Positions 1 through 64,000 of a DNA stretch of 64,000 bases are shown in pieces. Origin of the DNA: Candidatus Kapaibacterium sp. (GTDB taxonomy: Bacteria > Bacteroidota > Ignavibacteria > Kapaibacteriales > JAEUSM01); contig JAEUSM010000002.1 in assembly GCA_016788785.1 (NCBI GenBank), forward strand, positions 1 through 64,000, in the 5' to 3' direction. The stretch's first letter is position 1. Each line of letters opens with the position of its first letter. The notes under the pieces were generated by a model. It searched no databases. It was not told the DNA's origin and worked only from the letters and a program-made list of their open reading frames with translations. The position numbers and the translations under genes were made by a program.

Positions 1-881
1 GGATCAGACTCTTGCAAATCAAAAATATAGGTATATGTAAATCCTTGTATAGCCAAATATCTGCTGTCTGGCGACCATGCCATAGAAAATGTATGGCTAT
101 TAACTTCTAAATTTTTAACACGTATACCATTGATGGTATAAATATCGATGTTAAGAGTATAATCTCTGAATTTTCTAATGGTATATTTATTGTTCGGGCT
201 TATAGAAATACTCTGCACTTGCTCTTTAGTCGTATTTATAAATCTGTCTTCTTGAACAATGTACTCACCTGTTGTATCTGAAAAATGTAATCTGTCCGTT
301 TTTGTTAATTGATCATATGTCCATTGTCTGACTCCACCACTCGGATAATTTACTCCAAATTTGCCAAATTTTGATGGTGTAATATTGATATACTCTTTGG
401 TAAATATATCAAAAATAAAAATAGATCTACCCCAAACGGTTTTACCAGCTTCATTTTTTACATAACCACCACATTCAACTATTACTTTAGTATTATCATT
501 TGGAGAAAAACACTTTATTTGCCCACCTAAAATATTATATTCTTTCGGTATAATATTTAAAAGATCAAGCTGAGTTATTTGCAATGATTTTGTATTCAAT
601 ATTGTAGATAAATCAATTGATATCAAATCTCCATTTACTGATGGGCCATGGGCTTCATGAATAAATTTAGGTAGAATTTGATTACCAACTGGACTAAATG
701 CAGTATCATAGGGAAGTGGACAATCATTTTCATTATCAAATGGAACTCCTTCTGGACAAGTAGGGCATTTATATAATACAGAATCCTTTGGCTTTACTGG
801 ATCAGGTTGATTACTAAGGTCGTTACACGATGTAACGACCATTAGTAATAGAATAATTATAGAATATAGAAATGTTTTCAT
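1..881 (-). CDS. Lipoprotein with beta-propeller-like repeats, 3' end outside the window
   Basis: An open frame reads on the minus strand from the ATG at 881 to the window edge without a stop, giving at least 293 residues. It starts with a lipoprotein signal: a basic start, a hydrophobic core and the lipobox VTSC at about residues 16-19. Near residues 268-276 the motif AWSPDSRYL is typical of TolB/WD40-like propeller blades, so a beta-propeller is likely. It resembles the lipoprotein at 16011-17177 over a central stretch (FGKFG here, FGKYG there, with matching flanks), so the two are probably paralogues. The function is unknown; it should be anchored in the outer or inner membrane facing the periplasm or surface. 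Length, C-terminus and downstream partner cannot be seen. Confidence 0.8.
   Translation of the reverse strand, partial: MKTFLYSIIILLLMVVTSCNDLSNQPDPVKPKDSVLYKCPTCPEGVPFDNENDCPLPYDTAFSPVGNQILPKFIHEAHGPSVNGDLISIDLSTILNTKSLQITQLDLLNIIPKEYNILGGQIKCFSPNDNTKVIVECGGYVKNEAGKTVWGRSIFIFDIFTKEYINITPSKFGKFGVNYPSGGVRQWTYDQLTKTDRLHFSDTTGEYIVQEDRFINTTKEQVQSISISPNNKYTIRKFRDYTLNIDIYTINGIRVKNLEVNSHTFSMAWSPDSRYLAIQGFTYTYIFDLQESD
818..840. repeat. Perfect 10-bp inverted repeat inside a lipoprotein signal region
   Basis: GGTCGTTACA (818-827) and its exact reverse complement (831-840) flank the 3-nt loop CGA. The element lies in the part of the minus-strand lipoprotein that encodes the lipobox and first mature residues. 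In the mRNA it would form a strong hairpin about 40 nt after the start codon. Confidence 0.7.
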
Positions 882-1010
882 TTGTTACCCAGCAAAAATG
901 GAATATAATTTTTGTATTAAGATTAAATTACGGCTTATTTTGGACACTACCTAATCATTTGTGATATTTTTCGATTTTTTTTAAAATGAAATTCGATTTT
1001 CTTGATTTTA

Positions 1011-1150
1011 TTACCCCTCACCCCAACCCTCTCCCTTGTAGGGGAGAGGGAATCTACTGTTGTTTTTTGGAAAGAAACCACCACGTCTAACCACCCCCCG
1101 ATTGAAATCGGGGGTTACAAATTCTGTCATCCCTTCGGGATTTAAAGAAA
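1011..1150. repeat. Cluster of REP-like palindromes in a 455-bp gene-free stretch
   Basis: Between the lipoprotein start and flgB (882-1336) lie three hairpin elements. CCCTCTCCC (1027-1035) pairs with 1042-1050. CCCCCGATT (1095-1103) pairs with 1106-1114. A short ATCCC-TTC-GGGAT hairpin lies near 1128-1141. The first type recurs near 19990-20016, 20116-20138 and 20206-20232. Elements of these styles are dispersed in many bacterial intergenic regions. The rest of the stretch is AT-rich leader sequence; I see no gene in it. Confidence 0.6.
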
Positions 1151-1295
1151 ACTATTCACATTCGCTTGATTGAAAGCTGACTACTAACCACCTACTTGGG
1201 CGAATATTAACCAATGCATTGTCGAATATTAACCTATTTGATGATTTTGCACCAAAATATTACCAAAAACCATCCATTTTCCCATACATTTACAG

Positions 1296-1310
1296 TGGCA
1301 TATTTATTGG
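1296..1310 (+). promoter_or_regulatory. Possible sigma-54-type promoter before flgB
   Basis: TGGCA (1296-1300) and TTGG (1307-1310) have the exact -24/-12 spacing of sigma-54 promoters (10 nt between the two dinucleotides). The -12 element reads TTGG rather than TTGC, a mismatch in its conserved dinucleotide. Transcription would start near 1322, just before the flgB ribosome-binding site. Sigma-54 commonly drives rod and hook genes in other bacteria. It is a weak call. Confidence 0.25.
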
Positions 1311-1336
1311 TTACAAGTTGTCAAAGGAAAAAAATT

Positions 1337-1753
1337 ATGATTGATGATTACTTGTTTTCAGGAAGACTACCGTTGCTCAATCGTGCGTTAGACGCGTATA
1401 CGATGAGGCAACACATTTCTTCGAAAAACATAGCGAATGCAAATACGCCAAATTACCGTCCTGAACGAGTAAAATTTGAAGAAGAATTTCAAAAGGCTCA
1501 AATTGCGTTGAAAGGCAAACGTAGTACTCCTATGCACATACCAATTGGTCCACCTGCACCCGGTTCTGTGAAAGCAGAAGAAATAAATGCTACGATTCCA
1601 AGACCAGAAATTTTCTTTTCAGGGGACACACACGTCAATATAGACCGTGAAATGGCTGATTTGGCAGAAAATCAAATTCGTTATCGTATGGTTACTCGAA
1701 TTACCAATGGGTACTTCCGTTCAATGCAGTCTGCAATTAAAGGAGGTCAATAA
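1337..1753 (+). CDS. flgB: Flagellar basal-body rod protein FlgB
   Basis: A 138-residue proximal rod component of the flagellar basal body. The N-terminal rod-protein signature is visible: NIANANTPNYRPERVKFEE at about residues 30-48, the standard FlgB/FlgC/FlgE motif, and the C-terminus ends in the helical segment ENQIRYRMVTRITNGYFRSM. I chose the ATG at 1337 because AAAGGAAAA lies just upstream and the protein then has family length; an in-frame ATG at 1214 would add 41 residues unlike any rod protein. It is the first gene of the flagellar operon and stops 2 nt before flgC. Confidence 0.95.
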   Translation: MIDDYLFSGRLPLLNRALDAYTMRQHISSKNIANANTPNYRPERVKFEEEFQKAQIALKGKRSTPMHIPIGPPAPGSVKAEEINATIPRPEIFFSGDTHVNIDREMADLAENQIRYRMVTRITNGYFRSMQSAIKGGQ

Positions 1754-1755
1754 CT

Positions 1756-2244
1756 ATGGATACTCTTTTAACAAGTCTTGATATAGTTAGCCAAGGAATG
1801 GCTGTTCAACGTCAGCGTTTGAACGCTATTGCCAATAATATGGCGAATGTGAATACAACCAAAGATGTTGATGGACAGCCGTATAAACGACAAATTGTGT
1901 TGGTTCGAGCAAAAAAGAATGATGCATTTTCTAAAGCATTTGAACAACAAATTCAATTAGCCTCAACTGATGCCTCTCACGCACCAAATGCTTCATTACC
2001 AAATAATTATGGTGATAAGCGTGTTGTACGTTCGCTTGAAACTAAGGATCCATCTCCACCAAGAATGATATATGATCCATCACATCCCGATGCAAATGAG
2101 GATGGATATGTAGCAATGCCAAATGTGAATGTCGTAACTGAAATGGTGGATATGATAGTTGCTCAACGTGCATTTCAAGCTAATACGACTATATTTACGT
2201 CAGCAAAAAATATGGCAAGAAATGCCATTGATATGGGTCAATAA
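1756..2244 (+). CDS. flgC: Flagellar basal-body rod protein FlgC
   Basis: A 162-residue rod protein. It has the rod N-terminal motif (RLNAIANNMANVNTTK, about residues 21-36), and the C-terminal segment NVVTEMVDMIVAQRAFQANT is the conserved helix through which axial proteins pack. A strong AAGGAGG Shine-Dalgarno sequence lies inside the end of flgB. It should polymerise with FlgB, FlgF and FlgG to form the rod crossing the periplasm, exported by the flagellar type III apparatus. A short insertion in the middle (about residues 60-100) makes it somewhat longer than many FlgC proteins. Confidence 0.95.
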   Translation: MDTLLTSLDIVSQGMAVQRQRLNAIANNMANVNTTKDVDGQPYKRQIVLVRAKKNDAFSKAFEQQIQLASTDASHAPNASLPNNYGDKRVVRSLETKDPSPPRMIYDPSHPDANEDGYVAMPNVNVVTEMVDMIVAQRAFQANTTIFTSAKNMARNAIDMGQ

Positions 2245-2259
2245 CTTGAATAAAGAATT

Positions 2260-2583
2260 ATGATAGAAACATTACAAAGTTCCATTGCAACACCCTTCCA
2301 ACCTATCCAATTGCAAAAAACGGTAGTTTCTCAAAATGAAGAAGCAGTTAATCGTGGAGAAAAAGGATCGTTTGTTCAAACCTTGCAAGATGTTTTAGAA
2401 CATACAGATAATTTAGCAAAAGATTCTCGTAAAGTTTCTGATGGATTTATCAAAGGTGAGCCAGTAGAATTACACGATGTTATCATTGCAAGTGAGAAAG
2501 CAAAGACCAGTTTTGAACTTTTAATGCAACTGAGAAACAAAGCTTTAGACCTTTATAGAGAGGCAATTCGAACGCAGGTGTAA
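2260..2583 (+). CDS. fliE: Flagellar hook-basal body protein FliE
   Basis: A 107-residue protein that joins the MS ring to the rod. The C-terminal half matches FliE: ELHDVIIASEKAKTSFELLM followed by LRNKALDLYREA, which packs against the FliF ring and FlgB. The N-terminal 40 residues are variable, as usual. It lies 15 nt downstream of flgC and is followed by a 156-nt gap with a possible terminator before fliF, so rod and MS-ring genes may be expressed at different levels. Confidence 0.93.
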   Translation: MIETLQSSIATPFQPIQLQKTVVSQNEEAVNRGEKGSFVQTLQDVLEHTDNLAKDSRKVSDGFIKGEPVELHDVIIASEKAKTSFELLMQLRNKALDLYREAIRTQV

Positions 2584-2645
2584 AATTCGTTTTTTATTTA
2601 TCGTTACAATTGATTATATTTGAAGAGATAGTAATCAATACTACA

Positions 2646-2697
2646 AAAACGTAGTAGTAAAATTCAAACAAACGACTGTTTAATACTACCGTTTTTC
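2646..2697 (+). terminator. Possible attenuator or terminator between fliE and fliF
   Basis: AAAACGTAGTAGTAAAA (2646-2662) pairs imperfectly with TTTAATACTACCGTTTT, which is followed by a T-rich run (GTTTTTCTTTTCTT). The stem is AT-rich and interrupted, so it could be a weak terminator or an RNA processing site. Confidence 0.35.
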
Positions 2698-2739
2698 TTT
2701 TCTTAGCGATTAAATACTGTATAAAAGTCATTTCTTATT

Positions 2740-4485
2740 ATGGCATTAGAACCTACTTCCAATTCTCAACTGGTACTACCTAAAGCTTCAATTGGAGAGC
2801 AGATTCGAACCTTCACACAGAAACTATCTTCACAACAAAAAATCATCATCATTTCAGTTGCTTCAGCTGTAATTATCGGCTTAGCATTTTTACTCTTTAG
2901 TTCTTCCGGTAAAAATTATGAAATTCTTTTTGCTGGTCTTGATCAAAAAGATGTTGGATTAATTGTTGAAAAGTTAAAAGAACGTAAAATAGATTATACA
3001 CTTCATGGTGATGGTACAACAATAATGGTACCTCCTGAGATTGTCTACGAAACGAGATTATCGTTGGCTCAAGAAGGAATACCTAAGACGACCAATGTTG
3101 TTGGGTATGAACTTTTTGATAATACCAATCTTGGTATGTCAGAGTTTGTTCAAAAACTGAATTACCGACGTGCATTAGAAGGTGAATTGCAACGAACTAT
3201 CTCCTCTTTAGAAGAAGTTTCCAGAGCAAGAGTGCACTTAGTTATTCCTGAAAAAACACTGTTTGAAGCTGATAAAAAAGATCCAACAGCTTCAGTAACC
3301 TTACACTTAAAATCAGGTAGAAGTTTATCGAAAATAAATGTAGAAGGAATTCAAACACTTATTGCTTCCAGCGTCGAAGGAATGCAACCTTCTGCAGTTT
3401 CAGTCCTTGATAATATGGGTAAAAAACTCTCAGAAGAGGCTAAAGACCCTAATTCATTGGCTGGAAAGTCTTCTACACAATACGAACTTCAACAAAAAGT
3501 CGACGCTTATTATACCCAAAAAGCTCAAGCAATGATGGATAAGGTCTTAGGCGTTGGGAATGCTGAAGTAAGTGTTACAGCAGAATTAGACTTTACACAA
3601 GTTGATAAAACTGTAGAAGAGTACGACCCTGAAAAGCAAATCGCTCGCAGTGAACAAGCAATTGCTGAAAAGGCTCAAGCGGAAGATTCTTTAAATTTTC
3701 CTACAACCAATTCTCAATCGGAACGTTCTAATTCTATTACTAACTATGAAATTGCAAGAACGTTTGAACGGATTGTAGGTTCTACAGGATCAATAAAACG
3801 ACTTTCTATCTCTGCATTAGTCAATGGAACTTCAAAAGTTGAGGAAGAACCAGAACCTAAAATAGTTTATACTCCTCGTAGTAACGAGGAAATGCAAAAA
3901 ATTACCGATGTATTGAAAAATACTGTTGGCTTTAATCCCGGCAGAAACGATCAAATTTCCGTTCAAAATTTGCAATTTGACAATACACAATTGCAAGAAG
4001 AAATCAAATCGAAAGGATTAGAATTACCGCTAACCGTCGAAGAGATTTTGGAAAAAGTTTTGATGATCGTTGCAATGATTTTGGCAGTATTAGTACTTCG
4101 CAGAATCTTTGCTTCACGTCAAATCAAAAAAGGTATCGAAAATATTTTGGCACCATCTTCTGCAGATTTGGAACGTCAATTTGCTATGATGGAAGCCGCT
4201 GAAGAACAAAAAATGTTAATGGGTGGAACCTTGTTGACAATGGCTGGTGTTGAAGGTGAAGCATCACAACCAGGTAGACGTCAACGTTTACCAAATAAAG
4301 AAGAACTTACAGCTCGTGCGAGAATGAAATTAGAAGAAGCAGAAGCTGGAGTTATCACAGAAGAAGTTTTACTTCAACGTGAAATGAAAACTCGTGTCGG
4401 TAACTATTTAGAAAACCAAACTACCGATGCTGTTCGTCTTATCAAATTATTACTTTCTCAAGAAAATGAAGATAGAAGAAGGTAA
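2740..4485 (+). CDS. fliF: Flagellar MS-ring protein FliF
   Basis: A 581-residue protein forming the MS ring in the inner membrane, on which the flagellum is assembled. Transmembrane segments lie at about residues 34-53 and 440-455. The YscJ/FliF ring-building domain follows the first (FAGLDQKDVGLIVEKLKER; GYELFDNTNLGMSEFVQKLN). The cytoplasmic tail after the second is about 125 residues, and its C-terminal end (LIKLLLSQENEDRRR) should bind FliG, encoded next. Length and order are normal for the family. A gap of 156 nt separates it from fliE. Confidence 0.97.
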   Translation: MALEPTSNSQLVLPKASIGEQIRTFTQKLSSQQKIIIISVASAVIIGLAFLLFSSSGKNYEILFAGLDQKDVGLIVEKLKERKIDYTLHGDGTTIMVPPEIVYETRLSLAQEGIPKTTNVVGYELFDNTNLGMSEFVQKLNYRRALEGELQRTISSLEEVSRARVHLVIPEKTLFEADKKDPTASVTLHLKSGRSLSKINVEGIQTLIASSVEGMQPSAVSVLDNMGKKLSEEAKDPNSLAGKSSTQYELQQKVDAYYTQKAQAMMDKVLGVGNAEVSVTAELDFTQVDKTVEEYDPEKQIARSEQAIAEKAQAEDSLNFPTTNSQSERSNSITNYEIARTFERIVGSTGSIKRLSISALVNGTSKVEEEPEPKIVYTPRSNEEMQKITDVLKNTVGFNPGRNDQISVQNLQFDNTQLQEEIKSKGLELPLTVEEILEKVLMIVAMILAVLVLRRIFASRQIKKGIENILAPSSADLERQFAMMEAAEEQKMLMGGTLLTMAGVEGEASQPGRRQRLPNKEELTARARMKLEEAEAGVITEEVLLQREMKTRVGNYLENQTTDAVRLIKLLLSQENEDRRR

Positions 4486-4531
4486 TACCTTTTCTAGTTC
4501 ATTCTAAATTCTTTCAATCAAAAATGTACTC

Positions 4532-5557
4532 ATGGCAATAGGTAGAGAAGTCCGATACGAACAACTTACTGGAAGACAGAAAGTAGCAATACTTCTCATG
4601 TCGTTCGAACCGGAGTTAGCCTCTAGAATTTTTCGTGAGCTTGACGATAAGGAAGTCGAATTAATTGCTCTCGAAATCACGAATATGCGTGATATCAGGC
4701 CAGGTGTTTTGGAAAAAGTCATTGAAGAATTCTATCAAATGATTACTGCCCAAGGTTATGCAGTCGAAGGCGGGCTTGATTATGCTATGCATTTACTTGA
4801 ACGAACATATGGATTAGAGAAAGCACACGAAATCATTGAACGTATTAAAATGTTAACGACTGTTCGTGGTTTCAACATCTTGAAAAAAGCAGATCCTCAA
4901 CAGTTAGCGTCATTTTTGGGTAAAGAACATCCTCAAACCATTGCACTAATTCTTTCTCACTTACCAACTGACCAAACCGCTGAGGTTCTTGGGGAGTTTT
5001 CTGATGAATTACGTTCAGATGTTTTAATTCGTATTGCTACCTTAGGCAAGGTTTCGCCACAATTAGTGTCGGAAATCGAATCTGTCGTTGATGAGATAGC
5101 AGAAGCTACCTTGTCTCAAAATTTATCCGCTACTGGTGGAGCACAAATTGTTGCAGGTATTTTGAATAAATCAAACAATGCACAAGCCAAAATGCTCTTA
5201 GAAAGCATCGAAGAAAAAGACGTCGCTTTAGCTGCTGAAATTAAACGCTTGATGTTCCTTTTTGAAGATATAGCTGCAATTGATGACAAAGGAATTCAAA
5301 AAATTATCGGTGCTGTTGATAAAAAAGATTTGGCATTGGCTCTCAAAGCTGCAGATGAACGTATCAAAAACAAAATTTTCAAAAATATGTCCGAACGTGC
5401 CTCTGCAACAGTCAAAGAAGAATTGGAATTTATGGGTCCAGTCAAACTTAAAGATGTTGAAGCAGCACAAATGCGAATTGTTGATGTCGTGAAACAATTA
5501 GAAGAAGCAGAAGAAATTGTTATCACTGGTCGTGGTAAGGAAGATGTATTTGTATAG
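4532..5557 (+). CDS. fliG: Flagellar motor switch protein FliG
   Basis: A 341-residue rotor protein that transmits torque from the stator and sets rotation direction. It has all three FliG domains: an N-terminal FliF-binding domain (TGRQKVAILLMSFEPELASRI), a middle domain with the EHPQ-type motif (GKEHPQTIALILSHL, about residues 130-144), and a C-terminal stator-interacting domain with the charged helix ADERIKNKIFKNMSERA and the family ending GRGKEDVFV. It follows fliF by 46 nt. Confidence 0.97.
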   Translation: MAIGREVRYEQLTGRQKVAILLMSFEPELASRIFRELDDKEVELIALEITNMRDIRPGVLEKVIEEFYQMITAQGYAVEGGLDYAMHLLERTYGLEKAHEIIERIKMLTTVRGFNILKKADPQQLASFLGKEHPQTIALILSHLPTDQTAEVLGEFSDELRSDVLIRIATLGKVSPQLVSEIESVVDEIAEATLSQNLSATGGAQIVAGILNKSNNAQAKMLLESIEEKDVALAAEIKRLMFLFEDIAAIDDKGIQKIIGAVDKKDLALALKAADERIKNKIFKNMSERASATVKEELEFMGPVKLKDVEAAQMRIVDVVKQLEEAEEIVITGRGKEDVFV

Positions 5558-5582
5558 GTACTGTTTATAGAAAGATTCTACT

Positions 5583-6299
5583 ATGTCCTTGCATACTATT
5601 ACCATTCAAAATCGTTTAAAAAAAATTGAATTACTCTATTCAAGAGATAATCCAGAAAATACGTTTGAAGATTTTGTTTCGGCAATTCCTGAAGCCTCAG
5701 AAGAAGAATTATTAGCTAAACGACTTGAAGAAGAAGAACGACTTCGAAAAGAAGAAATCGAACTTGCTCGAAAAGAAGGGTATGAACACGGTCTAACTGA
5801 CGGTAAAAACGTCACCAAAGCAATGTTGCTTGAAGAAATGGAGCAACATTTGCAATGGGTGAAAAATTTTGATTCCATAGTATCTTCACAACTCTTAGAA
5901 GAATTTCAAGACGCTTATGTGGAAATGGAAAAAACTGCAGTTTCACTTGCAATCATCATCGCTGAAAAGATATTACAACGCGAAATTCGTGAGCATGCAG
6001 GAGAAATAATAGTTAATCAAGCGATTAAAGCTATTCGTACACTTGAAGGTGCAAAAAATATTTCCATTCGTTTACACCCAACAAATTTAGAAGCGTTAGA
6101 AAAAGCAAAAAGTACCTTGGTTGACGCTACTAAGGTTCGTCAAGACCTTATCTCAATTGTTGCTGATCCAAGCGTGCAAGAAGGTGGATGCATTGTTGAT
6201 ACAGCCTTAGGAACAATAGATTCACAAGTTAAAACACAACTTGATACTATAGCAAGTGCTTTGAACGAGGAATTTCAATCAAATCAATCATCATCATAA
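5583..6299 (+). CDS. fliH: Flagellar assembly protein FliH
   Basis: A 238-residue regulator that holds the export ATPase FliI at the flagellar type III gate. The N-terminal half is a highly charged Glu/Lys/Arg coiled coil (about residues 38-75). The C-terminal domain has the FliH/YscL features (AIIIAEKILQREIREHAGEIIVNQA) and the glycine-rich end EGGCIVDTALGTIDSQVKTQLD. Its position between fliG and fliI confirms the call. Confidence 0.93.
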   Translation: MSLHTITIQNRLKKIELLYSRDNPENTFEDFVSAIPEASEEELLAKRLEEEERLRKEEIELARKEGYEHGLTDGKNVTKAMLLEEMEQHLQWVKNFDSIVSSQLLEEFQDAYVEMEKTAVSLAIIIAEKILQREIREHAGEIIVNQAIKAIRTLEGAKNISIRLHPTNLEALEKAKSTLVDATKVRQDLISIVADPSVQEGGCIVDTALGTIDSQVKTQLDTIASALNEEFQSNQSSS

Positions 6300-6309
6300 T
6301 TGAAATGAT

Positions 6310-7629
6310 ATGATAACCTCAGAACAACTTATTTCCAAATACGCCACCGTAATTTCCTCTGTTACAACTTATCAAACAATAGGAAAAATCACCCAAGTAG
6401 TTGGTTTAGTACTCGAAAGTGACGGACCCCAAGCGTCCATGGGGGAAGTATGTATTCTTCGTGGAAAAGACGGAAAAGAATTAGGCATGACAGAGGTTGT
6501 GGGATTTCGTGATAACAAAATTCTTTCTATGATTTTGGGTGATTTGAAGGATATCGCTCCTGGAACTGAAATTGTCTCAACTGGTTATCCCCTTAATGTT
6601 GGTGTTGGCTACAAGATGTTAGGAAGGGTTTTAGATGGATTAGGTAATCCACTTGATGGACTTCCTAAACCTGAACCGAATGAAGTTCGAAGCGTCTACG
6701 CAAATCCCCCCAATCCCCTAACTCGTAAACGAATTTCTGATGTGTTACAAACAGGAGTTCGTGCCATAGATGGGTTGTTAACCATTGGTATGGGTCAGAG
6801 AATGGGGATTTTTGCTGGATCTGGAGTAGGAAAATCGACGTTAATGGGTATGATAAGCCGTAATACCAGTGCGGATATTTCGGTAATTTGTTTAGTTGGT
6901 GAACGTGGTAGAGAAGTAAAAGAATTCATTGAAAACGAACTTGGTCCTAAGGGTTTAGAACGAGCAATTATTATTGTTGCAACTTCCGACCAACCAGCCT
7001 TGGTTAGAATAAAATCAGCCTTAGTAGCAACAACAATTGCTGAGTACTTTCGCGATGAAGGGTTTAATGTGATGTTGATGATGGATTCTATTACTCGTCT
7101 AGCAATGGCACAACGGGAAGTAGGATTGACGATTGGTGAACCTCCTGCAACAAAAGGATATACACCATCAGTATTTTCGTTATTGCCAAAGATAATGGAA
7201 CGTGCAGGAACTTCCGAAAAAGGATCAATTACAGCACTCTATACTGTTTTAGTAGAAGGTGATGATTTTAACGAACCTATCGCTGATGCAACACGTGGGA
7301 TTTTAGATGGTCATATTGTGCTTTCGAGGAAATTAGCATCACAAAATCATTATCCTTCCATTGATGTTTTAGATTCAGTTTCTCGTGTGATGAAAGATAT
7401 TTGCGATCAAGAACACATACGAGCCTCTCAAAAAGCTCGTGAGGCACTTTCTCGATATCGTGAATCGGAAGATCTCATCACCATTGGTGCATATCAAAAA
7501 GGAAGCAATGCACTCTTAGACCAATCTATTCGACTGAATGAGCAATTACTTCCCTTTCTTCAGCAAGGTATTTACGAACAGATTCCTTTTGAAGTAAGTG
7601 TTGATTCTATAATGGGTATTATTCAATAA
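6310..7629 (+). CDS. fliI: Flagellum-specific ATPase FliI
   Basis: A 439-residue ATPase powering protein export through the flagellar type III apparatus, related to F1 beta subunits. Walker A is AGSGVGKST (residues 169-177) and Walker B VMLMMDS (254-260); the conserved GERGREVKEF segment lies at 197-206 and the arginine-containing DATRGILDGH region further on. It starts 10 nt after fliH and ends 4 nt before fliJ, as usual for an export ATPase complex operon. Confidence 0.97.
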   Translation: MITSEQLISKYATVISSVTTYQTIGKITQVVGLVLESDGPQASMGEVCILRGKDGKELGMTEVVGFRDNKILSMILGDLKDIAPGTEIVSTGYPLNVGVGYKMLGRVLDGLGNPLDGLPKPEPNEVRSVYANPPNPLTRKRISDVLQTGVRAIDGLLTIGMGQRMGIFAGSGVGKSTLMGMISRNTSADISVICLVGERGREVKEFIENELGPKGLERAIIIVATSDQPALVRIKSALVATTIAEYFRDEGFNVMLMMDSITRLAMAQREVGLTIGEPPATKGYTPSVFSLLPKIMERAGTSEKGSITALYTVLVEGDDFNEPIADATRGILDGHIVLSRKLASQNHYPSIDVLDSVSRVMKDICDQEHIRASQKAREALSRYRESEDLITIGAYQKGSNALLDQSIRLNEQLLPFLQQGIYEQIPFEVSVDSIMGIIQ

Positions 7630-7633
7630 TAGT

Positions 7634-8077
7634 ATGGCAAAAAAATTTGTTTTTGAACTTGAGTCAGCACTGCGATTGAAAACGTATGCGGTACAAAAAG
7701 CAAAAGAACATCTTGCACAAATTATTGAACAAATCTCCAATACTACTAATACAATTTCTGACTTACAATCTGAATTAGCCTCTTTACAAAATAATCTCCC
7801 AATAGGAAAACAATCTGCTATCATACTCATCCATCAATGGCAATATCAGACGTCACTTGTTCAAATAATTAATAAAAATGAAAAGCAACTTCAACAGCTA
7901 AATGAGATAGCAGCAGTTCGTCAAAAAGCATTAGTCACTGCATTACAAGACGAAAAAATATACCTCAAACTCAAAGAAAAAAAACAAATTCTTCACAAAA
8001 ACCTTGAAAATCGCGAAGAACAACTCTTTCTCGATGAAATTGGTCAACAAATTGCTATAAGAAATAGACAGAAGTAA
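7634..8077 (+). CDS. fliJ: Flagellar protein FliJ
   Basis: A 147-residue, largely alpha-helical protein. Heptad-like Leu/Ile spacing and many Lys/Glu/Gln residues (RLKTYAVQKAKEHLAQIIEQI) suggest one long antiparallel coiled coil. This is the FliJ stalk that turns inside the FliI hexamer and connects it to FlhA. Sequence similarity in this family is weak, so the call rests on length, coiled coil and position immediately after fliI. Confidence 0.85.
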   Translation: MAKKFVFELESALRLKTYAVQKAKEHLAQIIEQISNTTNTISDLQSELASLQNNLPIGKQSAIILIHQWQYQTSLVQIINKNEKQLQQLNEIAAVRQKALVTALQDEKIYLKLKEKKQILHKNLENREEQLFLDEIGQQIAIRNRQK

Positions 8078-8108
8078 ATTCTACTATTGTTTTTTGTAAC
8101 GCATTTGT

Positions 8109-8678
8109 ATGTTGCCTCAAGTAGATCAACAAAGAATCATCATCTTACTTGTTGTTTCTTCCATAACACTTTTTGGTTTGTTAGCTGGTGTTGTTTACCT
8201 CAGCAAAACATATCCTGAGTATATTGGACTGCCCAAAATTCGTGTTGCACAGCAAATTGATAGTTCAGCAAAGTACCAAAAAACACTATTAGGTTCGAAG
8301 AAGAAAGTATATGACGAATTCTATACTTCTTTGAAGATTCCAACAGTAAATTGGAAAGACTCAGTAGAACATTACAAAAGCTTAACATCCTCTGCGTTGG
8401 CTAAAATTGACACACTAACAAAGACCAATGTGGCGAATATTAGCCTTGAGAGCAAAACCCAAGATTCTTTGACCTATGCTAATCTTGTTGCATTTGCAAA
8501 AGTGTACGAAAAAGCTTCTCCAACGGAAGTTGCAAAAATATTAGAAGAAATCGATGTTCGTGATGCTGCAGTGATATTGAAACTAATGAAGAAAAAATCT
8601 GCAGCAAATATTGTGAATCAAATGAAACCTGAACGATCTGCGGCAATAATTCAATTAGGTGTAACTCCAAGTTTATAA
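8109..8678 (+). CDS. MotE/MgtE-N-like flagellar membrane protein
   Basis: A 189-residue protein with one N-terminal transmembrane segment (about residues 9-31), a charged middle part, and a C-terminal helical repeat (EKASPTEVAKILEEIDVRDA then LKLMKKKSAANIVNQM). This repeat resembles the MgtE intracellular N domain found in MotE, a periplasmic chaperone for the stator protein MotC, and in related flagellar-operon proteins. Its place between fliJ and fliK is common for this family. It probably acts in the periplasm in motor or stator assembly; the exact role is inferred. Confidence 0.75.
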   Translation: MLPQVDQQRIIILLVVSSITLFGLLAGVVYLSKTYPEYIGLPKIRVAQQIDSSAKYQKTLLGSKKKVYDEFYTSLKIPTVNWKDSVEHYKSLTSSALAKIDTLTKTNVANISLESKTQDSLTYANLVAFAKVYEKASPTEVAKILEEIDVRDAAVILKLMKKKSAANIVNQMKPERSAAIIQLGVTPSL

Positions 8679-8680
8679 TT

Positions 8681-11600
8681 ATGGCTGATTTGACCAAAAT
8701 AGTGCCTTCTTCAATTACCTCAAGCCTTACGGTTTCTGAGGTAAATGGCATTTCTTTGACCAAATCAAAACAAAATACTGAAAGCACATTACCCACTACT
8801 TCTTTCGCTGAAATATTAGAGGCACAACTTTCTCAAAATAATATTCAAACTGACGAAACACCAACGGATGCTAAACAAATACTTCCTGGTCAAAGTGTTG
8901 ATACTTCTCTTTTTGGTTCTTTGATTGTCGTTGTTCGTGATGTGGAAGTTCCTGTAACAGATCAACAAGAAACACCTTTAACCAACGAAAACAGTCGATT
9001 GTTTATTCCAACTGTTTTTACTGCTTCTACAACATCAGCTGTTTCAGTAGCACAATTACCAAAACCAAAACCTTCGATTGAAGTAGAGAGTAATATAGAT
9101 ACAAATAATCTACCTGTAAATCTCCAAATCCAAGCTAAAGATGTTACACAAAACACATCAATAGAACAACAAATTACTGAAAGAATTCAACCGGTTCCAT
9201 CAAATCCCGCTAGAATTACTTCAAACCAAGAGCAAGTTGTATCAGAATCATTAGAAGAATCTGAAGATATTCCAAGATTAGTTGTAGGAATGAGTTCGCC
9301 AAATACAGTTGCACTCACTACGAATATAGTCATAAGCCAACAACCCATTCCTACTCAACAACAAGTAACAAACAATGCTTCAGTAGATAGCAACAGCAAT
9401 GGAAAAACACAATCTATAGACTCTTCTAATTTACAACAAACTCCAACTGTTTCCTCCATACAAACTCAACTAAATACCAAAAATACTGTGAGTGAAAATG
9501 AGGGTAGATTAAATGCAGAAGATACCTTTCCAGTTCAATCGGAAAAAGTTGTAGCTACTCAATCAGTAATAAATACTGCAGAGACACCAATTGTTGCTAA
9601 AACTGAATCAGCTTCAACAACCAAGCAAGTCAGTGAGGCATCGCCAAGAACACTTTCTTCGATGCTTCAATCGGTGCAAGGTCTGAAAATGGGTATAGAA
9701 CGCACACCAACACAACAAACATTTATTACAGTAGCATTGCCAATTTCTGAAGTTCAACGGTTGGTTGTAGCAAATCCAGAGGTTTTTACTTCCAAAAAAC
9801 AAATTTCAGATAACATTCCTAACGAAGTTTCAGTTGATCCAAAAAGTTTTAATACTCAAAAATCGACAATTAGCAGTCAGATCAACGAAAGTAACAATGT
9901 TGATGTAACTAACAGTGAAATTGAATCTGTAGTGATTCAAACAGTTTCACCAAATCGTGAAAATCTATTTGTTCCTTCATCTTTCGTTGTTACAAATAGC
10001 AATGATTATTCGCAAAACGCAGAATCTGAAAATTCCAATACAAGTTCCGTTTCTTCAATAAATAGACAAGAAGTTACTTCAAAAACGAAACAAACTGAGA
10101 AAGATATTACTTCTAACTTTGAACAAAATAATAAAGAAGTTTCGAGAATACAGCCACTACCAAACAGTGAAAATTCTGCACCGAATAGAATTCCATCAAC
10201 TGAAAGTGAAATACCACAAAACATCAATGCTTCAAATACAGTTAGTAATACAAATGAACGTGAAATTTTCACATCTCCAAAACAACAAACGCATCAATCA
10301 ATAGCAACAACTATTGAAAATTTTGCTACAAATTTGCAGACAATTAGTTCTCCAAAGGTAAGTACACCAACTCAACTAAATACAGACAAAGAGCCAAAAG
10401 AATTTCCTTTTCAAGCGAAAATTGAAAAAATTTCTGAAAAAAACACCTTAGTATTAGAGCCACTTCAAAAACAGAGTATTCAAAAGCCTAATCAAGCAGT
10501 TGCCGAACCCATTGAACCAAAATACACTGTTACCAAACTATTGCAAAAAGCTGATGAAGAGGGAATAACTATCGAGTCAATTGTTGTAAAAATTCCTGTT
10601 CAGTCGACAAAGAATATTGAAGTTCAAAAAGAAACAGATTTGACTACAGAACAACAATCTCTACCCTCACCATTTACCAAAGATACTACAAAACTTAGTA
10701 ACGTAGTTGTAACTAATGAAACAGCAAAGGTGAGTATTCCAGAAGCACAATCTACTCTCACAAGAAGCATACAAAGTAGCAAGGGAATACCAACACAAAC
10801 TATTCAAACTCCTAAACAACAAGGAAATTTGGGAACTACAAGAGTAACTTCAAAAGAATCAACACCTATTGATAATCAAGCTGTAAGACAAATAGTTTCT
10901 CAAAATGAACAATCTACTCAAATGCATTCATCGAAAGAAGTAGCCGTTCAAAAAACTGAAACATCTTCAAATACTAAACAAGAAAACAGTAATTTTTCAC
11001 CAAGAAGAGATGTTGCTTCTATTCTCCAAAGAGTAGAAAATATTCAGCAAAGAAGTACCAATGTTGAAGTAAACAATCAAACATCAATAACAAACACGAC
11101 TGAAAATATATTAAACAACCAAGCATTTTCACCTAAAGTAACTCCAAACTTGACTGCAATGGATTCTGTCCAAACAGTTGAAGTAACCTCAAAACAACCG
11201 ATAGAAGTGAAGAATTCTCCAATTGTTGAAGAATCGACTCAACAAGAAATATCCAATGAATTAGCGAACATCACTACTGTTGGAGTTAGCCCTATTAGTA
11301 AAACAATTTCCCCTACAGTTCCAGTAGTTGACTCAAAAATAATTGAAACTCCTGTCTCGGTTGAAGAATTACCAGAGGCTATAGTTCAAGAATTTGTAAC
11401 GGATACAACAGAAAAAGGTACAAAAGCAACATTTACTCTCAATCCTGAACAATTAGGGAAGGTTCAAGTAGAAGTTACAGTAAAAGACAATAATGCTTCT
11501 ATAACATTAGAAAGTTCTCGCAAAGAGACTATTCCAATGTTGGAGAAACAAATTGACACATTAAAAGAGCAATTGAAAACTTCCAATGTAATCGTTGAAA

Positions 11601-11842
11601 AATTGGAAGTTATCTTTAAACCAAATGAGATAATTCAACCATCAACAACGATGAATGATACATTTACGAATTCTCAGCAAATGGAGCAACAATCGTTGCA
11701 ACAAGAAATAGACAGACGAGCTCAACAGCAACAACGACAAAATAATCAATCAAATACTGTTGAAAATGATACTACTTCGGTAGAAGAAATTCAACCGAAA
11801 CGATTTGGTGATGGCAGTTCAATTATAGAAGAATATATTTAA
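8681..11842 (+). CDS. fliK: Giant flagellar hook-length control protein FliK
   Basis: A 1053-residue FliK. Only the C-terminal part is conserved: the Flg_hook domain at about residues 905-985, with LNPEQLGKVQVEVTVK at its core, which switches export specificity from hook to filament. The preceding 900 residues are low-complexity Ser/Thr/Asn/Gln/Val-rich sequence without recognisable domains, expected to be unfolded during export and to act as the length-measuring tether. FliK proteins are commonly about 400-600 residues, so this one is roughly twice as long. It begins 2 nt after the MotE-like gene and ends 22 nt before flgD. Confidence 0.9.
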   Translation: MADLTKIVPSSITSSLTVSEVNGISLTKSKQNTESTLPTTSFAEILEAQLSQNNIQTDETPTDAKQILPGQSVDTSLFGSLIVVVRDVEVPVTDQQETPLTNENSRLFIPTVFTASTTSAVSVAQLPKPKPSIEVESNIDTNNLPVNLQIQAKDVTQNTSIEQQITERIQPVPSNPARITSNQEQVVSESLEESEDIPRLVVGMSSPNTVALTTNIVISQQPIPTQQQVTNNASVDSNSNGKTQSIDSSNLQQTPTVSSIQTQLNTKNTVSENEGRLNAEDTFPVQSEKVVATQSVINTAETPIVAKTESASTTKQVSEASPRTLSSMLQSVQGLKMGIERTPTQQTFITVALPISEVQRLVVANPEVFTSKKQISDNIPNEVSVDPKSFNTQKSTISSQINESNNVDVTNSEIESVVIQTVSPNRENLFVPSSFVVTNSNDYSQNAESENSNTSSVSSINRQEVTSKTKQTEKDITSNFEQNNKEVSRIQPLPNSENSAPNRIPSTESEIPQNINASNTVSNTNEREIFTSPKQQTHQSIATTIENFATNLQTISSPKVSTPTQLNTDKEPKEFPFQAKIEKISEKNTLVLEPLQKQSIQKPNQAVAEPIEPKYTVTKLLQKADEEGITIESIVVKIPVQSTKNIEVQKETDLTTEQQSLPSPFTKDTTKLSNVVVTNETAKVSIPEAQSTLTRSIQSSKGIPTQTIQTPKQQGNLGTTRVTSKESTPIDNQAVRQIVSQNEQSTQMHSSKEVAVQKTETSSNTKQENSNFSPRRDVASILQRVENIQQRSTNVEVNNQTSITNTTENILNNQAFSPKVTPNLTAMDSVQTVEVTSKQPIEVKNSPIVEESTQQEISNELANITTVGVSPISKTISPTVPVVDSKIIETPVSVEELPEAIVQEFVTDTTEKGTKATFTLNPEQLGKVQVEVTVKDNNASITLESSRKETIPMLEKQIDTLKEQLKTSNVIVEKLEVIFKPNEIIQPSTTMNDTFTNSQQMEQQSLQQEIDRRAQQQQRQNNQSNTVENDTTSVEEIQPKRFGDGSSIIEEYI

Positions 11843-11864
11843 TAATTATAACGGAAAGGTAAAA

Positions 11865-12548
11865 ATGACACAATCAGTTGACGGTACCAATTCCATTTTT
11901 AATCCATGGAAGCCACCTCAACGAGTAGCAAAGAAGGAATTAGGAAGAGATGAGTTTTTACTCCTTTTAACCAAACAACTTCAAGCACAAAATCCTTTAG
12001 AACCAACAAAAAGTTCTGAGTTTGCAGCTCAATTAGCACAATTCTCATCGTTAGAACAAATGACGGATATTCGTGGTTTGATGGAGCAACAATTGGAAGC
12101 AAATGTGGTCTTGGCTCAATCTTTAACAAATATTGGGTTACCAGGTCTCATTGGAAAACAAGCCAAAGTAGCAAATAATTCACTGTCTTTTGATGGTGAA
12201 AACAAGGTGAAATTTGGTTACGATTTGGCTTCAAATGCTACAAATGCAACCATAAATATCAAAGATCAGAATGGTACAATTATTCGTACTATTGAACTAA
12301 CTTCAGAACAACGCAAAAGTGGTGATAAGACCTTTGAATGGGATGGAAAAGATTCGAACGGTGACAAAGTTCTCTCAGGTAACTATACCTTTGAAATTTC
12401 CGCTACCGATTCGAATGGAAAAGCTATCACATCGAAGTCGTACTCCTACGGAACGATAACTGCAGTTCGGTTCAGACAAGAAGGTAGTATGGTGGTAATT
12501 AATGGAAAAGAAGTTTCCATTAGTTCAATTAGTGATGTTTTTCAATAA
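11865..12548 (+). CDS. flgD: Flagellar hook assembly scaffold FlgD
   Basis: A 227-residue hook cap protein that guides polymerisation of FlgE. The N-terminal signature (LGRDEFLLLLTKQLQAQNP followed by EFAAQLAQFSSLEQM) spans about residues 26-66. The C-terminal part is the FlgD Ig-like and tudor-like region, with FEWDGKDSNGDKVLSGNYTF as the typical FlgD/FLGD-Ig motif. It has the usual length and sits between fliK and flgE. Confidence 0.96.
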   Translation: MTQSVDGTNSIFNPWKPPQRVAKKELGRDEFLLLLTKQLQAQNPLEPTKSSEFAAQLAQFSSLEQMTDIRGLMEQQLEANVVLAQSLTNIGLPGLIGKQAKVANNSLSFDGENKVKFGYDLASNATNATINIKDQNGTIIRTIELTSEQRKSGDKTFEWDGKDSNGDKVLSGNYTFEISATDSNGKAITSKSYSYGTITAVRFRQEGSMVVINGKEVSISSISDVFQ

Positions 12549-12560
12549 TTTCTCACTCTA

Positions 12561-12941
12561 ATGGCTGAGATAAACAAAATATCGGTTCCTTTTGTACCCA
12601 TTGGTGGTACAAATGTTCAGCGTCCTGCAGGACCAGTTGTTCCGCAGACGACACCTTTTCATTCTTTTGACCAAGTATTATCAGCTGAACTTTCAGAAGT
12701 AAAGTTTTCTGCTCATGCGTTACAGCGCTTAGAGTCTCGGAATTTATCTGTTAGTCCAGATGTACTACAACGGTTAAACAAAGCAGTTGAGTTAGCTCAA
12801 CAAAAAGGAGCCAGAGAATCGCTTGTTATGGTGAATTCTATTGCTTTTATAGTGAATATACCTAACAAAACGGTTGTGACGGCAGTACCGCAAGATGCTA
12901 ATCAAGTGTTTACAAACATTGATTCTGCAGTTTTTGCATAA
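12561..12941 (+). CDS. TIGR02530-type flagellar operon protein
   Basis: A 126-residue protein of the small family found between flgD and flgE in many flagellar operons. The recognisable core is FSAHALQRLESRNLSVS and RLNKAVELAQQKGARESLV (about residues 50-92), followed by NSIAFIVNIPNKTVVTAV. The molecular role is not established; position suggests hook assembly. It lies 12 nt after flgD and 115 nt before flgE. Confidence 0.82.
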   Translation: MAEINKISVPFVPIGGTNVQRPAGPVVPQTTPFHSFDQVLSAELSEVKFSAHALQRLESRNLSVSPDVLQRLNKAVELAQQKGARESLVMVNSIAFIVNIPNKTVVTAVPQDANQVFTNIDSAVFA

Positions 12942-12975
12942 TTTCGACGAGGTTGGACTTTTTAAAAAAAAGAGA

Positions 12976-13049
12976 CCTCAAAAAATCGTGAAAATATGAC
13001 TGACTGATTATTTTCACAACATTATGTTTTTAATTATAATTTTTTGAGG
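12976..13049 (+). promoter_or_regulatory. Nested hairpin covering the flgE ribosome-binding site
   Basis: Two perfect stems are nested. CCTCAAAAAAT (12976-12986) pairs with ATTTTTTGAGG (13039-13049), and GTGAAAATA (12988-12996) pairs with TATTTTCAC (13009-13017) around the loop TGACTGACTGAT. The outer right arm contains the GAGGGG Shine-Dalgarno sequence (13046-13051) of flgE, whose ATG is at 13057. Folding would hide that site. A TATAAT at 13035-13040 raises the alternative that a promoter lies here. Confidence 0.5.
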
Positions 13050-13056
13050 GGTTACA

Positions 13057-14385
13057 ATGCCACTTATTCGATCACTTACCTCTGGTGCGTCATCATTACG
13101 TACTCATCAGAGAAAAATGGAAATCATTTCCAATAATATAGCTAATGTAAGTACCGTTGGATTCAAAGGTGCTTCTGTTACTTTTTCTGACCAATTTTCT
13201 CAATCGATTAACTTTGGTTCTCAACCCAATAGAACTGGATTAATTGGAGGTAGAAATCCTTTCCAAATTGGTTTGGGTGTTCAAGTTGGGTCAATACGTC
13301 AAGACTTTTCCCAGGGATCTATTAACTCAACAACATCTACGACTGATGTTGCATTGCAAGGTGATGGATTCTTTTCATTACGTTACAATGGTCAAGATGT
13401 AGTTACTCGTGCAGGTTCTTTTGCTTTTGATTCGAATGGTAATTTTATCGACACTGCAACAGGTGCATTTGTACAAGGGTACAATATGCGTACTGATGCA
13501 AATGGAAAAGTTATTCGTGATGACATTGGTGAAAATGTCTTAGATAGAGTTTCCACTAATCTAAAATTATCTCCATCGTTCAAATCTGGTCCTCGTCAAA
13601 CGCAAAATGTATCCTTTGTAGGGAATTTGGATATTCGTGCTGCAACTGGTGATGTTCGAACAGCAAGTATTCAAATCATTGACAATCAAGGTACCTCACG
13701 TTTATTGGATTTAACTTTTACCAAAACAGCAACTCCAGGTGAATATGGTTTAACTGGTTCTATTAGTGGATTTGATATTGCTTCACTTCCAGGATTTGGA
13801 CCAATTCAGTTTAACGCAGATGGCACATTGGGAACACCACTCAATTTTTCTGTTCCGGCAGCAGATTTGAATACTGCATTGGGTGCTGGTTCTACTGCTT
13901 TTGATGCGGTAACTCCAAAAGATGTAACGATTACCCTTTCAAGTTTAACAGATGCACAAAGTGGATTAACACAATTTGCTGGTGCAACGACTGTTACTGG
14001 ACGTGAACAAGATGGGTATCCTAATGGAAACTTAGCAAGGGTGCAAATTGATCCTACTGGAAAAATATTAGGTTCATTTGACAATGGACAAACTGAAATT
14101 TTAGGTCAGTTAGTCATTACAAAATTTCCTAACTCCAGCGGTTTGGTGAAAAATGGAAATAATTTCTTTGCAGCTTCTCCCAATAGTGGAGCTCCTACTT
14201 TAGGAACTGCATTAGAAATTTTCCCGTCAACTTCGGTTATTGGTTCTGCATTAGAGGAATCGAATGTAGATTTGACTGAACAATTTACTGAAATGATTAG
14301 CACTCAACGTGCGTTTGAAGCAGCTGCAAGAACAATTACTGTTAGTGATCAGTTCTTGCAAGAAATTAATCAGTTGAAACGATAA
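13057..14385 (+). CDS. flgE: Flagellar hook protein FlgE
   Basis: A 442-residue hook subunit. The N-terminal rod/hook motif is clear (LRTHQRKMEIISNNIANVS at about 14-32, then TVGFKGASVTFSDQF). The hook-basal body core follows (DVALQGDGFFSLRYNG), and the C-terminal coiled-coil helix is EMISTQRAFEAAARTITVSD. Terminal helices form the D0/D1 core of the hook tube; the variable middle forms the surface. It is the last gene of the flagellar cluster here; export-gate genes, flagellin and motor stators are not in the window. Confidence 0.96.
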   Translation: MPLIRSLTSGASSLRTHQRKMEIISNNIANVSTVGFKGASVTFSDQFSQSINFGSQPNRTGLIGGRNPFQIGLGVQVGSIRQDFSQGSINSTTSTTDVALQGDGFFSLRYNGQDVVTRAGSFAFDSNGNFIDTATGAFVQGYNMRTDANGKVIRDDIGENVLDRVSTNLKLSPSFKSGPRQTQNVSFVGNLDIRAATGDVRTASIQIIDNQGTSRLLDLTFTKTATPGEYGLTGSISGFDIASLPGFGPIQFNADGTLGTPLNFSVPAADLNTALGAGSTAFDAVTPKDVTITLSSLTDAQSGLTQFAGATTVTGREQDGYPNGNLARVQIDPTGKILGSFDNGQTEILGQLVITKFPNSSGLVKNGNNFFAASPNSGAPTLGTALEIFPSTSVIGSALEESNVDLTEQFTEMISTQRAFEAAARTITVSDQFLQEINQLKR

Positions 14386-14400
14386 TATTTCTTCTTAATC

Positions 14401-14425
14401 GGGTGCTTTCTTTGTGGAAGCACCC
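14401..14425 (+). terminator. Hairpin after flgE
   Basis: GGGTGCTT (14401-14408) pairs with AAGCACCC (14418-14425), 16 nt after the flgE stop, followed by the weak U-rich stretch ATTTATTTATA. It would end the flagellar operon transcript. The next gene's ATG follows at 14445, so some read-through is possible. Confidence 0.55.
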
Positions 14426-14444
14426 ATTTATTTATAGGTACTTT

Positions 14445-15572
14445 ATGAAGAACATCATTGTATCAATTGGTTTTTTTGCTGTTTTACTTCTATTTGTTTC
14501 TTCTTGTTCCGATTCTTCATCTGGTCCAACGAATTCTATCAATGAAGATTCTTTAAAGGCAGTTAGCAAAACGGCTATTTCGGGGAAGGTCTTAGATGCT
14601 TCTACTGGAAGGCCAATTTCTTTGGCAGTCTTAACGACCAATCCATCAACCTCTTCCGTTTTGAGTGATTCATTGACTGGTTCATTCTTCTTACGTGGAA
14701 CAGGCGTTGGCGAGTTTACCATTACTGCCCAAAAAGTAGGATATACCAATGTCTCAACGAAGGTGAAAACACGAATCGGTGATACTATCGTTGCGAATTT
14801 GGTAATGAATCCCATACCTACAAATGCTGGTAGAATCAGAGGAGTTGTTCGCAATGCTTCCACTGGTGCAGTCATTGCTCAAGCAAATATCACAACAAAA
14901 CCATCGACCTATTCTGTTGTAACAGATTCAAAAGGAGAATTTCGAATTGATAATATCAATCCAATTGAATACAAAATTACTGCTGAAAAAGGTGGATTTT
15001 CATCATTAGAGCGATCTGTCGTTGTAGGAGCAAATAAAGAATCTATCGCAGATTTTAATCTTTCACCAGTTGCACCAACAGTAGGAGTATTAACTGGAAA
15101 GGTTACTGACAATCAGAATGATACGGGAGTTGCTGAAGTGAATATCACTACAGAACCTGCAACTGCTTCCGTCAAAACGAATGCAAATGGCATCTATACT
15201 ATTCCAAATATCCCAGCTAAAGTGTATAAAGTAATAGCAGTTAGAACTGGATTTGCCCGTCAAGAAAAAACAATTACGATTACAAATGGACAAACAACCA
15301 TTGCAGACTTTCAACTATTGCTTCAAACAGGATCTTTAGTGGGTGAGATTCGTTCTGGAGTCGATGGTAAACCATTGGACAATGCAAATATTACGACCAA
15401 TCCTCCAACCGTCTCTTTGACAACTGATGCTTCAGGAACATATTCTATTCCATCAGTTCCCTCAGGGAAATACACCGTTCGTGTAACTCGAGCTGGTTTC
15501 AAAGCAGCGGCAGTTGATGTTACTATTAATGGTGGAGCTCCAACAACTGCAAATGTGGTGATGGTACCGTAA
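14445..15572 (+). CDS. Lipoprotein with four carboxypeptidase-regulatory-like repeats
   Basis: A 375-residue lipoprotein. The ATG at 14445 opens a signal peptide ending in a Bacteroidota-like lipobox, VSSC, followed by an acid/Ser-rich start. The rest is four tandem repeats of about 80 residues, each with a GxVxDxxTGxPIxxAxITTxPxT opening and a ...YxIxxIxxGxYxVxAxxxGF centre. This is the carboxypeptidase D regulatory-like beta-sandwich, found on surface proteins and at the N-terminus of TonB-dependent receptors. No enzymatic domain is present. It follows flgE by 59 nt, across a hairpin; a surface or adhesive role is inference. Confidence 0.85.
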   Translation: MKNIIVSIGFFAVLLLFVSSCSDSSSGPTNSINEDSLKAVSKTAISGKVLDASTGRPISLAVLTTNPSTSSVLSDSLTGSFFLRGTGVGEFTITAQKVGYTNVSTKVKTRIGDTIVANLVMNPIPTNAGRIRGVVRNASTGAVIAQANITTKPSTYSVVTDSKGEFRIDNINPIEYKITAEKGGFSSLERSVVVGANKESIADFNLSPVAPTVGVLTGKVTDNQNDTGVAEVNITTEPATASVKTNANGIYTIPNIPAKVYKVIAVRTGFARQEKTITITNGQTTIADFQLLLQTGSLVGEIRSGVDGKPLDNANITTNPPTVSLTTDASGTYSIPSVPSGKYTVRVTRAGFKAAAVDVTINGGAPTTANVVMVP

Positions 15573-15689
15573 TACTGAACCTATATATAGAGAAGATAAT
15601 TCACATTTCAGGGTAGTTTTCCGTAGGTATGAAGGGTTTTCTTCTTGGCTGTGAAATAACATGCCCTATCTTTTTGTAATCGATAGAAC

Positions 15690-15962
15690 GATATTCCCCT
15701 CCGAGGGTGGGGTGACCGTAGGACGGGGCTGCTTCTTCTCTCGTAGAGACGCACGGCCGTGCGTCTCTACAAAAACTACTTCAAATTCCCCTCCTTTGGA
15801 GGGGTGACATGGTCACTGAGCGTAGCCGAAGTGTGAGTGAGGGGTAATTCCACACCTTTGGGCAGTCACATTGGTCTGACCCTACCATTGTATATTTTTC
15901 TTAGCCCTGAAAGGGCGTTCTATCTCAGCGATGGGTGTAAGCCCATCGATGTAGGTTTCTAA
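15690..15962. repeat. Mosaic of REP-like palindromes between two lipoprotein genes
   Basis: The gene-free stretch 15573-16010 contains several dispersed repeat types side by side. They are a CCCCTCC-GAGGGTGGGG-type hairpin (about 15694-15712), the perfect palindrome at 15743-15770, CCCCTCCTTTGGAGGGG (about 15789-15805), a 23-bp element GGTCACTGAG...GTG at 15811-15833 that recurs at 19970 and 20263, AGCCCTGAAAGGGCG (about 15903-15917), and CGATGGG paired with CCCATCG (about 15930-15949). Positions 15573-15689 show no distinct element. No gene was found. Confidence 0.7.
15743..15770. repeat. 28-bp perfect palindrome
   Basis: GTAGAGACGCACGG (15743-15756) is followed directly by its exact reverse complement (15757-15770). 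It is much richer in G and C than its surroundings, as in dispersed REP-type elements, and sits within the repeat mosaic at 15690-15962. Confidence 0.85.
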
Positions 15963-15965
15963 CAC

Positions 15966-15992
15966 AAAAAAGCCCCAAATTGGGGCTTTTTT
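15966..15992 (-). terminator. Strong terminator after the 16011-17177 lipoprotein gene
   Basis: AAAAAAGCCCCAA (15966-15978) and TTGGGGCTTTTTT (15980-15992) form a perfect hairpin with flanking A and T runs, so it can work on both strands. It lies 19 nt beyond the stop of the minus-strand lipoprotein and ends that operon. Confidence 0.9.
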
Positions 15993-16010
15993 GGAAAAAA
16001 TTTGGGGAAA

Positions 16011-17177
16011 TTATTTTCTGAGCTTTCTTAATATTCTGCCATCAAAACTCATTTCGTAAATATCTGCAATGTCGTATCTATCATAACTCATCGATACTGT
16101 TACAGTATTGTTAGTTAATGGTTTTACACTGTTTACCCTAAATAAACAGTATTTCTTGACAAAACTAAAATTATAAACTAAAACTAATTTCCCAGAGCTT
16201 AGAGTCTTTTCAACATCAATTACAAAAAATTCCTTAGTATTTAGTTTCTCTTTTGGAATTATCTTTGAAGAATCAATATTACCATGTATATCTAAAGGAT
16301 TTGGTATAAATTGACCTCGAATAAACGCTCCTACTAAATATTTACCATTTTGAGTAAAGTATAACTCACCACCATCTAAAGAAGTAATGAATAAAGAATC
16401 AAATTCTAAAAGTACATTATTTAAATAAAAAAAGTATTTTTTGTACCCATCAGAAAAAGGATCTTGATCATCTATTCTTACGAAATCACCATGCACTACA
16501 CGAAATATATTTTTACCATCACTTGAAATTGAAATGTTAAATTTAGGATCATTTATTGTTGGTGTTAATGTTTGATTCTGAATATGGTACATTCCATAGT
16601 TGCTTAAAACTACAAAATCATTACCAATTGAAGAAGTATTTAACCATCTTAATAAATTTGCAACTCCACTTCTCGGATTCATTCCATATTTACCAAAAAA
16701 GTCAGGAGAAACATCTTTTAAATCATTGTTACTCTGATTAAATTCATATAAGTATTGACCTTCAACATAACCTTTTCCATTTCCAATTGTGTCAGTAGAC
16801 AGCAAGATGTTTAACATTATTTTATTTTCATCATAAGGACAAGAAACTGCTGAACCAAGTGCTTCAAAGTTTAAATGGTTCGGTAACATTTTATTAAAGT
16901 CAATAAATGAAGATTGACCAGTACTTACATTTAATAAGTAATATCTATTAGTATAGTCAAGTGTATATAACAAAAAGTTACCTTGATTTGAAGATTGAAT
17001 TGAATAATAATACCAACTTCTGTTTTGAGAAAAAGAATCTAAATAATCAGGCCATTTACAATCTTTTACTTCGGGATATAAGCTTTTTTGAGGTTGTAAA
17101 ATATTAGACTCTTCACAACCTAACAACATTGCAAAGCATATACTTAATAATCCAAATAGTTTCAATGTTGTTTTCAT
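16011..17177 (-). CDS. Lipoprotein paralogous to the one at the left window edge
   Basis: A 388-residue lipoprotein. The signal peptide ends in the lipobox LLGC (about residues 18-21), followed by EES. No named family was recognised. Repeated DxxNKIML/YEFN/ISSDGKNIFRV-type segments suggest a beta-propeller of TolB or WD40 style. Central sequence (DVSPDFFGKYGMNPRSG) aligns with the lipoprotein at 1-881 (NITPSKFGKFGVNYPSG). Its ATG overlaps the stop of the upstream protease by 4 nt (ATGA), so the two are translationally coupled and may act together at the cell surface. The pair looks more AT-rich than its neighbours. Confidence 0.85.
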   Translation of the reverse strand: MKTTLKLFGLLSICFAMLLGCEESNILQPQKSLYPEVKDCKWPDYLDSFSQNRSWYYYSIQSSNQGNFLLYTLDYTNRYYLLNVSTGQSSFIDFNKMLPNHLNFEALGSAVSCPYDENKIMLNILLSTDTIGNGKGYVEGQYLYEFNQSNNDLKDVSPDFFGKYGMNPRSGVANLLRWLNTSSIGNDFVVLSNYGMYHIQNQTLTPTINDPKFNISISSDGKNIFRVVHGDFVRIDDQDPFSDGYKKYFFYLNNVLLEFDSLFITSLDGGELYFTQNGKYLVGAFIRGQFIPNPLDIHGNIDSSKIIPKEKLNTKEFFVIDVEKTLSSGKLVLVYNFSFVKKYCLFRVNSVKPLTNNTVTVSMSYDRYDIADIYEMSFDGRILRKLRK

Positions 17178-19705
17178 CGTATAACCTGTAAAGGGTAGCT
17201 ATAACTTTGGTTATTTTTATCTGTAACTATTACAGAATAGAATCCAGAAACCAAATGTTCAATTGATAAGTCATATTCATTGTTATTTACTTGAAAAGTA
17301 CCAACATTTGTACCGACTAAATTATAAATAATTATTTCTTTTATTAAATTTGAGTTATCAAAAGATGTAATTTTTATGGTATTACCACCTAGTAATTGGC
17401 TAACTTCGAAGCCATTGTTTTCTAAACTGTTTGATACTACACTTGTATTTTCAGGTTTATATCGCACGAATATTGACATAGCAGTTCGAATATTGTTAGT
17501 TTCTGGTATTAATATTGGATTATTTGGATCAATTCCAGGTCCACTTAAAAATTTATATTGAAATGAAACAGTTTGAATCTTTACTCTATCTGTAAAACCA
17601 GTCTCATTAAAATGTACTCTCATATTTGTTCTAAAGTCATCTCCACCTATACCAGATGCTATACCGGACATATTAATTTGGTATTTCCCGTTAAAACCAG
17701 TGTTCTCTTTACCTTTTACAAAGTCATGATCACCACCTCTCGTCCAAACATAAGCTGGGTTAGATGAGTTTACAATCCATTTTGGATTATTATACACTTT
17801 ACTAGTATTAATTTGTCTGGTTTGAATAATATAATCACCTGCTTTTAATGGTTTTGTTTTTGGTGAATCGTCTAAAACTGTATATTTTGATTGTGTACTC
17901 CATGGACCAAATGTGAAATTATCCCAATCTCCAATGTGTTCTAAGGTATACCTTGTAGAAAGCATATTATAGAAATTATCTAATTGAATGTGACCATATC
18001 CTGTAAAGTCATCATAATAGTTATTTGTTCTCCAATGAGTATTAATATCTAATGCACTTGAGGATATCAAACCTTGATAATCTTCAGGTTCCATTTTTAT
18101 GTCTGGCCATTCTGATTTAGATTTTTGATGAATAAGTGCTGCAAAACCCGAAACTTGAGCTGCGGCCATTGAAGTGCCATCAAAGCAACTATAACCTTCA
18201 TTTAAATTAATAGTAGAGTAAAAATACTCTTCTTCATTATTGGGTTGACTACAATCACCTGCAGGTGCAATTACATCCATTAGACCACTCCAAAGTGAAT
18301 AATCTGTTGTAATTAAATTTTGATTTGCTCCACCAACAGAAATTACCTTTTGGCCTTCCCATCCAGATGGAAATGTTCTTGTTGTTTTAGTAATATCGCT
18401 GGTATAATTTCCACGAGCTGCAACCACAACTACTTTATTTTCATATGCCCAATTAATCGCAGTTTGTTCTTGAACATCCATTGCTTTACCACCATAGGCA
18501 AGATTGATGATATCGCAACCATATCCATATCTTACAATAGTTTCATTTGGTAATGTTACTGAAGCACCTGAGAGAGTACTTGCTAATCTTATCGCTCCAA
18601 TGGTTTGTGCAGTAGTAAGATTTGTTTTTAATCCATAAAGTAAAACACCAATATTTTCATCGGGGCCATTCCATCCACCTGCAATTCCTGCAATACTATA
18701 TGGATCTGCTACACATTCATTGTAATTTGTATATGCACCAATTATACCTGATATTTGAGTACCATGAGTAGAATTTGGCCTAATATCAATATTTCTATCA
18801 ACAAAATTCCAACCATCTCTAACTTTTTTACCAACCCCAAAGCCTTTACCTAAATCACAATGGTCATAATATATACCATTATCAATTACTCCAACTTTTG
18901 TGTTTGGAGTACCTTTATTATGATCCCAAGCAATAGGCATTCCTATTCTTGTTAAATTTTTTTGATGGCTTGAATATAGCAAATCATCTGGAATTGTAAT
19001 ACTATATAATTCTTTATAAAAATTGAAACTAGCTCCATAAATATTTTCTCTGTATAACCAATTAAGATTAACAATTCCATTTACTACACTTGTATCATTA
19101 GATAAATGTAGTGCTAGAAAAAGATAATCTTCGCATCCGATTGTATCTCCATTTCTCGTGATCGAAATAGTATCCATACATGGGTTTGCAAAAGTTATTC
19201 TACTCAAAGTATCAGCGCCGATTGAATGAAGATAACTTCTTAAGTTTGAATCTACAACTAACTCATTAATATTAAATCTCTCATTTTGTAAATAACTGTA
19301 AATACTTTCAACATTTGAAAACATTGTTTTTTCAACTTTTTTACTATTCTCATTGTTTTCTTCAAACATCCAGTTAAAACAAAGTAAGTTTAAGTTCAAA
19401 GCTGAGCTTTTAAACTTGACAATAATCTCGTTTTTAATATAAGAACTATCTGGTGGGGGCCAAGATACCATCAATGTGTCACCAAAATCATCAATTTGTA
19501 CAGGGTATTGAAATTGTGAAAATACTGAGGGTGCAGAAATTAAAATCATAAGGAAAGCAAAAAGTAGGGTTTGCTTATACCAATTGATTTTGCCGATCTG
19601 CCGGTCTGCCGGTCTGCCGGTCTGCCGGTCTGCCGGAAGCGTTGAACAAAGAGAAAAACTACCAAAATTTTTGGTAGGGGTCGAAGGGTTAAATAAACCA
19701 TTCAT
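17174..19705 (-). CDS. Subtilisin-like (S8) serine protease with T9SS sorting tail
   Basis: An 843-residue exported protease. The catalytic triad is visible: Asp275 (VGVIDNG), His314 (STHGTQISG) and Ser512 (GTSMAAAQVSG), with oxyanion Asn433. The C-terminal 80 residues (IIIYNLVGTNVG, then SGFYSVIVTDKN) are a type-A T9SS sorting domain, so it should cross the outer membrane. Residues 24-38 are encoded by 8-bp tandem repeats, upstream of the hydrophobic signal core (about 46-60). The ATG at 19705 has the Shine-Dalgarno AGAGGT. No in-frame ATG lies between the repeat and the signal peptide's basic part, so expression appears to depend on repeat number. The next gene overlaps by 4 nt. Confidence 0.9.
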   Translation of the reverse strand: MNGLFNPSTPTKNFGSFSLCSTLPADRQTGRPADRQIGKINWYKQTLLFAFLMILISAPSVFSQFQYPVQIDDFGDTLMVSWPPPDSSYIKNEIIVKFKSSALNLNLLCFNWMFEENNENSKKVEKTMFSNVESIYSYLQNERFNINELVVDSNLRSYLHSIGADTLSRITFANPCMDTISITRNGDTIGCEDYLFLALHLSNDTSVVNGIVNLNWLYRENIYGASFNFYKELYSITIPDDLLYSSHQKNLTRIGMPIAWDHNKGTPNTKVGVIDNGIYYDHCDLGKGFGVGKKVRDGWNFVDRNIDIRPNSTHGTQISGIIGAYTNYNECVADPYSIAGIAGGWNGPDENIGVLLYGLKTNLTTAQTIGAIRLASTLSGASVTLPNETIVRYGYGCDIINLAYGGKAMDVQEQTAINWAYENKVVVVAARGNYTSDITKTTRTFPSGWEGQKVISVGGANQNLITTDYSLWSGLMDVIAPAGDCSQPNNEEEYFYSTINLNEGYSCFDGTSMAAAQVSGFAALIHQKSKSEWPDIKMEPEDYQGLISSSALDINTHWRTNNYYDDFTGYGHIQLDNFYNMLSTRYTLEHIGDWDNFTFGPWSTQSKYTVLDDSPKTKPLKAGDYIIQTRQINTSKVYNNPKWIVNSSNPAYVWTRGGDHDFVKGKENTGFNGKYQINMSGIASGIGGDDFRTNMRVHFNETGFTDRVKIQTVSFQYKFLSGPGIDPNNPILIPETNNIRTAMSIFVRYKPENTSVVSNSLENNGFEVSQLLGGNTIKITSFDNSNLIKEIIIYNLVGTNVGTFQVNNNEYDLSIEHLVSGFYSVIVTDKNNQSYSYPLQVIR
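19592..19636. repeat. 8-bp tandem repeat (GCCGGTCT) within the protease coding start
   Basis: Four exact GCCGGTCT units occupy 19600-19631, preceded by the variant GCCGATCT (19592-19599) and followed by the partial unit GCCGG (19632-19636). The unit length is not a multiple of three, so gain or loss of one unit shifts the reading frame of the minus-strand protease. The array is far more GC-rich than its surroundings. Confidence 0.9.
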
Positions 19706-19954
19706 AGGGTTACCTCTTATATAAAGGTTGATAAAAAAATGTATAATACAATGTGTATCCTGATTTTATGTGAAGAAAGTAAAAATATGAACCCCTTTTT
19801 TCTCTTAACTCTCGCTTTTTCGTCTACATCACTAATTAACTACTTATATCTTTAATCTCTCCATGGATTAAATTACAGCTTTAATTTTAATTCTCCAAAT
19901 TTTTTGTATAATTTTTTGATATTTCTTAAAATTAATATGGAATTTGTTGTTTTA

Positions 19955-20330
19955 TGCCCCCCTCACCCCCACTTCGACTTCGCTCAGTGACCGCTCTCCC
20001 TCGTAGGGGAGAGGGAAAAGTATAGTGATGTCCCCTCACCCCCACTGAGACTACTCTCAGTGAACGTTCTCACTTGTTGAAAAGAAGGGGATTATGATTT
20101 GCCCCCTCTCACAAACCCTCTCCCCAAAGGGGCGAGGGAATGTACCGTCATAATTTTGAGACGCAAATAAAGGGCTTCTCTATGATACTCTACAAAACAT
20201 ATAAGACTCCCTCTCCCCACCGATGGAGAGGGGGCATTCTGAAAGAAGATTCCACCCCGCCACACTTCGACTACGCTCAGTGACCGGTGGCACCCCTCAA
20301 GAGGGGAACCCATAACTGGAGCCACCCAGC
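19955..20330. repeat. Dense REP-like repeat region upstream of the protease operon
   Basis: In the gene-free stretch 19706-20363 the right half is packed with palindromic elements. Two copies of a 23-bp CACTTCGACT...GTGACC element lie at 19970-19992 and 20263-20285. CACTGAGA (20043-20050) pairs perfectly with 20055-20062. At least three CCCTCTCC/GGAGAGGG hairpins lie near 19994-20016, 20116-20138 and 20206-20232. The left half (19706-19954) is AT-rich and probably holds the protease promoter; I see no gene. Confidence 0.75.
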
Positions 20331-20363
20331 TGAACAGGCACCTCTTAATTGGAGAGTAATATC

Positions 20364-21626
20364 CTATTTATAGAGAAGATATTTTTTGCGAATTGATAGA
20401 AAACTTGGCGTTGTTGTTCGAAATTCTTGTAGGAATATTTCTAATTCTTTCCCTCCCTTTTGAATTGTTTCAAGGGAGTTTTTTTTGCCCATTATTTTGT
20501 CGAGCATTACAACTTTTTCTTTTGTGAAGGTTTGAGTAAATCGTACTGAATCTAACGTTCGCACTTGTAAAAGTATTCCACTAAAACATTGAAGTAGATT
20601 TTTGGAATTTGGAGAAATATTCAACAATACTCCCTTACATACTTTATTCGCAAATAAACCCTTTTGTGGGGTATATTCTATAGATTCCAAACGAATTGTG
20701 GGTTCTACAACATTATTTACAATTTTTGCAATTGATTTTGAGTTCAAGGTTGGACTACCGACAATTTGAAACGGCATTTCTGTACCAATTCCTATGTTGA
20801 CAACACTCATTTCGCCAATAATTCCCGTAATTGCACATCCACGAATCGCTGAAACAGATGGTATATTTGGAGAGGTAGGATTCCAAGGAACTTTGGTATC
20901 TTCCCACGTCATTGTCCGTTTCCAGTTTTGCATTGGTATTACGGTAATGGGAATGGGATTTTTCTTTGTATTGGAAATGAGAATATTCAACCATCGTTCT
21001 TTTGAAAACATCAAAGCAAGCTCACCAATAGTCATGCCGTGAATATATGGAATTGGAGCAATACCCACAAATGATTTGACAGCTGTGTCCAAGACAGAGC
21101 CTTCTACATAGTCTCCACCTAAAGGATTTGGGCGGTCTAAAATAAAAACTGGAATTTCAAATTCATTCGCAGCATCCAAGACCATATACATTGTGCTGAT
21201 ATATGTATAGGATCTGATTCCTATATCCTGCAAATCAATGACAATCGCATCACAACCCTCGAGGATTTTCTTAGTAGGTCTTCGTAAAGAACCATACAAT
21301 GAAACAACACTTTTCCCACGATACAATGTGTCGTTGACCTTCTCCCCTGCAACTTTTAGCGTGAATAATCCATGTTCTGGAGTGAGAATTGTTTTGACCG
21401 TACAAATTTTTTGGTCAATAAATATATCTACTGTTTTTTTTCCAAAACGATTGGTTGAGGCTGTATTGGTAACTAATGCGATGGAAAGATGTTTTAGTTC
21501 TTTGAATTTATTGGATTGTAATACATCGATACCAAATTTGAATTGTGACTGAGCGTAAAGGTGAAAGGAAAGACAAAAAATACCAATTGAGATGAAAGAA
21601 GAAAGTCTGAAACAGATATTAATCAT
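20364..21626 (-). CDS. namZ: DUF1343 protein, NamZ-like exo-beta-N-acetylmuramidase
   Basis: A 420-residue secreted protein of the DUF1343 family, whose Bacillus member NamZ removes N-acetylmuramic acid from the non-reducing ends of peptidoglycan fragments. A signal peptide covers about residues 1-25. Family motifs follow in order: LVTNTASTNRFG, ILTPEHGLF, DAIVIDLQDIGIRSYTYIS, PVFILDRPNPLGG and IPYIHGMTIGELALMF. It probably works in the periplasm in cell-wall recycling. Its start overlaps the end of the TerB-like gene by 8 nt, so the two are likely one transcript. Confidence 0.88.
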   Translation of the reverse strand: MINICFRLSSFISIGIFCLSFHLYAQSQFKFGIDVLQSNKFKELKHLSIALVTNTASTNRFGKKTVDIFIDQKICTVKTILTPEHGLFTLKVAGEKVNDTLYRGKSVVSLYGSLRRPTKKILEGCDAIVIDLQDIGIRSYTYISTMYMVLDAANEFEIPVFILDRPNPLGGDYVEGSVLDTAVKSFVGIAPIPYIHGMTIGELALMFSKERWLNILISNTKKNPIPITVIPMQNWKRTMTWEDTKVPWNPTSPNIPSVSAIRGCAITGIIGEMSVVNIGIGTEMPFQIVGSPTLNSKSIAKIVNNVVEPTIRLESIEYTPQKGLFANKVCKGVLLNISPNSKNLLQCFSGILLQVRTLDSVRFTQTFTKEKVVMLDKIMGKKNSLETIQKGGKELEIFLQEFRTTTPSFLSIRKKYLLYK

Positions 21627-22107
21627 GCCCTTCTAAAATCCTTCTAACAGTATTGGAGTCTAACTCTAATAAATTAGCAATCTCGCGGAGGGTTTCTTTT
21701 TCCAACTCATCGATATTTCTCCAATCATCAAAGAGATTGACTCGTTCACCAGATGCTTTCGCAACCTTAATTCCAATGATAAACATAGAAGTTTTGAACA
21801 ATGCTACCTCTTTTTGGTCAGGAAAATTATTGAGAATCTCACAAGCTTTCGTTAATCCTTGTTGATAAGTTTTTGGCTGGGAATTAAACTTTTCAATAAC
21901 TGTTGACCAGTTATGCATTAATACCGCTAAAATCTCTTTCGCTAAACCACTTTTATACGCTTCATTGAGATTGATTTCATTGAGTAAAGAATTTCTCTCG
22001 CGGATGGATACTGTACCATCAGCTTTTGCAACTTCTTGAAAAACCCACAAAGGTACATAACAGAGGATGGACCAATCTTGTGCAGAGAAATTATTTTCAT
22101 AGAGCAT
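21619..22107 (-). CDS. TerB-like helical protein
   Basis: A 162-residue all-helical cytoplasmic protein. The stretch VFQEVAKADGTVSIRERNSL (about residues 18-37) resembles the TerB/DjlA-N-like motif hxxxhAxADGxhsxxE, and the second half contains a repeat-like helix pair (FIIGIKVAKASGERVNLFD). The C-terminus (LREIANLLELDSNTVRRIL) looks like a short helix-turn-helix-like end. TerB-like domains bind metal or act as scaffolds; no function can be assigned. It is upstream of and overlaps the NamZ-like gene. Confidence 0.6.
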   Translation of the reverse strand: MLYENNFSAQDWSILCYVPLWVFQEVAKADGTVSIRERNSLLNEINLNEAYKSGLAKEILAVLMHNWSTVIEKFNSQPKTYQQGLTKACEILNNFPDQKEVALFKTSMFIIGIKVAKASGERVNLFDDWRNIDELEKETLREIANLLELDSNTVRRILEGHD

Positions 22108-22214
22108 TGAAATACGAACTCCTTTGTTTTAGATTTTCAACGAATATACAATAAAGATTAGAAATAACAATAAAAAATTCAAGTTAAGAACGAAATTTGG
22201 ATTACCTTTTTACT

Positions 22215-23999
22215 TTAATTTGTAAAAACGTTGTTTTCTTTATATTGAATTTTATGTAGCGTCGCATACAATCCGTCTAATTCTAAAAGCTCTTTATGTG
22301 TACCTTGTTCGCGAAGAACACCATGATGAAGTACAATGATTTTATCCGCTTTTTGAATTGTCGATAGACGATGTGCTATGATAATAGAAGTTCTCCCTTT
22401 CATTAGTGTTTCTAACGAACGCTCTATTATTTGTTCTGTTTCGGAATCAATAGATGAAGTTGCTTCATCTAATATCAAAATTTCCGGATTCGTTACTAAT
22501 GCTCGACAAAACGAAATTAACTGCTTTTGACCGACAGATAAGGTAACTCCACGTTCTTTTACTGACGTTTCGTACTTCATTGGTAGTGCTTCGATAAATT
22601 CACTTGCACCTAATTGTTTCGTTGCTAACTCAATTTGTTCTTGTGTTATTGATTCGTTTCCTAACGTTATATTTTCTTTGATGGTTCGTGAGAAGAGAAA
22701 AACATCTTGAATAACTAACGATGTTTTTGAGCGTATTGATTCTGGAGTGAAATTGCGAATGTCAGTCCCATCAAACATTATGGAACCTTGTGAAAAGTCA
22801 TAAAATCTACATAACAAATTGATTATAGTCGTTTTACCTGAACCTGTTGCACCAACAATTGCAACTGTTTCACCTTTTTTGACAGAAAACGAGACTGAAT
22901 CTAAGACTGTTTGAACAGAATCGTAAGAAAATGTGACATTTGAAAACTCTATTGAATCTTTTAGCGACGTAAATTCTTTTGCATTTTCTTTGATTTCAAT
23001 TTGTTCTTTTGTATCCAATAATTCAAAGATTCTTTCCGATGCAGCTAATGCACTTTGCAAAGTATTAAATTGTTCTGTCAATTCTCGAACTGGTCGAAAG
23101 AACATCGCACTATACTGTGTAAATGCAACTAATACACCTATGGTGATATCACCTCCGATAAGTAAATCTCTGGCAGTAAACCATAATGAAATAGCTAATG
23201 CAAGTGTACTGAGTAATTCGACAACTGGAAAAAATACTGCATAATACGAGATTGTTTTTATCTGTAATTTTGTATAGCGATTATTGATTTGTTCAAATTC
23301 ATCAAACTTTTCTTTTTCTTTGTTGAATAACTTTACTGTGATTATTCCGCTGATAAACTCATTGAGAAATGAATTCATTTTTGATATTTCTGTTCGAACT
23401 TTCGTATAAACAACTCGGACTTTTCTTTGGAATATAGAAGACGCTATAAAAAGAATTGGCAATACCATTACTGTTGCAATTGTGAGTTTCCAACTGGTGA
23501 GAAACATAAACACTACAATCCACGTAATGAGGAGAATATCTGCCACAATCATTACTACACCTGAGGAAAACAAATCCAATAATGCTTCTACATCATTAGT
23601 TACGCGTGTGATTAGTCTTCCTAAAGGAGTTTTATCGTAATATCGTTGAGAAAGCGTATGAATATGAGCAAACAATTTTACTCGAATATCATAAAGCGAT
23701 CGTTCGCCTACTCGAGCCATGATTAATGACATCAAATACTGTAAAACACCATTGACAATCAACATTGAAAAAATGAGGATGCCATAAAATTGGAGTAATT
23801 CCCAATCTTTTGTTGGAATAGCAGTATCAATCGCTTGTTTGATTAAATACGGTCGAAGTGGGTTTACCGCTGTTGCGATAAGCGTACAAAGTGAAGCGAT
23901 GAAAACTTGAGATCTGTACGGTTTAATATACGTCAAAAGACGCAATATCATAGAAAAATCGACCTTCTTTTTATTTTGTTCCGTCTTTTCAGTTGACAT
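22215..23999 (-). CDS. ABC exporter, fused membrane and ATPase domains
   Basis: A 594-residue half-transporter of the MsbA/LmrA type. Six transmembrane helices fall within about residues 30-320. The ATPase domain has Walker A GATGSGKT (383-390), signature LSVGQ (487-491, Val replacing the usual second Gly), Walker B ILILDE (507-512) and the switch His543. It should act as a homodimer or with an unseen partner to export lipid or a hydrophobic compound; the substrate cannot be read from sequence. It stands 9 nt downstream of the dolichol-kinase-like gene and probably shares its transcript. Confidence 0.93.
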   Translation of the reverse strand: MSTEKTEQNKKKVDFSMILRLLTYIKPYRSQVFIASLCTLIATAVNPLRPYLIKQAIDTAIPTKDWELLQFYGILIFSMLIVNGVLQYLMSLIMARVGERSLYDIRVKLFAHIHTLSQRYYDKTPLGRLITRVTNDVEALLDLFSSGVVMIVADILLITWIVVFMFLTSWKLTIATVMVLPILFIASSIFQRKVRVVYTKVRTEISKMNSFLNEFISGIITVKLFNKEKEKFDEFEQINNRYTKLQIKTISYYAVFFPVVELLSTLALAISLWFTARDLLIGGDITIGVLVAFTQYSAMFFRPVRELTEQFNTLQSALAASERIFELLDTKEQIEIKENAKEFTSLKDSIEFSNVTFSYDSVQTVLDSVSFSVKKGETVAIVGATGSGKTTIINLLCRFYDFSQGSIMFDGTDIRNFTPESIRSKTSLVIQDVFLFSRTIKENITLGNESITQEQIELATKQLGASEFIEALPMKYETSVKERGVTLSVGQKQLISFCRALVTNPEILILDEATSSIDSETEQIIERSLETLMKGRTSIIIAHRLSTIQKADKIIVLHHGVLREQGTHKELLELDGLYATLHKIQYKENNVFTN

Positions 24000-24008
24000 A
24001 AAGAGTTT

Positions 24009-24677
24009 TTAGTAAATAGGAACTGAAAATAAAGCAAACAAAGCCCAAGATACAGAACCGGTAAGAAGTGGGACAACAAAATTATCGTCAATCGATATTT
24101 GTTTAGCGAACAATTCTCCTATTGTTCCTACAAATATTCCGACAACAAAAAAAAGAAGCCCAATTGGTTCGATAGTACGTGTAAGAACGATAAAAAGTGC
24201 AACGAAACACCCAGAAAGAAAAAATGAAACAGTACCGATAATGGTTTTTGAATCATATAATTTTTTCTTTCCAAATCTTCTTCCCATTAATGCAGCACAA
24301 GTATCAGATATCACCAAAACAGAAAATGCAACCAAAAAAACGTTGATTGGAAATAGCACCAAACAAAGAGTTGCGGCTATAATAACATACGAAGCACCAT
24401 TAAGCATATACCATTTGGGTTTCGATTCATGTTCGCGTAATATATCGCCATAAAGCCCCAAAAGTAACTCACGCATTCGACCTTCTTTATTCGTGAAAAA
24501 ATTCACAGTCAATGCAAAAATCATTATAGGAAACATTATCGAAAATCCAATCCACTTATCGTTAACAAAAGAATAGATAATTGGAATAAGTAACGACAGC
24601 AAATGAATGAGTTTACGTTCAACTTCTGCTTTGTAGGATATAGGAATATGTTGAGAATTTGTTATTGATGAATCCAT
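24009..24677 (-). CDS. Dolichol/phytol kinase-like CTP-dependent lipid kinase
   Basis: A 222-residue polytopic membrane protein of the SEC59/VTE5/DGK1-like family. Signs are an N-terminal EVERKLIHLLSL segment, about six transmembrane helices, and the family core VISDTCAALMGRRFGKKK with DSKTIIGTVSFFLSG. Relatives phosphorylate dolichol, phytol or diacylglycerol using CTP. I chose the ATG at 24677; the longer start at 24755 would overlap the divergent ispE gene and adds an unrelated hydrophobic stretch. The bacterial substrate is unknown; an isoprenoid alcohol is plausible beside ispE, but that is inference. Confidence 0.75.
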   Translation of the reverse strand: MDSSITNSQHIPISYKAEVERKLIHLLSLLIPIIYSFVNDKWIGFSIMFPIMIFALTVNFFTNKEGRMRELLLGLYGDILREHESKPKWYMLNGASYVIIAATLCLVLFPINVFLVAFSVLVISDTCAALMGRRFGKKKLYDSKTIIGTVSFFLSGCFVALFIVLTRTIEPIGLLFFVVGIFVGTIGELFAKQISIDDNFVVPLLTGSVSWALFALFSVPIY

Positions 24678-24730
24678 TTTTTGTACATTGCAGTTGAAAT
24701 TAGTTTTTCCTACCACTACAAGGGAAAAGA

Positions 24731-25594
24731 GTGTTAGAAATACGCTCAAATGCAAAAATAAATTTAGGTCTAAAAGTACTGAATAAACGTAAGGATGGGT
24801 ACCATAATCTCCATTCGTTATTTTTACCCATTACATTGTTTGACAGGTTGGAGTTTCGTCATAATGACGAAATAACTGTAACCACAACAATTGACGATTT
24901 TGTCCCCCAAGAATTGAACCTCTGCTACAAAGCAGCAAAAGCGTTGCAACGCTTTACGGGAACAAATCAAGGTGTGTATATTCATTGCGAAAAAGTTATC
25001 CCTATGGGTGCAGGTTTAGGTGGTGGCTCTGCAAATGCCGGTACAACGTTATTAGCTTTAAAAACCTTATGGAATATTGATATTTCTATGAAAGAACTAC
25101 TTTCCATTGCAGTTACATTGGGTAGTGATGTACCGTTCTTTTTACATAATACACCAACCATTGTCGGTGGTAAAGGCGATGAACTTACAGTATTTCCAAT
25201 GAAAGAATTTCCTTACTCAATATTATTGGTAAATCCCGGTATACATTCCCCTACTGTCTCCGCTTTTAAATCATTAGGTCGAACAGAAAGGTTTTCAGCT
25301 GATATACCAGATTACAATGATTTTTTACATTATGGTTCGTTTGAATTATTTTCATCAAAATATTCACTTGAAAACGATTTTGAACCAATTCTTTTTGCTG
25401 AATTTCCTATTTTAGAAGAAATTAAGAAAAAACTTCGTAGTTTTGGAGCAAATTTTTCCATAATGAGTGGAAGTGGGTCGACGATGTTGGGTCTATTTTC
25501 GAATAATAATGATAGTGAATTACTTCAATCGGCATATCAATATTTTCGAGATATCTATCCCTCAACGTACATTGTACATTGTATTTTAACATAA
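24731..25594 (+). CDS. ispE: 4-diphosphocytidyl-2-C-methyl-D-erythritol kinase
   Basis: A 287-residue GHMP kinase of the non-mevalonate isoprenoid pathway, phosphorylating the 2-hydroxyl of CDP-methylerythritol with ATP. The N-terminal substrate motif AKINLGLKVLNKRKDGYH (residues 8-25) contains the catalytic Lys. The glycine-rich phosphate-binding loop is PMGAGLGGGSANAG (about 91-104), and SGSGSTMLG lies near the C-terminus. The start gives normal length. It is divergent from the dolichol-kinase-like gene and 7 nt upstream of glgA. Confidence 0.96.
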   Translation: MLEIRSNAKINLGLKVLNKRKDGYHNLHSLFLPITLFDRLEFRHNDEITVTTTIDDFVPQELNLCYKAAKALQRFTGTNQGVYIHCEKVIPMGAGLGGGSANAGTTLLALKTLWNIDISMKELLSIAVTLGSDVPFFLHNTPTIVGGKGDELTVFPMKEFPYSILLVNPGIHSPTVSAFKSLGRTERFSADIPDYNDFLHYGSFELFSSKYSLENDFEPILFAEFPILEEIKKKLRSFGANFSIMSGSGSTMLGLFSNNNDSELLQSAYQYFRDIYPSTYIVHCILT

Positions 25595-25601
25595 ATAGTC
25601 T

Positions 25602-27071
25602 ATGAATATCTTAGTTACTGCCGCAGAAATTACTCCATTTGCAAAAGCTGGTGGTTTAGCAGACGTTGTTGCTTCATTGTCCAAAGAATGGTCATTACTC
25701 GGGCATAATGTTATTGTGGTAATTCCAAAATATGGAATGATAGATCTTACACTTTATTCCATTACTCCAACAAATATCATTATTGAAGTTCCAATGGGCT
25801 ATTGGAAGGAATATGCAAGACTTTGGAAGGGGAAAATTCCCGGTTCTGATGTAGATGTGTATTTTTTGGAATCTGCAGATTACTTCGATAGAAGAGGTAT
25901 TTATGGAGATAGAGAAGGCTATACTGACAATCACAAACGCTTTACCTTCCTTTCTCGAGCTGCGTTTGAAGTTGCAAAAGCTCTCAATTTCAAACCAGAC
26001 ATACTTCATGCTCACGATTATCATACTTCCCTTGCATTGGCATTTTTGAAAATTTTCTACAAGTATGACCCATTGTTTTCGAAAACTGCTGGTGTTTATA
26101 CAATCCATAATATGGGATATCAAGGTCAATATTTGCCTTCGACTATTTTACCACTAATGGGTGTAAATACTCGTGATTTTTATGCTGGAAGCTGGTATGA
26201 ACATGATGGTATTTTCAATTCAATGAAGGTTGGAATTATGTTCGCCGATAAGGTAACCGCTGTGAGTCCTACGTATGCAAAAGAAATACGATGGACTTCT
26301 TTGGGTGAAGGAATGCAACCATACTTGAATTCAAAAGGCGGTGATGTCATTGGTATTTTAAACGGAACTGATTATACCGAATGGAACCCAGAGTTGGATG
26401 ATCTCATCTATAAACAGTACACCCAAAATGATTTGGAAACGAAGGAACATAATAAACAGCTGTTTTTGAAGGAGCATTGCCCACAACAAAAAACACTTTC
26501 CTATGATGTTCCGCTTGTTGGAATGGTTGCTCGACTTACAAAACAAAAAGGTATCGATGTTTTGGAGCAGATTTTGGAAAGTTATCTTTATGCAGGAGTA
26601 TTTCGATTTGCTGTTTTGGGATCTGGGGAAAAACGCTTTGAAGATTATTTTCGCTATTTAGAACGTAAATATAGCGACAGAGTTATCGTGCATTTAGGTT
26701 ATAACAATGCTTTATCGCATAAAATTATTGCAGCATCGGATTTTCTGATGATGCCATCACTGTATGAACCTTGCGGTTTGACACAAATGTATGCATTAAA
26801 ATACGGAACAGTTCCTATTGTTCGTTCTACTGGAGGTTTATCTGATACTGTCTTGGAATATAATCGCAATACGTCTCAAGGAACAGGATTTTTGTTTTAT
26901 GGATACAATGCTCATGATTTGGGATTAACTGTCAATCGTGCATTAAGTGTCTATAAAACACATCCTCATTGGAATATAATACGCACTAACGGTATAAATG
27001 CTGATTTTTCTGCTAGTCGTTCCGCTGAAGAATACATCAAAGCATTCCAATGGGCTTTAGAGAAAGTATAG
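25602..27071 (+). CDS. glgA: Glycogen synthase (GT5)
   Basis: A 489-residue glycosyltransferase of family GT5 that extends alpha-1,4-glucan from ADP- or UDP-glucose. The N-terminal donor-binding motif KAGGLADVV lies at residues 15-23, ILHAHDYHTSL in the first Rossmann fold, AVSPTYAKEI at the domain boundary, and MMPSLYEPCGLTQMYALKYG carries the catalytic Glu and phosphate contacts near residues 380-400. Length and start are normal. It converges on bshB1 with only 8 nt between the stops and no obvious terminator. Confidence 0.96.
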   Translation: MNILVTAAEITPFAKAGGLADVVASLSKEWSLLGHNVIVVIPKYGMIDLTLYSITPTNIIIEVPMGYWKEYARLWKGKIPGSDVDVYFLESADYFDRRGIYGDREGYTDNHKRFTFLSRAAFEVAKALNFKPDILHAHDYHTSLALAFLKIFYKYDPLFSKTAGVYTIHNMGYQGQYLPSTILPLMGVNTRDFYAGSWYEHDGIFNSMKVGIMFADKVTAVSPTYAKEIRWTSLGEGMQPYLNSKGGDVIGILNGTDYTEWNPELDDLIYKQYTQNDLETKEHNKQLFLKEHCPQQKTLSYDVPLVGMVARLTKQKGIDVLEQILESYLYAGVFRFAVLGSGEKRFEDYFRYLERKYSDRVIVHLGYNNALSHKIIAASDFLMMPSLYEPCGLTQMYALKYGTVPIVRSTGGLSDTVLEYNRNTSQGTGFLFYGYNAHDLGLTVNRALSVYKTHPHWNIIRTNGINADFSASRSAEEYIKAFQWALEKV

Positions 27072-27079
27072 GCTTTGAT

Positions 27080-27811
27080 TTAGAACAATTGTGATAATGA
27101 GGAAATGCCAATTGGTTCTATAGATTGAAAGGGTTCGGCATATTTGAAACCACATTTGTACCCAAAATATTTGGCTCTATCTTCCAAAAAGTGTAAAAAT
27201 TCTGGTTTTGAAATAACAGTTTCTGCTTCAGTTTCTGACTGTGCCGATTTTGGATTATAAAATTGGGACGAATACGCCAAAATTGATGCTGTTTTTTTGT
27301 CAAATGTAGAAGTGATATCTACATAAAAATCAGGTTGAAAATCATACATCTGCATAAAAGAATACATTTTTTTCGCTCGATGTGGGGTTTGAACTTCACC
27401 AGAAAATGGGTGAACAGTTTCTATTTTTGCAACGCCACTCAGAAACTGAGCTTTCCGAGCAATCAAATGAACTGCTTCATGGTCAGGATGACGTTCAAAT
27501 TTAGGGGGGATGAGTAATACATCTGGCCGTATCATTCGAAGATATTGTACTACCGTATGAATATTTTCCTTCGTTGGTTGAACATTCCCATCTTCAAAAT
27601 TAAGGAAATATCGTTCTGAAATTCCTAAAATTTTGGACGCATTTTCGGCTTCTTTCATTCGTAATTCAGCAGATCCTCTTGAGCCTAATTCTCCAACAGT
27701 GCAATCCAATACGGCTACAGTATGTCCTTCAGAAGACAGTTTTGCTAATGTTCCTCCACAAGAAAGTTCGATATCATCAGGATGTGCAGCTATAGTCAGT
27801 ATTTTTGCCAT
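27080..27811 (-). CDS. bshB1: Bacillithiol biosynthesis deacetylase BshB1
   Basis: A 243-residue zinc deacetylase of the LmbE family that removes acetate from GlcNAc-malate in bacillithiol synthesis. AAHPDDIELSCGG (8-20) carries the metal ligands His10 and Asp13; ERHPDHEAVH (106-115) supplies the third ligand His111. GSRGSAELRMKEAENASK is characteristic of BshB1. Bacillithiol, or a methylated form, is the low-molecular-weight thiol of many Bacteroidota. bshA and bshC are not in this window. It follows cdsA by 21 nt. Confidence 0.93.
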   Translation of the reverse strand: MAKILTIAAHPDDIELSCGGTLAKLSSEGHTVAVLDCTVGELGSRGSAELRMKEAENASKILGISERYFLNFEDGNVQPTKENIHTVVQYLRMIRPDVLLIPPKFERHPDHEAVHLIARKAQFLSGVAKIETVHPFSGEVQTPHRAKKMYSFMQMYDFQPDFYVDITSTFDKKTASILAYSSQFYNPKSAQSETEAETVISKPEFLHFLEDRAKYFGYKCGFKYAEPFQSIEPIGISSLSQLF

Positions 27812-27832
27812 TGGGAATATATGTAATGAGAT

Positions 27833-28807
27833 TTATTTTTCAAAAAAATTAATAAAACCAGGATTTGCTACCAAATATGTCAGGAGCAAATAGATGTAGA
27901 CAATAGGAACAATCAGCAACATACTATCAAATCTATCCAACATTCCTCCATGACCAGGAAGAATAGAAGATGAATCTTTTATACCTGCATCACGTTTAAA
28001 AAGAGATTCTGTCAAATCTCCTAACGGTCCAATTACTCCGACAATTAATCCAATAATAATTGCATTTTGCAAACTAAATGTGGGTAACAGTATTTTTAGC
28101 AAACCAATTATCATAATCAAAGCTGCGATTAGACCTGCCACAGAACCTTCCCAACTTTTTTTAGGACTTATTCTCGCCCAAAGCTTCGTTTTACCAAATT
28201 TTTTCCCAATGAAATACGCTGTAGAATCACACGCCCAAATGGAAAAGAATAAACATATTAGAAAATGCCCACCCCAATCTGGCATGGAACTAATAGTAGC
28301 ATTGTCGGAAAGAAGTGATGGGACAATTGATGGTGTTTCGAGGATATTGACATAATGATACATTTCTCGAATACTAATAAGACAACAAAAGAAAATTCCA
28401 ATGTATGCAGTTCCAAACACAGTAAACGCTACGTTTTCAATTGGATTCGAACGTTTTCTCCATAACTCACCTAACATCGTTCCAATGATGTAGATGATGA
28501 ATAATCCTGCAGAAGAAACTAACGAAAGTCCTAACCCTTGCAATCGCATTGCTTGCGAACCTAAATATGTAATCGTTGCATGAATAAGCAAAACAACAAT
28601 TCCAGTAATCGTATGAGGTGAAAGTTGTTTGGCTTTCCCAAGCATATAAAATTCCCACAAAAGCATTGCTGCAGAAGCTCCAACCAACATTGCAAAAGGT
28701 ATTCCACCAATAGTTAGCATCAGCACAATTAGAGGAATTGCAACTAATGCTGTCAGCCAACGATAGGTTAAACTGCTTTTTGGTTTTGAATTGGTACTTT
28801 CACTCAT
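27833..28807 (-). CDS. cdsA: Phosphatidate cytidylyltransferase
   Basis: A 324-residue integral membrane enzyme making CDP-diacylglycerol from phosphatidic acid and CTP, the branch point of phospholipid synthesis. About eight hydrophobic helices are visible. The CDS signature is present near the C-terminus (GPLGDLTESLFKRDAGIKD followed by PGHGGMLDRFDSML), and SPKKSWEGSVAG lies before it. The product feeds the PgsA-like enzyme encoded at 32395. It stands between the CapA-like gene (11 nt upstream) and bshB1. Confidence 0.96.
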   Translation of the reverse strand: MSESTNSKPKSSLTYRWLTALVAIPLIVLMLTIGGIPFAMLVGASAAMLLWEFYMLGKAKQLSPHTITGIVVLLIHATITYLGSQAMRLQGLGLSLVSSAGLFIIYIIGTMLGELWRKRSNPIENVAFTVFGTAYIGIFFCCLISIREMYHYVNILETPSIVPSLLSDNATISSMPDWGGHFLICLFFSIWACDSTAYFIGKKFGKTKLWARISPKKSWEGSVAGLIAALIMIIGLLKILLPTFSLQNAIIIGLIVGVIGPLGDLTESLFKRDAGIKDSSSILPGHGGMLDRFDSMLLIVPIVYIYLLLTYLVANPGFINFFEK

Positions 28808-28818
28808 ATCAAATGTAC

Positions 28819-29850
28819 TTATTGTTTTCGAATTTCACCATCATTGGATATAGACAAACCACTCGATGGAAAATCTTCTTTTGTCAATCGTTGTAATAAT
28901 GTAATTGCCGATTTGGTAGAATCGTACACTGGGATTCCTTTACCAATTTGCATAATTGGGATTATATTGCCAGATAGGAATGCTCCATTTTTTGCATCAA
29001 GCGTTATATCAAAAATAGCAGTAATGCCATTTTCATTTTTTAAATTAAAATGACCATAAGTTAAAAAATTTCCCATTGAATACACTATCAATCTATCTTT
29101 GTATAAATCCATTGCTCGCAAAACATGAGGACCATGACCTAAGACTAAATCTGCACCAGCATCAATTACTGTTCTTGCAAAAAGAGGTAAATTCCCACGA
29201 TTTTCACCCATAAACATTTCGGTGGTTTTTGGAGTATTCAACGCTTTTCTTCCTTCTGCTCCACCATGAAATGTAACTATAAGGATATCAAATTTCTTTG
29301 CTAAACGATTAACAATACTTTTTGCAGTTTCAATATCACTTACGGTGTAAGAAGTAGTAGAAAAACCAAATGCAACGACACCGACTGAAGTTGAGCCATA
29401 TTGCAAGGTAGAGTATCCTTTTTTGGGGGCATAAGATATTCCCAAATCATCAAGAACTTTTTTTGTAAAATTATACCCTTCAATACCATAGTCTTCGGAA
29501 TGATTATTATCCAAACTCACGATTGTAATGCCAAGTTTTTTCAGCAATGGAGCTAATGTTTCAGGCATGCCAAATTCGTAACATCTCCCTGCAGCACGTG
29601 ATGCTGGTGCACATTTAGACGCTTTCATAGTACCTGTGGCAAAAGAACCCTCTAAATTCGCGAAAACTAACGAAGCCCCACCCAAATACGAAGCTATTGG
29701 AAGAAATTCTTCACCACCTTGATCTGGAACTTCCAATGATGGCGTATAGGAACCAAACATCACATCCCCAACTGCTTTTAATCGAAATTGCGATTGCGTA
29801 ATAGCAGGAAGTAACAGAGATATTACAATTACAACTAAGAGTTTATGCAT
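28819..29850 (-). CDS. CapA/PgsA-family metallophosphatase-like exported protein
   Basis: A 343-residue protein with an N-terminal signal peptide (about 1-20) and a PGA_cap/CapA calcineurin-like domain. Metal-site motifs are visible: AVGDVMFGS, FANLEGSF, DNNHSEDYG, TFHGGAEG and LGHGPHVLRAM. The family includes capsule-associated CapA and other poly-gamma-glutamate-related proteins, but most members are uncharacterised. It probably acts in the periplasm. A four-Cys pattern near residues 80-92 (KCAPASRAAGRCYE) may form a disulfide. Its ATG overlaps the end of the isomerase gene by 8 nt. Confidence 0.85.
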   Translation of the reverse strand: MHKLLVVIVISLLLPAITQSQFRLKAVGDVMFGSYTPSLEVPDQGGEEFLPIASYLGGASLVFANLEGSFATGTMKASKCAPASRAAGRCYEFGMPETLAPLLKKLGITIVSLDNNHSEDYGIEGYNFTKKVLDDLGISYAPKKGYSTLQYGSTSVGVVAFGFSTTSYTVSDIETAKSIVNRLAKKFDILIVTFHGGAEGRKALNTPKTTEMFMGENRGNLPLFARTVIDAGADLVLGHGPHVLRAMDLYKDRLIVYSMGNFLTYGHFNLKNENGITAIFDITLDAKNGAFLSGNIIPIMQIGKGIPVYDSTKSAITLLQRLTKEDFPSSGLSISNDGEIRKQ

Positions 29851-30925
29851 TAGATAATAAGTTTTTGAGGGCGTTAATCAAAGGAATTGGAGAAGGATCT
29901 TCATTTCGCAACATTGCACAATGATAGCTAATCCAATCACCTAAATGGACCAATGTTATGATTCGAGTGAGTAAATGATCTCCTTCTCCATAAATCGTAA
30001 TCATTTTGGATTGTAATGATTTATCAAGAATTGATGAAAATGCATCAAATCGTAATTTCACGCGAGGATGATCTAAAACATCTCGAACTAAAACTATAGC
30101 AATATTCTTTGTATATTCGTTTTCAGAAACTAAAGAACATATTTCGTTATGATTCATTTCGGGTAGTACATTCCCAAATGCAAACATTTTAGCATTCTCT
30201 TGCAATTGTCCTCTCCAACGAAGTTGAATAGTATCGAACAAATCGGAATTAACAAAGAAAAATGGCAATTTATTGTAAAGTGTAGTTGCTATCGAATATG
30301 CGTCATTTGTAAGTGTATTTGGTGTCTGATATCGTTCTGTGAGTGCGGGTAGCAAACGAACTATTTCCTCTAATGCAGTTCCAATGGATTGTTGTAAGGC
30401 GTCATTATTCGTTTTTTCAGTCAACAACAACAACAAGGGAAAAAATGAATAGGCAAATGCTGCTCTTGGTTGAAATCCCGTTGGCAATGTAATAGTGGGA
30501 TACCCTTTTTCTTTCGCATGATTACCAATAACACCTCCAGTTGTCAAACAGAGAAAATTAGTGCAATATTCTTCAGCTTTATACATTGCAGAGATAGTTT
30601 CTTCGGTATTACCAGAATAACTCGATACAACAACCAATGCATTTGGATCAACATTCTTCGGAAATGTATACGAACGAACTACCTTAATAACATAAGGAAA
30701 ACCATCTAATGCAGAGGTAATTGTACGAACGGTATCACCTGCGATGGCTGACCCTCCCATTCCTAATACAATTATTTCTTTTGAAAATAGTTGCAATGGT
30801 AATTGTTTTGCTTTTTGTCCTAATTCAATAGCATTTTTGACATCGTTTGTGAAATTCTTTAAGATATCTATCATCTTTTGCGAGTCAAATTTTTCTACTT
30901 GATGTGTATATTCAACGTTATTCAT
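29843..30925 (-). CDS. Bifunctional phosphoglucose/phosphomannose isomerase
   Basis: A 360-residue SIS-domain enzyme interconverting fructose-6-phosphate with glucose-6- or mannose-6-phosphate. VLGMGGSAIAGDTV (53-66) and SYSGNTEET (102-110) are the sugar-phosphate-binding loops, and PRAAFAYSFFPLL is typical of the PGI/PMI family rather than classical Pgi. The conserved PEMNHNEI helix lies in the C-terminal half. It is the first gene of the minus-strand run down to bshB1 and is divergent from the symporter gene. Confidence 0.9.
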   Translation of the reverse strand: MNNVEYTHQVEKFDSQKMIDILKNFTNDVKNAIELGQKAKQLPLQLFSKEIIVLGMGGSAIAGDTVRTITSALDGFPYVIKVVRSYTFPKNVDPNALVVVSSYSGNTEETISAMYKAEEYCTNFLCLTTGGVIGNHAKEKGYPTITLPTGFQPRAAFAYSFFPLLLLLTEKTNNDALQQSIGTALEEIVRLLPALTERYQTPNTLTNDAYSIATTLYNKLPFFFVNSDLFDTIQLRWRGQLQENAKMFAFGNVLPEMNHNEICSLVSENEYTKNIAIVLVRDVLDHPRVKLRFDAFSSILDKSLQSKMITIYGEGDHLLTRIITLVHLGDWISYHCAMLRNEDPSPIPLINALKNLLSNA

Positions 30926-31010
30926 TATTTGTTAAGGATAATTGGAAATGCAAAGGTCAATTATTTATAATCAATCGTAAACGAACATATAATTATTTCA
31001 TTATTCAATA

Positions 31011-32393
31011 GTGATTTCTACCATAGACTACATTCTAATTTTTGGTTATTTTGGATTAGTTCTTATTGCAGGGCTATTACCATCTTTACGAAAAAATACA
31101 TCCTCTTCATTTGTCGATTTCTTTTTGGCTGGAAGGAAGGTTACCTTACCATTTTTTGTGATGTCGCTAGTTGCAACATGGTACGGCTCTATAGTTGGTG
31201 TTGGTGAATTTATTTATACTTATGGAATAGTAACATGGTTCTGTTTTGGAGTTCCATACTATTTGATAGCACTCCTATTTTCCCTATTTGTTGCGAAAAA
31301 AATTCGAAGTGGCAATTTCCTTTCCATTCCTTCTGCTGTAGAAAAAAAGTTTGGTAAAAATCACAGTATCATTGTCGCAATTTTATTATTGATTATTACT
31401 ATTCCAGCACCGTATGCTTTGACTCTTGGTGTTGTTCTACAAATGTTCTTGCCTCTTCCATTATGGGCAACAATCATAATTGGAACGATAGTTTCTCTTG
31501 TCATAGTTGCAAAAGGAGGTTTGAAATCTGATTTGTATGCGAACGCACTGCAATTTGTCTTGATGTTTTTTGGGTTCGGAGTTTTACTATATTTTTCATG
31601 GAATACATTTGGTTCACCAATCCAACTTTTTGAAAAGATATTACCAACAGTACAGAATTCGCTAAAAACCCATATTTGGATTATTATTTCATGGTTCATC
31701 ATTGCATTACAAACATTTGTTGATCCCAGTTTTCACCAACGTTGTTCTGCAGCTGAGTCACCCAAAATTGCTCGAAACGGTATATTGATTTCAATAGTAT
31801 TTTGGTTTCTGTTTGATTCATTGACGTTGCTTACAGGTTTGTATAGTATTTCCTTTATTCCAAATATTCAACCATTGGAAGTATATACAGTATTAGCAAA
31901 AACAGTGTTAGGTTCACCATGGAGTGGATTTTTTATTCTTTCCATTCTTTCGATTGTGATGTCAACATTAGAAAGTTATCTTCTCATTAGTTCAAGTATC
32001 GTCTCTTTTGATATTCTCGAGAAATTGCAATCAAAAAAACACTCTCAACGTTCGCATATTATCTCACTGTTACTTATTGCATCAATTGCCATCACAGTTG
32101 CTATTGCAATTCCCTCCATTACAACTATCATTTACACTGCTGCTTCCATCGTTGTACCTGGCTTGTTGTTTTTGGTGTTACTTTCTCTTCACCCAACGTT
32201 TTCTCTAAGAAACAACAGCGTCTACTATTGTTTACTTCTTCCACCACTTTTTGTCGTTTCAAGTATCTTTTTATCGAATTATACTTCATTTCGAATACCT
32301 ATTATTCACGATATCGAACCAATGATAGTCGGAATGATAGTATCATTTTGTTTAGTTATCATTAATATCGAAAAAAAAGCCGTAAATTTGTAG
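31011..32393 (+). CDS. Sodium:solute symporter (SSS family)
   Basis: A 460-residue membrane protein with about 12-13 hydrophobic helices. SSS-family features are FFLAGRKVTLPFFVMSLVAT near the N-terminus, ALQFVLMFFGFGVLLYF, and the motif SFHQRCSAAESPKIARNG after the central helices, comparable to the QR motif of this family. It imports a solute with sodium or protons. The substrate is not evident. It starts a plus-strand run through prmC, and the pgsA-like gene begins 1 nt after its stop. Confidence 0.9.
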   Translation: MISTIDYILIFGYFGLVLIAGLLPSLRKNTSSSFVDFFLAGRKVTLPFFVMSLVATWYGSIVGVGEFIYTYGIVTWFCFGVPYYLIALLFSLFVAKKIRSGNFLSIPSAVEKKFGKNHSIIVAILLLIITIPAPYALTLGVVLQMFLPLPLWATIIIGTIVSLVIVAKGGLKSDLYANALQFVLMFFGFGVLLYFSWNTFGSPIQLFEKILPTVQNSLKTHIWIIISWFIIALQTFVDPSFHQRCSAAESPKIARNGILISIVFWFLFDSLTLLTGLYSISFIPNIQPLEVYTVLAKTVLGSPWSGFFILSILSIVMSTLESYLLISSSIVSFDILEKLQSKKHSQRSHIISLLLIASIAITVAIAIPSITTIIYTAASIVVPGLLFLVLLSLHPTFSLRNNSVYYCLLLPPLFVVSSIFLSNYTSFRIPIIHDIEPMIVGMIVSFCLVIINIEKKAVNL

Positions 32394-32394
32394 T

Positions 32395-32934
32395 ATGATG
32401 ACTATTTCTAATTTACTGTCAAGTAGTAGATTTGTACTTGTACTACCATCGGTGTATTTTTTGTGGACACATCAAATAACTTTGTTGTTGGTTACAATTG
32501 TCATTGCTGCTCTGACTGATATTTTCGATGGTTTTTTTGCTCGAAAAAGAAATGAAATCACAGAATTGGGTAAAATTATCGACCCATTAGCTGACAAAGT
32601 ATATGTCGGTGCTATGACCATTGGTTTGTATGTTCTTGAGTACATTCCTTTATGGTTTTTTTGTGTCATACTTGGTAGAGACATCGTAATTCTTTTGGGT
32701 AGTTATTACGTTACCAAAAAAACGAACAAAACCTTGATGTCCAATTATATTGGCAAAGCAACTGTTATTCTCATTAGTATTACATTGATTGTTTCATTAT
32801 TTCATGAACATTCAATTGCGAATACGATAGGAATGTATTTACAAATTCTCTCAACCATTGCAATGCTTATTTCTTTGATTTCTTATGGCAAATCCTCAGT
32901 TTCGTTCCTCAAAGAAAGTAGGATAAACCTTTGA
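32395..32934 (+). CDS. pgsA: CDP-alcohol phosphatidyltransferase, PgsA-like
   Basis: A 179-residue membrane enzyme. The signature D-G-x2-A-R-x8-G-x3-D-x3-D is complete: Asp45, Gly46, Ala49, Arg50, Gly59, Asp63 and Asp67. By size and signature context it most likely makes phosphatidylglycerol phosphate from CDP-diacylglycerol and glycerol 3-phosphate; another acceptor cannot be excluded. The stop overlaps the TTG start of the next gene (TTGA), implying translational coupling with the nucleotidyltransferase-like protein. Confidence 0.88.
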   Translation: MMTISNLLSSSRFVLVLPSVYFLWTHQITLLLVTIVIAALTDIFDGFFARKRNEITELGKIIDPLADKVYVGAMTIGLYVLEYIPLWFFCVILGRDIVILLGSYYVTKKTNKTLMSNYIGKATVILISITLIVSLFHEHSIANTIGMYLQILSTIAMLISLISYGKSSVSFLKESRINL

Positions 32935-33728
32935 ATTCTTTGCAACAATATACAAAAGAATTAGCCTATGCCATCGTACCACAACCGTTGGAACGAGCTG
33001 CAATTGAAAACTTTTATACTACTGTTGAAGAAGCTCTAACGAATCATTTTCGGTTTAATATCGAACGATGTGTTCCTATTGGAGAGTTTGCAAGAGAAAC
33101 TGTTTTGCGTCATACAATAGATAAAAAAACTTCTATCGAATTAATGATTCTGTTTCAAAATGATGAATATTACGAAAATTTTTCCCTGATGAAAAAAGAA
33201 ATTGAACATTGTATTTCTTCATCATTTTCTCTTTCTGAAGATGAGATGAAACAGTTGAGAATTCCTATGAAGTTTGGGGCAATTCAATTAGTTCCAGCCA
33301 TTGTTGTTGATTCTGATTTGGGTTCGAATCTTTATATTTCGTTGTTGAAACATGATAAATGGATTCAATCGAACCCACTAGAATTTGACGAGAAAATCCA
33401 CATCAAGAATAACGAAACTTCCTTTCTTCTCAAACCAATTATTCGACTATTGAAATATTGGAATTGTACTCATGGAAGATATTTTTCTACAGAAACGATA
33501 GAACTTTTTGCAGCAAATAGGATTTCAAATTCAGATTCTTTACATACGGAATTATTACGAATTTTAGAACAACTTCCTGTGCTACTCAAAGAAAATGTTC
33601 AATCCATTAGAGTATTACAAGAAGTACAAGAACTAACAATTGAGTTAAAACAATTGCTACAAAAAAAACACGATGAATTTCAAACTCTTTTCATCTTTAA
33701 ACAAATTTTTCCACCAATTTTACAATAG
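32931..33728 (+). CDS. Degenerate CD-NTase/OAS-like nucleotidyltransferase
   Basis: A 265-residue protein resembling SMODS/OAS-type nucleotidyltransferases. VPIGEFARETVLR (48-60) matches the G-S/E-x-A-R-x-T helix. The following strand reads SIELMILF (68-75), where active enzymes have D-h-D. IQLVPAIVV (118-126) matches the strand that normally carries the third acid (h-D-h-h-P), here Gln119. LKPIIRLLKYWN (167-178) matches the conserved LhxLhKxWN helix. An Asp at 64 lies four residues before the expected site. The acids for catalysis therefore look absent, suggesting a pseudoenzyme or RNA/nucleotide-binding protein. It starts at TTG overlapping the pgsA-like stop and precedes ftsY by 9 nt. Confidence 0.6.
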   Translation: MNSLQQYTKELAYAIVPQPLERAAIENFYTTVEEALTNHFRFNIERCVPIGEFARETVLRHTIDKKTSIELMILFQNDEYYENFSLMKKEIEHCISSSFSLSEDEMKQLRIPMKFGAIQLVPAIVVDSDLGSNLYISLLKHDKWIQSNPLEFDEKIHIKNNETSFLLKPIIRLLKYWNCTHGRYFSTETIELFAANRISNSDSLHTELLRILEQLPVLLKENVQSIRVLQEVQELTIELKQLLQKKHDEFQTLFIFKQIFPPILQ

Positions 33729-33737
33729 AGGATTTCT

Positions 33738-34781
33738 ATGGGTATTTTCGACAAAATTAAAGACAAGGTTAGTTCCGCAGTAAAAAGCACTGTTGATTCA
33801 GTCGTAAAAACAACCACAGAAGTATTTCAATTAGAACGACTTAGAGATGGTTTGACAAAAACAAGAAATTCTTTTGTCAATAAATTACGAGCAACCATTG
33901 GGTTCGGAAGAAAAATTGACGAAAAATTGTTGGAAGAAATAGAAGAAGTTCTCATTACTTCTGATATTGGTTTTGCGACAACAGAACGAATCATCAATTC
34001 TGTTCGCAATACAGTTAAAAAAGAAAATTACGAAAATGCAGATAGAATTTACGAGTTAATAAAACAAGAGATTTTAGCTATTTTTGCTGAGATTCCTGCC
34101 CCAACTCAAGAAGATGTATATCAACTCAATAATGTCGAAAAACCATTTGTTATGATGATGATTGGTGTCAACGGAGTTGGAAAAACAACAACAATTGGAA
34201 AGTTAGCACATAATTTCAAAAAATTTGACAACAAAGTTCTCATCGGTGCGGCTGATACATTTCGTGCAGCTGCCAATGAACAATTAGATGTTTGGGCAAA
34301 ACGAGCAGATGTGGAAATAATTCAACAAAAGCAAGGTGCTGACCCAGCTGCAGTTGTTTACGATACGTTAGCTGCTGGTATAGCAAGAAAATCTGATGTT
34401 ATTCTCATTGATACTGCAGGAAGATTGCATAATAAAGCGAATTTGATGAAGGAATTAGAAAAAATCAATCGCGTAATGAAAAAACATAAAGAATCTGCAC
34501 CGGATGAAGTTTTTTTGGTTCTTGATGCTACTACTGGTCAAAATGCTGTTCAACAAGCGAAAGAATTTTCGAAGGTTGCTCCAATAACTGGCATTGTGCT
34601 AACAAAACTTGATGGAACTGCAAAAGGGGGAGTGATAATCGGCATAACTTCTGAATTAAAAATTCCAGTTCGTTTTATTGGGGTTGGTGAAAAAATTGAC
34701 GATTTGCAACTATTTGATCCAATTGCTTTTACTGACGCTCTTTTTGATCTTCCAGAAGATGAAAAAGTCACTAATGAATAA
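33738..34781 (+). CDS. ftsY: Signal recognition particle receptor FtsY
   Basis: A 347-residue GTPase that docks SRP-ribosome complexes at the membrane. An amphipathic N-terminal helix with a charged NG-linker leads to the N domain. GTPase motifs: GVNGVGKTT (143-151), DTFRAAANEQL (173-183), DTAGRLHNK (225-233) and TKLDGTAKGG (near 289). The acidic A domain of E. coli FtsY is missing, common in this lineage. It sits in the same tight plus-strand run as the pgsA-like gene. Confidence 0.97.
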   Translation: MGIFDKIKDKVSSAVKSTVDSVVKTTTEVFQLERLRDGLTKTRNSFVNKLRATIGFGRKIDEKLLEEIEEVLITSDIGFATTERIINSVRNTVKKENYENADRIYELIKQEILAIFAEIPAPTQEDVYQLNNVEKPFVMMMIGVNGVGKTTTIGKLAHNFKKFDNKVLIGAADTFRAAANEQLDVWAKRADVEIIQQKQGADPAAVVYDTLAAGIARKSDVILIDTAGRLHNKANLMKELEKINRVMKKHKESAPDEVFLVLDATTGQNAVQQAKEFSKVAPITGIVLTKLDGTAKGGVIIGITSELKIPVRFIGVGEKIDDLQLFDPIAFTDALFDLPEDEKVTNE

Positions 34782-34784
34782 GTG

Positions 34785-35417
34785 ATGGTAAAAACATTGT
34801 ATCGTTGGGTGTTTTGGATTGTTTTTGTTTCTATTACTATTGCTGTAGGCTTAGGAATTTGGTATGGAATTGATATTACGAAACGATTTTTGAACCCTCT
34901 GATTCAAACAAAAACTGATGCATTGTACATTGTCAAGAAAAATTCTTCTCGTTCAAATTTATCAACAGTTCCATTTGAACACGATTTATTACTTATGAAT
35001 TTGCTCTTAGACTCGATGAATGCACATTTGAAGTTGAAATATATTTTAACCACTGATGTTAAAACTCGAAAAAAGGCAACAAAGGATGTTCATTCTACCG
35101 TATATAAATCTTTAGTAGAAGAACTGAATAAATTACATTATTCTTACACGGATTATCAAGTTTTGAGAAAGAATTGTGTAAAAACACTTCTATCTAAAAT
35201 TCCATTGCAGAACTTGAAAGGATCGACTATTTCGGAACATTCTGAAGGTAAAAAACAACAAAACTTGCTTTTTGACATGATGAAGCAATTTGATAGAGAC
35301 TACATCTTTTCTGATTCAATTCGTACTCCCGCGTATTCTTATGTAAAAGAATATACGGTAGAGTCTTTGATACCAAGAATGTTACCAATTTTACTTGGTT
35401 TTGATAAAAAACCATAG
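34785..35417 (+). CDS. Single-span membrane protein of unknown function
   Basis: A 210-residue protein not matched to a family. One N-terminal transmembrane helix (about residues 5-28, WVFWIVFVSITIAVGLGI) is followed by a basic, probably periplasmic or extracytoplasmic helical region without Cys motifs or repeats. A GTG at 34782 just before the ATG is an alternative start; both lie directly after the ftsY stop. The gene is in the run ftsY to prmC, 15 nt before the acyl-CoA ligase gene. No role can be assigned. Confidence 0.75.
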   Translation: MVKTLYRWVFWIVFVSITIAVGLGIWYGIDITKRFLNPLIQTKTDALYIVKKNSSRSNLSTVPFEHDLLLMNLLLDSMNAHLKLKYILTTDVKTRKKATKDVHSTVYKSLVEELNKLHYSYTDYQVLRKNCVKTLLSKIPLQNLKGSTISEHSEGKKQQNLLFDMMKQFDRDYIFSDSIRTPAYSYVKEYTVESLIPRMLPILLGFDKKP

Positions 35418-35432
35418 CGTTATTCAATTAGT

Positions 35433-37226
35433 ATGAATAGTAAAACAATTGCAGAACTGTTTGTTTCCGTAACTACTACTTTCTCTCGGAATACTAAACC
35501 TGTTTATCGATACAAACAGAATTCGCAATATGTTGATATTTCCTTTTCTGAATTACGTTCAACTGTTCAAAAACTCGCATTTGCCTTTCATAATTTAGGT
35601 TTACAAAAAGGTGACAAGGTTGCTCTTTTGTCTGAAAATCGCTACGAATGGGTTCTCGTTGATTTTGCTTTGTCCTCATTGGGAATTATCAGTGTTCCGT
35701 TGTATACATCCGTTACACCTGCTCAAATTGAATATATTCTCAACGATTGCTCTGCATCTGCCGTTGTGGTTTCAAATCAATTGATGTATGGGAAAGTAGC
35801 AAAAATTCTTCCAAATTGTCCAAGCGTTCAAACGGTCGTTAGTTTTACTTCACAAATAGATGAAACAGTACGAACATTGAATGAATTTATTCAACAAACT
35901 TCGATAGAAAAAACAGAAGAACAGTTAACAACTTGGTTTGAACATAAAGCATCAAATATTACAGAAGAAGATATTTTGACACTAATATATACCTCAGGTA
36001 CAACTGGTGAACCAAAAGGTGTGATATTGTCTAATAAAAATGTCATTTCGAATATTCAATCAATTTTGAATCTTATACCTGTAACAAATCTGGACACTTT
36101 TTTGTCTTACCTACCATTAGCACATGCTTACGAACGAACGACAGGGTATTATACATCGTTCGCATCAGGTGCAACAACGGCTTTTGCGGAATCTATAGAA
36201 ACGGTAGCTACGAATATTCAAGAAACAAATCCAACTATTTTAACCAGTGTTCCCAGACTTTTTGACAAAATATTGGTTAAAATGGAAAAAGCATTTGAAA
36301 AAGAATCTCCTTTGAAACAACGGATGATTTACAATGCTATCTCCATTAGTTTACAGTATGTACAGTCTTCTCAGCAAAATAATGTTTCGTTGACCCTACG
36401 CTGGAAATACATGCTTGCAGAAAAAGTAATTTTGAAAAAAATTCGTGCTAAATTGAGTCCTACTATACGACTTTTTGTTTCTGGTGGAGCTTCGTTATCG
36501 CAAAAAAGTGCGGAGTTTTTTCTTGGGTTAGGGTATTTGATTTTAGAAGGCTATGGGCTTACTGAAAGTTCCCCTGTTCTATCTGTAAACAGACCAGATG
36601 ACATAGAAATCGGAACGGTTGGGAAACCACTTCCGGGTGTTACCATCAAACTTGCAGAAGATGGGGAAATATTAGCCTCAGGTGATAATATTATGGTTGG
36701 GTACTACAATCGACCTGAAGATACTATGGCTACAATTATCGATGGTAAATGGTTAGCAACAGGAGACATTGGGGTGTGGACTGACAGAGGAAATCTTAAA
36801 ATAATTGATAGAAAAAAGAATATTATCATTTCTAAAGGAGGTAAAAACATTGCTCCTCAACCTATTGAACAGAAAATTGCAGAACTACCTATTATAGACC
36901 AAATAATTGTCTTAGGTGATGATCAAGAATTCTGTATAGCGTTAATTGTTCCAGAGTTAAATGAATTACAATTACTAGCTACTTCGTTAGGAATGGTAAA
37001 CCTAACTCTTGAACAACTTATAAGTGAACCAAAAATTTTGCAAAGTATCTCAAAACAGATAGACATTCAACAAAAAGATTTTTCTAAATACGAACGAGTC
37101 CGTAAATTTGCACTCCTAACAGAACCTTTTACTATTGAGAACGGTACTCTTACACCGAAACTCAGTATAAAACGTTCAGTTGTTGAAAAAAAATACAAAC
37201 AAACAATCGAATCGTTATACCGTTAA
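35433..37226 (+). CDS. Long-chain acyl-CoA synthetase (AMP-forming)
   Basis: A 597-residue adenylate-forming enzyme of the long-chain fatty acid-CoA ligase type. The ATP-binding P-loop is [12 protein letters not shown] (about 187-198), the AMP motif is [12 protein letters not shown], and [20 protein letters not shown] carries the hinge Asp; a late Lys-containing region follows ([11 protein letters not shown]). It activates fatty acids with CoA for lipid synthesis or degradation. It is near FadD15 in layout and length. It ends 7 nt before carB. Confidence 0.93.
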
Positions 37227-37233
37227 TATATTT

Positions 37234-40200
37234 ATGCCCAAAAGAACAGATTTATCGAGAATTCTCATCATTGGTTCAGGTCCTATTGTTATTGGACAAG
37301 CCTCAGAATTTGATTATAGTGGAACACAAGCCTGTAAAGCACTTCGCGAAGAAGGGTATTATGTTATTTTAGTCAATTCTAATCCAGCAACTATTATGAC
37401 AGATCCTGCAGTTGCAGATTCGACATATATAGAACCAATAACAGCAAATTTTTTGGAAGCTATCATTGAAAAAGAGCGACCTGATGCAATTCTCCCAACA
37501 ATGGGCGGGCAAACTGCTTTGAATGCTGCTTTGGATTTGTATGATAGAGGGATTTTAGATAAATACAATGTTCAATTGATTGGGTCTAATGTTGATGCAA
37601 TTAGAAAAGCTGAAGACAGGCAACTGTTTTTAGCTGCAATGCATAAATGTGGATTAGAAATGCCTATCGGTGGTTTTGTTACATCGATTGAAGAAGGAAT
37701 GCAGCTTATTGAAACTTTAGGGTTTCCAGCAATTATTCGCCCATCGTTTACATTAGGCGGTACAGGTGGTGGAGTTGCCTATAACCTTGAAGAGTTCCAA
37801 GATTTGCTTCGTAAAGGACTAACGGCATCTCCCGTTGGAAGAGTGTTGGTAGAAGAATCCATCATTGGCTGGAAAGAGTATGAATTAGAAGTAATGCGTG
37901 ACAAAGCTGATAATGTGGTCATTGTTTGTTCTATAGAAAATTTAGACCCTATGGGTGTTCACACTGGTGATTCCATAACAGTTGCTCCTGCACAAACGCT
38001 AACTGATAAAGAATACCAACTTCTTCGAGACGCTGCTATCAAAGTCATTCGTGAAATTGGTGTTGAAACTGGTGGTTCTAATATTCAATTTGCTATTAAT
38101 CCAAAAAACGGAAGAATCATCGTTATTGAGATGAACCCACGTGTTTCCAGAAGTTCTGCTTTAGCATCAAAGGCAACTGGTTTTCCAATAGCAAAAATTG
38201 CTGCAAAACTCGCAATTGGTTATACTTTGGATGAAATTTCCAACGATATTACGAAAAAAACTCCTGCTTGTTTTGAACCTTCTATTGATTATGTTGTCGT
38301 AAAAATTCCTCGTTGGGATTTCGAAAAATTCCGTGAAGCCGAAGACATTCTCACAGTACAGATGAAATCTGTTGGTGAGATAATGGCTTTCGGTAGAACA
38401 CTCAAAGAAGCCTTTCAAAAGGGTATGAGAAGTTTGGAAAATAATCGATCAGGGTTTGGATTTGATAAACCAGAGTACATTACCAACCATACAATAACCG
38501 AATCAGAAATTCCTGCATTAGTATCACGTTTACAAAAAAGAACTTCTCAATCCATATTCGATTTGTGTGATGCACTTCGATTTAACTTTACTACCGAAGA
38601 TATTCATCGCTACACTGGGTATGACCCTTGGTTTATTGAACAATTTAGGGAAATTACTGATACAGCAAATACACTTCTTTTTGAACGGTTAGGTAGTTCT
38701 CATTCCTCAGAGGATTTTTTAACTTCAATTTCCTATGACAGATTGCTTAATCTTAAAAAAATGGGATTTTCCGACAAACAATTATCGATTATATTGGACT
38801 TGTCAGAAGCAAAAATACGAGAATATCGTTTGAAACTTGGAATCAAACCTGTGTTCAAAACTGTTGATACATGTGCTGCCGAATTTGAATCTTCAACTCC
38901 ATATCACTATTCAACATACGAATCAGAAAACGAGTCTATTTCTACGAACAACAAAAAAGTCATCATATTAGGTTCTGGTCCAAATAGAATTGGTCAAGGA
39001 GTTGAATTTGATTATTGCTGTGTACAAAGTGTAATTGCTGTTCGTGAAATGGGATTGGAAGCAATTATGATAAATTGCAACCCAGAAACGGTTTCCACCG
39101 ATTATGACACAACAGATAAACTATATTTTGAGCCACTCACTTTAGAGGATGTACTTTCAGTCATAGAACACGAACAACCATTTGGAATTGTTCTAACATT
39201 TGGAGGTCAAACGCCATTGAAACTTGCTGAGGCTTTATTACAAGCAGGAGTTCCAATTTTGGGAACTTCTCCAGAAGGTATTGATTTGGCTGAAGATAGA
39301 AAACGCTTTGGAAAATTACTCGATGAATTGAATATACCTTGCCCAGAGTACGGAACAGCCTTTACCGAGGAAGAAGCAGTAGAAATCGCAAATAGAGTTG
39401 GTTATCCGGTAATTGTGCGTCCATCCTATGTATTAGGTGGTCGTTCAATGCAAATTTGTTATCGTGAAGCCACACTTCGAGAATATGTGTATACTGCTTC
39501 AAAAAAGTATCCAAATCGTGCAATACTTATAGACCATTTCTTGGAAAGTGCGTACGAATTTGACGTTGACGCCATTGCAGATGGAACCGATGTTGTCATT
39601 GGTGGTGTTATGCAACACATCGAAGAAGCTGGGGTTCACTCAGGCGATTCATCATGTGTACTTCCACCATATAACATCACCATTGAACAGTTCGATATAA
39701 TGGTTGATTATACGAAAAAATTAGCTCGTTCTTTGAATGTTATAGGGTTAATGAATATCCAATTTGCTCTTCAACATGGAAAAATCTACGTGTTGGAAGT
39801 CAACCCACGTGCATCACGCACTATTCCATTTGTTTCAAAAACAACCGGTGTTGCATTGTCGAAAATAGCAACCCAAGTGATGGTAGGGGAAAAATTGGCA
39901 GATTTAGGTGTCAAAGATTTCACCTTACAATCAAACAGAGTTGCCATCAAATCTTCCGTCTTCCCATTTGCAAAATTTCCAGGCACAAATGTATTTTTAG
40001 GACCTGAAATGCGTTCTACAGGAGAAGTGATGGGAATTGACACGACTTTTGGTCGTGCATTAGCAAAAGCTCATATTGCCGCAAGCAACGCATTACCATC
40101 TGAAGGAACAATATTCATTTCGTTAAATACTCATGACAAAACTGCTCGTGCAGTGGAAATTGCTCGAGGGTATGCTGAATTAGGATTTACAATAACTGCA

Positions 40201-40503
40201 ACTTCTGGGACTTCAGCGTTCTTACGTGAAGGTGGAATAGAAGTAACACCCGTTTTGAAACATTATGAAGGTCGTCCGAGTATCATTGATATGATTAAAA
40301 ACAATGAAATACAATTAGTCATCAATACTCCATTAGGTGAAACTGCTCGTTACGACGAATATATTATGGGTCAAACAGCTATGCGGTATAAAGTCCCATT
40401 TTTAACGACATTAGCAGCTGCGTCAGCTGCATTGAGTGGAATAACTGCACAAAAAAATGAACAACCTACGTGCCGTTCTATTCAAGAATATTATTTAGAC
40501 TAA
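37234..40503 (+). CDS. carB: Carbamoyl-phosphate synthase large subunit
   Basis: A 1089-residue enzyme making carbamoyl phosphate from bicarbonate, ammonia and two ATP, feeding pyrimidine and arginine synthesis. The two homologous halves are visible: [20 protein letters not shown] (start) and [20 protein letters not shown] (about 580). Each carries an ATP-grasp domain ([26 protein letters not shown]). The C-terminal MGS-like regulatory domain ends the protein ([14 protein letters not shown]). I chose the ATG at 37234 over an upstream TTG because [16 protein letters not shown] is the standard N-terminus. carA is not here. Confidence 0.97.
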
Positions 40504-40512
40504 GGATTGTTG

Positions 40513-41382
40513 ATGAGTACTTCTAATTCTATAACTATCGGTGAGGTTATTAAAAAAGGTGCTGAGTACTTTGCTGAAAAAGGTATTGATAGCCCTCGAT
40601 TGACTATGGAATTACTTGCCTGCGATGTTTTGGGAGTCGAAAGAATTGGTTTGTATTTGAATTTTGACAAACCACTTCATGCAAATGAATTATCACGTTT
40701 ACGGTCTCATACAGCAAGACGTGCAAAAAAGGAACCCTTACAATACATTGTAGGTTCGACCGAATTTTATAAGTATAAATTTTCAGTGAATGAAAGTGTC
40801 TTAATTCCTCGACCAGAAACAGAGCAATTAGTTGAAAAAGCGATTGCTACAATTAAAGCTCAGAAGAATAGTTCATTAACAGTTTGTGATATTGGTACTG
40901 GTTCCGGGTGTATAGCTATTTCAATTGCAAAGGAATTTCCAGCAATAACAGTCGTAGCTACAGATATTTCAACACAAGCTTTGACAACTGCTAAAAATAA
41001 TGCTCGACAATTAGAAGTACTAAACATTCAATTTTTTGAAACGTCCATTTTGTCAGAAAATCCACCTGGAGCTCCATTTGATATTGTGGTTTCTAATCCA
41101 CCGTACATAGAAATAGAGGAGATTTCTTCACTTCAAGAAGAGGTCAAATCGTATGAACCAATGGTAGCATTGACTGACAATGAAGATGGTCTTTCTTTTT
41201 ACAGAGCATTATCTCAACGTTTTGACTCGTTGGTTTCAAACGGGGGGACAATGATTATTGAAATTGGAGCTAATCAAGCTGAGAAAGTGAAAGAGCTGTT
41301 TGAAAAACAACAACACTCTGTAAAAGTATTTAAAGATTATTCTGGTCATGAAAGATTGATCGAAATCAAGAAAATGTTGTAA
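40513..41382 (+). CDS. prmC: Release factor glutamine methyltransferase PrmC
   Basis: A 289-residue SAM-dependent methyltransferase that methylates the GGQ glutamine of release factors RF1 and RF2. DIGTGSGCIAISIA is the SAM-binding loop (about 117-130) and SNPPYIE the catalytic NPPY motif (about 195-201). The N-terminal helical domain contains RRAKKEPLQYIVGSTEF, typical of PrmC. The ATG at 40513 has AAGGA six bases upstream. It ends the plus-strand run; exbB follows after a 154-nt gap. Confidence 0.95.
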   Translation: MSTSNSITIGEVIKKGAEYFAEKGIDSPRLTMELLACDVLGVERIGLYLNFDKPLHANELSRLRSHTARRAKKEPLQYIVGSTEFYKYKFSVNESVLIPRPETEQLVEKAIATIKAQKNSSLTVCDIGTGSGCIAISIAKEFPAITVVATDISTQALTTAKNNARQLEVLNIQFFETSILSENPPGAPFDIVVSNPPYIEIEEISSLQEEVKSYEPMVALTDNEDGLSFYRALSQRFDSLVSNGGTMIIEIGANQAEKVKELFEKQQHSVKVFKDYSGHERLIEIKKML

Positions 41383-41471
41383 AATTGCAAAATTATCGTA
41401 ATTTTACATTCATAAACATCGTTTGTATTGTTGGAATATGTATTTTTGTAGTTCCTTTGAACAAACCTTTT

Positions 41472-41484
41472 CCGATATAATCGG
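41472..41484. repeat. Short inverted repeat upstream of exbB
   Basis: CCGAT (41472-41476) pairs with ATCGG (41480-41484) around ATA, with TATAAT at 41476-41481 overlapping it. It lies in the 154-nt leader of the Ton operon, together with a TATTTTTG at 41441-41448 that fits the Bacteroidota -7 element TAnnTTTG. No well-spaced -33 TTTG was found. It may be an operator or a promoter part. Confidence 0.3.
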
Positions 41485-41536
41485 TATCTAAGTAAGAAAA
41501 AATGTATTTATATTATTCAATTATTGGAGTTCTTTA

Positions 41537-42331
41537 ATGAAAAACTGGTTCACGCTCTTCGTGATTACAGCATCAATGGTGGTTTCCTTTGCAATTTGGG
41601 AATATTGGATGGGCAACGCTGGAAACTTTGACGATGGCGCAAAACGCCATATGCCTAAAAAAGGTAATGTACTTGGAATGATCTACACTGGTGGTCCCTT
41701 AGTAGCGGTACTTTTGGGTCTATTAGTTATCGGTGTAACTTACGTTTTTGAACGTGCAATTGTTGTTTCAAAAGCAAAAGGAAAATCAAATCCACAACAA
41801 TTTTTGAAAAAAGTTCAAGCAAACTTGCAGAGCGGAGCAGTCGATGCCGCCATACAAGATTGTCAAAAGCAGGGAGGTTCGATGGCAAATATCTTACTCG
41901 CTGGTATTGAGAGGTACAAGCAAGTTTTGAATGACCCTGAATTTGACACAGAAAAGAAAATTTCTGAAATCCAACGTGCAATTGATGAAACTTCTAATTT
42001 GGAAACTCCACTTTTAGAAAAAAATCTTGTTATTCTTTCTACAGTAGCATCAACTTCAACAATGGTTGGTCTTTTAGGTACAACTGTAGGTATGATTCGT
42101 GCATTCGCAGCTCTTGCTGAAGGTAGTGGAGCGGTTTCTGCACAACAACTTTCTTTGGGTATTTCTGAAGCACTTTACAATACTGCAGGTGGACTTCTTG
42201 CAGCGATTATCGCAATTGTTGCCTTCAATGCGTTTTCTACTGTCGTTGATAACTTCGTTTATACTATCGATGAAGGTATCTTAGAAGTTATGGAAATTTT
42301 TACAGACAAAATTAAATCGAACAAGGCATAA
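41537..42331 (+). CDS. exbB: MotA/TolQ/ExbB proton channel protein
   Basis: A 264-residue inner-membrane protein of the ExbB/TolQ family, forming the proton channel that energises TonB. Four hydrophobic stretches are visible (about 5-22, 52-72, 165-187, 215-240). The signature TMVGLLGTTVGMIRAFAALAE (near 175) and GISEALYNTAGGLLAAIIAIVAFN match the family's pore helices. An extra N-terminal helix is common in Bacteroidota ExbB. It heads the cluster exbB-exbD-exbD-tonB. Confidence 0.93.
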   Translation: MKNWFTLFVITASMVVSFAIWEYWMGNAGNFDDGAKRHMPKKGNVLGMIYTGGPLVAVLLGLLVIGVTYVFERAIVVSKAKGKSNPQQFLKKVQANLQSGAVDAAIQDCQKQGGSMANILLAGIERYKQVLNDPEFDTEKKISEIQRAIDETSNLETPLLEKNLVILSTVASTSTMVGLLGTTVGMIRAFAALAEGSGAVSAQQLSLGISEALYNTAGGLLAAIIAIVAFNAFSTVVDNFVYTIDEGILEVMEIFTDKIKSNKA

Positions 42332-42376
42332 GCGGTACAATTACGCTTGTAACTCTATTAAGAAAGAGGAAAAAGA

Positions 42377-42892
42377 ATGGGTAAAGTACCAAAGAAAAAA
42401 CGTTTAGGTTTTGTTTTAGATATGACGCCATTGGTAGATATTACCTTTCTACTACTAACATTTTTTATGTTTACGGCAAAGTTCAAATCTGATGCAGAAT
42501 CCGAACAAAAATTTATAATCAAACGACCAGAAGTATCTCCAGATACATCGAAGTTACCAGATAAAGATTTGGCAACTCTCAAAATTGCAATTGATTCTGT
42601 TTCCAATGATACTTCTTATTATTATGAAGTTTCCAATCCAAATGACCGTCAAAGAATTTGGGCTGCTTCTAATGTACCAGAAGATCAATTGAAAAAAGGT
42701 CTTTTACAAATTGGTGGAGATGTAAAAGTTTTGGACGATTTGATTCGCAATACTCGATTAACAAGTCCAAAAACAGTATTTGCTGTCGATGCAGACGTGA
42801 GAATCCGTTATAAATGGGTCTCTGATGCAATGGACGTTTTACGGAAAAACCGTGCTACTATATTCAATTTCATCACAGAGAAGAAGAAATAA
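42377..42892 (+). CDS. exbD: ExbD/TolR family protein (first copy)
   Basis: A 171-residue protein. The N-terminal transmembrane helix carries the proton-transfer motif LDMTPLVDITFLLLTFFMFTAKF (about 14-36), with the Asp in PLVDITF the likely proton carrier. The periplasmic region follows. It differs from the second copy in the periplasmic part, which is longer before the C-terminal VDADVRIRYKWVSDAMDVL. Two ExbD copies after ExbB is standard in Bacteroidota, and both are needed in several species. Confidence 0.93.
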   Translation: MGKVPKKKRLGFVLDMTPLVDITFLLLTFFMFTAKFKSDAESEQKFIIKRPEVSPDTSKLPDKDLATLKIAIDSVSNDTSYYYEVSNPNDRQRIWAASNVPEDQLKKGLLQIGGDVKVLDDLIRNTRLTSPKTVFAVDADVRIRYKWVSDAMDVLRKNRATIFNFITEKKK

Positions 42893-42941
42893 TTTCTTTT
42901 TGTGCTGATTATTTTTTACGAACTAGAATAAGGTTATAATT

Positions 42942-43484
42942 ATGGCTGGTGGAGGCGAAGGATTAGGAGCCCCTGAGAGAGTCAAGAAAGGCTCCAAAGC
43001 CCATAAACGTAAAAAGAAAAAACGTTTAGGTTTTAGACTTGATATGACTCCTCTTGTGGATATCACCTTCTTGTTGTTGACATTTTTTATGTTAACAACT
43101 ACGATGGCTACTCCTCAAATTATGGAAATGTCTATTCCTCCTCAAACAGATCCGGTTGAAGTTCCGTTGTCGAAATTATTCTCAATTTCGGTACGTCCTG
43201 ACGGTAAACTGTTTTGGAATATAGGGTTAGACCAACCACAACCATTAAATTTAAAAGATCTAAAAGCATTAGCTGTTTCTGAAAATATGCGTCAGAAAAA
43301 TGAACTTATTACGGTTCTAAAAGTGTCTGAAGACGCTCCGTATGGTTCTGTTGTAACTGTTTTAGATATTTTAAACAATGCCGAAGTTGATATTGTTCAA
43401 CAACTTGCTGGCGAAAAAAGACAAAGAAAGTTCACACTTGCTACACTAACGCCTGAAGAATTGGAGGTTATTAAACCGTTATGA
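42942..43484 (+). CDS. exbD: ExbD/TolR family protein (second copy)
   Basis: A 180-residue protein with a longer basic N-terminal tail (GSKAHKRKKKKRLGFRLD) before the same transmembrane proton motif, DMTPLVDITFLLLTFFML. The C-terminal periplasmic domain has the ExbD core (LKALAVSENMRQKNELITVL). It stops 1 nt beyond the tonB start, so the ATGA overlap couples translation to TonB. Confidence 0.93.
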   Translation: MAGGGEGLGAPERVKKGSKAHKRKKKKRLGFRLDMTPLVDITFLLLTFFMLTTTMATPQIMEMSIPPQTDPVEVPLSKLFSISVRPDGKLFWNIGLDQPQPLNLKDLKALAVSENMRQKNELITVLKVSEDAPYGSVVTVLDILNNAEVDIVQQLAGEKRQRKFTLATLTPEELEVIKPL

Positions 43485-44275
43485 CATCAATAATTGAGTC
43501 TCTCCAATTTGGCCAACGTGCTGTTCGTGCAAGAACATTCAAATTATTTATCAACAAAGCAACCTATCGTGCATTTTTAATTACGATAGCGATGTTTTTG
43601 TTGTTGCTTTTGTTGTATTGGGGATATAATACTATCCAAGAAAAACAATTAGCACTACGGAAGAACATTCCAGTAGCAAAATTGAAGCTGTCGGATCTAC
43701 CTCCGCCACCTTCTAACTCTGATGTTCCTCCACCGCCACCTCCACCTTCGCAAGTATCGATGGCAGCTGGTCCTGCTGCACGTGCTGGAACTCCTGTTCC
43801 TGTACCAGATGCTCAGTTAGACCCGAACTTGAAAGACTTTGCTAATACCGATGATCTTTCTCGTGCATCTGCTATTGGTGGTGATGGTACTGATGTTGGT
43901 GGTTTTGATAATATTGGTGATGGTAATATCTCTGTCGATAATGATGTAAAAGTCAATACTCGTGAAGAAATTCCTGATCCAGATGAGTTTGTTGCTGTTG
44001 AAAAAGAACCAAATGTTGATTTGGGACAGTTGCAAAAAAACGTCGAATATCCTGATATGGCAAAACGTGCTGGTGTTGAAGGAAAGGTTTCTATTCGTGT
44101 ACTTGTTTCTAAAACAGGTAAACCGAAAAAAACCATTATCGAATCTTCTGATTCTGATTTGTTGAATGATGCTGCGACAAAAGCGGTTATGAAAACAACC
44201 TTTACTCCTGCTATTCAAAATGGTTCTCCAATTGATTGTTGGGTATCTATTCCAATCGTTTTCCGTTTACGATAA
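43481..44275 (+). CDS. tonB: TonB energy transducer (first of three)
   Basis: A 264-residue TonB. One transmembrane helix (about 28-48) follows a cytoplasmic tail, then a proline-rich spacer (PPPPSNSDVPPPPPPPS, about 73-89) that spans the periplasm. The TonB C-terminal domain occupies the end (about 175-264): YPDMAKRAGVEGKVSIRVLV, then TFTPAIQNG and the ending IPIVFRLR. It should contact TonB boxes of outer-membrane receptors and harvest energy from ExbB/ExbD. Only this copy of the three has a clear polyproline spacer. A terminator follows at 44301. Confidence 0.93.
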   Translation: MTSIIESLQFGQRAVRARTFKLFINKATYRAFLITIAMFLLLLLLYWGYNTIQEKQLALRKNIPVAKLKLSDLPPPPSNSDVPPPPPPPSQVSMAAGPAARAGTPVPVPDAQLDPNLKDFANTDDLSRASAIGGDGTDVGGFDNIGDGNISVDNDVKVNTREEIPDPDEFVAVEKEPNVDLGQLQKNVEYPDMAKRAGVEGKVSIRVLVSKTGKPKKTIIESSDSDLLNDAATKAVMKTTFTPAIQNGSPIDCWVSIPIVFRLR

Positions 44276-44300
44276 TATTCGTTGTATTTGAATAAAATCT

Positions 44301-44336
44301 AAACGCTAATCCTTAAATGGGTTAGCGTTTTTTTTT
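44301..44336 (+). terminator. Terminator after tonB
   Basis: AAACGCTAATCC (44301-44312) pairs with GGGTTAGCGTTT (44319-44330, one G-T pair), followed by a run of T to 44336. It lies 25 nt after the tonB stop and separates the exbB-tonB operon from the second TonB gene. Confidence 0.85.
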
Positions 44337-44522
44337 GTAAAATATCCGAGTTATTTACGTTTTTTTCACTATTCGACATCAATCACGTTTATATTACCAT
44401 TTCATAACATTCGAATTTTTTTGAGATTTTTTTTAACGTTCTTATATGGTTGATGTAACCTTTTTGAAGTAAAGTTGTTCTAACTATTAGAATGCTCTTT
44501 TCAACAACATATTTTTGAGGTG

Positions 44523-45320
44523 ATGACTATGACATCAGTCCATCATTCTTCAAACAATCAACATCTACGTTTGATTCGTTTGCATCAGTTTCAATCAATT
44601 GTACAAATTGCTTCTGTAAAAGGATTTGCTCGTACAATTGGGTTACTTACCCTTATTTTTTTAGTTAGTTTTACTTCGTATTTTTTTACAACTAAAAAAG
44701 TGAATGTCGTTGTTCCATTGTCAAAACCCTCAATTCCCTTGATGGAATTTACTAAACCAACGCAACAATCAACAACAGTTGCTGGTAACTTCTCCACCTT
44801 TCACAAACCTGCTGCTTCTTTTAATTCTATTCAAAGTACTACAAATCCTATTCCATCTCTAACAATGGAATCAGATTTGAACTTTGAAAACATCAACACA
44901 TCAACAGTTGGAATAGATATTCCAACTGCGAATGTTGGAGGATGGGATAATACTACTCCATCAACAGAGGGAACTGGAACTCCTACTGTCACGAATGTCC
45001 AAAGAGAGGAAGTTATTCCTTCAAGTGAAGAGTTTGTCGTAGCAGACAAGTATCCCAATGTTGATTTAGCATTACTTCAAAAAAATGTAATCTATCCCGA
45101 AATGGCTCTTCGAGCTGGGATTGAAGGTACGGTTCATTTACAAGTTTTAGTACTTTCTACAGGCAAAATATCAACAATTAACATTATTACTTCTGATTCT
45201 GAAATGTTGAATGCCTCAGCAATTGACGCTGTGAAAAAGACTCCTTTTACACCTGCTATTCAAGCTAAAAATCCAATTCCATGTTGGGTGATAATTCCCA
45301 TTACTTTTCGTTTACGATAA
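44523..45320 (+). CDS. TonB-C-domain protein (second of three)
   Basis: A 265-residue paralogue of the preceding TonB. A transmembrane helix lies at about residues 39-58; the linker after it is Thr/Ser/Pro-mixed without the polyproline run. The C-terminal domain (YPEMALRAGIEGTVHLQVLV ... TPFTPAIQAKNPIPCWVIIPITFRLR region) is close to copy one. The ATG at 44523 has GAGGTG just upstream; a GTG one codon earlier and an ATG at 44529 are alternatives. Its gap of 202 nt from tonB with an intervening terminator suggests separate expression. Confidence 0.85.
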   Translation: MTMTSVHHSSNNQHLRLIRLHQFQSIVQIASVKGFARTIGLLTLIFLVSFTSYFFTTKKVNVVVPLSKPSIPLMEFTKPTQQSTTVAGNFSTFHKPAASFNSIQSTTNPIPSLTMESDLNFENINTSTVGIDIPTANVGGWDNTTPSTEGTGTPTVTNVQREEVIPSSEEFVVADKYPNVDLALLQKNVIYPEMALRAGIEGTVHLQVLVLSTGKISTINIITSDSEMLNASAIDAVKKTPFTPAIQAKNPIPCWVIIPITFRLR

Positions 45321-45339
45321 TTATTTTTGAAAGATTGAT

Positions 45340-45750
45340 ATGAATGTTATCATTAAATTCTCAACCGTTGTTGTTCTGATTATCATTTGTTTAGGTGTTA
45401 CCGTTAGTCAAATTCCACCTATCTATGCAAAGAGTTTACCAGTATTTGTTGAAGATCAGTTAAACAAAGAAGAACCAGATGTGTACCCAATGGTTGATTT
45501 GGCTACACTGCAAAAAAGTGTGGTTTATCCTGAAACTGCAAAAAGAAGCAAAATTGAAGGAACAGTTTTTATTAGAGCGTTAGTTTCTAAAAAAGGAACG
45601 GTTTTGAAAACAGAAGTTGATAAAACTGATCATAAAGTTCTAATTGGTCCTTCAGTGAATGCCGTTAAAAAAGCACGGTTTACTCCTGCTACGAAAAATG
45701 GTAAAACGGTCAACTGTTGGGTTGTTGTCCCTATTTCGTTTCGACTGTAA
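45340..45750 (+). CDS. Short TonB-C-domain protein (third of three)
   Basis: A 136-residue protein. It has an N-terminal hydrophobic signal or anchor (about 4-24) followed almost at once by the TonB C-terminal domain (VYPETAKRSKIEGTVFIRALV, then ARFTPATKNGKTVNCWVVVP). With no long spacer it can hardly reach from inner to outer membrane if anchored; it may be a periplasmic or inhibitory variant. The C-terminal domain is recognisably related to copies one and two. It is 19 nt downstream of copy two. Confidence 0.85.
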   Translation: MNVIIKFSTVVVLIIICLGVTVSQIPPIYAKSLPVFVEDQLNKEEPDVYPMVDLATLQKSVVYPETAKRSKIEGTVFIRALVSKKGTVLKTEVDKTDHKVLIGPSVNAVKKARFTPATKNGKTVNCWVVVPISFRL

Positions 45751-45769
45751 TATTTGAAATTGAAATGTA

Positions 45770-45811
45770 ACGGCTATCAAATAAAACTATATGTATTGAT
45801 AGCCGTGTTTT
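45770..45811 (+). terminator. Terminator after the third TonB gene
   Basis: ACGGCTATCAA (45770-45780) and TTGATAGCCGT (45796-45806) form a perfect 11-bp stem followed by GTTTTC. It closes the TonB-paralogue transcript. The rest of 45751-46000 holds an AT-rich leader for the next gene. Confidence 0.75.
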
Positions 45812-46000
45812 CTAAAACTATCAAAAAAATTCTACTGCTTTTTTTACCTCATTTTTGACTATTGAGCGATAATTGAAAGTAAATAATGAAACTATTTACT
45901 TATATTATCTGCTAACACTGTCAACTTCTATAATTCATACTAAAGGAATTCGTCATACCAAATTCTACGTTTTTAGATTTGACTAAATATTTTCCTTTTC

Positions 46001-46201
46001 ATGGTAATTCTCAATTATAGTATTCGTATTTTATCAGTTTGCGTAGGGCTTTCGTTGTTATTGGGATTGATTAATCCAACACCAAACGACCAAACGCTTA
46101 CTCGAACCATTGGTGGTTTGGTAACTGCTTTTGGGGTATACCGTTTGATACTATATTATTACCAACAAAAACAAGAACGTCTTGAAGACAATGAAGAATA
46201 A
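46001..46201 (+). CDS. Small two-span membrane protein
   Basis: A 66-residue protein with two hydrophobic helices (about residues 5-23 and 34-50) and a charged C-terminal tail (QQKQERLEDNEE). No family was recognised. It overlaps the start of the PstS-like lipoprotein gene by 11 nt, so translation is probably coupled. It has a plausible start after a 250-nt non-coding stretch and sits between the TonB genes and the binding protein, suggesting a small accessory part of the same system. Confidence 0.65.
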   Translation: MVILNYSIRILSVCVGLSLLLGLINPTPNDQTLTRTIGGLVTAFGVYRLILYYYQQKQERLEDNEE

Positions 46202-47117
46202 CTTTCTCCTTTTGATTGTAGTAATGGTTTCCATTCATGCTATGTCATGTGAAGAAAAACCAAAACCAAATCCTACTGCTGAAGATTTGGAAACTGCCTT
46301 TGCTGGTTCAGCAACAATCACCGTTGACGATATGATAGCGAATGCTTTTCAGACTCCAAAAAAAATGTTCGATTCTGCATTTCCGGATGCAAAAATCACT
46401 TTAGAAACTTTATCAGCACGTACGGCAATGTCCAAATTGCTCAATAGATCATCAAGGGGAATCATTGTTGCACGTGATTATCTCAAAGATGAGGATTCTT
46501 TGATGAAAGCATTTGGTGTTCAAGCTCATGATAAATTCAAAGTTGCAGAAGATGCTTTGGTGTTGATAGTTTCCCCTACTTTTCCTTTAGATACGATTAG
46601 TGATAGCCAATTGAAATCTATATTTTCAAAAAAAGAAATTACTTTTCAATCTATGTTTCCAACTTTACATACAGAACCAACCATTTATTGTGTAGAACCA
46701 AATTCTTCTGTGTATGGAAATGCTTCAAACTTTTTGTTCTCTCAAAAAGAACCTGCAAAAACTATCAATTATGTGAATACGTTGGATGAAGTACTTTCAA
46801 ATGTTGAAAAAGGAAATGCAATTGGTATTACGTATTTGTCAGCTGTCGCTCAACAATCGCAACGTTGCAAAATGTTGAAAATTGGTTTTGCCGATACAAG
46901 TGGGTATGTTTCTCCAAAAACTGTGCACCAATCGTACATAGTGATGAGAAAATATCCCTACATTATCAATTGGTATTGTTATCAATTGGACAATAGAAGA
47001 AATTTTATTTGGAGCTTTTTTACGTATCTCAGTCGTGAAGGAAAAGCTCAACGAACCTTTTTAGAGCGAGGAATTGTTCCTGCTCATGCAAAATTCGAAC
47101 TAATCCTACAGGATTAA
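46191..47117 (+). CDS. PstS-like substrate-binding lipoprotein
   Basis: A 308-residue periplasmic-binding-protein-like protein. The signal peptide ends at a lipobox-like AMSC, followed by EEKPKP. Segments such as DTISDSQLKSIFSKKEITF, VEPNSSVYGNASNFL and GNAIGITYLSAV match the PstS/phosphate-binding fold used by phosphate transporters. No permease or ATPase genes accompany it. In Bacteroidota a binding protein of this type is often found next to ExbB/ExbD/TonB and a TPR protein. I chose the ATG at 46191 rather than the TTG at 46182. The ligand is unknown. Confidence 0.8.
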   Translation: MKNNFLLLIVVMVSIHAMSCEEKPKPNPTAEDLETAFAGSATITVDDMIANAFQTPKKMFDSAFPDAKITLETLSARTAMSKLLNRSSRGIIVARDYLKDEDSLMKAFGVQAHDKFKVAEDALVLIVSPTFPLDTISDSQLKSIFSKKEITFQSMFPTLHTEPTIYCVEPNSSVYGNASNFLFSQKEPAKTINYVNTLDEVLSNVEKGNAIGITYLSAVAQQSQRCKMLKIGFADTSGYVSPKTVHQSYIVMRKYPYIINWYCYQLDNRRNFIWSFFTYLSREGKAQRTFLERGIVPAHAKFELILQD

Positions 47118-47143
47118 TTTTATATATTTATGGAGTTAACATT

Positions 47144-48859
47144 ATGAGAATTCTAATTCTTTTGTTCTGTGTATTTACTATTGGTGTGCAACAATTGGCT
47201 GCACAGTCTATGGATAGAGCAAAAACACTCTACAAAGAACGCGAATATCAAGCTGCTGCTGAAGAAATCAAAAAATTTTTAGCGACAAACCTCGAAACCG
47301 ACGCACTGTTACTTGCCGGTGATATTTACCTTGAAATGGAATATCCAGATTCTGCTTTGCAATATTTTACAAAAGCAGAAAAGAAGGATGGGGATAAACC
47401 AGAGATATTGCGTCGTATTGGTAAATCGTATTCGATGTTAGGTCAGCACCAAACGGCAATTACCTATACACTAAAAGCAGTCAAGAAAAAAGATAAGGAC
47501 GCTCTCAATCAATTAGCATACGGTCAAGCACTTATTGCTGCTGATTCTTTGGACAAAGCCGAATTGGTCATTACTAATGCGAAAGAACTTGACAATAGTT
47601 TAGCGGAAGCATATTTAGCATTGGGGAATTTATACTTTGCTCAAAATATTTGGGAACTTGCTCGAATAAACTATAATGAAGCTATCACCAAAAACGAAGG
47701 GTATTCTGAAGCTAGAATGAATTTGGCAATTTCCTATTACAAATTAGCAAATGCTGAACCTGTTGGCTCAGAATTAGCTGATGAGTATTTCAATCGCTCT
47801 TTGCGTGAATGGAATACACTTTCCAAATTAGATTCGAATAACGCTCGTGCATTTTTTGAACAAGGTAAAATCTTCTATTTCGCAAAACAATATGCAAATG
47901 CTGCGAAGTCATTGCTTCGTTTTATCAAATTGCGTCCAAATGCTCCAAATACTTCTTTAGGTCGCTGGTGGTTAGCTCAATCATATATGGCTGGTAAATT
48001 ATACCCAGAAGCAATTGCTGAACTTGAAATTGTTTCTACATCATTGGACTCTGTTAAAGTGAAATCTACGATAATGTTAGCACAAGCTGGTATGTTTTCT
48101 AAAAATTATGAAGTTAGTGTTAATGCTTACCGTTCACTATCATCAGATGCTTCCTATGATTTTACTGCAAAAGATTGGGAATTTTATGGTATCTCCGCAA
48201 TTTCTACCAAGGATACTTTGTTGGCAATAACAGCCTTTAAAAACTCGTTAAAAGAAGATCCGAAAAACTGTTTACTGGCGTATCGTTTCGGAACGTTACT
48301 TCGTTCACGTGGTTTATATGCTGATGCTATTGAAACTTTTAAATCTCGCTTAGATAACTGTAATGATTCATTAAGTTCTCAAGCAGCTATGTTAGTTGGT
48401 GTATCCTTCTTTACTTTAGCAGATTCGAAAGAAAAAGCTAATTTGATTGATTCTGCTATTGCATACTACCAAAAATCTATTACGTTAGATAAAAACAACG
48501 CGTTTTCATATAACCAAATGGGGAACGCTTACAAAGAATTGAATCAATTACCAAAAGCAAAAGAAATGTACAAATTGGCAATTGCAAATGAAATTGATTC
48601 AAAGAAAACTCAAAGTATCCAAGGATATTTGAATATTTGTAACATTTGCTTGAGTGAAAAATCATATAAAGATTTAACTCTTGAAGCAAAGAACTTATTA
48701 GCAATTGCTCCTGAAAATGAATTTGCTCATTTGTATTTAGCACTTTCTTACCATGGAGCTAACGACAAAGATAATGCATGTAAAGCATACAAGGAAGTAT
48801 TAAAACGTAATCCGAAAAATGCAACCGCTTCTCAAAATTTGAAATCGTTAGGTTGTTAA
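47144..48859 (+). CDS. TPR-repeat periplasmic protein
   Basis: A 571-residue protein with a signal peptide (about 1-20) and repeated 34-residue tetratricopeptide helices along its length, for example SALQYFTKAEKKDGDKPEI, LAEAYLALGNLYFAQNIWE and NAFSYNQMGNAYKELNQLP. Such solenoids act as protein-interaction scaffolds. It ends at LKSLGC. It lies 26 nt after the PstS-like gene and closes the Ton-associated cluster, before a strong terminator. No enzymatic domain was seen. Confidence 0.9.
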   Translation: MRILILLFCVFTIGVQQLAAQSMDRAKTLYKEREYQAAAEEIKKFLATNLETDALLLAGDIYLEMEYPDSALQYFTKAEKKDGDKPEILRRIGKSYSMLGQHQTAITYTLKAVKKKDKDALNQLAYGQALIAADSLDKAELVITNAKELDNSLAEAYLALGNLYFAQNIWELARINYNEAITKNEGYSEARMNLAISYYKLANAEPVGSELADEYFNRSLREWNTLSKLDSNNARAFFEQGKIFYFAKQYANAAKSLLRFIKLRPNAPNTSLGRWWLAQSYMAGKLYPEAIAELEIVSTSLDSVKVKSTIMLAQAGMFSKNYEVSVNAYRSLSSDASYDFTAKDWEFYGISAISTKDTLLAITAFKNSLKEDPKNCLLAYRFGTLLRSRGLYADAIETFKSRLDNCNDSLSSQAAMLVGVSFFTLADSKEKANLIDSAIAYYQKSITLDKNNAFSYNQMGNAYKELNQLPKAKEMYKLAIANEIDSKKTQSIQGYLNICNICLSEKSYKDLTLEAKNLLAIAPENEFAHLYLALSYHGANDKDNACKAYKEVLKRNPKNATASQNLKSLGC

Positions 48860-48883
48860 GTTTTGAAAATATATTCTTTAAAC

Positions 48884-48918
48884 AAAAAAAGCATTTCCGA
48901 AAGGAAATGCTTTTTTTT
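48884..48918. terminator. Bidirectional terminator between convergent genes
   Basis: GCATTTCC (48891-48898) pairs with GGAAATGC (48903-48910) around GAAA. Seven A residues precede it and eight T residues follow. It serves both the plus-strand TPR gene and the minus-strand aminotransferase gene ending at 48939. Confidence 0.95.
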
Positions 48919-48938
48919 GTTCAATAAACTTAGTTAGA

Positions 48939-50117
48939 TTATCCGTTTCTACGTTTAATTCCATCTGCAAATCGTTTTGTTGCTTCAAGAATGTTTTCAA
49001 TGCTATTTGCATAAGAAAAGCGAATAAATCCTTCACCATTGGAACCAAATGCAGTACCTGATAAACATGCAACACCACATTCATTCAACAAGAAATCAGC
49101 ACATTCTTGCGAAGTCATTCCAGTTCCGGTGATATTTGGAAATACATAAAAGGCACCTTTTGGTAAATGGCACGTTACACCAGGAATTTTGTTCAATTCT
49201 TCCACCAAAACATCACGTCTATTTTTATATTGTTCAGCAAATTTGTCTAAAGTCGCTAATGTATTGTCTGTCATTGCTTCGATACCTGCAATTTGGGTAA
49301 ATGATGCAGGTCCACTTGTCACATTTGTTTGTAATTTAGTAACAACTTGTGCCAATGCCTCAGGCATCAAACCATAGCCAAGTCTCCAACCAGTCATTGC
49401 AAAAGTTTTTGAGAAACCATCAACAACGATAGTGCGTTCTTTCATTCCATCAAATTGCGTAATGGACTCGTGTTGGTAGCCATCATACATATTTTGAGAA
49501 TAAATTTCATCTGTCAAAACGATAAAATCATGTTGTTTTGCCAAATCTGCAATTGCTTGCAAATCTTCTTTGGCTAATACTCCACCAGTTGGGTTTTGAG
49601 GAGAATTGATGATAATCATTCTCGTTTTTGGAGTGATGCGTTCTTTCAAATCATTGATGTCAAAACGGAAATGTTTTGATTCAAGTAATGGAAGTGGAAC
49701 TGCTTTTGCACCCAAAAAGTTAATGATAGATTCATAAATTGGATATGCAGGATTTGGATAGATGACTTCATCACCAGGATTAATCAACGCTGTTAATGTA
49801 TAATACAAAATTGGTTTTGCACCAGGTGCTAAAACAACTTCGGTACCCTTGTATAAATTCGTTTTGCGAGTTTTGTTAAAGTATGCTGCAACTGCTTCAC
49901 GAGTTTCAGTTAAACCAGCTGACGGTCCGTAGTGAGTATACCCTTTGTCCAACGCATCTTTTGCAGCGTCAATAATATTTTGTGGAGTATCGAAATCAGG
50001 CTCACCAATTTCCAAGTGGATGATACTTTTTCCTTGAGCTTCGAGTGCTTTTGCACGAGCAAGTACTTCAAAAGCCCCTTCTGTGCCTAAATTTTGAATG
50101 CGATCAGCAATTTTCAT
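48939..50117 (-). CDS. PLP-dependent aminotransferase, class I/II
   Basis: A 392-residue fold-type I aminotransferase of the AspC/PatA-like group. PLP site residues are visible: NSPQNPTGG with Asn175, LTDEIY with Asp203, SKTFAMTG with Schiff-base Lys237, and WRLGY with Arg245. The N-terminal LEIGEPDFDTP is typical of aspartate or related aminotransferases. Substrate choice among aspartate, aromatic and alanine is not clear. It follows the agmatinase gene by 29 nt. Confidence 0.94.
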   Translation of the reverse strand: MKIADRIQNLGTEGAFEVLARAKALEAQGKSIIHLEIGEPDFDTPQNIIDAAKDALDKGYTHYGPSAGLTETREAVAAYFNKTRKTNLYKGTEVVLAPGAKPILYYTLTALINPGDEVIYPNPAYPIYESIINFLGAKAVPLPLLESKHFRFDINDLKERITPKTRMIIINSPQNPTGGVLAKEDLQAIADLAKQHDFIVLTDEIYSQNMYDGYQHESITQFDGMKERTIVVDGFSKTFAMTGWRLGYGLMPEALAQVVTKLQTNVTSGPASFTQIAGIEAMTDNTLATLDKFAEQYKNRRDVLVEELNKIPGVTCHLPKGAFYVFPNITGTGMTSQECADFLLNECGVACLSGTAFGSNGEGFIRFSYANSIENILEATKRFADGIKRRNG

Positions 50118-50146
50118 TAATTGTTCCTTGTATTTTTATAAGTAAA

Positions 50147-51049
50147 TTATTCAGTAAAAGCAAAATTCAACATTTTGTACAGCAACCGTGCAGTTAAAAT
50201 ATCAGGATGGGTGATTCCTGGTGTTGGTGCTAATTCAACAATATCAAAACCAACAATTTTTTTCCCTTGTAACCGAAGTTGGCGAAAAACTTCCAATGTC
50301 TCATGGTACAAAAATCCATCAGGTTCTGGGGTTCCAGTAGATGGCATAATGGAAGGATCAAAAAAATCTACATCGAATGTAACATAAACCAAATCATTGA
50401 GTGTTTTCACCACCTGCTTTTGCCAATTTTTTTTGTGAATTCCTCTACGAATAGAAGAAGCAAAAAATGTATTGACACCGTTTTTTTTGATAAATTCAGC
50501 TTCTTCTTTGCACAATGCACGAATCCCGACTTGTGTTATGGCTTCAGGGTTCATCTTCTCTGTCACTCTTGCCATAAAGGAAGCATGAGAATACTGCGAA
50601 CCTTGGTATGACTCTCTCAAATCAGAATGAGCATCAAAATGCAAAACTGACATTTCTGGATACTTGTTGAAATATGCCAAAATTGGAGCAGTGGAAATGG
50701 TATGTTCACCACCTAAGGTAACAACAAACTTACCAGCGTCTAATAACTCAGCAACTGATTTTTCTATCAAGTCTAAAGCTTGTTTTCCTTCTTTTTTTCC
50801 GAATTTTAGCGGCTCAATCGTTGCAATTCCGTGTTTGAAACACAGCTCAGATTTGAACTCATCATCGTAAAACTCAACATATGCACTAGCATCTAAAATT
50901 GCTTTTGGTCCATTCACTGTTCCACCGCCATAACTAACCGTTTTTTCGTATGGAGCGGAAAGTATGGCAATTGCAGAATCCTCGAAGGATGAGTATTTAT
51001 TCTCTAATGCTAAAAAATTTCCTTCAGTTGGTAAGGTTTTAAACGGCAT
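50147..51049 (-). CDS. speB: Agmatinase/arginase-family ureohydrolase
   Basis: A 300-residue binuclear manganese enzyme. Metal ligands are in place: His116 in GGEHTI, Asp139/His141/Asp143 in HFDAHSDLR, and Asp226/Asp228 in TFDVDFFDPS. The family hydrolyses agmatine to putrescine and urea, or arginine and guanidino acids. The lengths and GTPEPDG segment favour an agmatinase-type enzyme, but substrate assignment from sequence alone is tentative. It starts 1 nt downstream of the thyX stop and probably shares its transcript. Confidence 0.9.
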   Translation of the reverse strand: MPFKTLPTEGNFLALENKYSSFEDSAIAILSAPYEKTVSYGGGTVNGPKAILDASAYVEFYDDEFKSELCFKHGIATIEPLKFGKKEGKQALDLIEKSVAELLDAGKFVVTLGGEHTISTAPILAYFNKYPEMSVLHFDAHSDLRESYQGSQYSHASFMARVTEKMNPEAITQVGIRALCKEEAEFIKKNGVNTFFASSIRRGIHKKNWQKQVVKTLNDLVYVTFDVDFFDPSIMPSTGTPEPDGFLYHETLEVFRQLRLQGKKIVGFDIVELAPTPGITHPDILTARLLYKMLNFAFTE

Positions 51050-51050
51050 A

Positions 51051-51908
51051 TTATTTAGTTGGGAACGAACGAATAAATGACATTTTTTTTACAAATTCAG
51101 AAGACTCACGTTTACTTAATCCTAATTCTACTAATTGTTCTACTGATAATTCCTTTGAAGACAACAATTGTTGTAAAATTTTGATTTCAGGTCCTGTGAA
51201 TCCAATTGAATTTAAACGATAATCTTCAAACGCTTCGTAGGCAATAGGAAATAATTCTTTTGTAATAGCTGCCATAGCCTCTGCAAAAACTCTAATTTCA
51301 TATTGGGCATGTGCATCTAACCGCAAATGCAGAAAATGAAACAGATTGTGCAAATCAATTTTCCAATACCATTCTGTATACAATGATAATGGTAGATTGA
51401 TTCTGGCAAGTTCTCTCGCCAAATTTTTATCTAAACTTTCTTTATACTCACTATATAATTCGCGTTGCGTTTCACTGAGTTGTGCTTGTATTTCTGTTGC
51501 CTCATCAGTTTCAAAAGCATCTTCAGAACGTCCTTGTTTGTTGATCACACTTTGTGGACGAATTTGTTCTAATTCTGGAACATAAAATTCATCCACCATT
51601 TCGGAATATCGTCCAGAGATTTCGTTGACATTTGCTGTGCGATGACGAATCCATTGTCGAGCAACAAAAATCGGTAATTTCACATGAAATTTGACTTCAC
51701 ACATCTCAAAAGGAGTAGTGTGGCGATGACGCATCAAATATCGAATCAATTGCCTATCAGAGCTTACATTTTTCGTTCCAGCCCCATAACTCACTCGTGC
51801 TGCTTGAACAATTGCGTTATCATCGCCCATATAATCTACAAGGCGAACAAATCCATGGTCTAATACTTTTTGTTCGTACGAATTTTTTTGAGAATTTGGA
51901 ATTTCCAT
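51051..51908 (-). CDS. thyX: Flavin-dependent thymidylate synthase ThyX
   Basis: A 285-residue enzyme making dTMP from dUMP using FAD and methylenetetrahydrofolate. The ThyX motif RHRTANVNEISGRYS lies at residues 88-102, consistent with RHRxxSxNExSxR apart from a shifted Ser. The conserved YLMRHRHTTPFEMCEVKFHV segment precedes it. The C-terminal half is somewhat longer than short ThyX proteins. A classical ThyA is not in the window. Confidence 0.94.
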   Translation of the reverse strand: MEIPNSQKNSYEQKVLDHGFVRLVDYMGDDNAIVQAARVSYGAGTKNVSSDRQLIRYLMRHRHTTPFEMCEVKFHVKLPIFVARQWIRHRTANVNEISGRYSEMVDEFYVPELEQIRPQSVINKQGRSEDAFETDEATEIQAQLSETQRELYSEYKESLDKNLARELARINLPLSLYTEWYWKIDLHNLFHFLHLRLDAHAQYEIRVFAEAMAAITKELFPIAYEAFEDYRLNSIGFTGPEIKILQQLLSSKELSVEQLVELGLSKRESSEFVKKMSFIRSFPTK

Positions 51909-51950
51909 AGGGGGGATTTTTTGTAAAAATGTTTTCTAAAATACGAAAAA

Positions 51951-51979
51951 AAAACCACAAGTTTTCACTCTGTGGTTTT
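51951..51979 (-). terminator. Terminator after the giant T9SS gene
   Basis: AAAACCACA (51951-51959) pairs with TGTGGTTTT (51971-51979). On the minus strand the stem is followed by a run of about nine T. It separates the T9SS gene (stop at 52001) from thyX. Confidence 0.85.
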
Positions 51980-52000
51980 AATTTCTAAAATTTTACTACC

Positions 52001-55000
52001 TTATTTTTGTAGTATGAATGGTTTTGAGGCTACATACGGTCCAGCACTCAATTTATAGGTATACATTCCCGATGTAAATCCAGTTGCTGGGAACGAAACT
52101 TGGTATGTTCCAGGTTGCAATTCTTGATTCACAAGCGTTACTACTTTTTCACCTAAAGAATTATAGACATCCAATAGTACTGGTGTTTGCAAACCAACTG
52201 AAAATTCAATTGTTCCACCAAAATCAGTTACAGGATCAGGTTTCATTGAGGACAATGAGTAAGCTATTCCTGAACCACTGATGGAATTCAACCCAAATGC
52301 ACATGTTGGCGTCAAGGTAACAGTTGTCGTATTTGTAACAAAGAAAATACAATTATTTTGTGTTTCTGGGATTACATTGAGTACTGGTGTAATATCTACA
52401 CCATCATTTTTCTCACCTTCACTTAATACTCGTTGTGGCAAATACGTTGAGTAATCAACTGTTGCAATAGTTCCAACTGGAACTTGTGTTCCTGCTTGTT
52501 GTGCAGTTATCCTAAATACATCTTTGGTTGCATTGGACAGAGTAGGATCATGTGTAATAGTCAATATATTTGCGAATGCAGGAGTAACAGCAAGTTGCAT
52601 TTTTGGTGCTAACAATGTTTTGTCATACATCAATTCTACTGTAAGAGAATTTGACATTATATCATCCCATGGAAACGCATTTTCGTTATCTAAGGATAAA
52701 ACAATATTTTGCCCCACTTCAACACTTTTACCACCATTTAGCTTTAACGATACATTCGGATTTGGCGTTGTTCTAACCGTAAATGAAGCTGTGATGGAAC
52801 TGTCGTCAGTTCTATTGGTTCTTGCATTCATTGTTACAGTACGCTGTGCAGCATTTAAAGCTTTCCAAATTACCGTAACAGAACGAGATTCATTTGGTGA
52901 AATCACAAGCGGATTGGCTGCAGAAACAACTGGATTGGTTGTAAATTCACCCATATCTACACTAAAGTCTAAGCTGTTCAATTGAGCATTTGCATTTCCA
53001 GAGTTAATAATATTGACCGTCATCGTTGACGAATCACCCATACACGCAGTCATATTCCGTGTACCAGAATAGTTAAGAATTGCAAAAGTATCTCTTGACA
53101 GTTCAACACCAGTTCCTTCTAATATCACTTGAATCGACCTATTTCTATAGCATGTGTTAATCTGTATTCCTGCTTGCTCAGTACCTGCTTTTTGTGGAGA
53201 AAAGTACGTATATGCTTGCCATCTAAACGGTCTAAATCCATTTGCATCTGTAAATTCTGAACCAGGATGATATAATGTAGTTGGTAGATTAAATTGATCA
53301 ATAGAATCATAAGCAAAGCCTTTTGAACTAAAGTTTCTGAACCACTTTACTTCATTTGTATCAAATGTAACACTAGATATACATATAGTATCAGCAAACT
53401 CATAATTTCTATTTGTTATTGTTACTGGACGTTGTCTTTCTTGACGAGGATTCAATATAAATACCTCTCCAAACTGAATAATTGGCTCAACCAATAATTG
53501 TGGATCAGTTCCGATACCAGTAATATTAAATTCCAAGGTATCTGTTTCAGTAACGACTACAAATGTTCCTGTGTAAAATCCTGTTGATCTCGGATCAAAT
53601 GTAGAATTAAAAGGTAGACTATCGCCTGGTTGAATTAAATACTGAGCAGGTTGTTGAATTTGCAAACTAATGGGTGAAGCCTCTTTTTTGTACATATTCA
53701 AAATACGTAACGGTGCTGCACCTGAGTTTTTCAAAAATACTGCGTTATTACGGACATAAGCAGATTCATTTTGTTCCAAATAATAACATCTTCTCCAATT
53801 AAATCCTCCCAACGGAAATCCGCTCACAAATTCTAAAAGTGAACTTGTACCAGTGCCATTGAAAACTGCAATCATATCATTATTTTTGGAATTAGAGCTG
53901 ACCAACATTGAATCTACATATTGCTTCGCTACTGTTGGTTTGAAAACAATAGATGCAGTAATAAACTCATTTGGTCGCAAAGATCTAATTTGAGGATTAG
54001 GAGCTTCGAAGTACTGGTCAATTGTTAGAGGAACTCCAAGATTACTCTTTAAATACACTTCAAATTCAGGTTGGGTTGGAAGTGTGAAACTATTTTTATC
54101 AATTTTTACAATACCAGTTCCAACATTTCTCATCTCAAAATCTACAGTACCAGATTTAGAAACCTGAACTGATCCAAATGCCGCGTCTACAGGAGTAAAT
54201 GCGATGTTACCGACTTTGAGATTTGGTGTACCAATGCGAACTTGTAATAAAGAAAAATAGTACTTTGTTCCGCATATTTCATACCCCAATGAGTCTTGAT
54301 AAAATCCATCTGCTAATGCATTACAAGTTAAATTGACTTTAATAGTTTGACCAGGCTGTATTGTTCTTGGAAATTGATTAGCATCTACAGTAAAATTAGG
54401 ATTGTTATTCTGCAAAACCAATTCTTGAATTAGAATCGGTTTTAGTGTTTTATTTGATAAGTCCACAGAAAATGGAAAAGGAATACCTTGATCATATATT
54501 ACAGGATTTGCAGAAAGATCTTTAAAATCCGTTAATGGTGTAATATCAGGTGCAATGTACTTGAAAGTGATAAAGGTATCATTTCCAACAACATCTGAAA
54601 CTGTAAAGACAGCCTCTGCATCTTTCCACTTATCTATAACTTCAACTGTATATGTTCCATTTACAGGAGAGCTCGCAGTTAAGCTTGAAGAACTCGTAAT
54701 TGCATAGTTATATGAGAAAGTTGGATTTAAAAATGGTTCTTGTATAGGTGATTGAACATTATTAGGTCCTTGATCAGATACTGAAATCTTTACAGTTCTA
54801 TATCCACAAGTAGAATCAGTTATCCAAACACGCGGAACTCGAGTATCGTTTGCTCTTGTCAAATCTTTTAACCCCATACTTCCTGCATACCCTGCTGCAC
54901 CTTCTGAATTGTACGCTACGATATATACTGCAAATGGTTTTGAAGAGCGAAAAGCAGTTGCTTGAGCTTCTAAATTAAGATTCATTGAACCATATCTTTT

Positions 55001-56419
55001 TCCGTCAGTAGGTACATCAAAGACTTGTCGTTCTGTAATGCTTCTTTGTATGACTGATGCAGGTAACCAAGTAAGTTTTTTCGTACTTTGGTTTAAAAAA
55101 GCATATTCTAAATCAGTGGGAAAAGAACCATCTGCATTTAATTCCGTAACAATTACAGCTAAATATGGAGAATATACTGAATTTACTTTTCCAACCATTT
55201 GAAGGGTTTGAAATTGTTCTACAGGAACATATTGCAATTGAAATGGATTGGTATTCCCAGGGAAATTATCGTCTTGACGAGAAGTTCCATATCCAGTTAC
55301 CGTTATTGGTTTATCAGATGAAATCAAGTATCCTTTATGATTATTTGCTGCTGCTCTGTCGATTGGAAGTTCCTGCCAAGAACCAGGAGTCCATCCTTGT
55401 GTTCCATTTGTACCCAGAACACCTTGTTGTACACCATTAACATTAATAACTGTATTTTCTTCTTTCGAAAAAACTCTAGAAACAGTTTGTTTTTGACGAT
55501 ACCCAGAACTAGAATGAGGCATTTTTGGAATATAATAATTTTTGCCCCAAGCTCTACTTGGAATAGGCATTTCAATAGCAGTATTGCAAGTTCCAGCCTC
55601 AGGCATATACATACAAAGATTACCTGTTAAAACAGCAAATGGTCTATTTCCTGTTAATTTAGTTCCTGTTAATTCACCACCAGATTTAGAAACAATAAAA
55701 CTTACATCGCCCTCACCCAACTGAACAGCAGTGGTACCACCAACAGGCACATTAGAATTTGTCCCTAATCTTCCACCAATATTTGCTGTAACTAAAGTTG
55801 GTGTTGAACTTTGTCCAATGATTGTAATAAAACTTGGCATTGGTATTCCCTCAACTGAAGCAGTTCCTAAATCAGTTGAAGAACCAATAACATACTCTGT
55901 TGAAGTGTTAGATTTAGGAGTGGCAACATATCCCTCATTATATTGACGATTTCTTAGCCAAACATAAACTGCTACTGGAGCAGTCGATTTGACATATAAT
56001 GCTCTACCACCAAAGAATTCATTTTCTTTGGGATATTCTGGTTTTTCACCGTTATCAGCATAAGGAGCAACAAATTGAAACGGCAATTGACTTTGAGGTA
56101 TAATTGCTGGTTGAAATGGATTAACCTTTACTTTCAATGTACCATTTGGCAATTGATATTGGGGAGAAATTACTTTGATTTCCACATCAGCTTCTACTGG
56201 GGAATAAATGTAAAGTTCAACACCATACAAATCAAAAGTAACTTCTGGTGGTTTTAACTTAATAGGAGGTAATGAAAGATAGAATTCCGTACCGATGTTA
56301 TTGGGAGTGAACATTCTACTGAGTTCATTTGGTGTTAGTCCAACATCTTGTGAATGTAGATTTCCAAAAAGGAGAAAAATACAGCAAATGCTGGCAAAAA
56401 TTGATTTGACGTTTTTCAT
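52001..56419 (-). CDS. Giant exported protein with IgGFc-binding-like and HYDIN-like domains and T9SS tail
   Basis: A 1472-residue secreted protein. A signal peptide (about 1-23, ending LHSQ) is followed by an IgGFc-binding-like N-terminal half: GTEFYLSLPP, GIPMPSFITIIGQSS, TGNRPFAVLTGNLCMYMP and SRAWGKNYYIPKMP. The middle contains repeated ASPM/HYDIN-type beta-sandwich stretches (FGSVQVSKSGTVDFEMRNVG, GTFVVVTETDTLEFNITGIG). The final 80 residues form a type-A T9SS sorting domain (LDVYNSLGEKVVTLVNQEL, SGMYTYKLSAG). The start at 56419 has GGAGC suitably spaced; an ATG four codons upstream is possible. It probably acts as a surface adhesin or scaffold. Confidence 0.9.
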   Translation of the reverse strand: MKNVKSIFASICCIFLLFGNLHSQDVGLTPNELSRMFTPNNIGTEFYLSLPPIKLKPPEVTFDLYGVELYIYSPVEADVEIKVISPQYQLPNGTLKVKVNPFQPAIIPQSQLPFQFVAPYADNGEKPEYPKENEFFGGRALYVKSTAPVAVYVWLRNRQYNEGYVATPKSNTSTEYVIGSSTDLGTASVEGIPMPSFITIIGQSSTPTLVTANIGGRLGTNSNVPVGGTTAVQLGEGDVSFIVSKSGGELTGTKLTGNRPFAVLTGNLCMYMPEAGTCNTAIEMPIPSRAWGKNYYIPKMPHSSSGYRQKQTVSRVFSKEENTVINVNGVQQGVLGTNGTQGWTPGSWQELPIDRAAANNHKGYLISSDKPITVTGYGTSRQDDNFPGNTNPFQLQYVPVEQFQTLQMVGKVNSVYSPYLAVIVTELNADGSFPTDLEYAFLNQSTKKLTWLPASVIQRSITERQVFDVPTDGKRYGSMNLNLEAQATAFRSSKPFAVYIVAYNSEGAAGYAGSMGLKDLTRANDTRVPRVWITDSTCGYRTVKISVSDQGPNNVQSPIQEPFLNPTFSYNYAITSSSSLTASSPVNGTYTVEVIDKWKDAEAVFTVSDVVGNDTFITFKYIAPDITPLTDFKDLSANPVIYDQGIPFPFSVDLSNKTLKPILIQELVLQNNNPNFTVDANQFPRTIQPGQTIKVNLTCNALADGFYQDSLGYEICGTKYYFSLLQVRIGTPNLKVGNIAFTPVDAAFGSVQVSKSGTVDFEMRNVGTGIVKIDKNSFTLPTQPEFEVYLKSNLGVPLTIDQYFEAPNPQIRSLRPNEFITASIVFKPTVAKQYVDSMLVSSNSKNNDMIAVFNGTGTSSLLEFVSGFPLGGFNWRRCYYLEQNESAYVRNNAVFLKNSGAAPLRILNMYKKEASPISLQIQQPAQYLIQPGDSLPFNSTFDPRSTGFYTGTFVVVTETDTLEFNITGIGTDPQLLVEPIIQFGEVFILNPRQERQRPVTITNRNYEFADTICISSVTFDTNEVKWFRNFSSKGFAYDSIDQFNLPTTLYHPGSEFTDANGFRPFRWQAYTYFSPQKAGTEQAGIQINTCYRNRSIQVILEGTGVELSRDTFAILNYSGTRNMTACMGDSSTMTVNIINSGNANAQLNSLDFSVDMGEFTTNPVVSAANPLVISPNESRSVTVIWKALNAAQRTVTMNARTNRTDDSSITASFTVRTTPNPNVSLKLNGGKSVEVGQNIVLSLDNENAFPWDDIMSNSLTVELMYDKTLLAPKMQLAVTPAFANILTITHDPTLSNATKDVFRITAQQAGTQVPVGTIATVDYSTYLPQRVLSEGEKNDGVDITPVLNVIPETQNNCIFFVTNTTTVTLTPTCAFGLNSISGSGIAYSLSSMKPDPVTDFGGTIEFSVGLQTPVLLDVYNSLGEKVVTLVNQELQPGTYQVSFPATGFTSGMYTYKLSAGPYVASKPFILQK

Positions 56420-56547
56420 AACTGCTCCCAAATCGAGTGTGATGATGTAAATTTTCAGTAATGTTTTGTTGTTAAGAACTATAATATTACAGAAAATAAT
56501 CGAATTTTCAAAGAAAAAGTGTGAAAAATATTACATAATTATAAAGT

Positions 56548-58134
56548 TTAGGTAATTTCTTCTTTATATTCAAACGAAATAGTGACGGATAAAGTTTCTT
56601 GCAGGAGCAATTTTCTCTCTTGTGCAACCCAAAATTCAACATCTAAATTGGATTTTTGATATTCAGAAGCGAGATAACATTGTGCATAAGTGTGAGAAAT
56701 TGGGACACATTCGAGTGAATGCACTAACGAATGACGACGACGATCCAAACTTTCCGCAATGCGTAAAATTCCTGCAAGAACACAAACGATGCGTTTTTCA
56801 TCTTCAGGGAGTGTTTGAAACTCAAGATGTTTTCGTTTTGGGTCAGATTTTCGATGATAACGAGCAATCAACGCTATTAAATTGGTCTCATCATTCATAA
56901 AACCTGGAAGCACACAATATTTGATGATATAATAACTGTGTTTGTGATGTAATTCGGGTGAAATATGATAACCAACATCATGCAACAAAGCTGCTGCTTC
57001 CAGTAGTTCTCGTTCTCTATCTCCATATTTGTGGTACATTTTCAAACCATCAAACATTTCTAAACATAGCTTTTTCACATGTTCTGCATGTTGAAGTTCA
57101 ACATTATACCGCTTACAAGCTTGATAGACAGAATGAGAACGTAAGGTAGACAAATGGTGATATTTGGAAAGGTCTTGAAGCTTTTCTAATGAATCATAGA
57201 TTATTCCCTCTCGTAATGCAAAGCTTGATACAGTTACTGCGTCAATTGTTACTTCTTCTAATAACTGTTCGAGAATCAAAACACCAGCAACAATAATATC
57301 AGCTCGTTTAGGGTCCATTCCTGCCAGTGATCTTCGTCGTTGAAGAGTATGTGCATCTAAAATTGCCATAATTATTTTTCGCAACTCTGCAACATCAACT
57401 GAAACATCGTTTAATGAATCTGGAACATACCATTGACGTTGATACAAACACATTTCTACTAAGGTTGTTAAAGTACCAGAAGTAAATATAACAGAATCAA
57501 AAGGAGCTTTTTCTTGTATTTGTTCTAAAATATGTGCCCATTCTGCACGGATATAAAATCGGCATTCTTCGATTTGTTCATTGGTAATTACTTCAGAATC
57601 AAAAAACTTCTTTGTTAAACGAACTGCTCCCAGTTTTGCTGAACGAATGAAGGTTGGCTGACCATCTTCAGCAATAATTGTTTCTGTACTACCACCACCA
57701 ATATCCATTACAAATACTTTTTTGTCTTGCACATTGATTGCACGAGAAACACCTTTGAAAATCAAACGAGCTTCTTCATTTCCAGTGACAACTTGTACTT
57801 GAATTTTCGCCTCAGTTTCAGCACGTTCGATGAATAAATCTCTATTTTCAGCCTCACGAACAGCACTTGTGGCAATGGCAATAATATGAGCTTTATGTTT
57901 TGAGGCAATTTCAGAAAATCGACGTAAGGCACGAATACCACGTTCAATGGCATCAGGTGCTAAGGTATGCATATCGCCACCATCACTACCAGAGCCTAAA
58001 CGCACCATCTCTTTGACTCTATCTAAGGTGTGGATGGTACCGTTGGTGTCTACGGTTATGATAATCATGTGAAAGGAATTCGTTCCTATATCTATCGCTG
58101 CAAGAGGAGTGGAAATGTCAAAACTTTGATTCAT
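56548..58134 (-). CDS. ppx: Exopolyphosphatase / guanosine pentaphosphatase (Ppx/GppA)
   Basis: A 528-residue ASKHA-fold phosphatase with a C-terminal HD-like domain. The N-terminal AIDIGTNSFHMI and the VMDIGGGSTETI loop bind phosphate. RLGSGSDGGDMHTLAPDAIERG is a typical Ppx segment. The HD-type motif AALLHDVGYH lies near residue 387 and is followed by HKHSYYIIKY. It cleaves polyphosphate or pppGpp; the balance is not visible. The ATG at 58134 is used; a GTG at 58146 would overlap the stop of the preceding gene and is equally possible. Confidence 0.92.
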   Translation of the reverse strand: MNQSFDISTPLAAIDIGTNSFHMIIITVDTNGTIHTLDRVKEMVRLGSGSDGGDMHTLAPDAIERGIRALRRFSEIASKHKAHIIAIATSAVREAENRDLFIERAETEAKIQVQVVTGNEEARLIFKGVSRAINVQDKKVFVMDIGGGSTETIIAEDGQPTFIRSAKLGAVRLTKKFFDSEVITNEQIEECRFYIRAEWAHILEQIQEKAPFDSVIFTSGTLTTLVEMCLYQRQWYVPDSLNDVSVDVAELRKIIMAILDAHTLQRRRSLAGMDPKRADIIVAGVLILEQLLEEVTIDAVTVSSFALREGIIYDSLEKLQDLSKYHHLSTLRSHSVYQACKRYNVELQHAEHVKKLCLEMFDGLKMYHKYGDRERELLEAAALLHDVGYHISPELHHKHSYYIIKYCVLPGFMNDETNLIALIARYHRKSDPKRKHLEFQTLPEDEKRIVCVLAGILRIAESLDRRRHSLVHSLECVPISHTYAQCYLASEYQKSNLDVEFWVAQERKLLLQETLSVTISFEYKEEIT

Positions 58135-58145
58135 ATTTTTTTGCA

Positions 58146-58346
58146 CTAAGGTTTATTCGCTTCCCCTTTTGAGATAGTAACTCCATTTTTGGAATAGAGA
58201 ATATCATCTTGATCTTTGGCCTGCATTGGTTGTTGTATCGGCATCATCACACCTTTAAAAAATCGACGAATAGCACCCAAAACAAAGGAAAATGCAACAA
58301 TTCCTACAACTACAACCCCAAGAAGAATCAAAAGGAAGATTTTCAT
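58146..58346 (-). CDS. Small single-span membrane protein
   Basis: A 66-residue protein: one N-terminal transmembrane helix (about 3-24), a basic FLGAIRRFFKG stretch and a hydrophilic tail. It resembles in layout the short DUF4834-type proteins of Bacteroidota, but the similarity is too small to be certain. The ATG at 58346 is preferred over one 30 nt upstream because it directly opens the hydrophobic helix. It precedes ppx and ends at or 1 nt from its start, so they are coupled. Confidence 0.6.
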   Translation of the reverse strand: MKIFLLILLGVVVVGIVAFSFVLGAIRRFFKGVMMPIQQPMQAKDQDDILYSKNGVTISKGEANKP

Positions 58347-58384
58347 ATCGTATCTACCGTTTATGCAAAAATACAAATTTATTT

Positions 58385-58401
58385 GACGTTCGACGAACGT
58401 C
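58385..58401. promoter_or_regulatory. Palindromic operator candidate between divergent genes
   Basis: GACGTTCG (58385-58392) and CGAACGTC (58394-58401) form perfect 8-bp arms around a single A. The site lies in the 123-bp gap between the divergent small-membrane-protein/ppx operon and the sirtuin gene, a good place for a dimeric regulator to control both. Confidence 0.45.
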
Positions 58402-58469
58402 TTACAAAAAGATAATACTACAACGCTACTACCGTCAACACGTTGATATCATTTACTATCTAACGAATT

Positions 58470-59216
58470 ATGCAAAATTTCCATGTACCTGAAGGTTTAA
58501 TTTCCTCTCTTCGTTCTGCGAAGAAGGTGATGGTTATTACAGGAGCAGGTGCCTCAAAAGAAAGTGGATTGGGTACATTTCGTGATGAAGATGGCGAATG
58601 GTCACGCATGAATCCTATGGATATGGCTTCTCCAAACGGGTTTTCCAAAAACCCTACGTTGGTTTGGAAATGGTATCGACATAGAAGACAAGAAGCATTG
58701 AATGCTCTGCCAAATTTGGGACATACGTCCTTGGCTACAATGGAAAAACTTTTTGATACTTTTGAAATTTTTACTCAAAATGTAGATGGTTTACATCAAC
58801 GTGCTAGTTCAAAGAGTGTGTATGAATTACACGGTTCATTGCATTCTTATCATTGTTTTGATTGTTCACAACCTTTTGAAAATATTGAACCAATAAATGA
58901 TGAGACTCCAGAGCTATGTACCCATTGCGGAGGCTTGATTCGACCGAGTGTTGTTTGGTTTACAGAATCGTTGCCAGTAGATGTTCTTGCAAAAGCGGAG
59001 GTAGCTGCTAAGGAATGTGATATATTTATGAGTATCGGCACATCGTCAGAGGTGTTCCCAGCAAATACATTCGGCACAATAGCTTCCCATTATGGAGCTG
59101 TCACCATTGAAATCAATCCACATCCAACAATTCAAAGCGATTTGTTTACCTACAGATTACCCTATGCATCAGGGCAAATTTTACCCTTGATTGTACAACA
59201 ATTACAAGAAAAATAA
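58470..59216 (+). CDS. cobB: NAD-dependent protein deacylase (sirtuin)
   Basis: A 248-residue sirtuin. GAGASKESGLGTFRD (25-39) binds NAD, QNVDGLH (103-109) holds the ribose, and His121 in ELHGS is the catalytic base. Four zinc Cys are present (129, 132, 150, 153). Tyr69 and Arg72 in WKWYRHRR match the Tyr-x-x-Arg pair of class III (SIRT5/CobB-like) enzymes that remove succinyl and malonyl groups. It starts a short plus-strand run with acpS, 8 nt downstream. Confidence 0.93.
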   Translation: MQNFHVPEGLISSLRSAKKVMVITGAGASKESGLGTFRDEDGEWSRMNPMDMASPNGFSKNPTLVWKWYRHRRQEALNALPNLGHTSLATMEKLFDTFEIFTQNVDGLHQRASSKSVYELHGSLHSYHCFDCSQPFENIEPINDETPELCTHCGGLIRPSVVWFTESLPVDVLAKAEVAAKECDIFMSIGTSSEVFPANTFGTIASHYGAVTIEINPHPTIQSDLFTYRLPYASGQILPLIVQQLQEK

Positions 59217-59224
59217 TTAAGATT

Positions 59225-59614
59225 ATGATAATAGGAATTGGAACTGACATCGTTGCTATTAAACGTATCCAAGGTTCGATAGAAAATTACGGTGAACGTT
59301 TTTTGAAAAAAATATTTACAGAAACTGAACAGGCGTATTGCAATGCCAGAGAAAAAACTGCTGTTTTGCATTACGCAGGAAGATTTGCCGTGAAAGAAGC
59401 ATTTTCAAAAGCGATTGGAACTGGTATCAGACAAGGATTTGTTTGGAACACAGTCGGTGTAGTGAATGAACCTTCTGGAAAGCCAGAGATTTCATTAACC
59501 GGAGTTTTACAAGAACGATGGGGACAGTACAAAATTCATGTTTCAATATCTCATACTGAAGAATATGCAATGGCAATGGTTATAATAGAAGATTTACTAA
59601 CGGAGCAACAATGA
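59225..59614 (+). CDS. acpS: Holo-[acyl-carrier-protein] synthase
   Basis: A 129-residue enzyme transferring 4'-phosphopantetheine from CoA to acyl carrier protein. The N-terminal GIGTDIVAIKRIQ carries the magnesium Asp, and AGRFAVKEAFSKAIGTG has the catalytic Glu/Lys helix. The C-terminal SISHTEEYAMAMVI is conserved. It overlaps the ubiE/menG start by 4 nt (ATGA). Length is normal for AcpS. Confidence 0.95.
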   Translation: MIIGIGTDIVAIKRIQGSIENYGERFLKKIFTETEQAYCNAREKTAVLHYAGRFAVKEAFSKAIGTGIRQGFVWNTVGVVNEPSGKPEISLTGVLQERWGQYKIHVSISHTEEYAMAMVIIEDLLTEQQ

Positions 59615-60309
59615 GTGAACAAGTAAGAACAATGTTTGCATCCATTGCTCCACGATACGATATTACCAATACAATTCTCTCGTTGGGTATTCACCACCTA
59701 TGGAGAAAAAAAGCCGTAAGGGTCTCAAAAGCTTCAAAAGGAATGAGGGTTCTTGACTGTGCAACAGGCACTGGTGATTTGGCATTGGAATTTAAAAAAG
59801 CTGTGGGGAATGAGGGATATGTACTTGGTACAGATTTTTGTGCTGAGATGATGGACACAGCTCCTGCGAAAGCTTCAAAACAACAATTGACTGTTCAGTT
59901 TGAAGTAGCAGATGCTACTGCATTGCCGTATGAAGATAATTCTTTTGATGTTGCCAGTATTTCTTTTGGGATACGTAATGTTGATGACCCTGTTCAATGT
60001 TTGAATGAACTCGCTCGTGTTGTAAAACCTAATGGCGTTGTTGTTGTTATCGAATTTGGCCAACCTATTGGATTTTTTGGGAAATTGTATGAATTCCATT
60101 CTCGCTACATTATTCCATTTATTGGTGGCATCTTTACTGGAAACAGACAAGCCTATGAATATCTGCCAAAAACTGCAGCAGCATTTCCTGCTGGAGAGAA
60201 TTTTGTGCAAATGATGAAAAACACACAACGATTTCAATCGCAAAAAGCTATCCCGTTAACAGGCAGCATTGCATATATTTATCTCGGTATTGTGAAACCA
60301 TCCATCTAA
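59611..60309 (+). CDS. ubiE: Demethylmenaquinone/ubiquinone methyltransferase
   Basis: A 232-residue SAM-dependent C-methyltransferase completing menaquinone synthesis (MenG/UbiE). FASIAPRYDITNTILSLGIH is the family N-terminal signature, DCATGTGDLALEF the SAM loop (about 49-61), SFGIRNVDDPVQCLNELARV motif III, and YEYLPKTAAAFPAGENF a UbiE-typical stretch near 190. A Bacteroidota-like organism would use it for menaquinone. It overlaps acpS and precedes the FtsX-like gene by 12 nt. Confidence 0.95.
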   Translation: MSEQVRTMFASIAPRYDITNTILSLGIHHLWRKKAVRVSKASKGMRVLDCATGTGDLALEFKKAVGNEGYVLGTDFCAEMMDTAPAKASKQQLTVQFEVADATALPYEDNSFDVASISFGIRNVDDPVQCLNELARVVKPNGVVVVIEFGQPIGFFGKLYEFHSRYIIPFIGGIFTGNRQAYEYLPKTAAAFPAGENFVQMMKNTQRFQSQKAIPLTGSIAYIYLGIVKPSI

Positions 60310-60321
60310 TTTTCAGGACAA

Positions 60322-61551
60322 TTGAGAACGAATTTTTCTTCTTTTTTCTATCTTTCATCAAAACTTTTTTCTGGAGGTTCGAAGTTTTTACGCTTCACTC
60401 GAGTGATTGCCATTGGAAGCGTCGCCTTGGGTGTGATTGCATTAGTAGTTTCATTTTCAATATTAGAAGGATTTGAAAAAACTATCAAATCAACAGCGTC
60501 TGAATTTACCTCACATGTTTCTGTTGTTACATTTTCACGACAACCATTTACCGTAACAAAATCCTCAATTGCTCTGCTCAAATCTCATTCAACTTCAATT
60601 GTTTCTGTTCAGCCAGTTATAGAACGTGAGTGTTTACTTCAAGGAAAAAACCAAAATATTGAAGGAGCATTGGTGCGATCAGTTTCCACTGACACTTTTT
60701 CGCTGTTATCGCCAAATTACCTTTTTGAAGGAAGAAATACCTTTTCACCAACAGCTCAGAATACAAATGAAATTATACTCAGTAAGCGAATGGCGAATAG
60801 ACTCCAAAAAGCTATTGGAGATTCAATTTTGATAACAGTAATTTCAATAACTGATTCTCTACAAACAACAAATTTTGATTATGCTACAGTCATTGGGCTG
60901 TATGAAACAGGAATGGCTCAATATGATAATATCGTAGCGTTTGTACCTGAACATTCAGCTCGTCAACTATTTTCACTTTCAACGAATGTTTTCACAAATT
61001 TGGACGTAATGCTTACAACCGTTGATGAAGCCAGAAAAGTCTCGACAGAAATTGAAAATTATTTAGGGTACCCGTTTTATGCTCGAAGTGTATTTGAATT
61101 ACATTCTTCGATATTTACTTGGATAGAATTACAAAAACAACCAATTCCAATTGTACTGAGCCTCATTTCAGCGGTTGCTCTGTTTAATATAATTACGACA
61201 TTGTTAGTTTCAATAGTGGAAAAAACCCACTCATTGGGAATTGTGCGTTCTTTGGGTCTTTCATCAAAAACATTATTAGCACTATCGCTATTTCAAGGTC
61301 TCAAAATTGGGGTACTTGGGTCTGTGATTGGGATTGTTTTATCCTTACTTTTTTATTGGTTACAATCAACGTTTTCCCTTATTACTCTTAATCCTGAAAT
61401 CTACTTTATAGACCATTTGCCAGTAGCTTTTGTTCCTAACAAAATGGTGATAGTTATTGGAATAACCATTGGTATTTCGGCAATTGCAACGATTATTCCT
61501 ACACTGGTAGTTACAAGAATTTCCGTAGTGAAAGCATTACGGTTTTCGTAA
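60322..61551 (+). CDS. FtsX-like permease (LolC/LolE-like)
   Basis: A 409-residue membrane protein of the FtsX-like/MacB permease family. An N-terminal helix (about 26-48) precedes a large periplasmic domain (about 50-265), followed by three C-terminal helices (about 277-298, 325-350, 372-395). KTHSLGIVRSLGLSS is the typical FtsX-family loop. Such permeases move lipoproteins or regulate cell-wall enzymes with a separate ATPase, not found nearby. The start is TTG at 60322, with AGGA upstream. Confidence 0.85.
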   Translation: MRTNFSSFFYLSSKLFSGGSKFLRFTRVIAIGSVALGVIALVVSFSILEGFEKTIKSTASEFTSHVSVVTFSRQPFTVTKSSIALLKSHSTSIVSVQPVIERECLLQGKNQNIEGALVRSVSTDTFSLLSPNYLFEGRNTFSPTAQNTNEIILSKRMANRLQKAIGDSILITVISITDSLQTTNFDYATVIGLYETGMAQYDNIVAFVPEHSARQLFSLSTNVFTNLDVMLTTVDEARKVSTEIENYLGYPFYARSVFELHSSIFTWIELQKQPIPIVLSLISAVALFNIITTLLVSIVEKTHSLGIVRSLGLSSKTLLALSLFQGLKIGVLGSVIGIVLSLLFYWLQSTFSLITLNPEIYFIDHLPVAFVPNKMVIVIGITIGISAIATIIPTLVVTRISVVKALRFS

Positions 61552-61565
61552 TATAGTACGATATG

Positions 61566-63191
61566 TTATTTTGATGCTCGAAGATCAAAAATATAGGTAA
61601 AGAGTGAATCATTGGGGGATGTACCAACTGCATTGGTATAAATAGGATTAGCAAATGCACCCTGCATTTTTTTTGACAATTTACCTGCCAATTCTACATG
61701 AGGTTCATAGGCTATAAAAGCACCATTTTCATTTAGTTGAAGTCTATTCCCAATGGAAACTATGTAATAATCTATGGAATGTTTTTGTAAAACTTTATTT
61801 AGATTTTCTTCATTTTTAATTGATTGAACCATTTCTTTATCTGCGACTAATCCTTCTACTTGTAAAACAGACTGTTGAATCAAATACGCCGTGATACCAG
61901 CTCTATCACCCATTGCAAATCTACCTGTGATGCCTTTAGAATCTAAAAAATTGTTGATTCTTTTTGCTTCGTTATAAATTGAGGTTCTTTGTACTTCTGC
62001 TAATTGTTGTGTGGAATAGATATAGACATCTTTGTTATAATTGTATGCAGAATATGCGGTATACAATACTCCAAAACCTGAAATACAAATGAACAACAAT
62101 TTGGAATAATGTTCACGAAACGTAGTGAGTTTTGAGAATTTTATCGTTGAAAATAAACATAACGCAAAAAATGCTCCAAGGTAATTAGGATATTGATACC
62201 ACCACCATAAAGACACCCAAGGACTTCGGAATCCATTCCATAAAAGGAAAATACATGGAAAGAAAATGAAAATCCCCACAACCCAGCGGTACTCAGGCAA
62301 CTGTTTTTTATAGCGAACAAACCAAAGAATTAAACCAGAAATGATGAACAAAGCAGAAAGTTTGGAGCTGATACCTTCATTTTTGAATAGTAGATATTCT
62401 AAAGGTGCTACTTCGAAAATAAATCCAGGTTTGGATAACGACTTCGCCATTCCTGATACAGGAAAGAGACTTCCAAACATAGTCACATTAACAACAAAGT
62501 ACATCCATAAAGGTGTAAGACCAATCAAAACCCAAAGTACAATGTTCCATGAAAAAGACTTATTCTGGATTGATTGTATGACGAAAACTATTCCTGCTCC
62601 AAACAACAACCAAGCTGTATCCAATCTGGAAAGCAATAATGCGGCTGAGAGCAATCCAAATTTAAAAGAAATTTTGTTATTCCATTCTGATATCAAAGGA
62701 TGTAATAAGAGATAATACCCCCATAAAAGAGCAATAGGAACGGCTAAAATCACTTCCATTCCAGTCGTATTCATTCGATTGATGCTGAGAATAATCAGCG
62801 CTGAAAATAGCGGAATATAGTATGATTCATTGGAAATTTTATTTCCTATTTTTGTGAGTAACTGAAAACTACAAACACTGCTAATACAAGCAATGAGAGC
62901 TATTGCAATAAAGAATTGATCACCCACACCTTGAAATACGTAGATTATTCCCGAAAGAATCAGAAACCATAATGGATGATAGCCATTAGTAGAAGTGAAA
63001 GTATCAAAGGAAGAATGACCATGGAGAGCGAGATTTTTAGCAGTAATGACATAATAATAAAAATCATCTTCGAACAAAGATATGTATCCATCGTTGTGAA
63101 AATAATATGCACCAAAAAATCTTGCAAGAACTCCAATTAGTCCAATGCAAAGGATACAATAACTGATTATTGAAACTGCTTTTTTTCTCAT
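61566..63191 (-). CDS. Polytopic membrane protein, GT-C glycosyltransferase-like
   Basis: A 541-residue protein with about ten hydrophobic helices. The stretch FEDDFYYYVITAKNLALHG near residue 40, with an acidic first loop, and NGYHPLWFLILSG near 75 fit GT-C-type polyprenyl-phosphate-sugar transferases (RgtA/ArnT-like), in which the acidic loop is catalytic. A short periplasmic C-terminal domain follows. The specificity is unknown. The start at 63191 is used, because the ATG 39 nt upstream lies inside the sod terminator. Confidence 0.75.
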   Translation of the reverse strand: MRKKAVSIISYCILCIGLIGVLARFFGAYYFHNDGYISLFEDDFYYYVITAKNLALHGHSSFDTFTSTNGYHPLWFLILSGIIYVFQGVGDQFFIAIALIACISSVCSFQLLTKIGNKISNESYYIPLFSALIILSINRMNTTGMEVILAVPIALLWGYYLLLHPLISEWNNKISFKFGLLSAALLLSRLDTAWLLFGAGIVFVIQSIQNKSFSWNIVLWVLIGLTPLWMYFVVNVTMFGSLFPVSGMAKSLSKPGFIFEVAPLEYLLFKNEGISSKLSALFIISGLILWFVRYKKQLPEYRWVVGIFIFFPCIFLLWNGFRSPWVSLWWWYQYPNYLGAFFALCLFSTIKFSKLTTFREHYSKLLFICISGFGVLYTAYSAYNYNKDVYIYSTQQLAEVQRTSIYNEAKRINNFLDSKGITGRFAMGDRAGITAYLIQQSVLQVEGLVADKEMVQSIKNEENLNKVLQKHSIDYYIVSIGNRLQLNENGAFIAYEPHVELAGKLSKKMQGAFANPIYTNAVGTSPNDSLFTYIFDLRASK

Positions 63192-63210
63192 TGTAGCCAC
63201 AAAGATACTA

Positions 63211-63246
63211 AAAAAAAATAGCAATACCACTACTGATATTGCTATT
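63211..63246 (-). terminator. Terminator after the superoxide dismutase gene
   Basis: AATAGCAATA (63217-63226) and TATTGCTATT (63237-63246) form a perfect 10-bp stem around CCACTACTGA. On the minus strand a run of about nine T follows the stem. It lies 26 nt beyond the sod stop. Confidence 0.85.
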
Positions 63247-63272
63247 GAAAGTTTGAATACGATAAAAGTAGC

Positions 63273-63902
63273 TTATTTTATTGCTTCTTCATAGCGTGCA
63301 TTGATACGATTCCAATCCAACAAAGTCCAAACAGCTTCTAAATAGTCTTTACGAAGATTTTGATACTTCAAATAATAAGCATGTTCCCATACATCTAATC
63401 CAATAACTGGAATACCTTGTTGAATTTCCGGTAAGTTCATCAACGGATTATCTTGGTTTGGAGTTGATGAGATAAACAAATCCTTTGTTGTTGGATTAAT
63501 ACTCACCCAAACCCAACCAGAGCCAAATCTTCCCATACCTGCGGCGACAACTTGGTCTTTTACTGAATCTAACGATCCATATTGTGCAATCAGCTTGTCA
63601 ATAATTGCTATCGATTTATCAGTAATGGGAGATAATGTAGAAGTTGGACTCAAAATATCCCAATACAATTCATGGTTATAATGACCACCACCGTTATTTC
63701 GAATTGCTGGAGTACTTAATTCACTATTTGAATTACTAAAAATTTGTTCTAATGTCTGCCCATTATTATTCGTTGCTGCATTTAAGTTATCAACATACGC
63801 TTTATGATGTTTGTTGTAATGTTTATCCATAGTAGCGGCATCAATAACAGGCTCTAAATCAGTTAGTGTATACCGTAATTCTGTTTGAGAAAATGATGAC
63901 AT
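63273..63902 (-). CDS. sodA: Superoxide dismutase, Mn-type
   Basis: A 209-residue iron/manganese-family superoxide dismutase. Metal ligands are visible: His28 in KHYNKHH, His77 in GGHYNHELYW, Asp170 and His174 in LDVWEHAYYL. Two residues used to separate metal types, Gly73 before HYNH and Gln150 in PNQDNPLM, match the manganese form. No signal peptide is seen, so it is cytoplasmic. The 98-nt upstream region (63903-64000) has a GTTAC/GTAAC inverted repeat and no clear Bacteroidota promoter match. Confidence 0.95.
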   Translation of the reverse strand: MSSFSQTELRYTLTDLEPVIDAATMDKHYNKHHKAYVDNLNAATNNNGQTLEQIFSNSNSELSTPAIRNNGGGHYNHELYWDILSPTSTLSPITDKSIAIIDKLIAQYGSLDSVKDQVVAAGMGRFGSGWVWVSINPTTKDLFISSTPNQDNPLMNLPEIQQGIPVIGLDVWEHAYYLKYQNLRKDYLEAVWTLLDWNRINARYEEAIK

Positions 63903-64000
63903 ATTTGTCTTTCACGAAAGTTTAAAATTTTGTCAAAAACACGTAGTAATTTTTTGAATATTGTGTTACTATCTGGTAACTTTTTGAATTAGTATAGAAG

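Follow-up and report, generated by a model that had tools for sequence, protein, structure and literature searches.

An octamer repeat array at the 5' end of an S8 protease gene family as a probable phase-variation switch in an uncultured Kapabacteriales bacterium

Results and Discussion

The protease, its lipoprotein partner and the octamer array

The window, by which we mean the whole stretch of 64,000 nucleotides analysed (contig JAEUSM010000002.1 of Candidatus Kapaibacterium sp., assembly GCA_016788785.1), encodes on its minus strand an S8 (subtilisin-family) protease of 843 amino acids (17174-19705) and a lipoprotein of 388 amino acids predicted to form a beta-propeller (16011-17177), whose start overlaps the protease stop by ATGA, as the first-pass annotation had read from the letters. 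The Peptidase_S8 domain (PF00082, 114.5 bits) covers residues 268-571 of the protease, and the catalytic D275, H314 and S512 together with N433 lie within conserved motifs. A type IX C-terminal sorting domain is weak in the window protein (Por_Secre_tail, 17.5 bits, below the cutoff of 27). Because such a domain is matched by 13 of the 14 family members at E values up to 0.01 (best 2.3e-14), and because SprA of the type IX secretion system (TIGR04189, 855 bits) is encoded at C18, the family probably consists of surface or secreted proteases. The AlphaFold2 model of the lipoprotein is beta-propeller-like (pLDDT 77) with many propeller matches, TolB included, all at low TM-scores, so that we assign the protein by prediction to this fold class only. 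The protease-lipoprotein pair occurs in eight copies in the genome, a lipoprotein gene of this one family lying directly or closely downstream of all eight protease copies. As the lipoprotein is such a constant downstream partner, it is plausible that it would switch together with the protease through the ATGA coupling.

Within the coding frame of the protease, between its one suitably placed ATG and the signal peptide, lies a 45-bp array with a unit of 8 bp (19592-19636, minus strand). It begins 69 nt from the protease ATG (19705) and consists on the sense strand of five exact copies of CCGGCAGA followed by TCGGCAAA; the plus strand accordingly reads GCCGATCT, four times GCCGGTCT and GCCGG. 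The signal peptide INWYKQTLLFAFLMILISAPSVFSQ (19514-19588, minus strand) follows directly 3' of the array. Tandem Repeats Finder placed its top-scoring array of the window here (19591-19636, period 8, 5.8 copies, 97% matches), and the longest exact period-8 run in the window was 5.0 units compared to a maximum of 2.25 in 40 first-order Markov windows of equal size. Sequence and TRF thus bore out the earlier description of exact 8-bp units in the coding frame upstream of the signal peptide: a perfect tandem unit not divisible by three, in the 5' coding region and beyond chance expectation, albeit a short one with five to seven perfect units. The octamer contains no stop codon in any frame over the 24-bp cycle of its unit. 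In the protease frame of the window copy there is no ATG, GTG or TTG between the array and the hydrophobic core, and a scan of start codons agreed that the next in-frame ATG is at 19549. We rejected a translation start 3' of the array, since this sole ATG gives a truncated signal without positive charge.

Four paralogues in different registers

The octamer array was found at exactly four sites in the 2.97-Mb assembly, each of them the 5' end of a paralogous protease, which rules out a dispersed intergenic repeat family; among 382 genomes of the class it was present in this one and in none of the 381 others. From the first start codon (ATG0) to the anchor ATCAATTGG the distance is 117 nt in the window copy (C3), 117 in C15, 109 in C12 and 160 in C16, giving registers of 0, 0, +1 and +1, respectively. 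C3 and C15 are thus equal in unit number and C12 is shorter by exactly one unit. C16 has, in addition, a single-nucleotide change in its leader and a degenerate segment ahead of the array, so that its register does not reflect unit number alone. Read from ATG0, the shifted copies C12 and C16 give peptides of only 40 and 57 amino acids; their bodies nevertheless stay open for 868 and 861 codons with the catalytic motifs kept, and a dN/dS of 0.16 between them indicates purifying selection. The array-less paralogues C6a, C6b, C4 and C6c start directly at an ordinary signal peptide. In C4 (L028 4978-7530) Glu replaces the catalytic Asp (VLEVGVDY), and this protease is possibly inactive.

We consider a simple-sequence contingency switch (SSR phase variation) to be the best explanation of the array, with a probability of roughly four in five. 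Slipped-strand mispairing in replication would add or remove 8-bp units, and the frame of ATG0 would then either reach the signal peptide and the protease (ON) or stop within about 40-57 codons (OFF). Four secreted S8 proteases would reuse the same cassette and switch independently, each with its downstream lipoprotein. Register differs among the paralogues and, as described below, tract length differs among sister species (G11, 11 and 9), variation that was read between paralogues and species with one genome compared per species. On this reading the number of units would vary within living populations, OFF copies would be silent and the lipoprotein would switch with the protease. The proposal of an on/off switch of a surface protease received strong comparative support from the four registers and from the mostly out-of-register repeats of the homologues, and the window copy is indeed in the ON state in the assembly, ATG0 (19703-19705, minus strand) being in register with the protease.

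Repeats in the homologues of relatives

An order-wide profile search retrieved homologues from 13 of 123 genomes. In genus g5, with three species, a poly-G tract lies inside the signal peptide, and its lengths of 11, 11 and 9 are all out of frame (the in-frame length is 10), as read from metagenome assemblies in which homopolymer errors of one base are possible. Poly-C tracts at the PPPD codons were found in G011 (LacPavin MAG_34_17; C14, out of frame) and in G230 (RIFOXYC2_FULL_35_21; C10, in frame). G398 has a poly-G12 after the signal peptide, out of frame, in a protein with a different N-terminal domain, which makes its tract less directly comparable, and in G393 a (TG)13 repeat lies upstream, ending 45 bp before the ATG. 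No 5' SSR was present in the other G011 copy, G025, G301, G284, G392 or G413. G-tracts of at least 9 are rare in these genomes: there is one in G004, which is the protease tract, two in G021 and three in G011. By one fixed definition applied to the region from -100 to +250, a strong 5' SSR was present in 8 of the 13 homologue-bearing genomes vs none of 200 control genes from the fetched loci (Fisher 1.4e-11, a value that overstates independence, as the eight represent about five separate origins).

The shifted copies could also be decaying pseudogenes and the in-frame copies ordinary genes with a chance repeat, as remnants of the module do exist in this genome (at C17 and at contig ends, see below). 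Such decay hardly fits shifted bodies that remain intact over some 860 codons under the constraint noted above with their catalytic residues, nor the out-of-frame gene of genus g5, which in each of the three species is undamaged and under constraint (dN/dS 0.18-0.22), and we give this explanation almost no weight.

Start codons and the leader

ATG0 is preceded by a Shine-Dalgarno-like GAGG read from the sequence (19713-19716, minus strand, 7 nt 5' of ATG0), and AGGT is kept in all four cassettes. The start sequence of C3, C12 and C15 is ATGAATG, which holds a second, overlapping ATG 4 nt downstream (19699-19701 in the window, minus strand) in frame +1. This is the register of C12, and the second ATG is the in-register start for a copy shorter by one unit. 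C16 does not have the second overlapping ATG; its in-frame ATG comes only at +88, just before the array. In the third register no copy of the cassette has an ATG or GTG start; C3 and C15 offer just a TTG at +56. The claim that slippage by one unit breaks the frame must therefore be divided: the register of ATG0 is lost as stated, but after the loss of one unit the result is not necessarily a full OFF, since the overlapping ATG opens that frame. It is likely that loss of one unit leads to use of the ATG at +4 with lower efficiency, which would give three output levels (strong, weaker and none).

The same start codons offer another explanation, in which the array is a tolerated coding repeat and alternative starts (ATG0, ATG+4 and, in C16, ATG+88) express every copy whatever its unit number, with no real switch. 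C12 is indeed open from ATG+4 and C16 from the ATG at +88, and the leader codons show no amino-acid constraint: there was no excess of synonymous change in the 23 leader codons, and thus no coding signature supporting translation of the leader. On the other hand, this would leave the third register without an ATG or GTG in any copy, the ATG at +88 of C16 is without a properly spaced ribosome site, and the homologues with poly-G and poly-C tracts, mostly out of frame, have no alternative start of the octamer-copy type. We therefore regard a merely tolerated repeat as unlikely, and phase variation, in which the alternative starts may be used as a weaker state, as the better account.

Inside the leader codons there is also a hairpin, CTACCAAAAATTTTGGTAG, followed by a T-run (19659-19677, minus strand); a search of this genome at up to two mismatches gave it for C3, C12 and C15 alone. 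In C16 a compensatory change replaces a C-G pair by T-A, and the T-run is eroded; the comparison covers four sequences. The hairpin could be an attenuator, a terminator or an RNA-stability element.

Exchange of the cassette between protease bodies

The upstream region, leader, array and signal peptide together form a shared cassette (19530-19960 in the window, minus strand), with 92% identity to C12 and C15 and 74% to C16. Between about -300 and +170, C3, C12 and C15 are about 85-97% identical to one another; beyond that point identity is about 50%. In a tree built from the protease bodies, from which the part encoded by the cassette had been cut away, C15 falls with the array-less C6a and C6b while C12 and C16 stand apart, and the octamer copies as one clade were rejected (AU p 1.3e-5), a result to be read with some caution as the tree has long branches. 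That the octamer bodies are not one clade, together with the drop in identity past +170, argues that the cassette was moved between protease bodies or homogenised by gene conversion. One further locus (C17:159569-161359, L073) has a cut-down cassette with the upstream part only (87% identical), directly followed by the C-terminal remnant of a protease and by a lipoprotein gene that is still intact, and reads as a deletion remnant of the module.

It could be argued from these observations, the abrupt end of 5' identity, the scattered octamer bodies and the shortened cassette before the protease remnant at C17, that array and flanking sequence act chiefly as a site of recombination, where near-identical cassettes permit gene conversion between paralogues and changes of unit number are a by-product. 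This would leave unexplained both the frame-breaking length of the unit and why other families carry frame-shifting tracts of unrelated sequence in the corresponding position. Recombination and phase variation can, moreover, both hold; as the main explanation we find a recombination site very improbable. The switch by slippage remains our preferred reading, with exchange of the cassette alongside it.

Both the window contig C3 (3-881, minus strand) and C16 (L013 3-881, minus strand) open inside near-identical lipoprotein genes, so that the assembly breaks at this repeat. An orphan lipoprotein copy lies at the left end of the window, and part of the upstream cassette is present at 921-1011.

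Relation to known systems

SSR phase variation has been studied best in host-adapted pathogens. The Neisseria opa family carries a CTCTT pentamer in the region coding for the leader peptide (PMC3960869). As in opa, the paralogues here share one frame-shifting 5' coding repeat, their bodies differ and are reshuffled by recombination, and the loci would switch singly; unlike in opa, the unit is 8 bp and lies upstream of the signal peptide core instead of inside it, and what is encoded, in an uncultured Kapabacteriales bacterium, is a protease accompanied by a lipoprotein and not an adhesin. NalP is a surface or secreted subtilisin-like protease whose phase variation comes from slipped-strand mispairing within the coding sequence (PMC5472700, PMC3723659), and is similar in being a phase-variable subtilisin-like protease; a poly-C tract is found also in the homologues G011b and G230. 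NalP is, however, a single-gene autotransporter, whereas the window family is multicopy with a putative type IX-type C-terminal domain. Pfam found no autotransporter domain in the 14 family members, and the window protein, with only S8 and Por_Secre_tail, does not have the C-terminal beta-barrel of NalP. In lic1A and lic2A of Haemophilus influenzae, CAAT repeats occur together with multiple start codons that fall into two frames (PMC4019658). Here, too, the repeat is preceded by ATGs in two frames, and expression may take more than two levels, provided that the second ATG is used, but the lic genes have tetranucleotide units and encode LPS enzymes. A survey of H. influenzae, as far as the part considered here goes, places octanucleotide SSRs upstream of genes.

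The KLIKK proteases of Tannerella forsythia are, according to the part of PMC4404884 considered here, multicopy and secreted, one of them is subtilisin-like, and each adjoins a lipoprotein gene. To that extent they resemble the present family, multicopy secreted proteases beside lipoprotein genes in a Bacteroidota-type secretion background. Their lipoprotein gene is small and upstream, unlike the downstream predicted beta-propeller of about 350-390 amino acids here, and that part of the source describes no SSR switch. Our literature search found no paper linking Kapabacteria with phase variation, and none linking Bacteroidota, slipped-strand mispairing and phase variation. The kind of switch is known. 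What appears to be unreported in the literature searched is its occurrence in this clade, the octamer cassette, and several independent origins within a single protease family.

Here, SSR switching is indicated in uncultured Kapabacteriales known from metagenome-assembled genomes, in a single protease family whose members bear independent repeats of several types at this one end of the gene. It is quite possible, and we put it forward tentatively, that random switching of this family has several origins within Kapabacteriales, based each time on an unrelated repeat (an octamer, poly-G, poly-C or an upstream dinucleotide). In the window genome it would have become an exchangeable three-level cassette, which recombination sets in front of one protease-propeller pair or another, so that this uncultured and apparently environmental lineage would have a limited combinatorial set of surface proteases. 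This recurrence argues strongly that stochastic switching of extracellular proteases is under selection in Kapabacteriales, and raises the question of what drives it; phage, predation, a host and cheating on public goods are candidates. Gene callers annotate the shifted copies as intact with the start moved, and such switches therefore easily escape notice.

Some further observations were made among the relatives. In G021 and G004, proteins of 309-355 amino acids (L058 5905-6831, L059 5770-6834) fuse N- and C-terminal parts of the protease family with the catalytic domain missing, and a further homologue in G301 (L109/L112, C20:5720-8034), with no SSR at its 5' end, is interrupted by stops in mid-gene. 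Other poly-G/C tracts, of 10-14, precede chemoreceptor (methyl-accepting) genes in G021 and G013 by about 110-120 bp (L078 2411, L079 2493, L080 2440), possibly reflecting promoter phase variation of chemotaxis.
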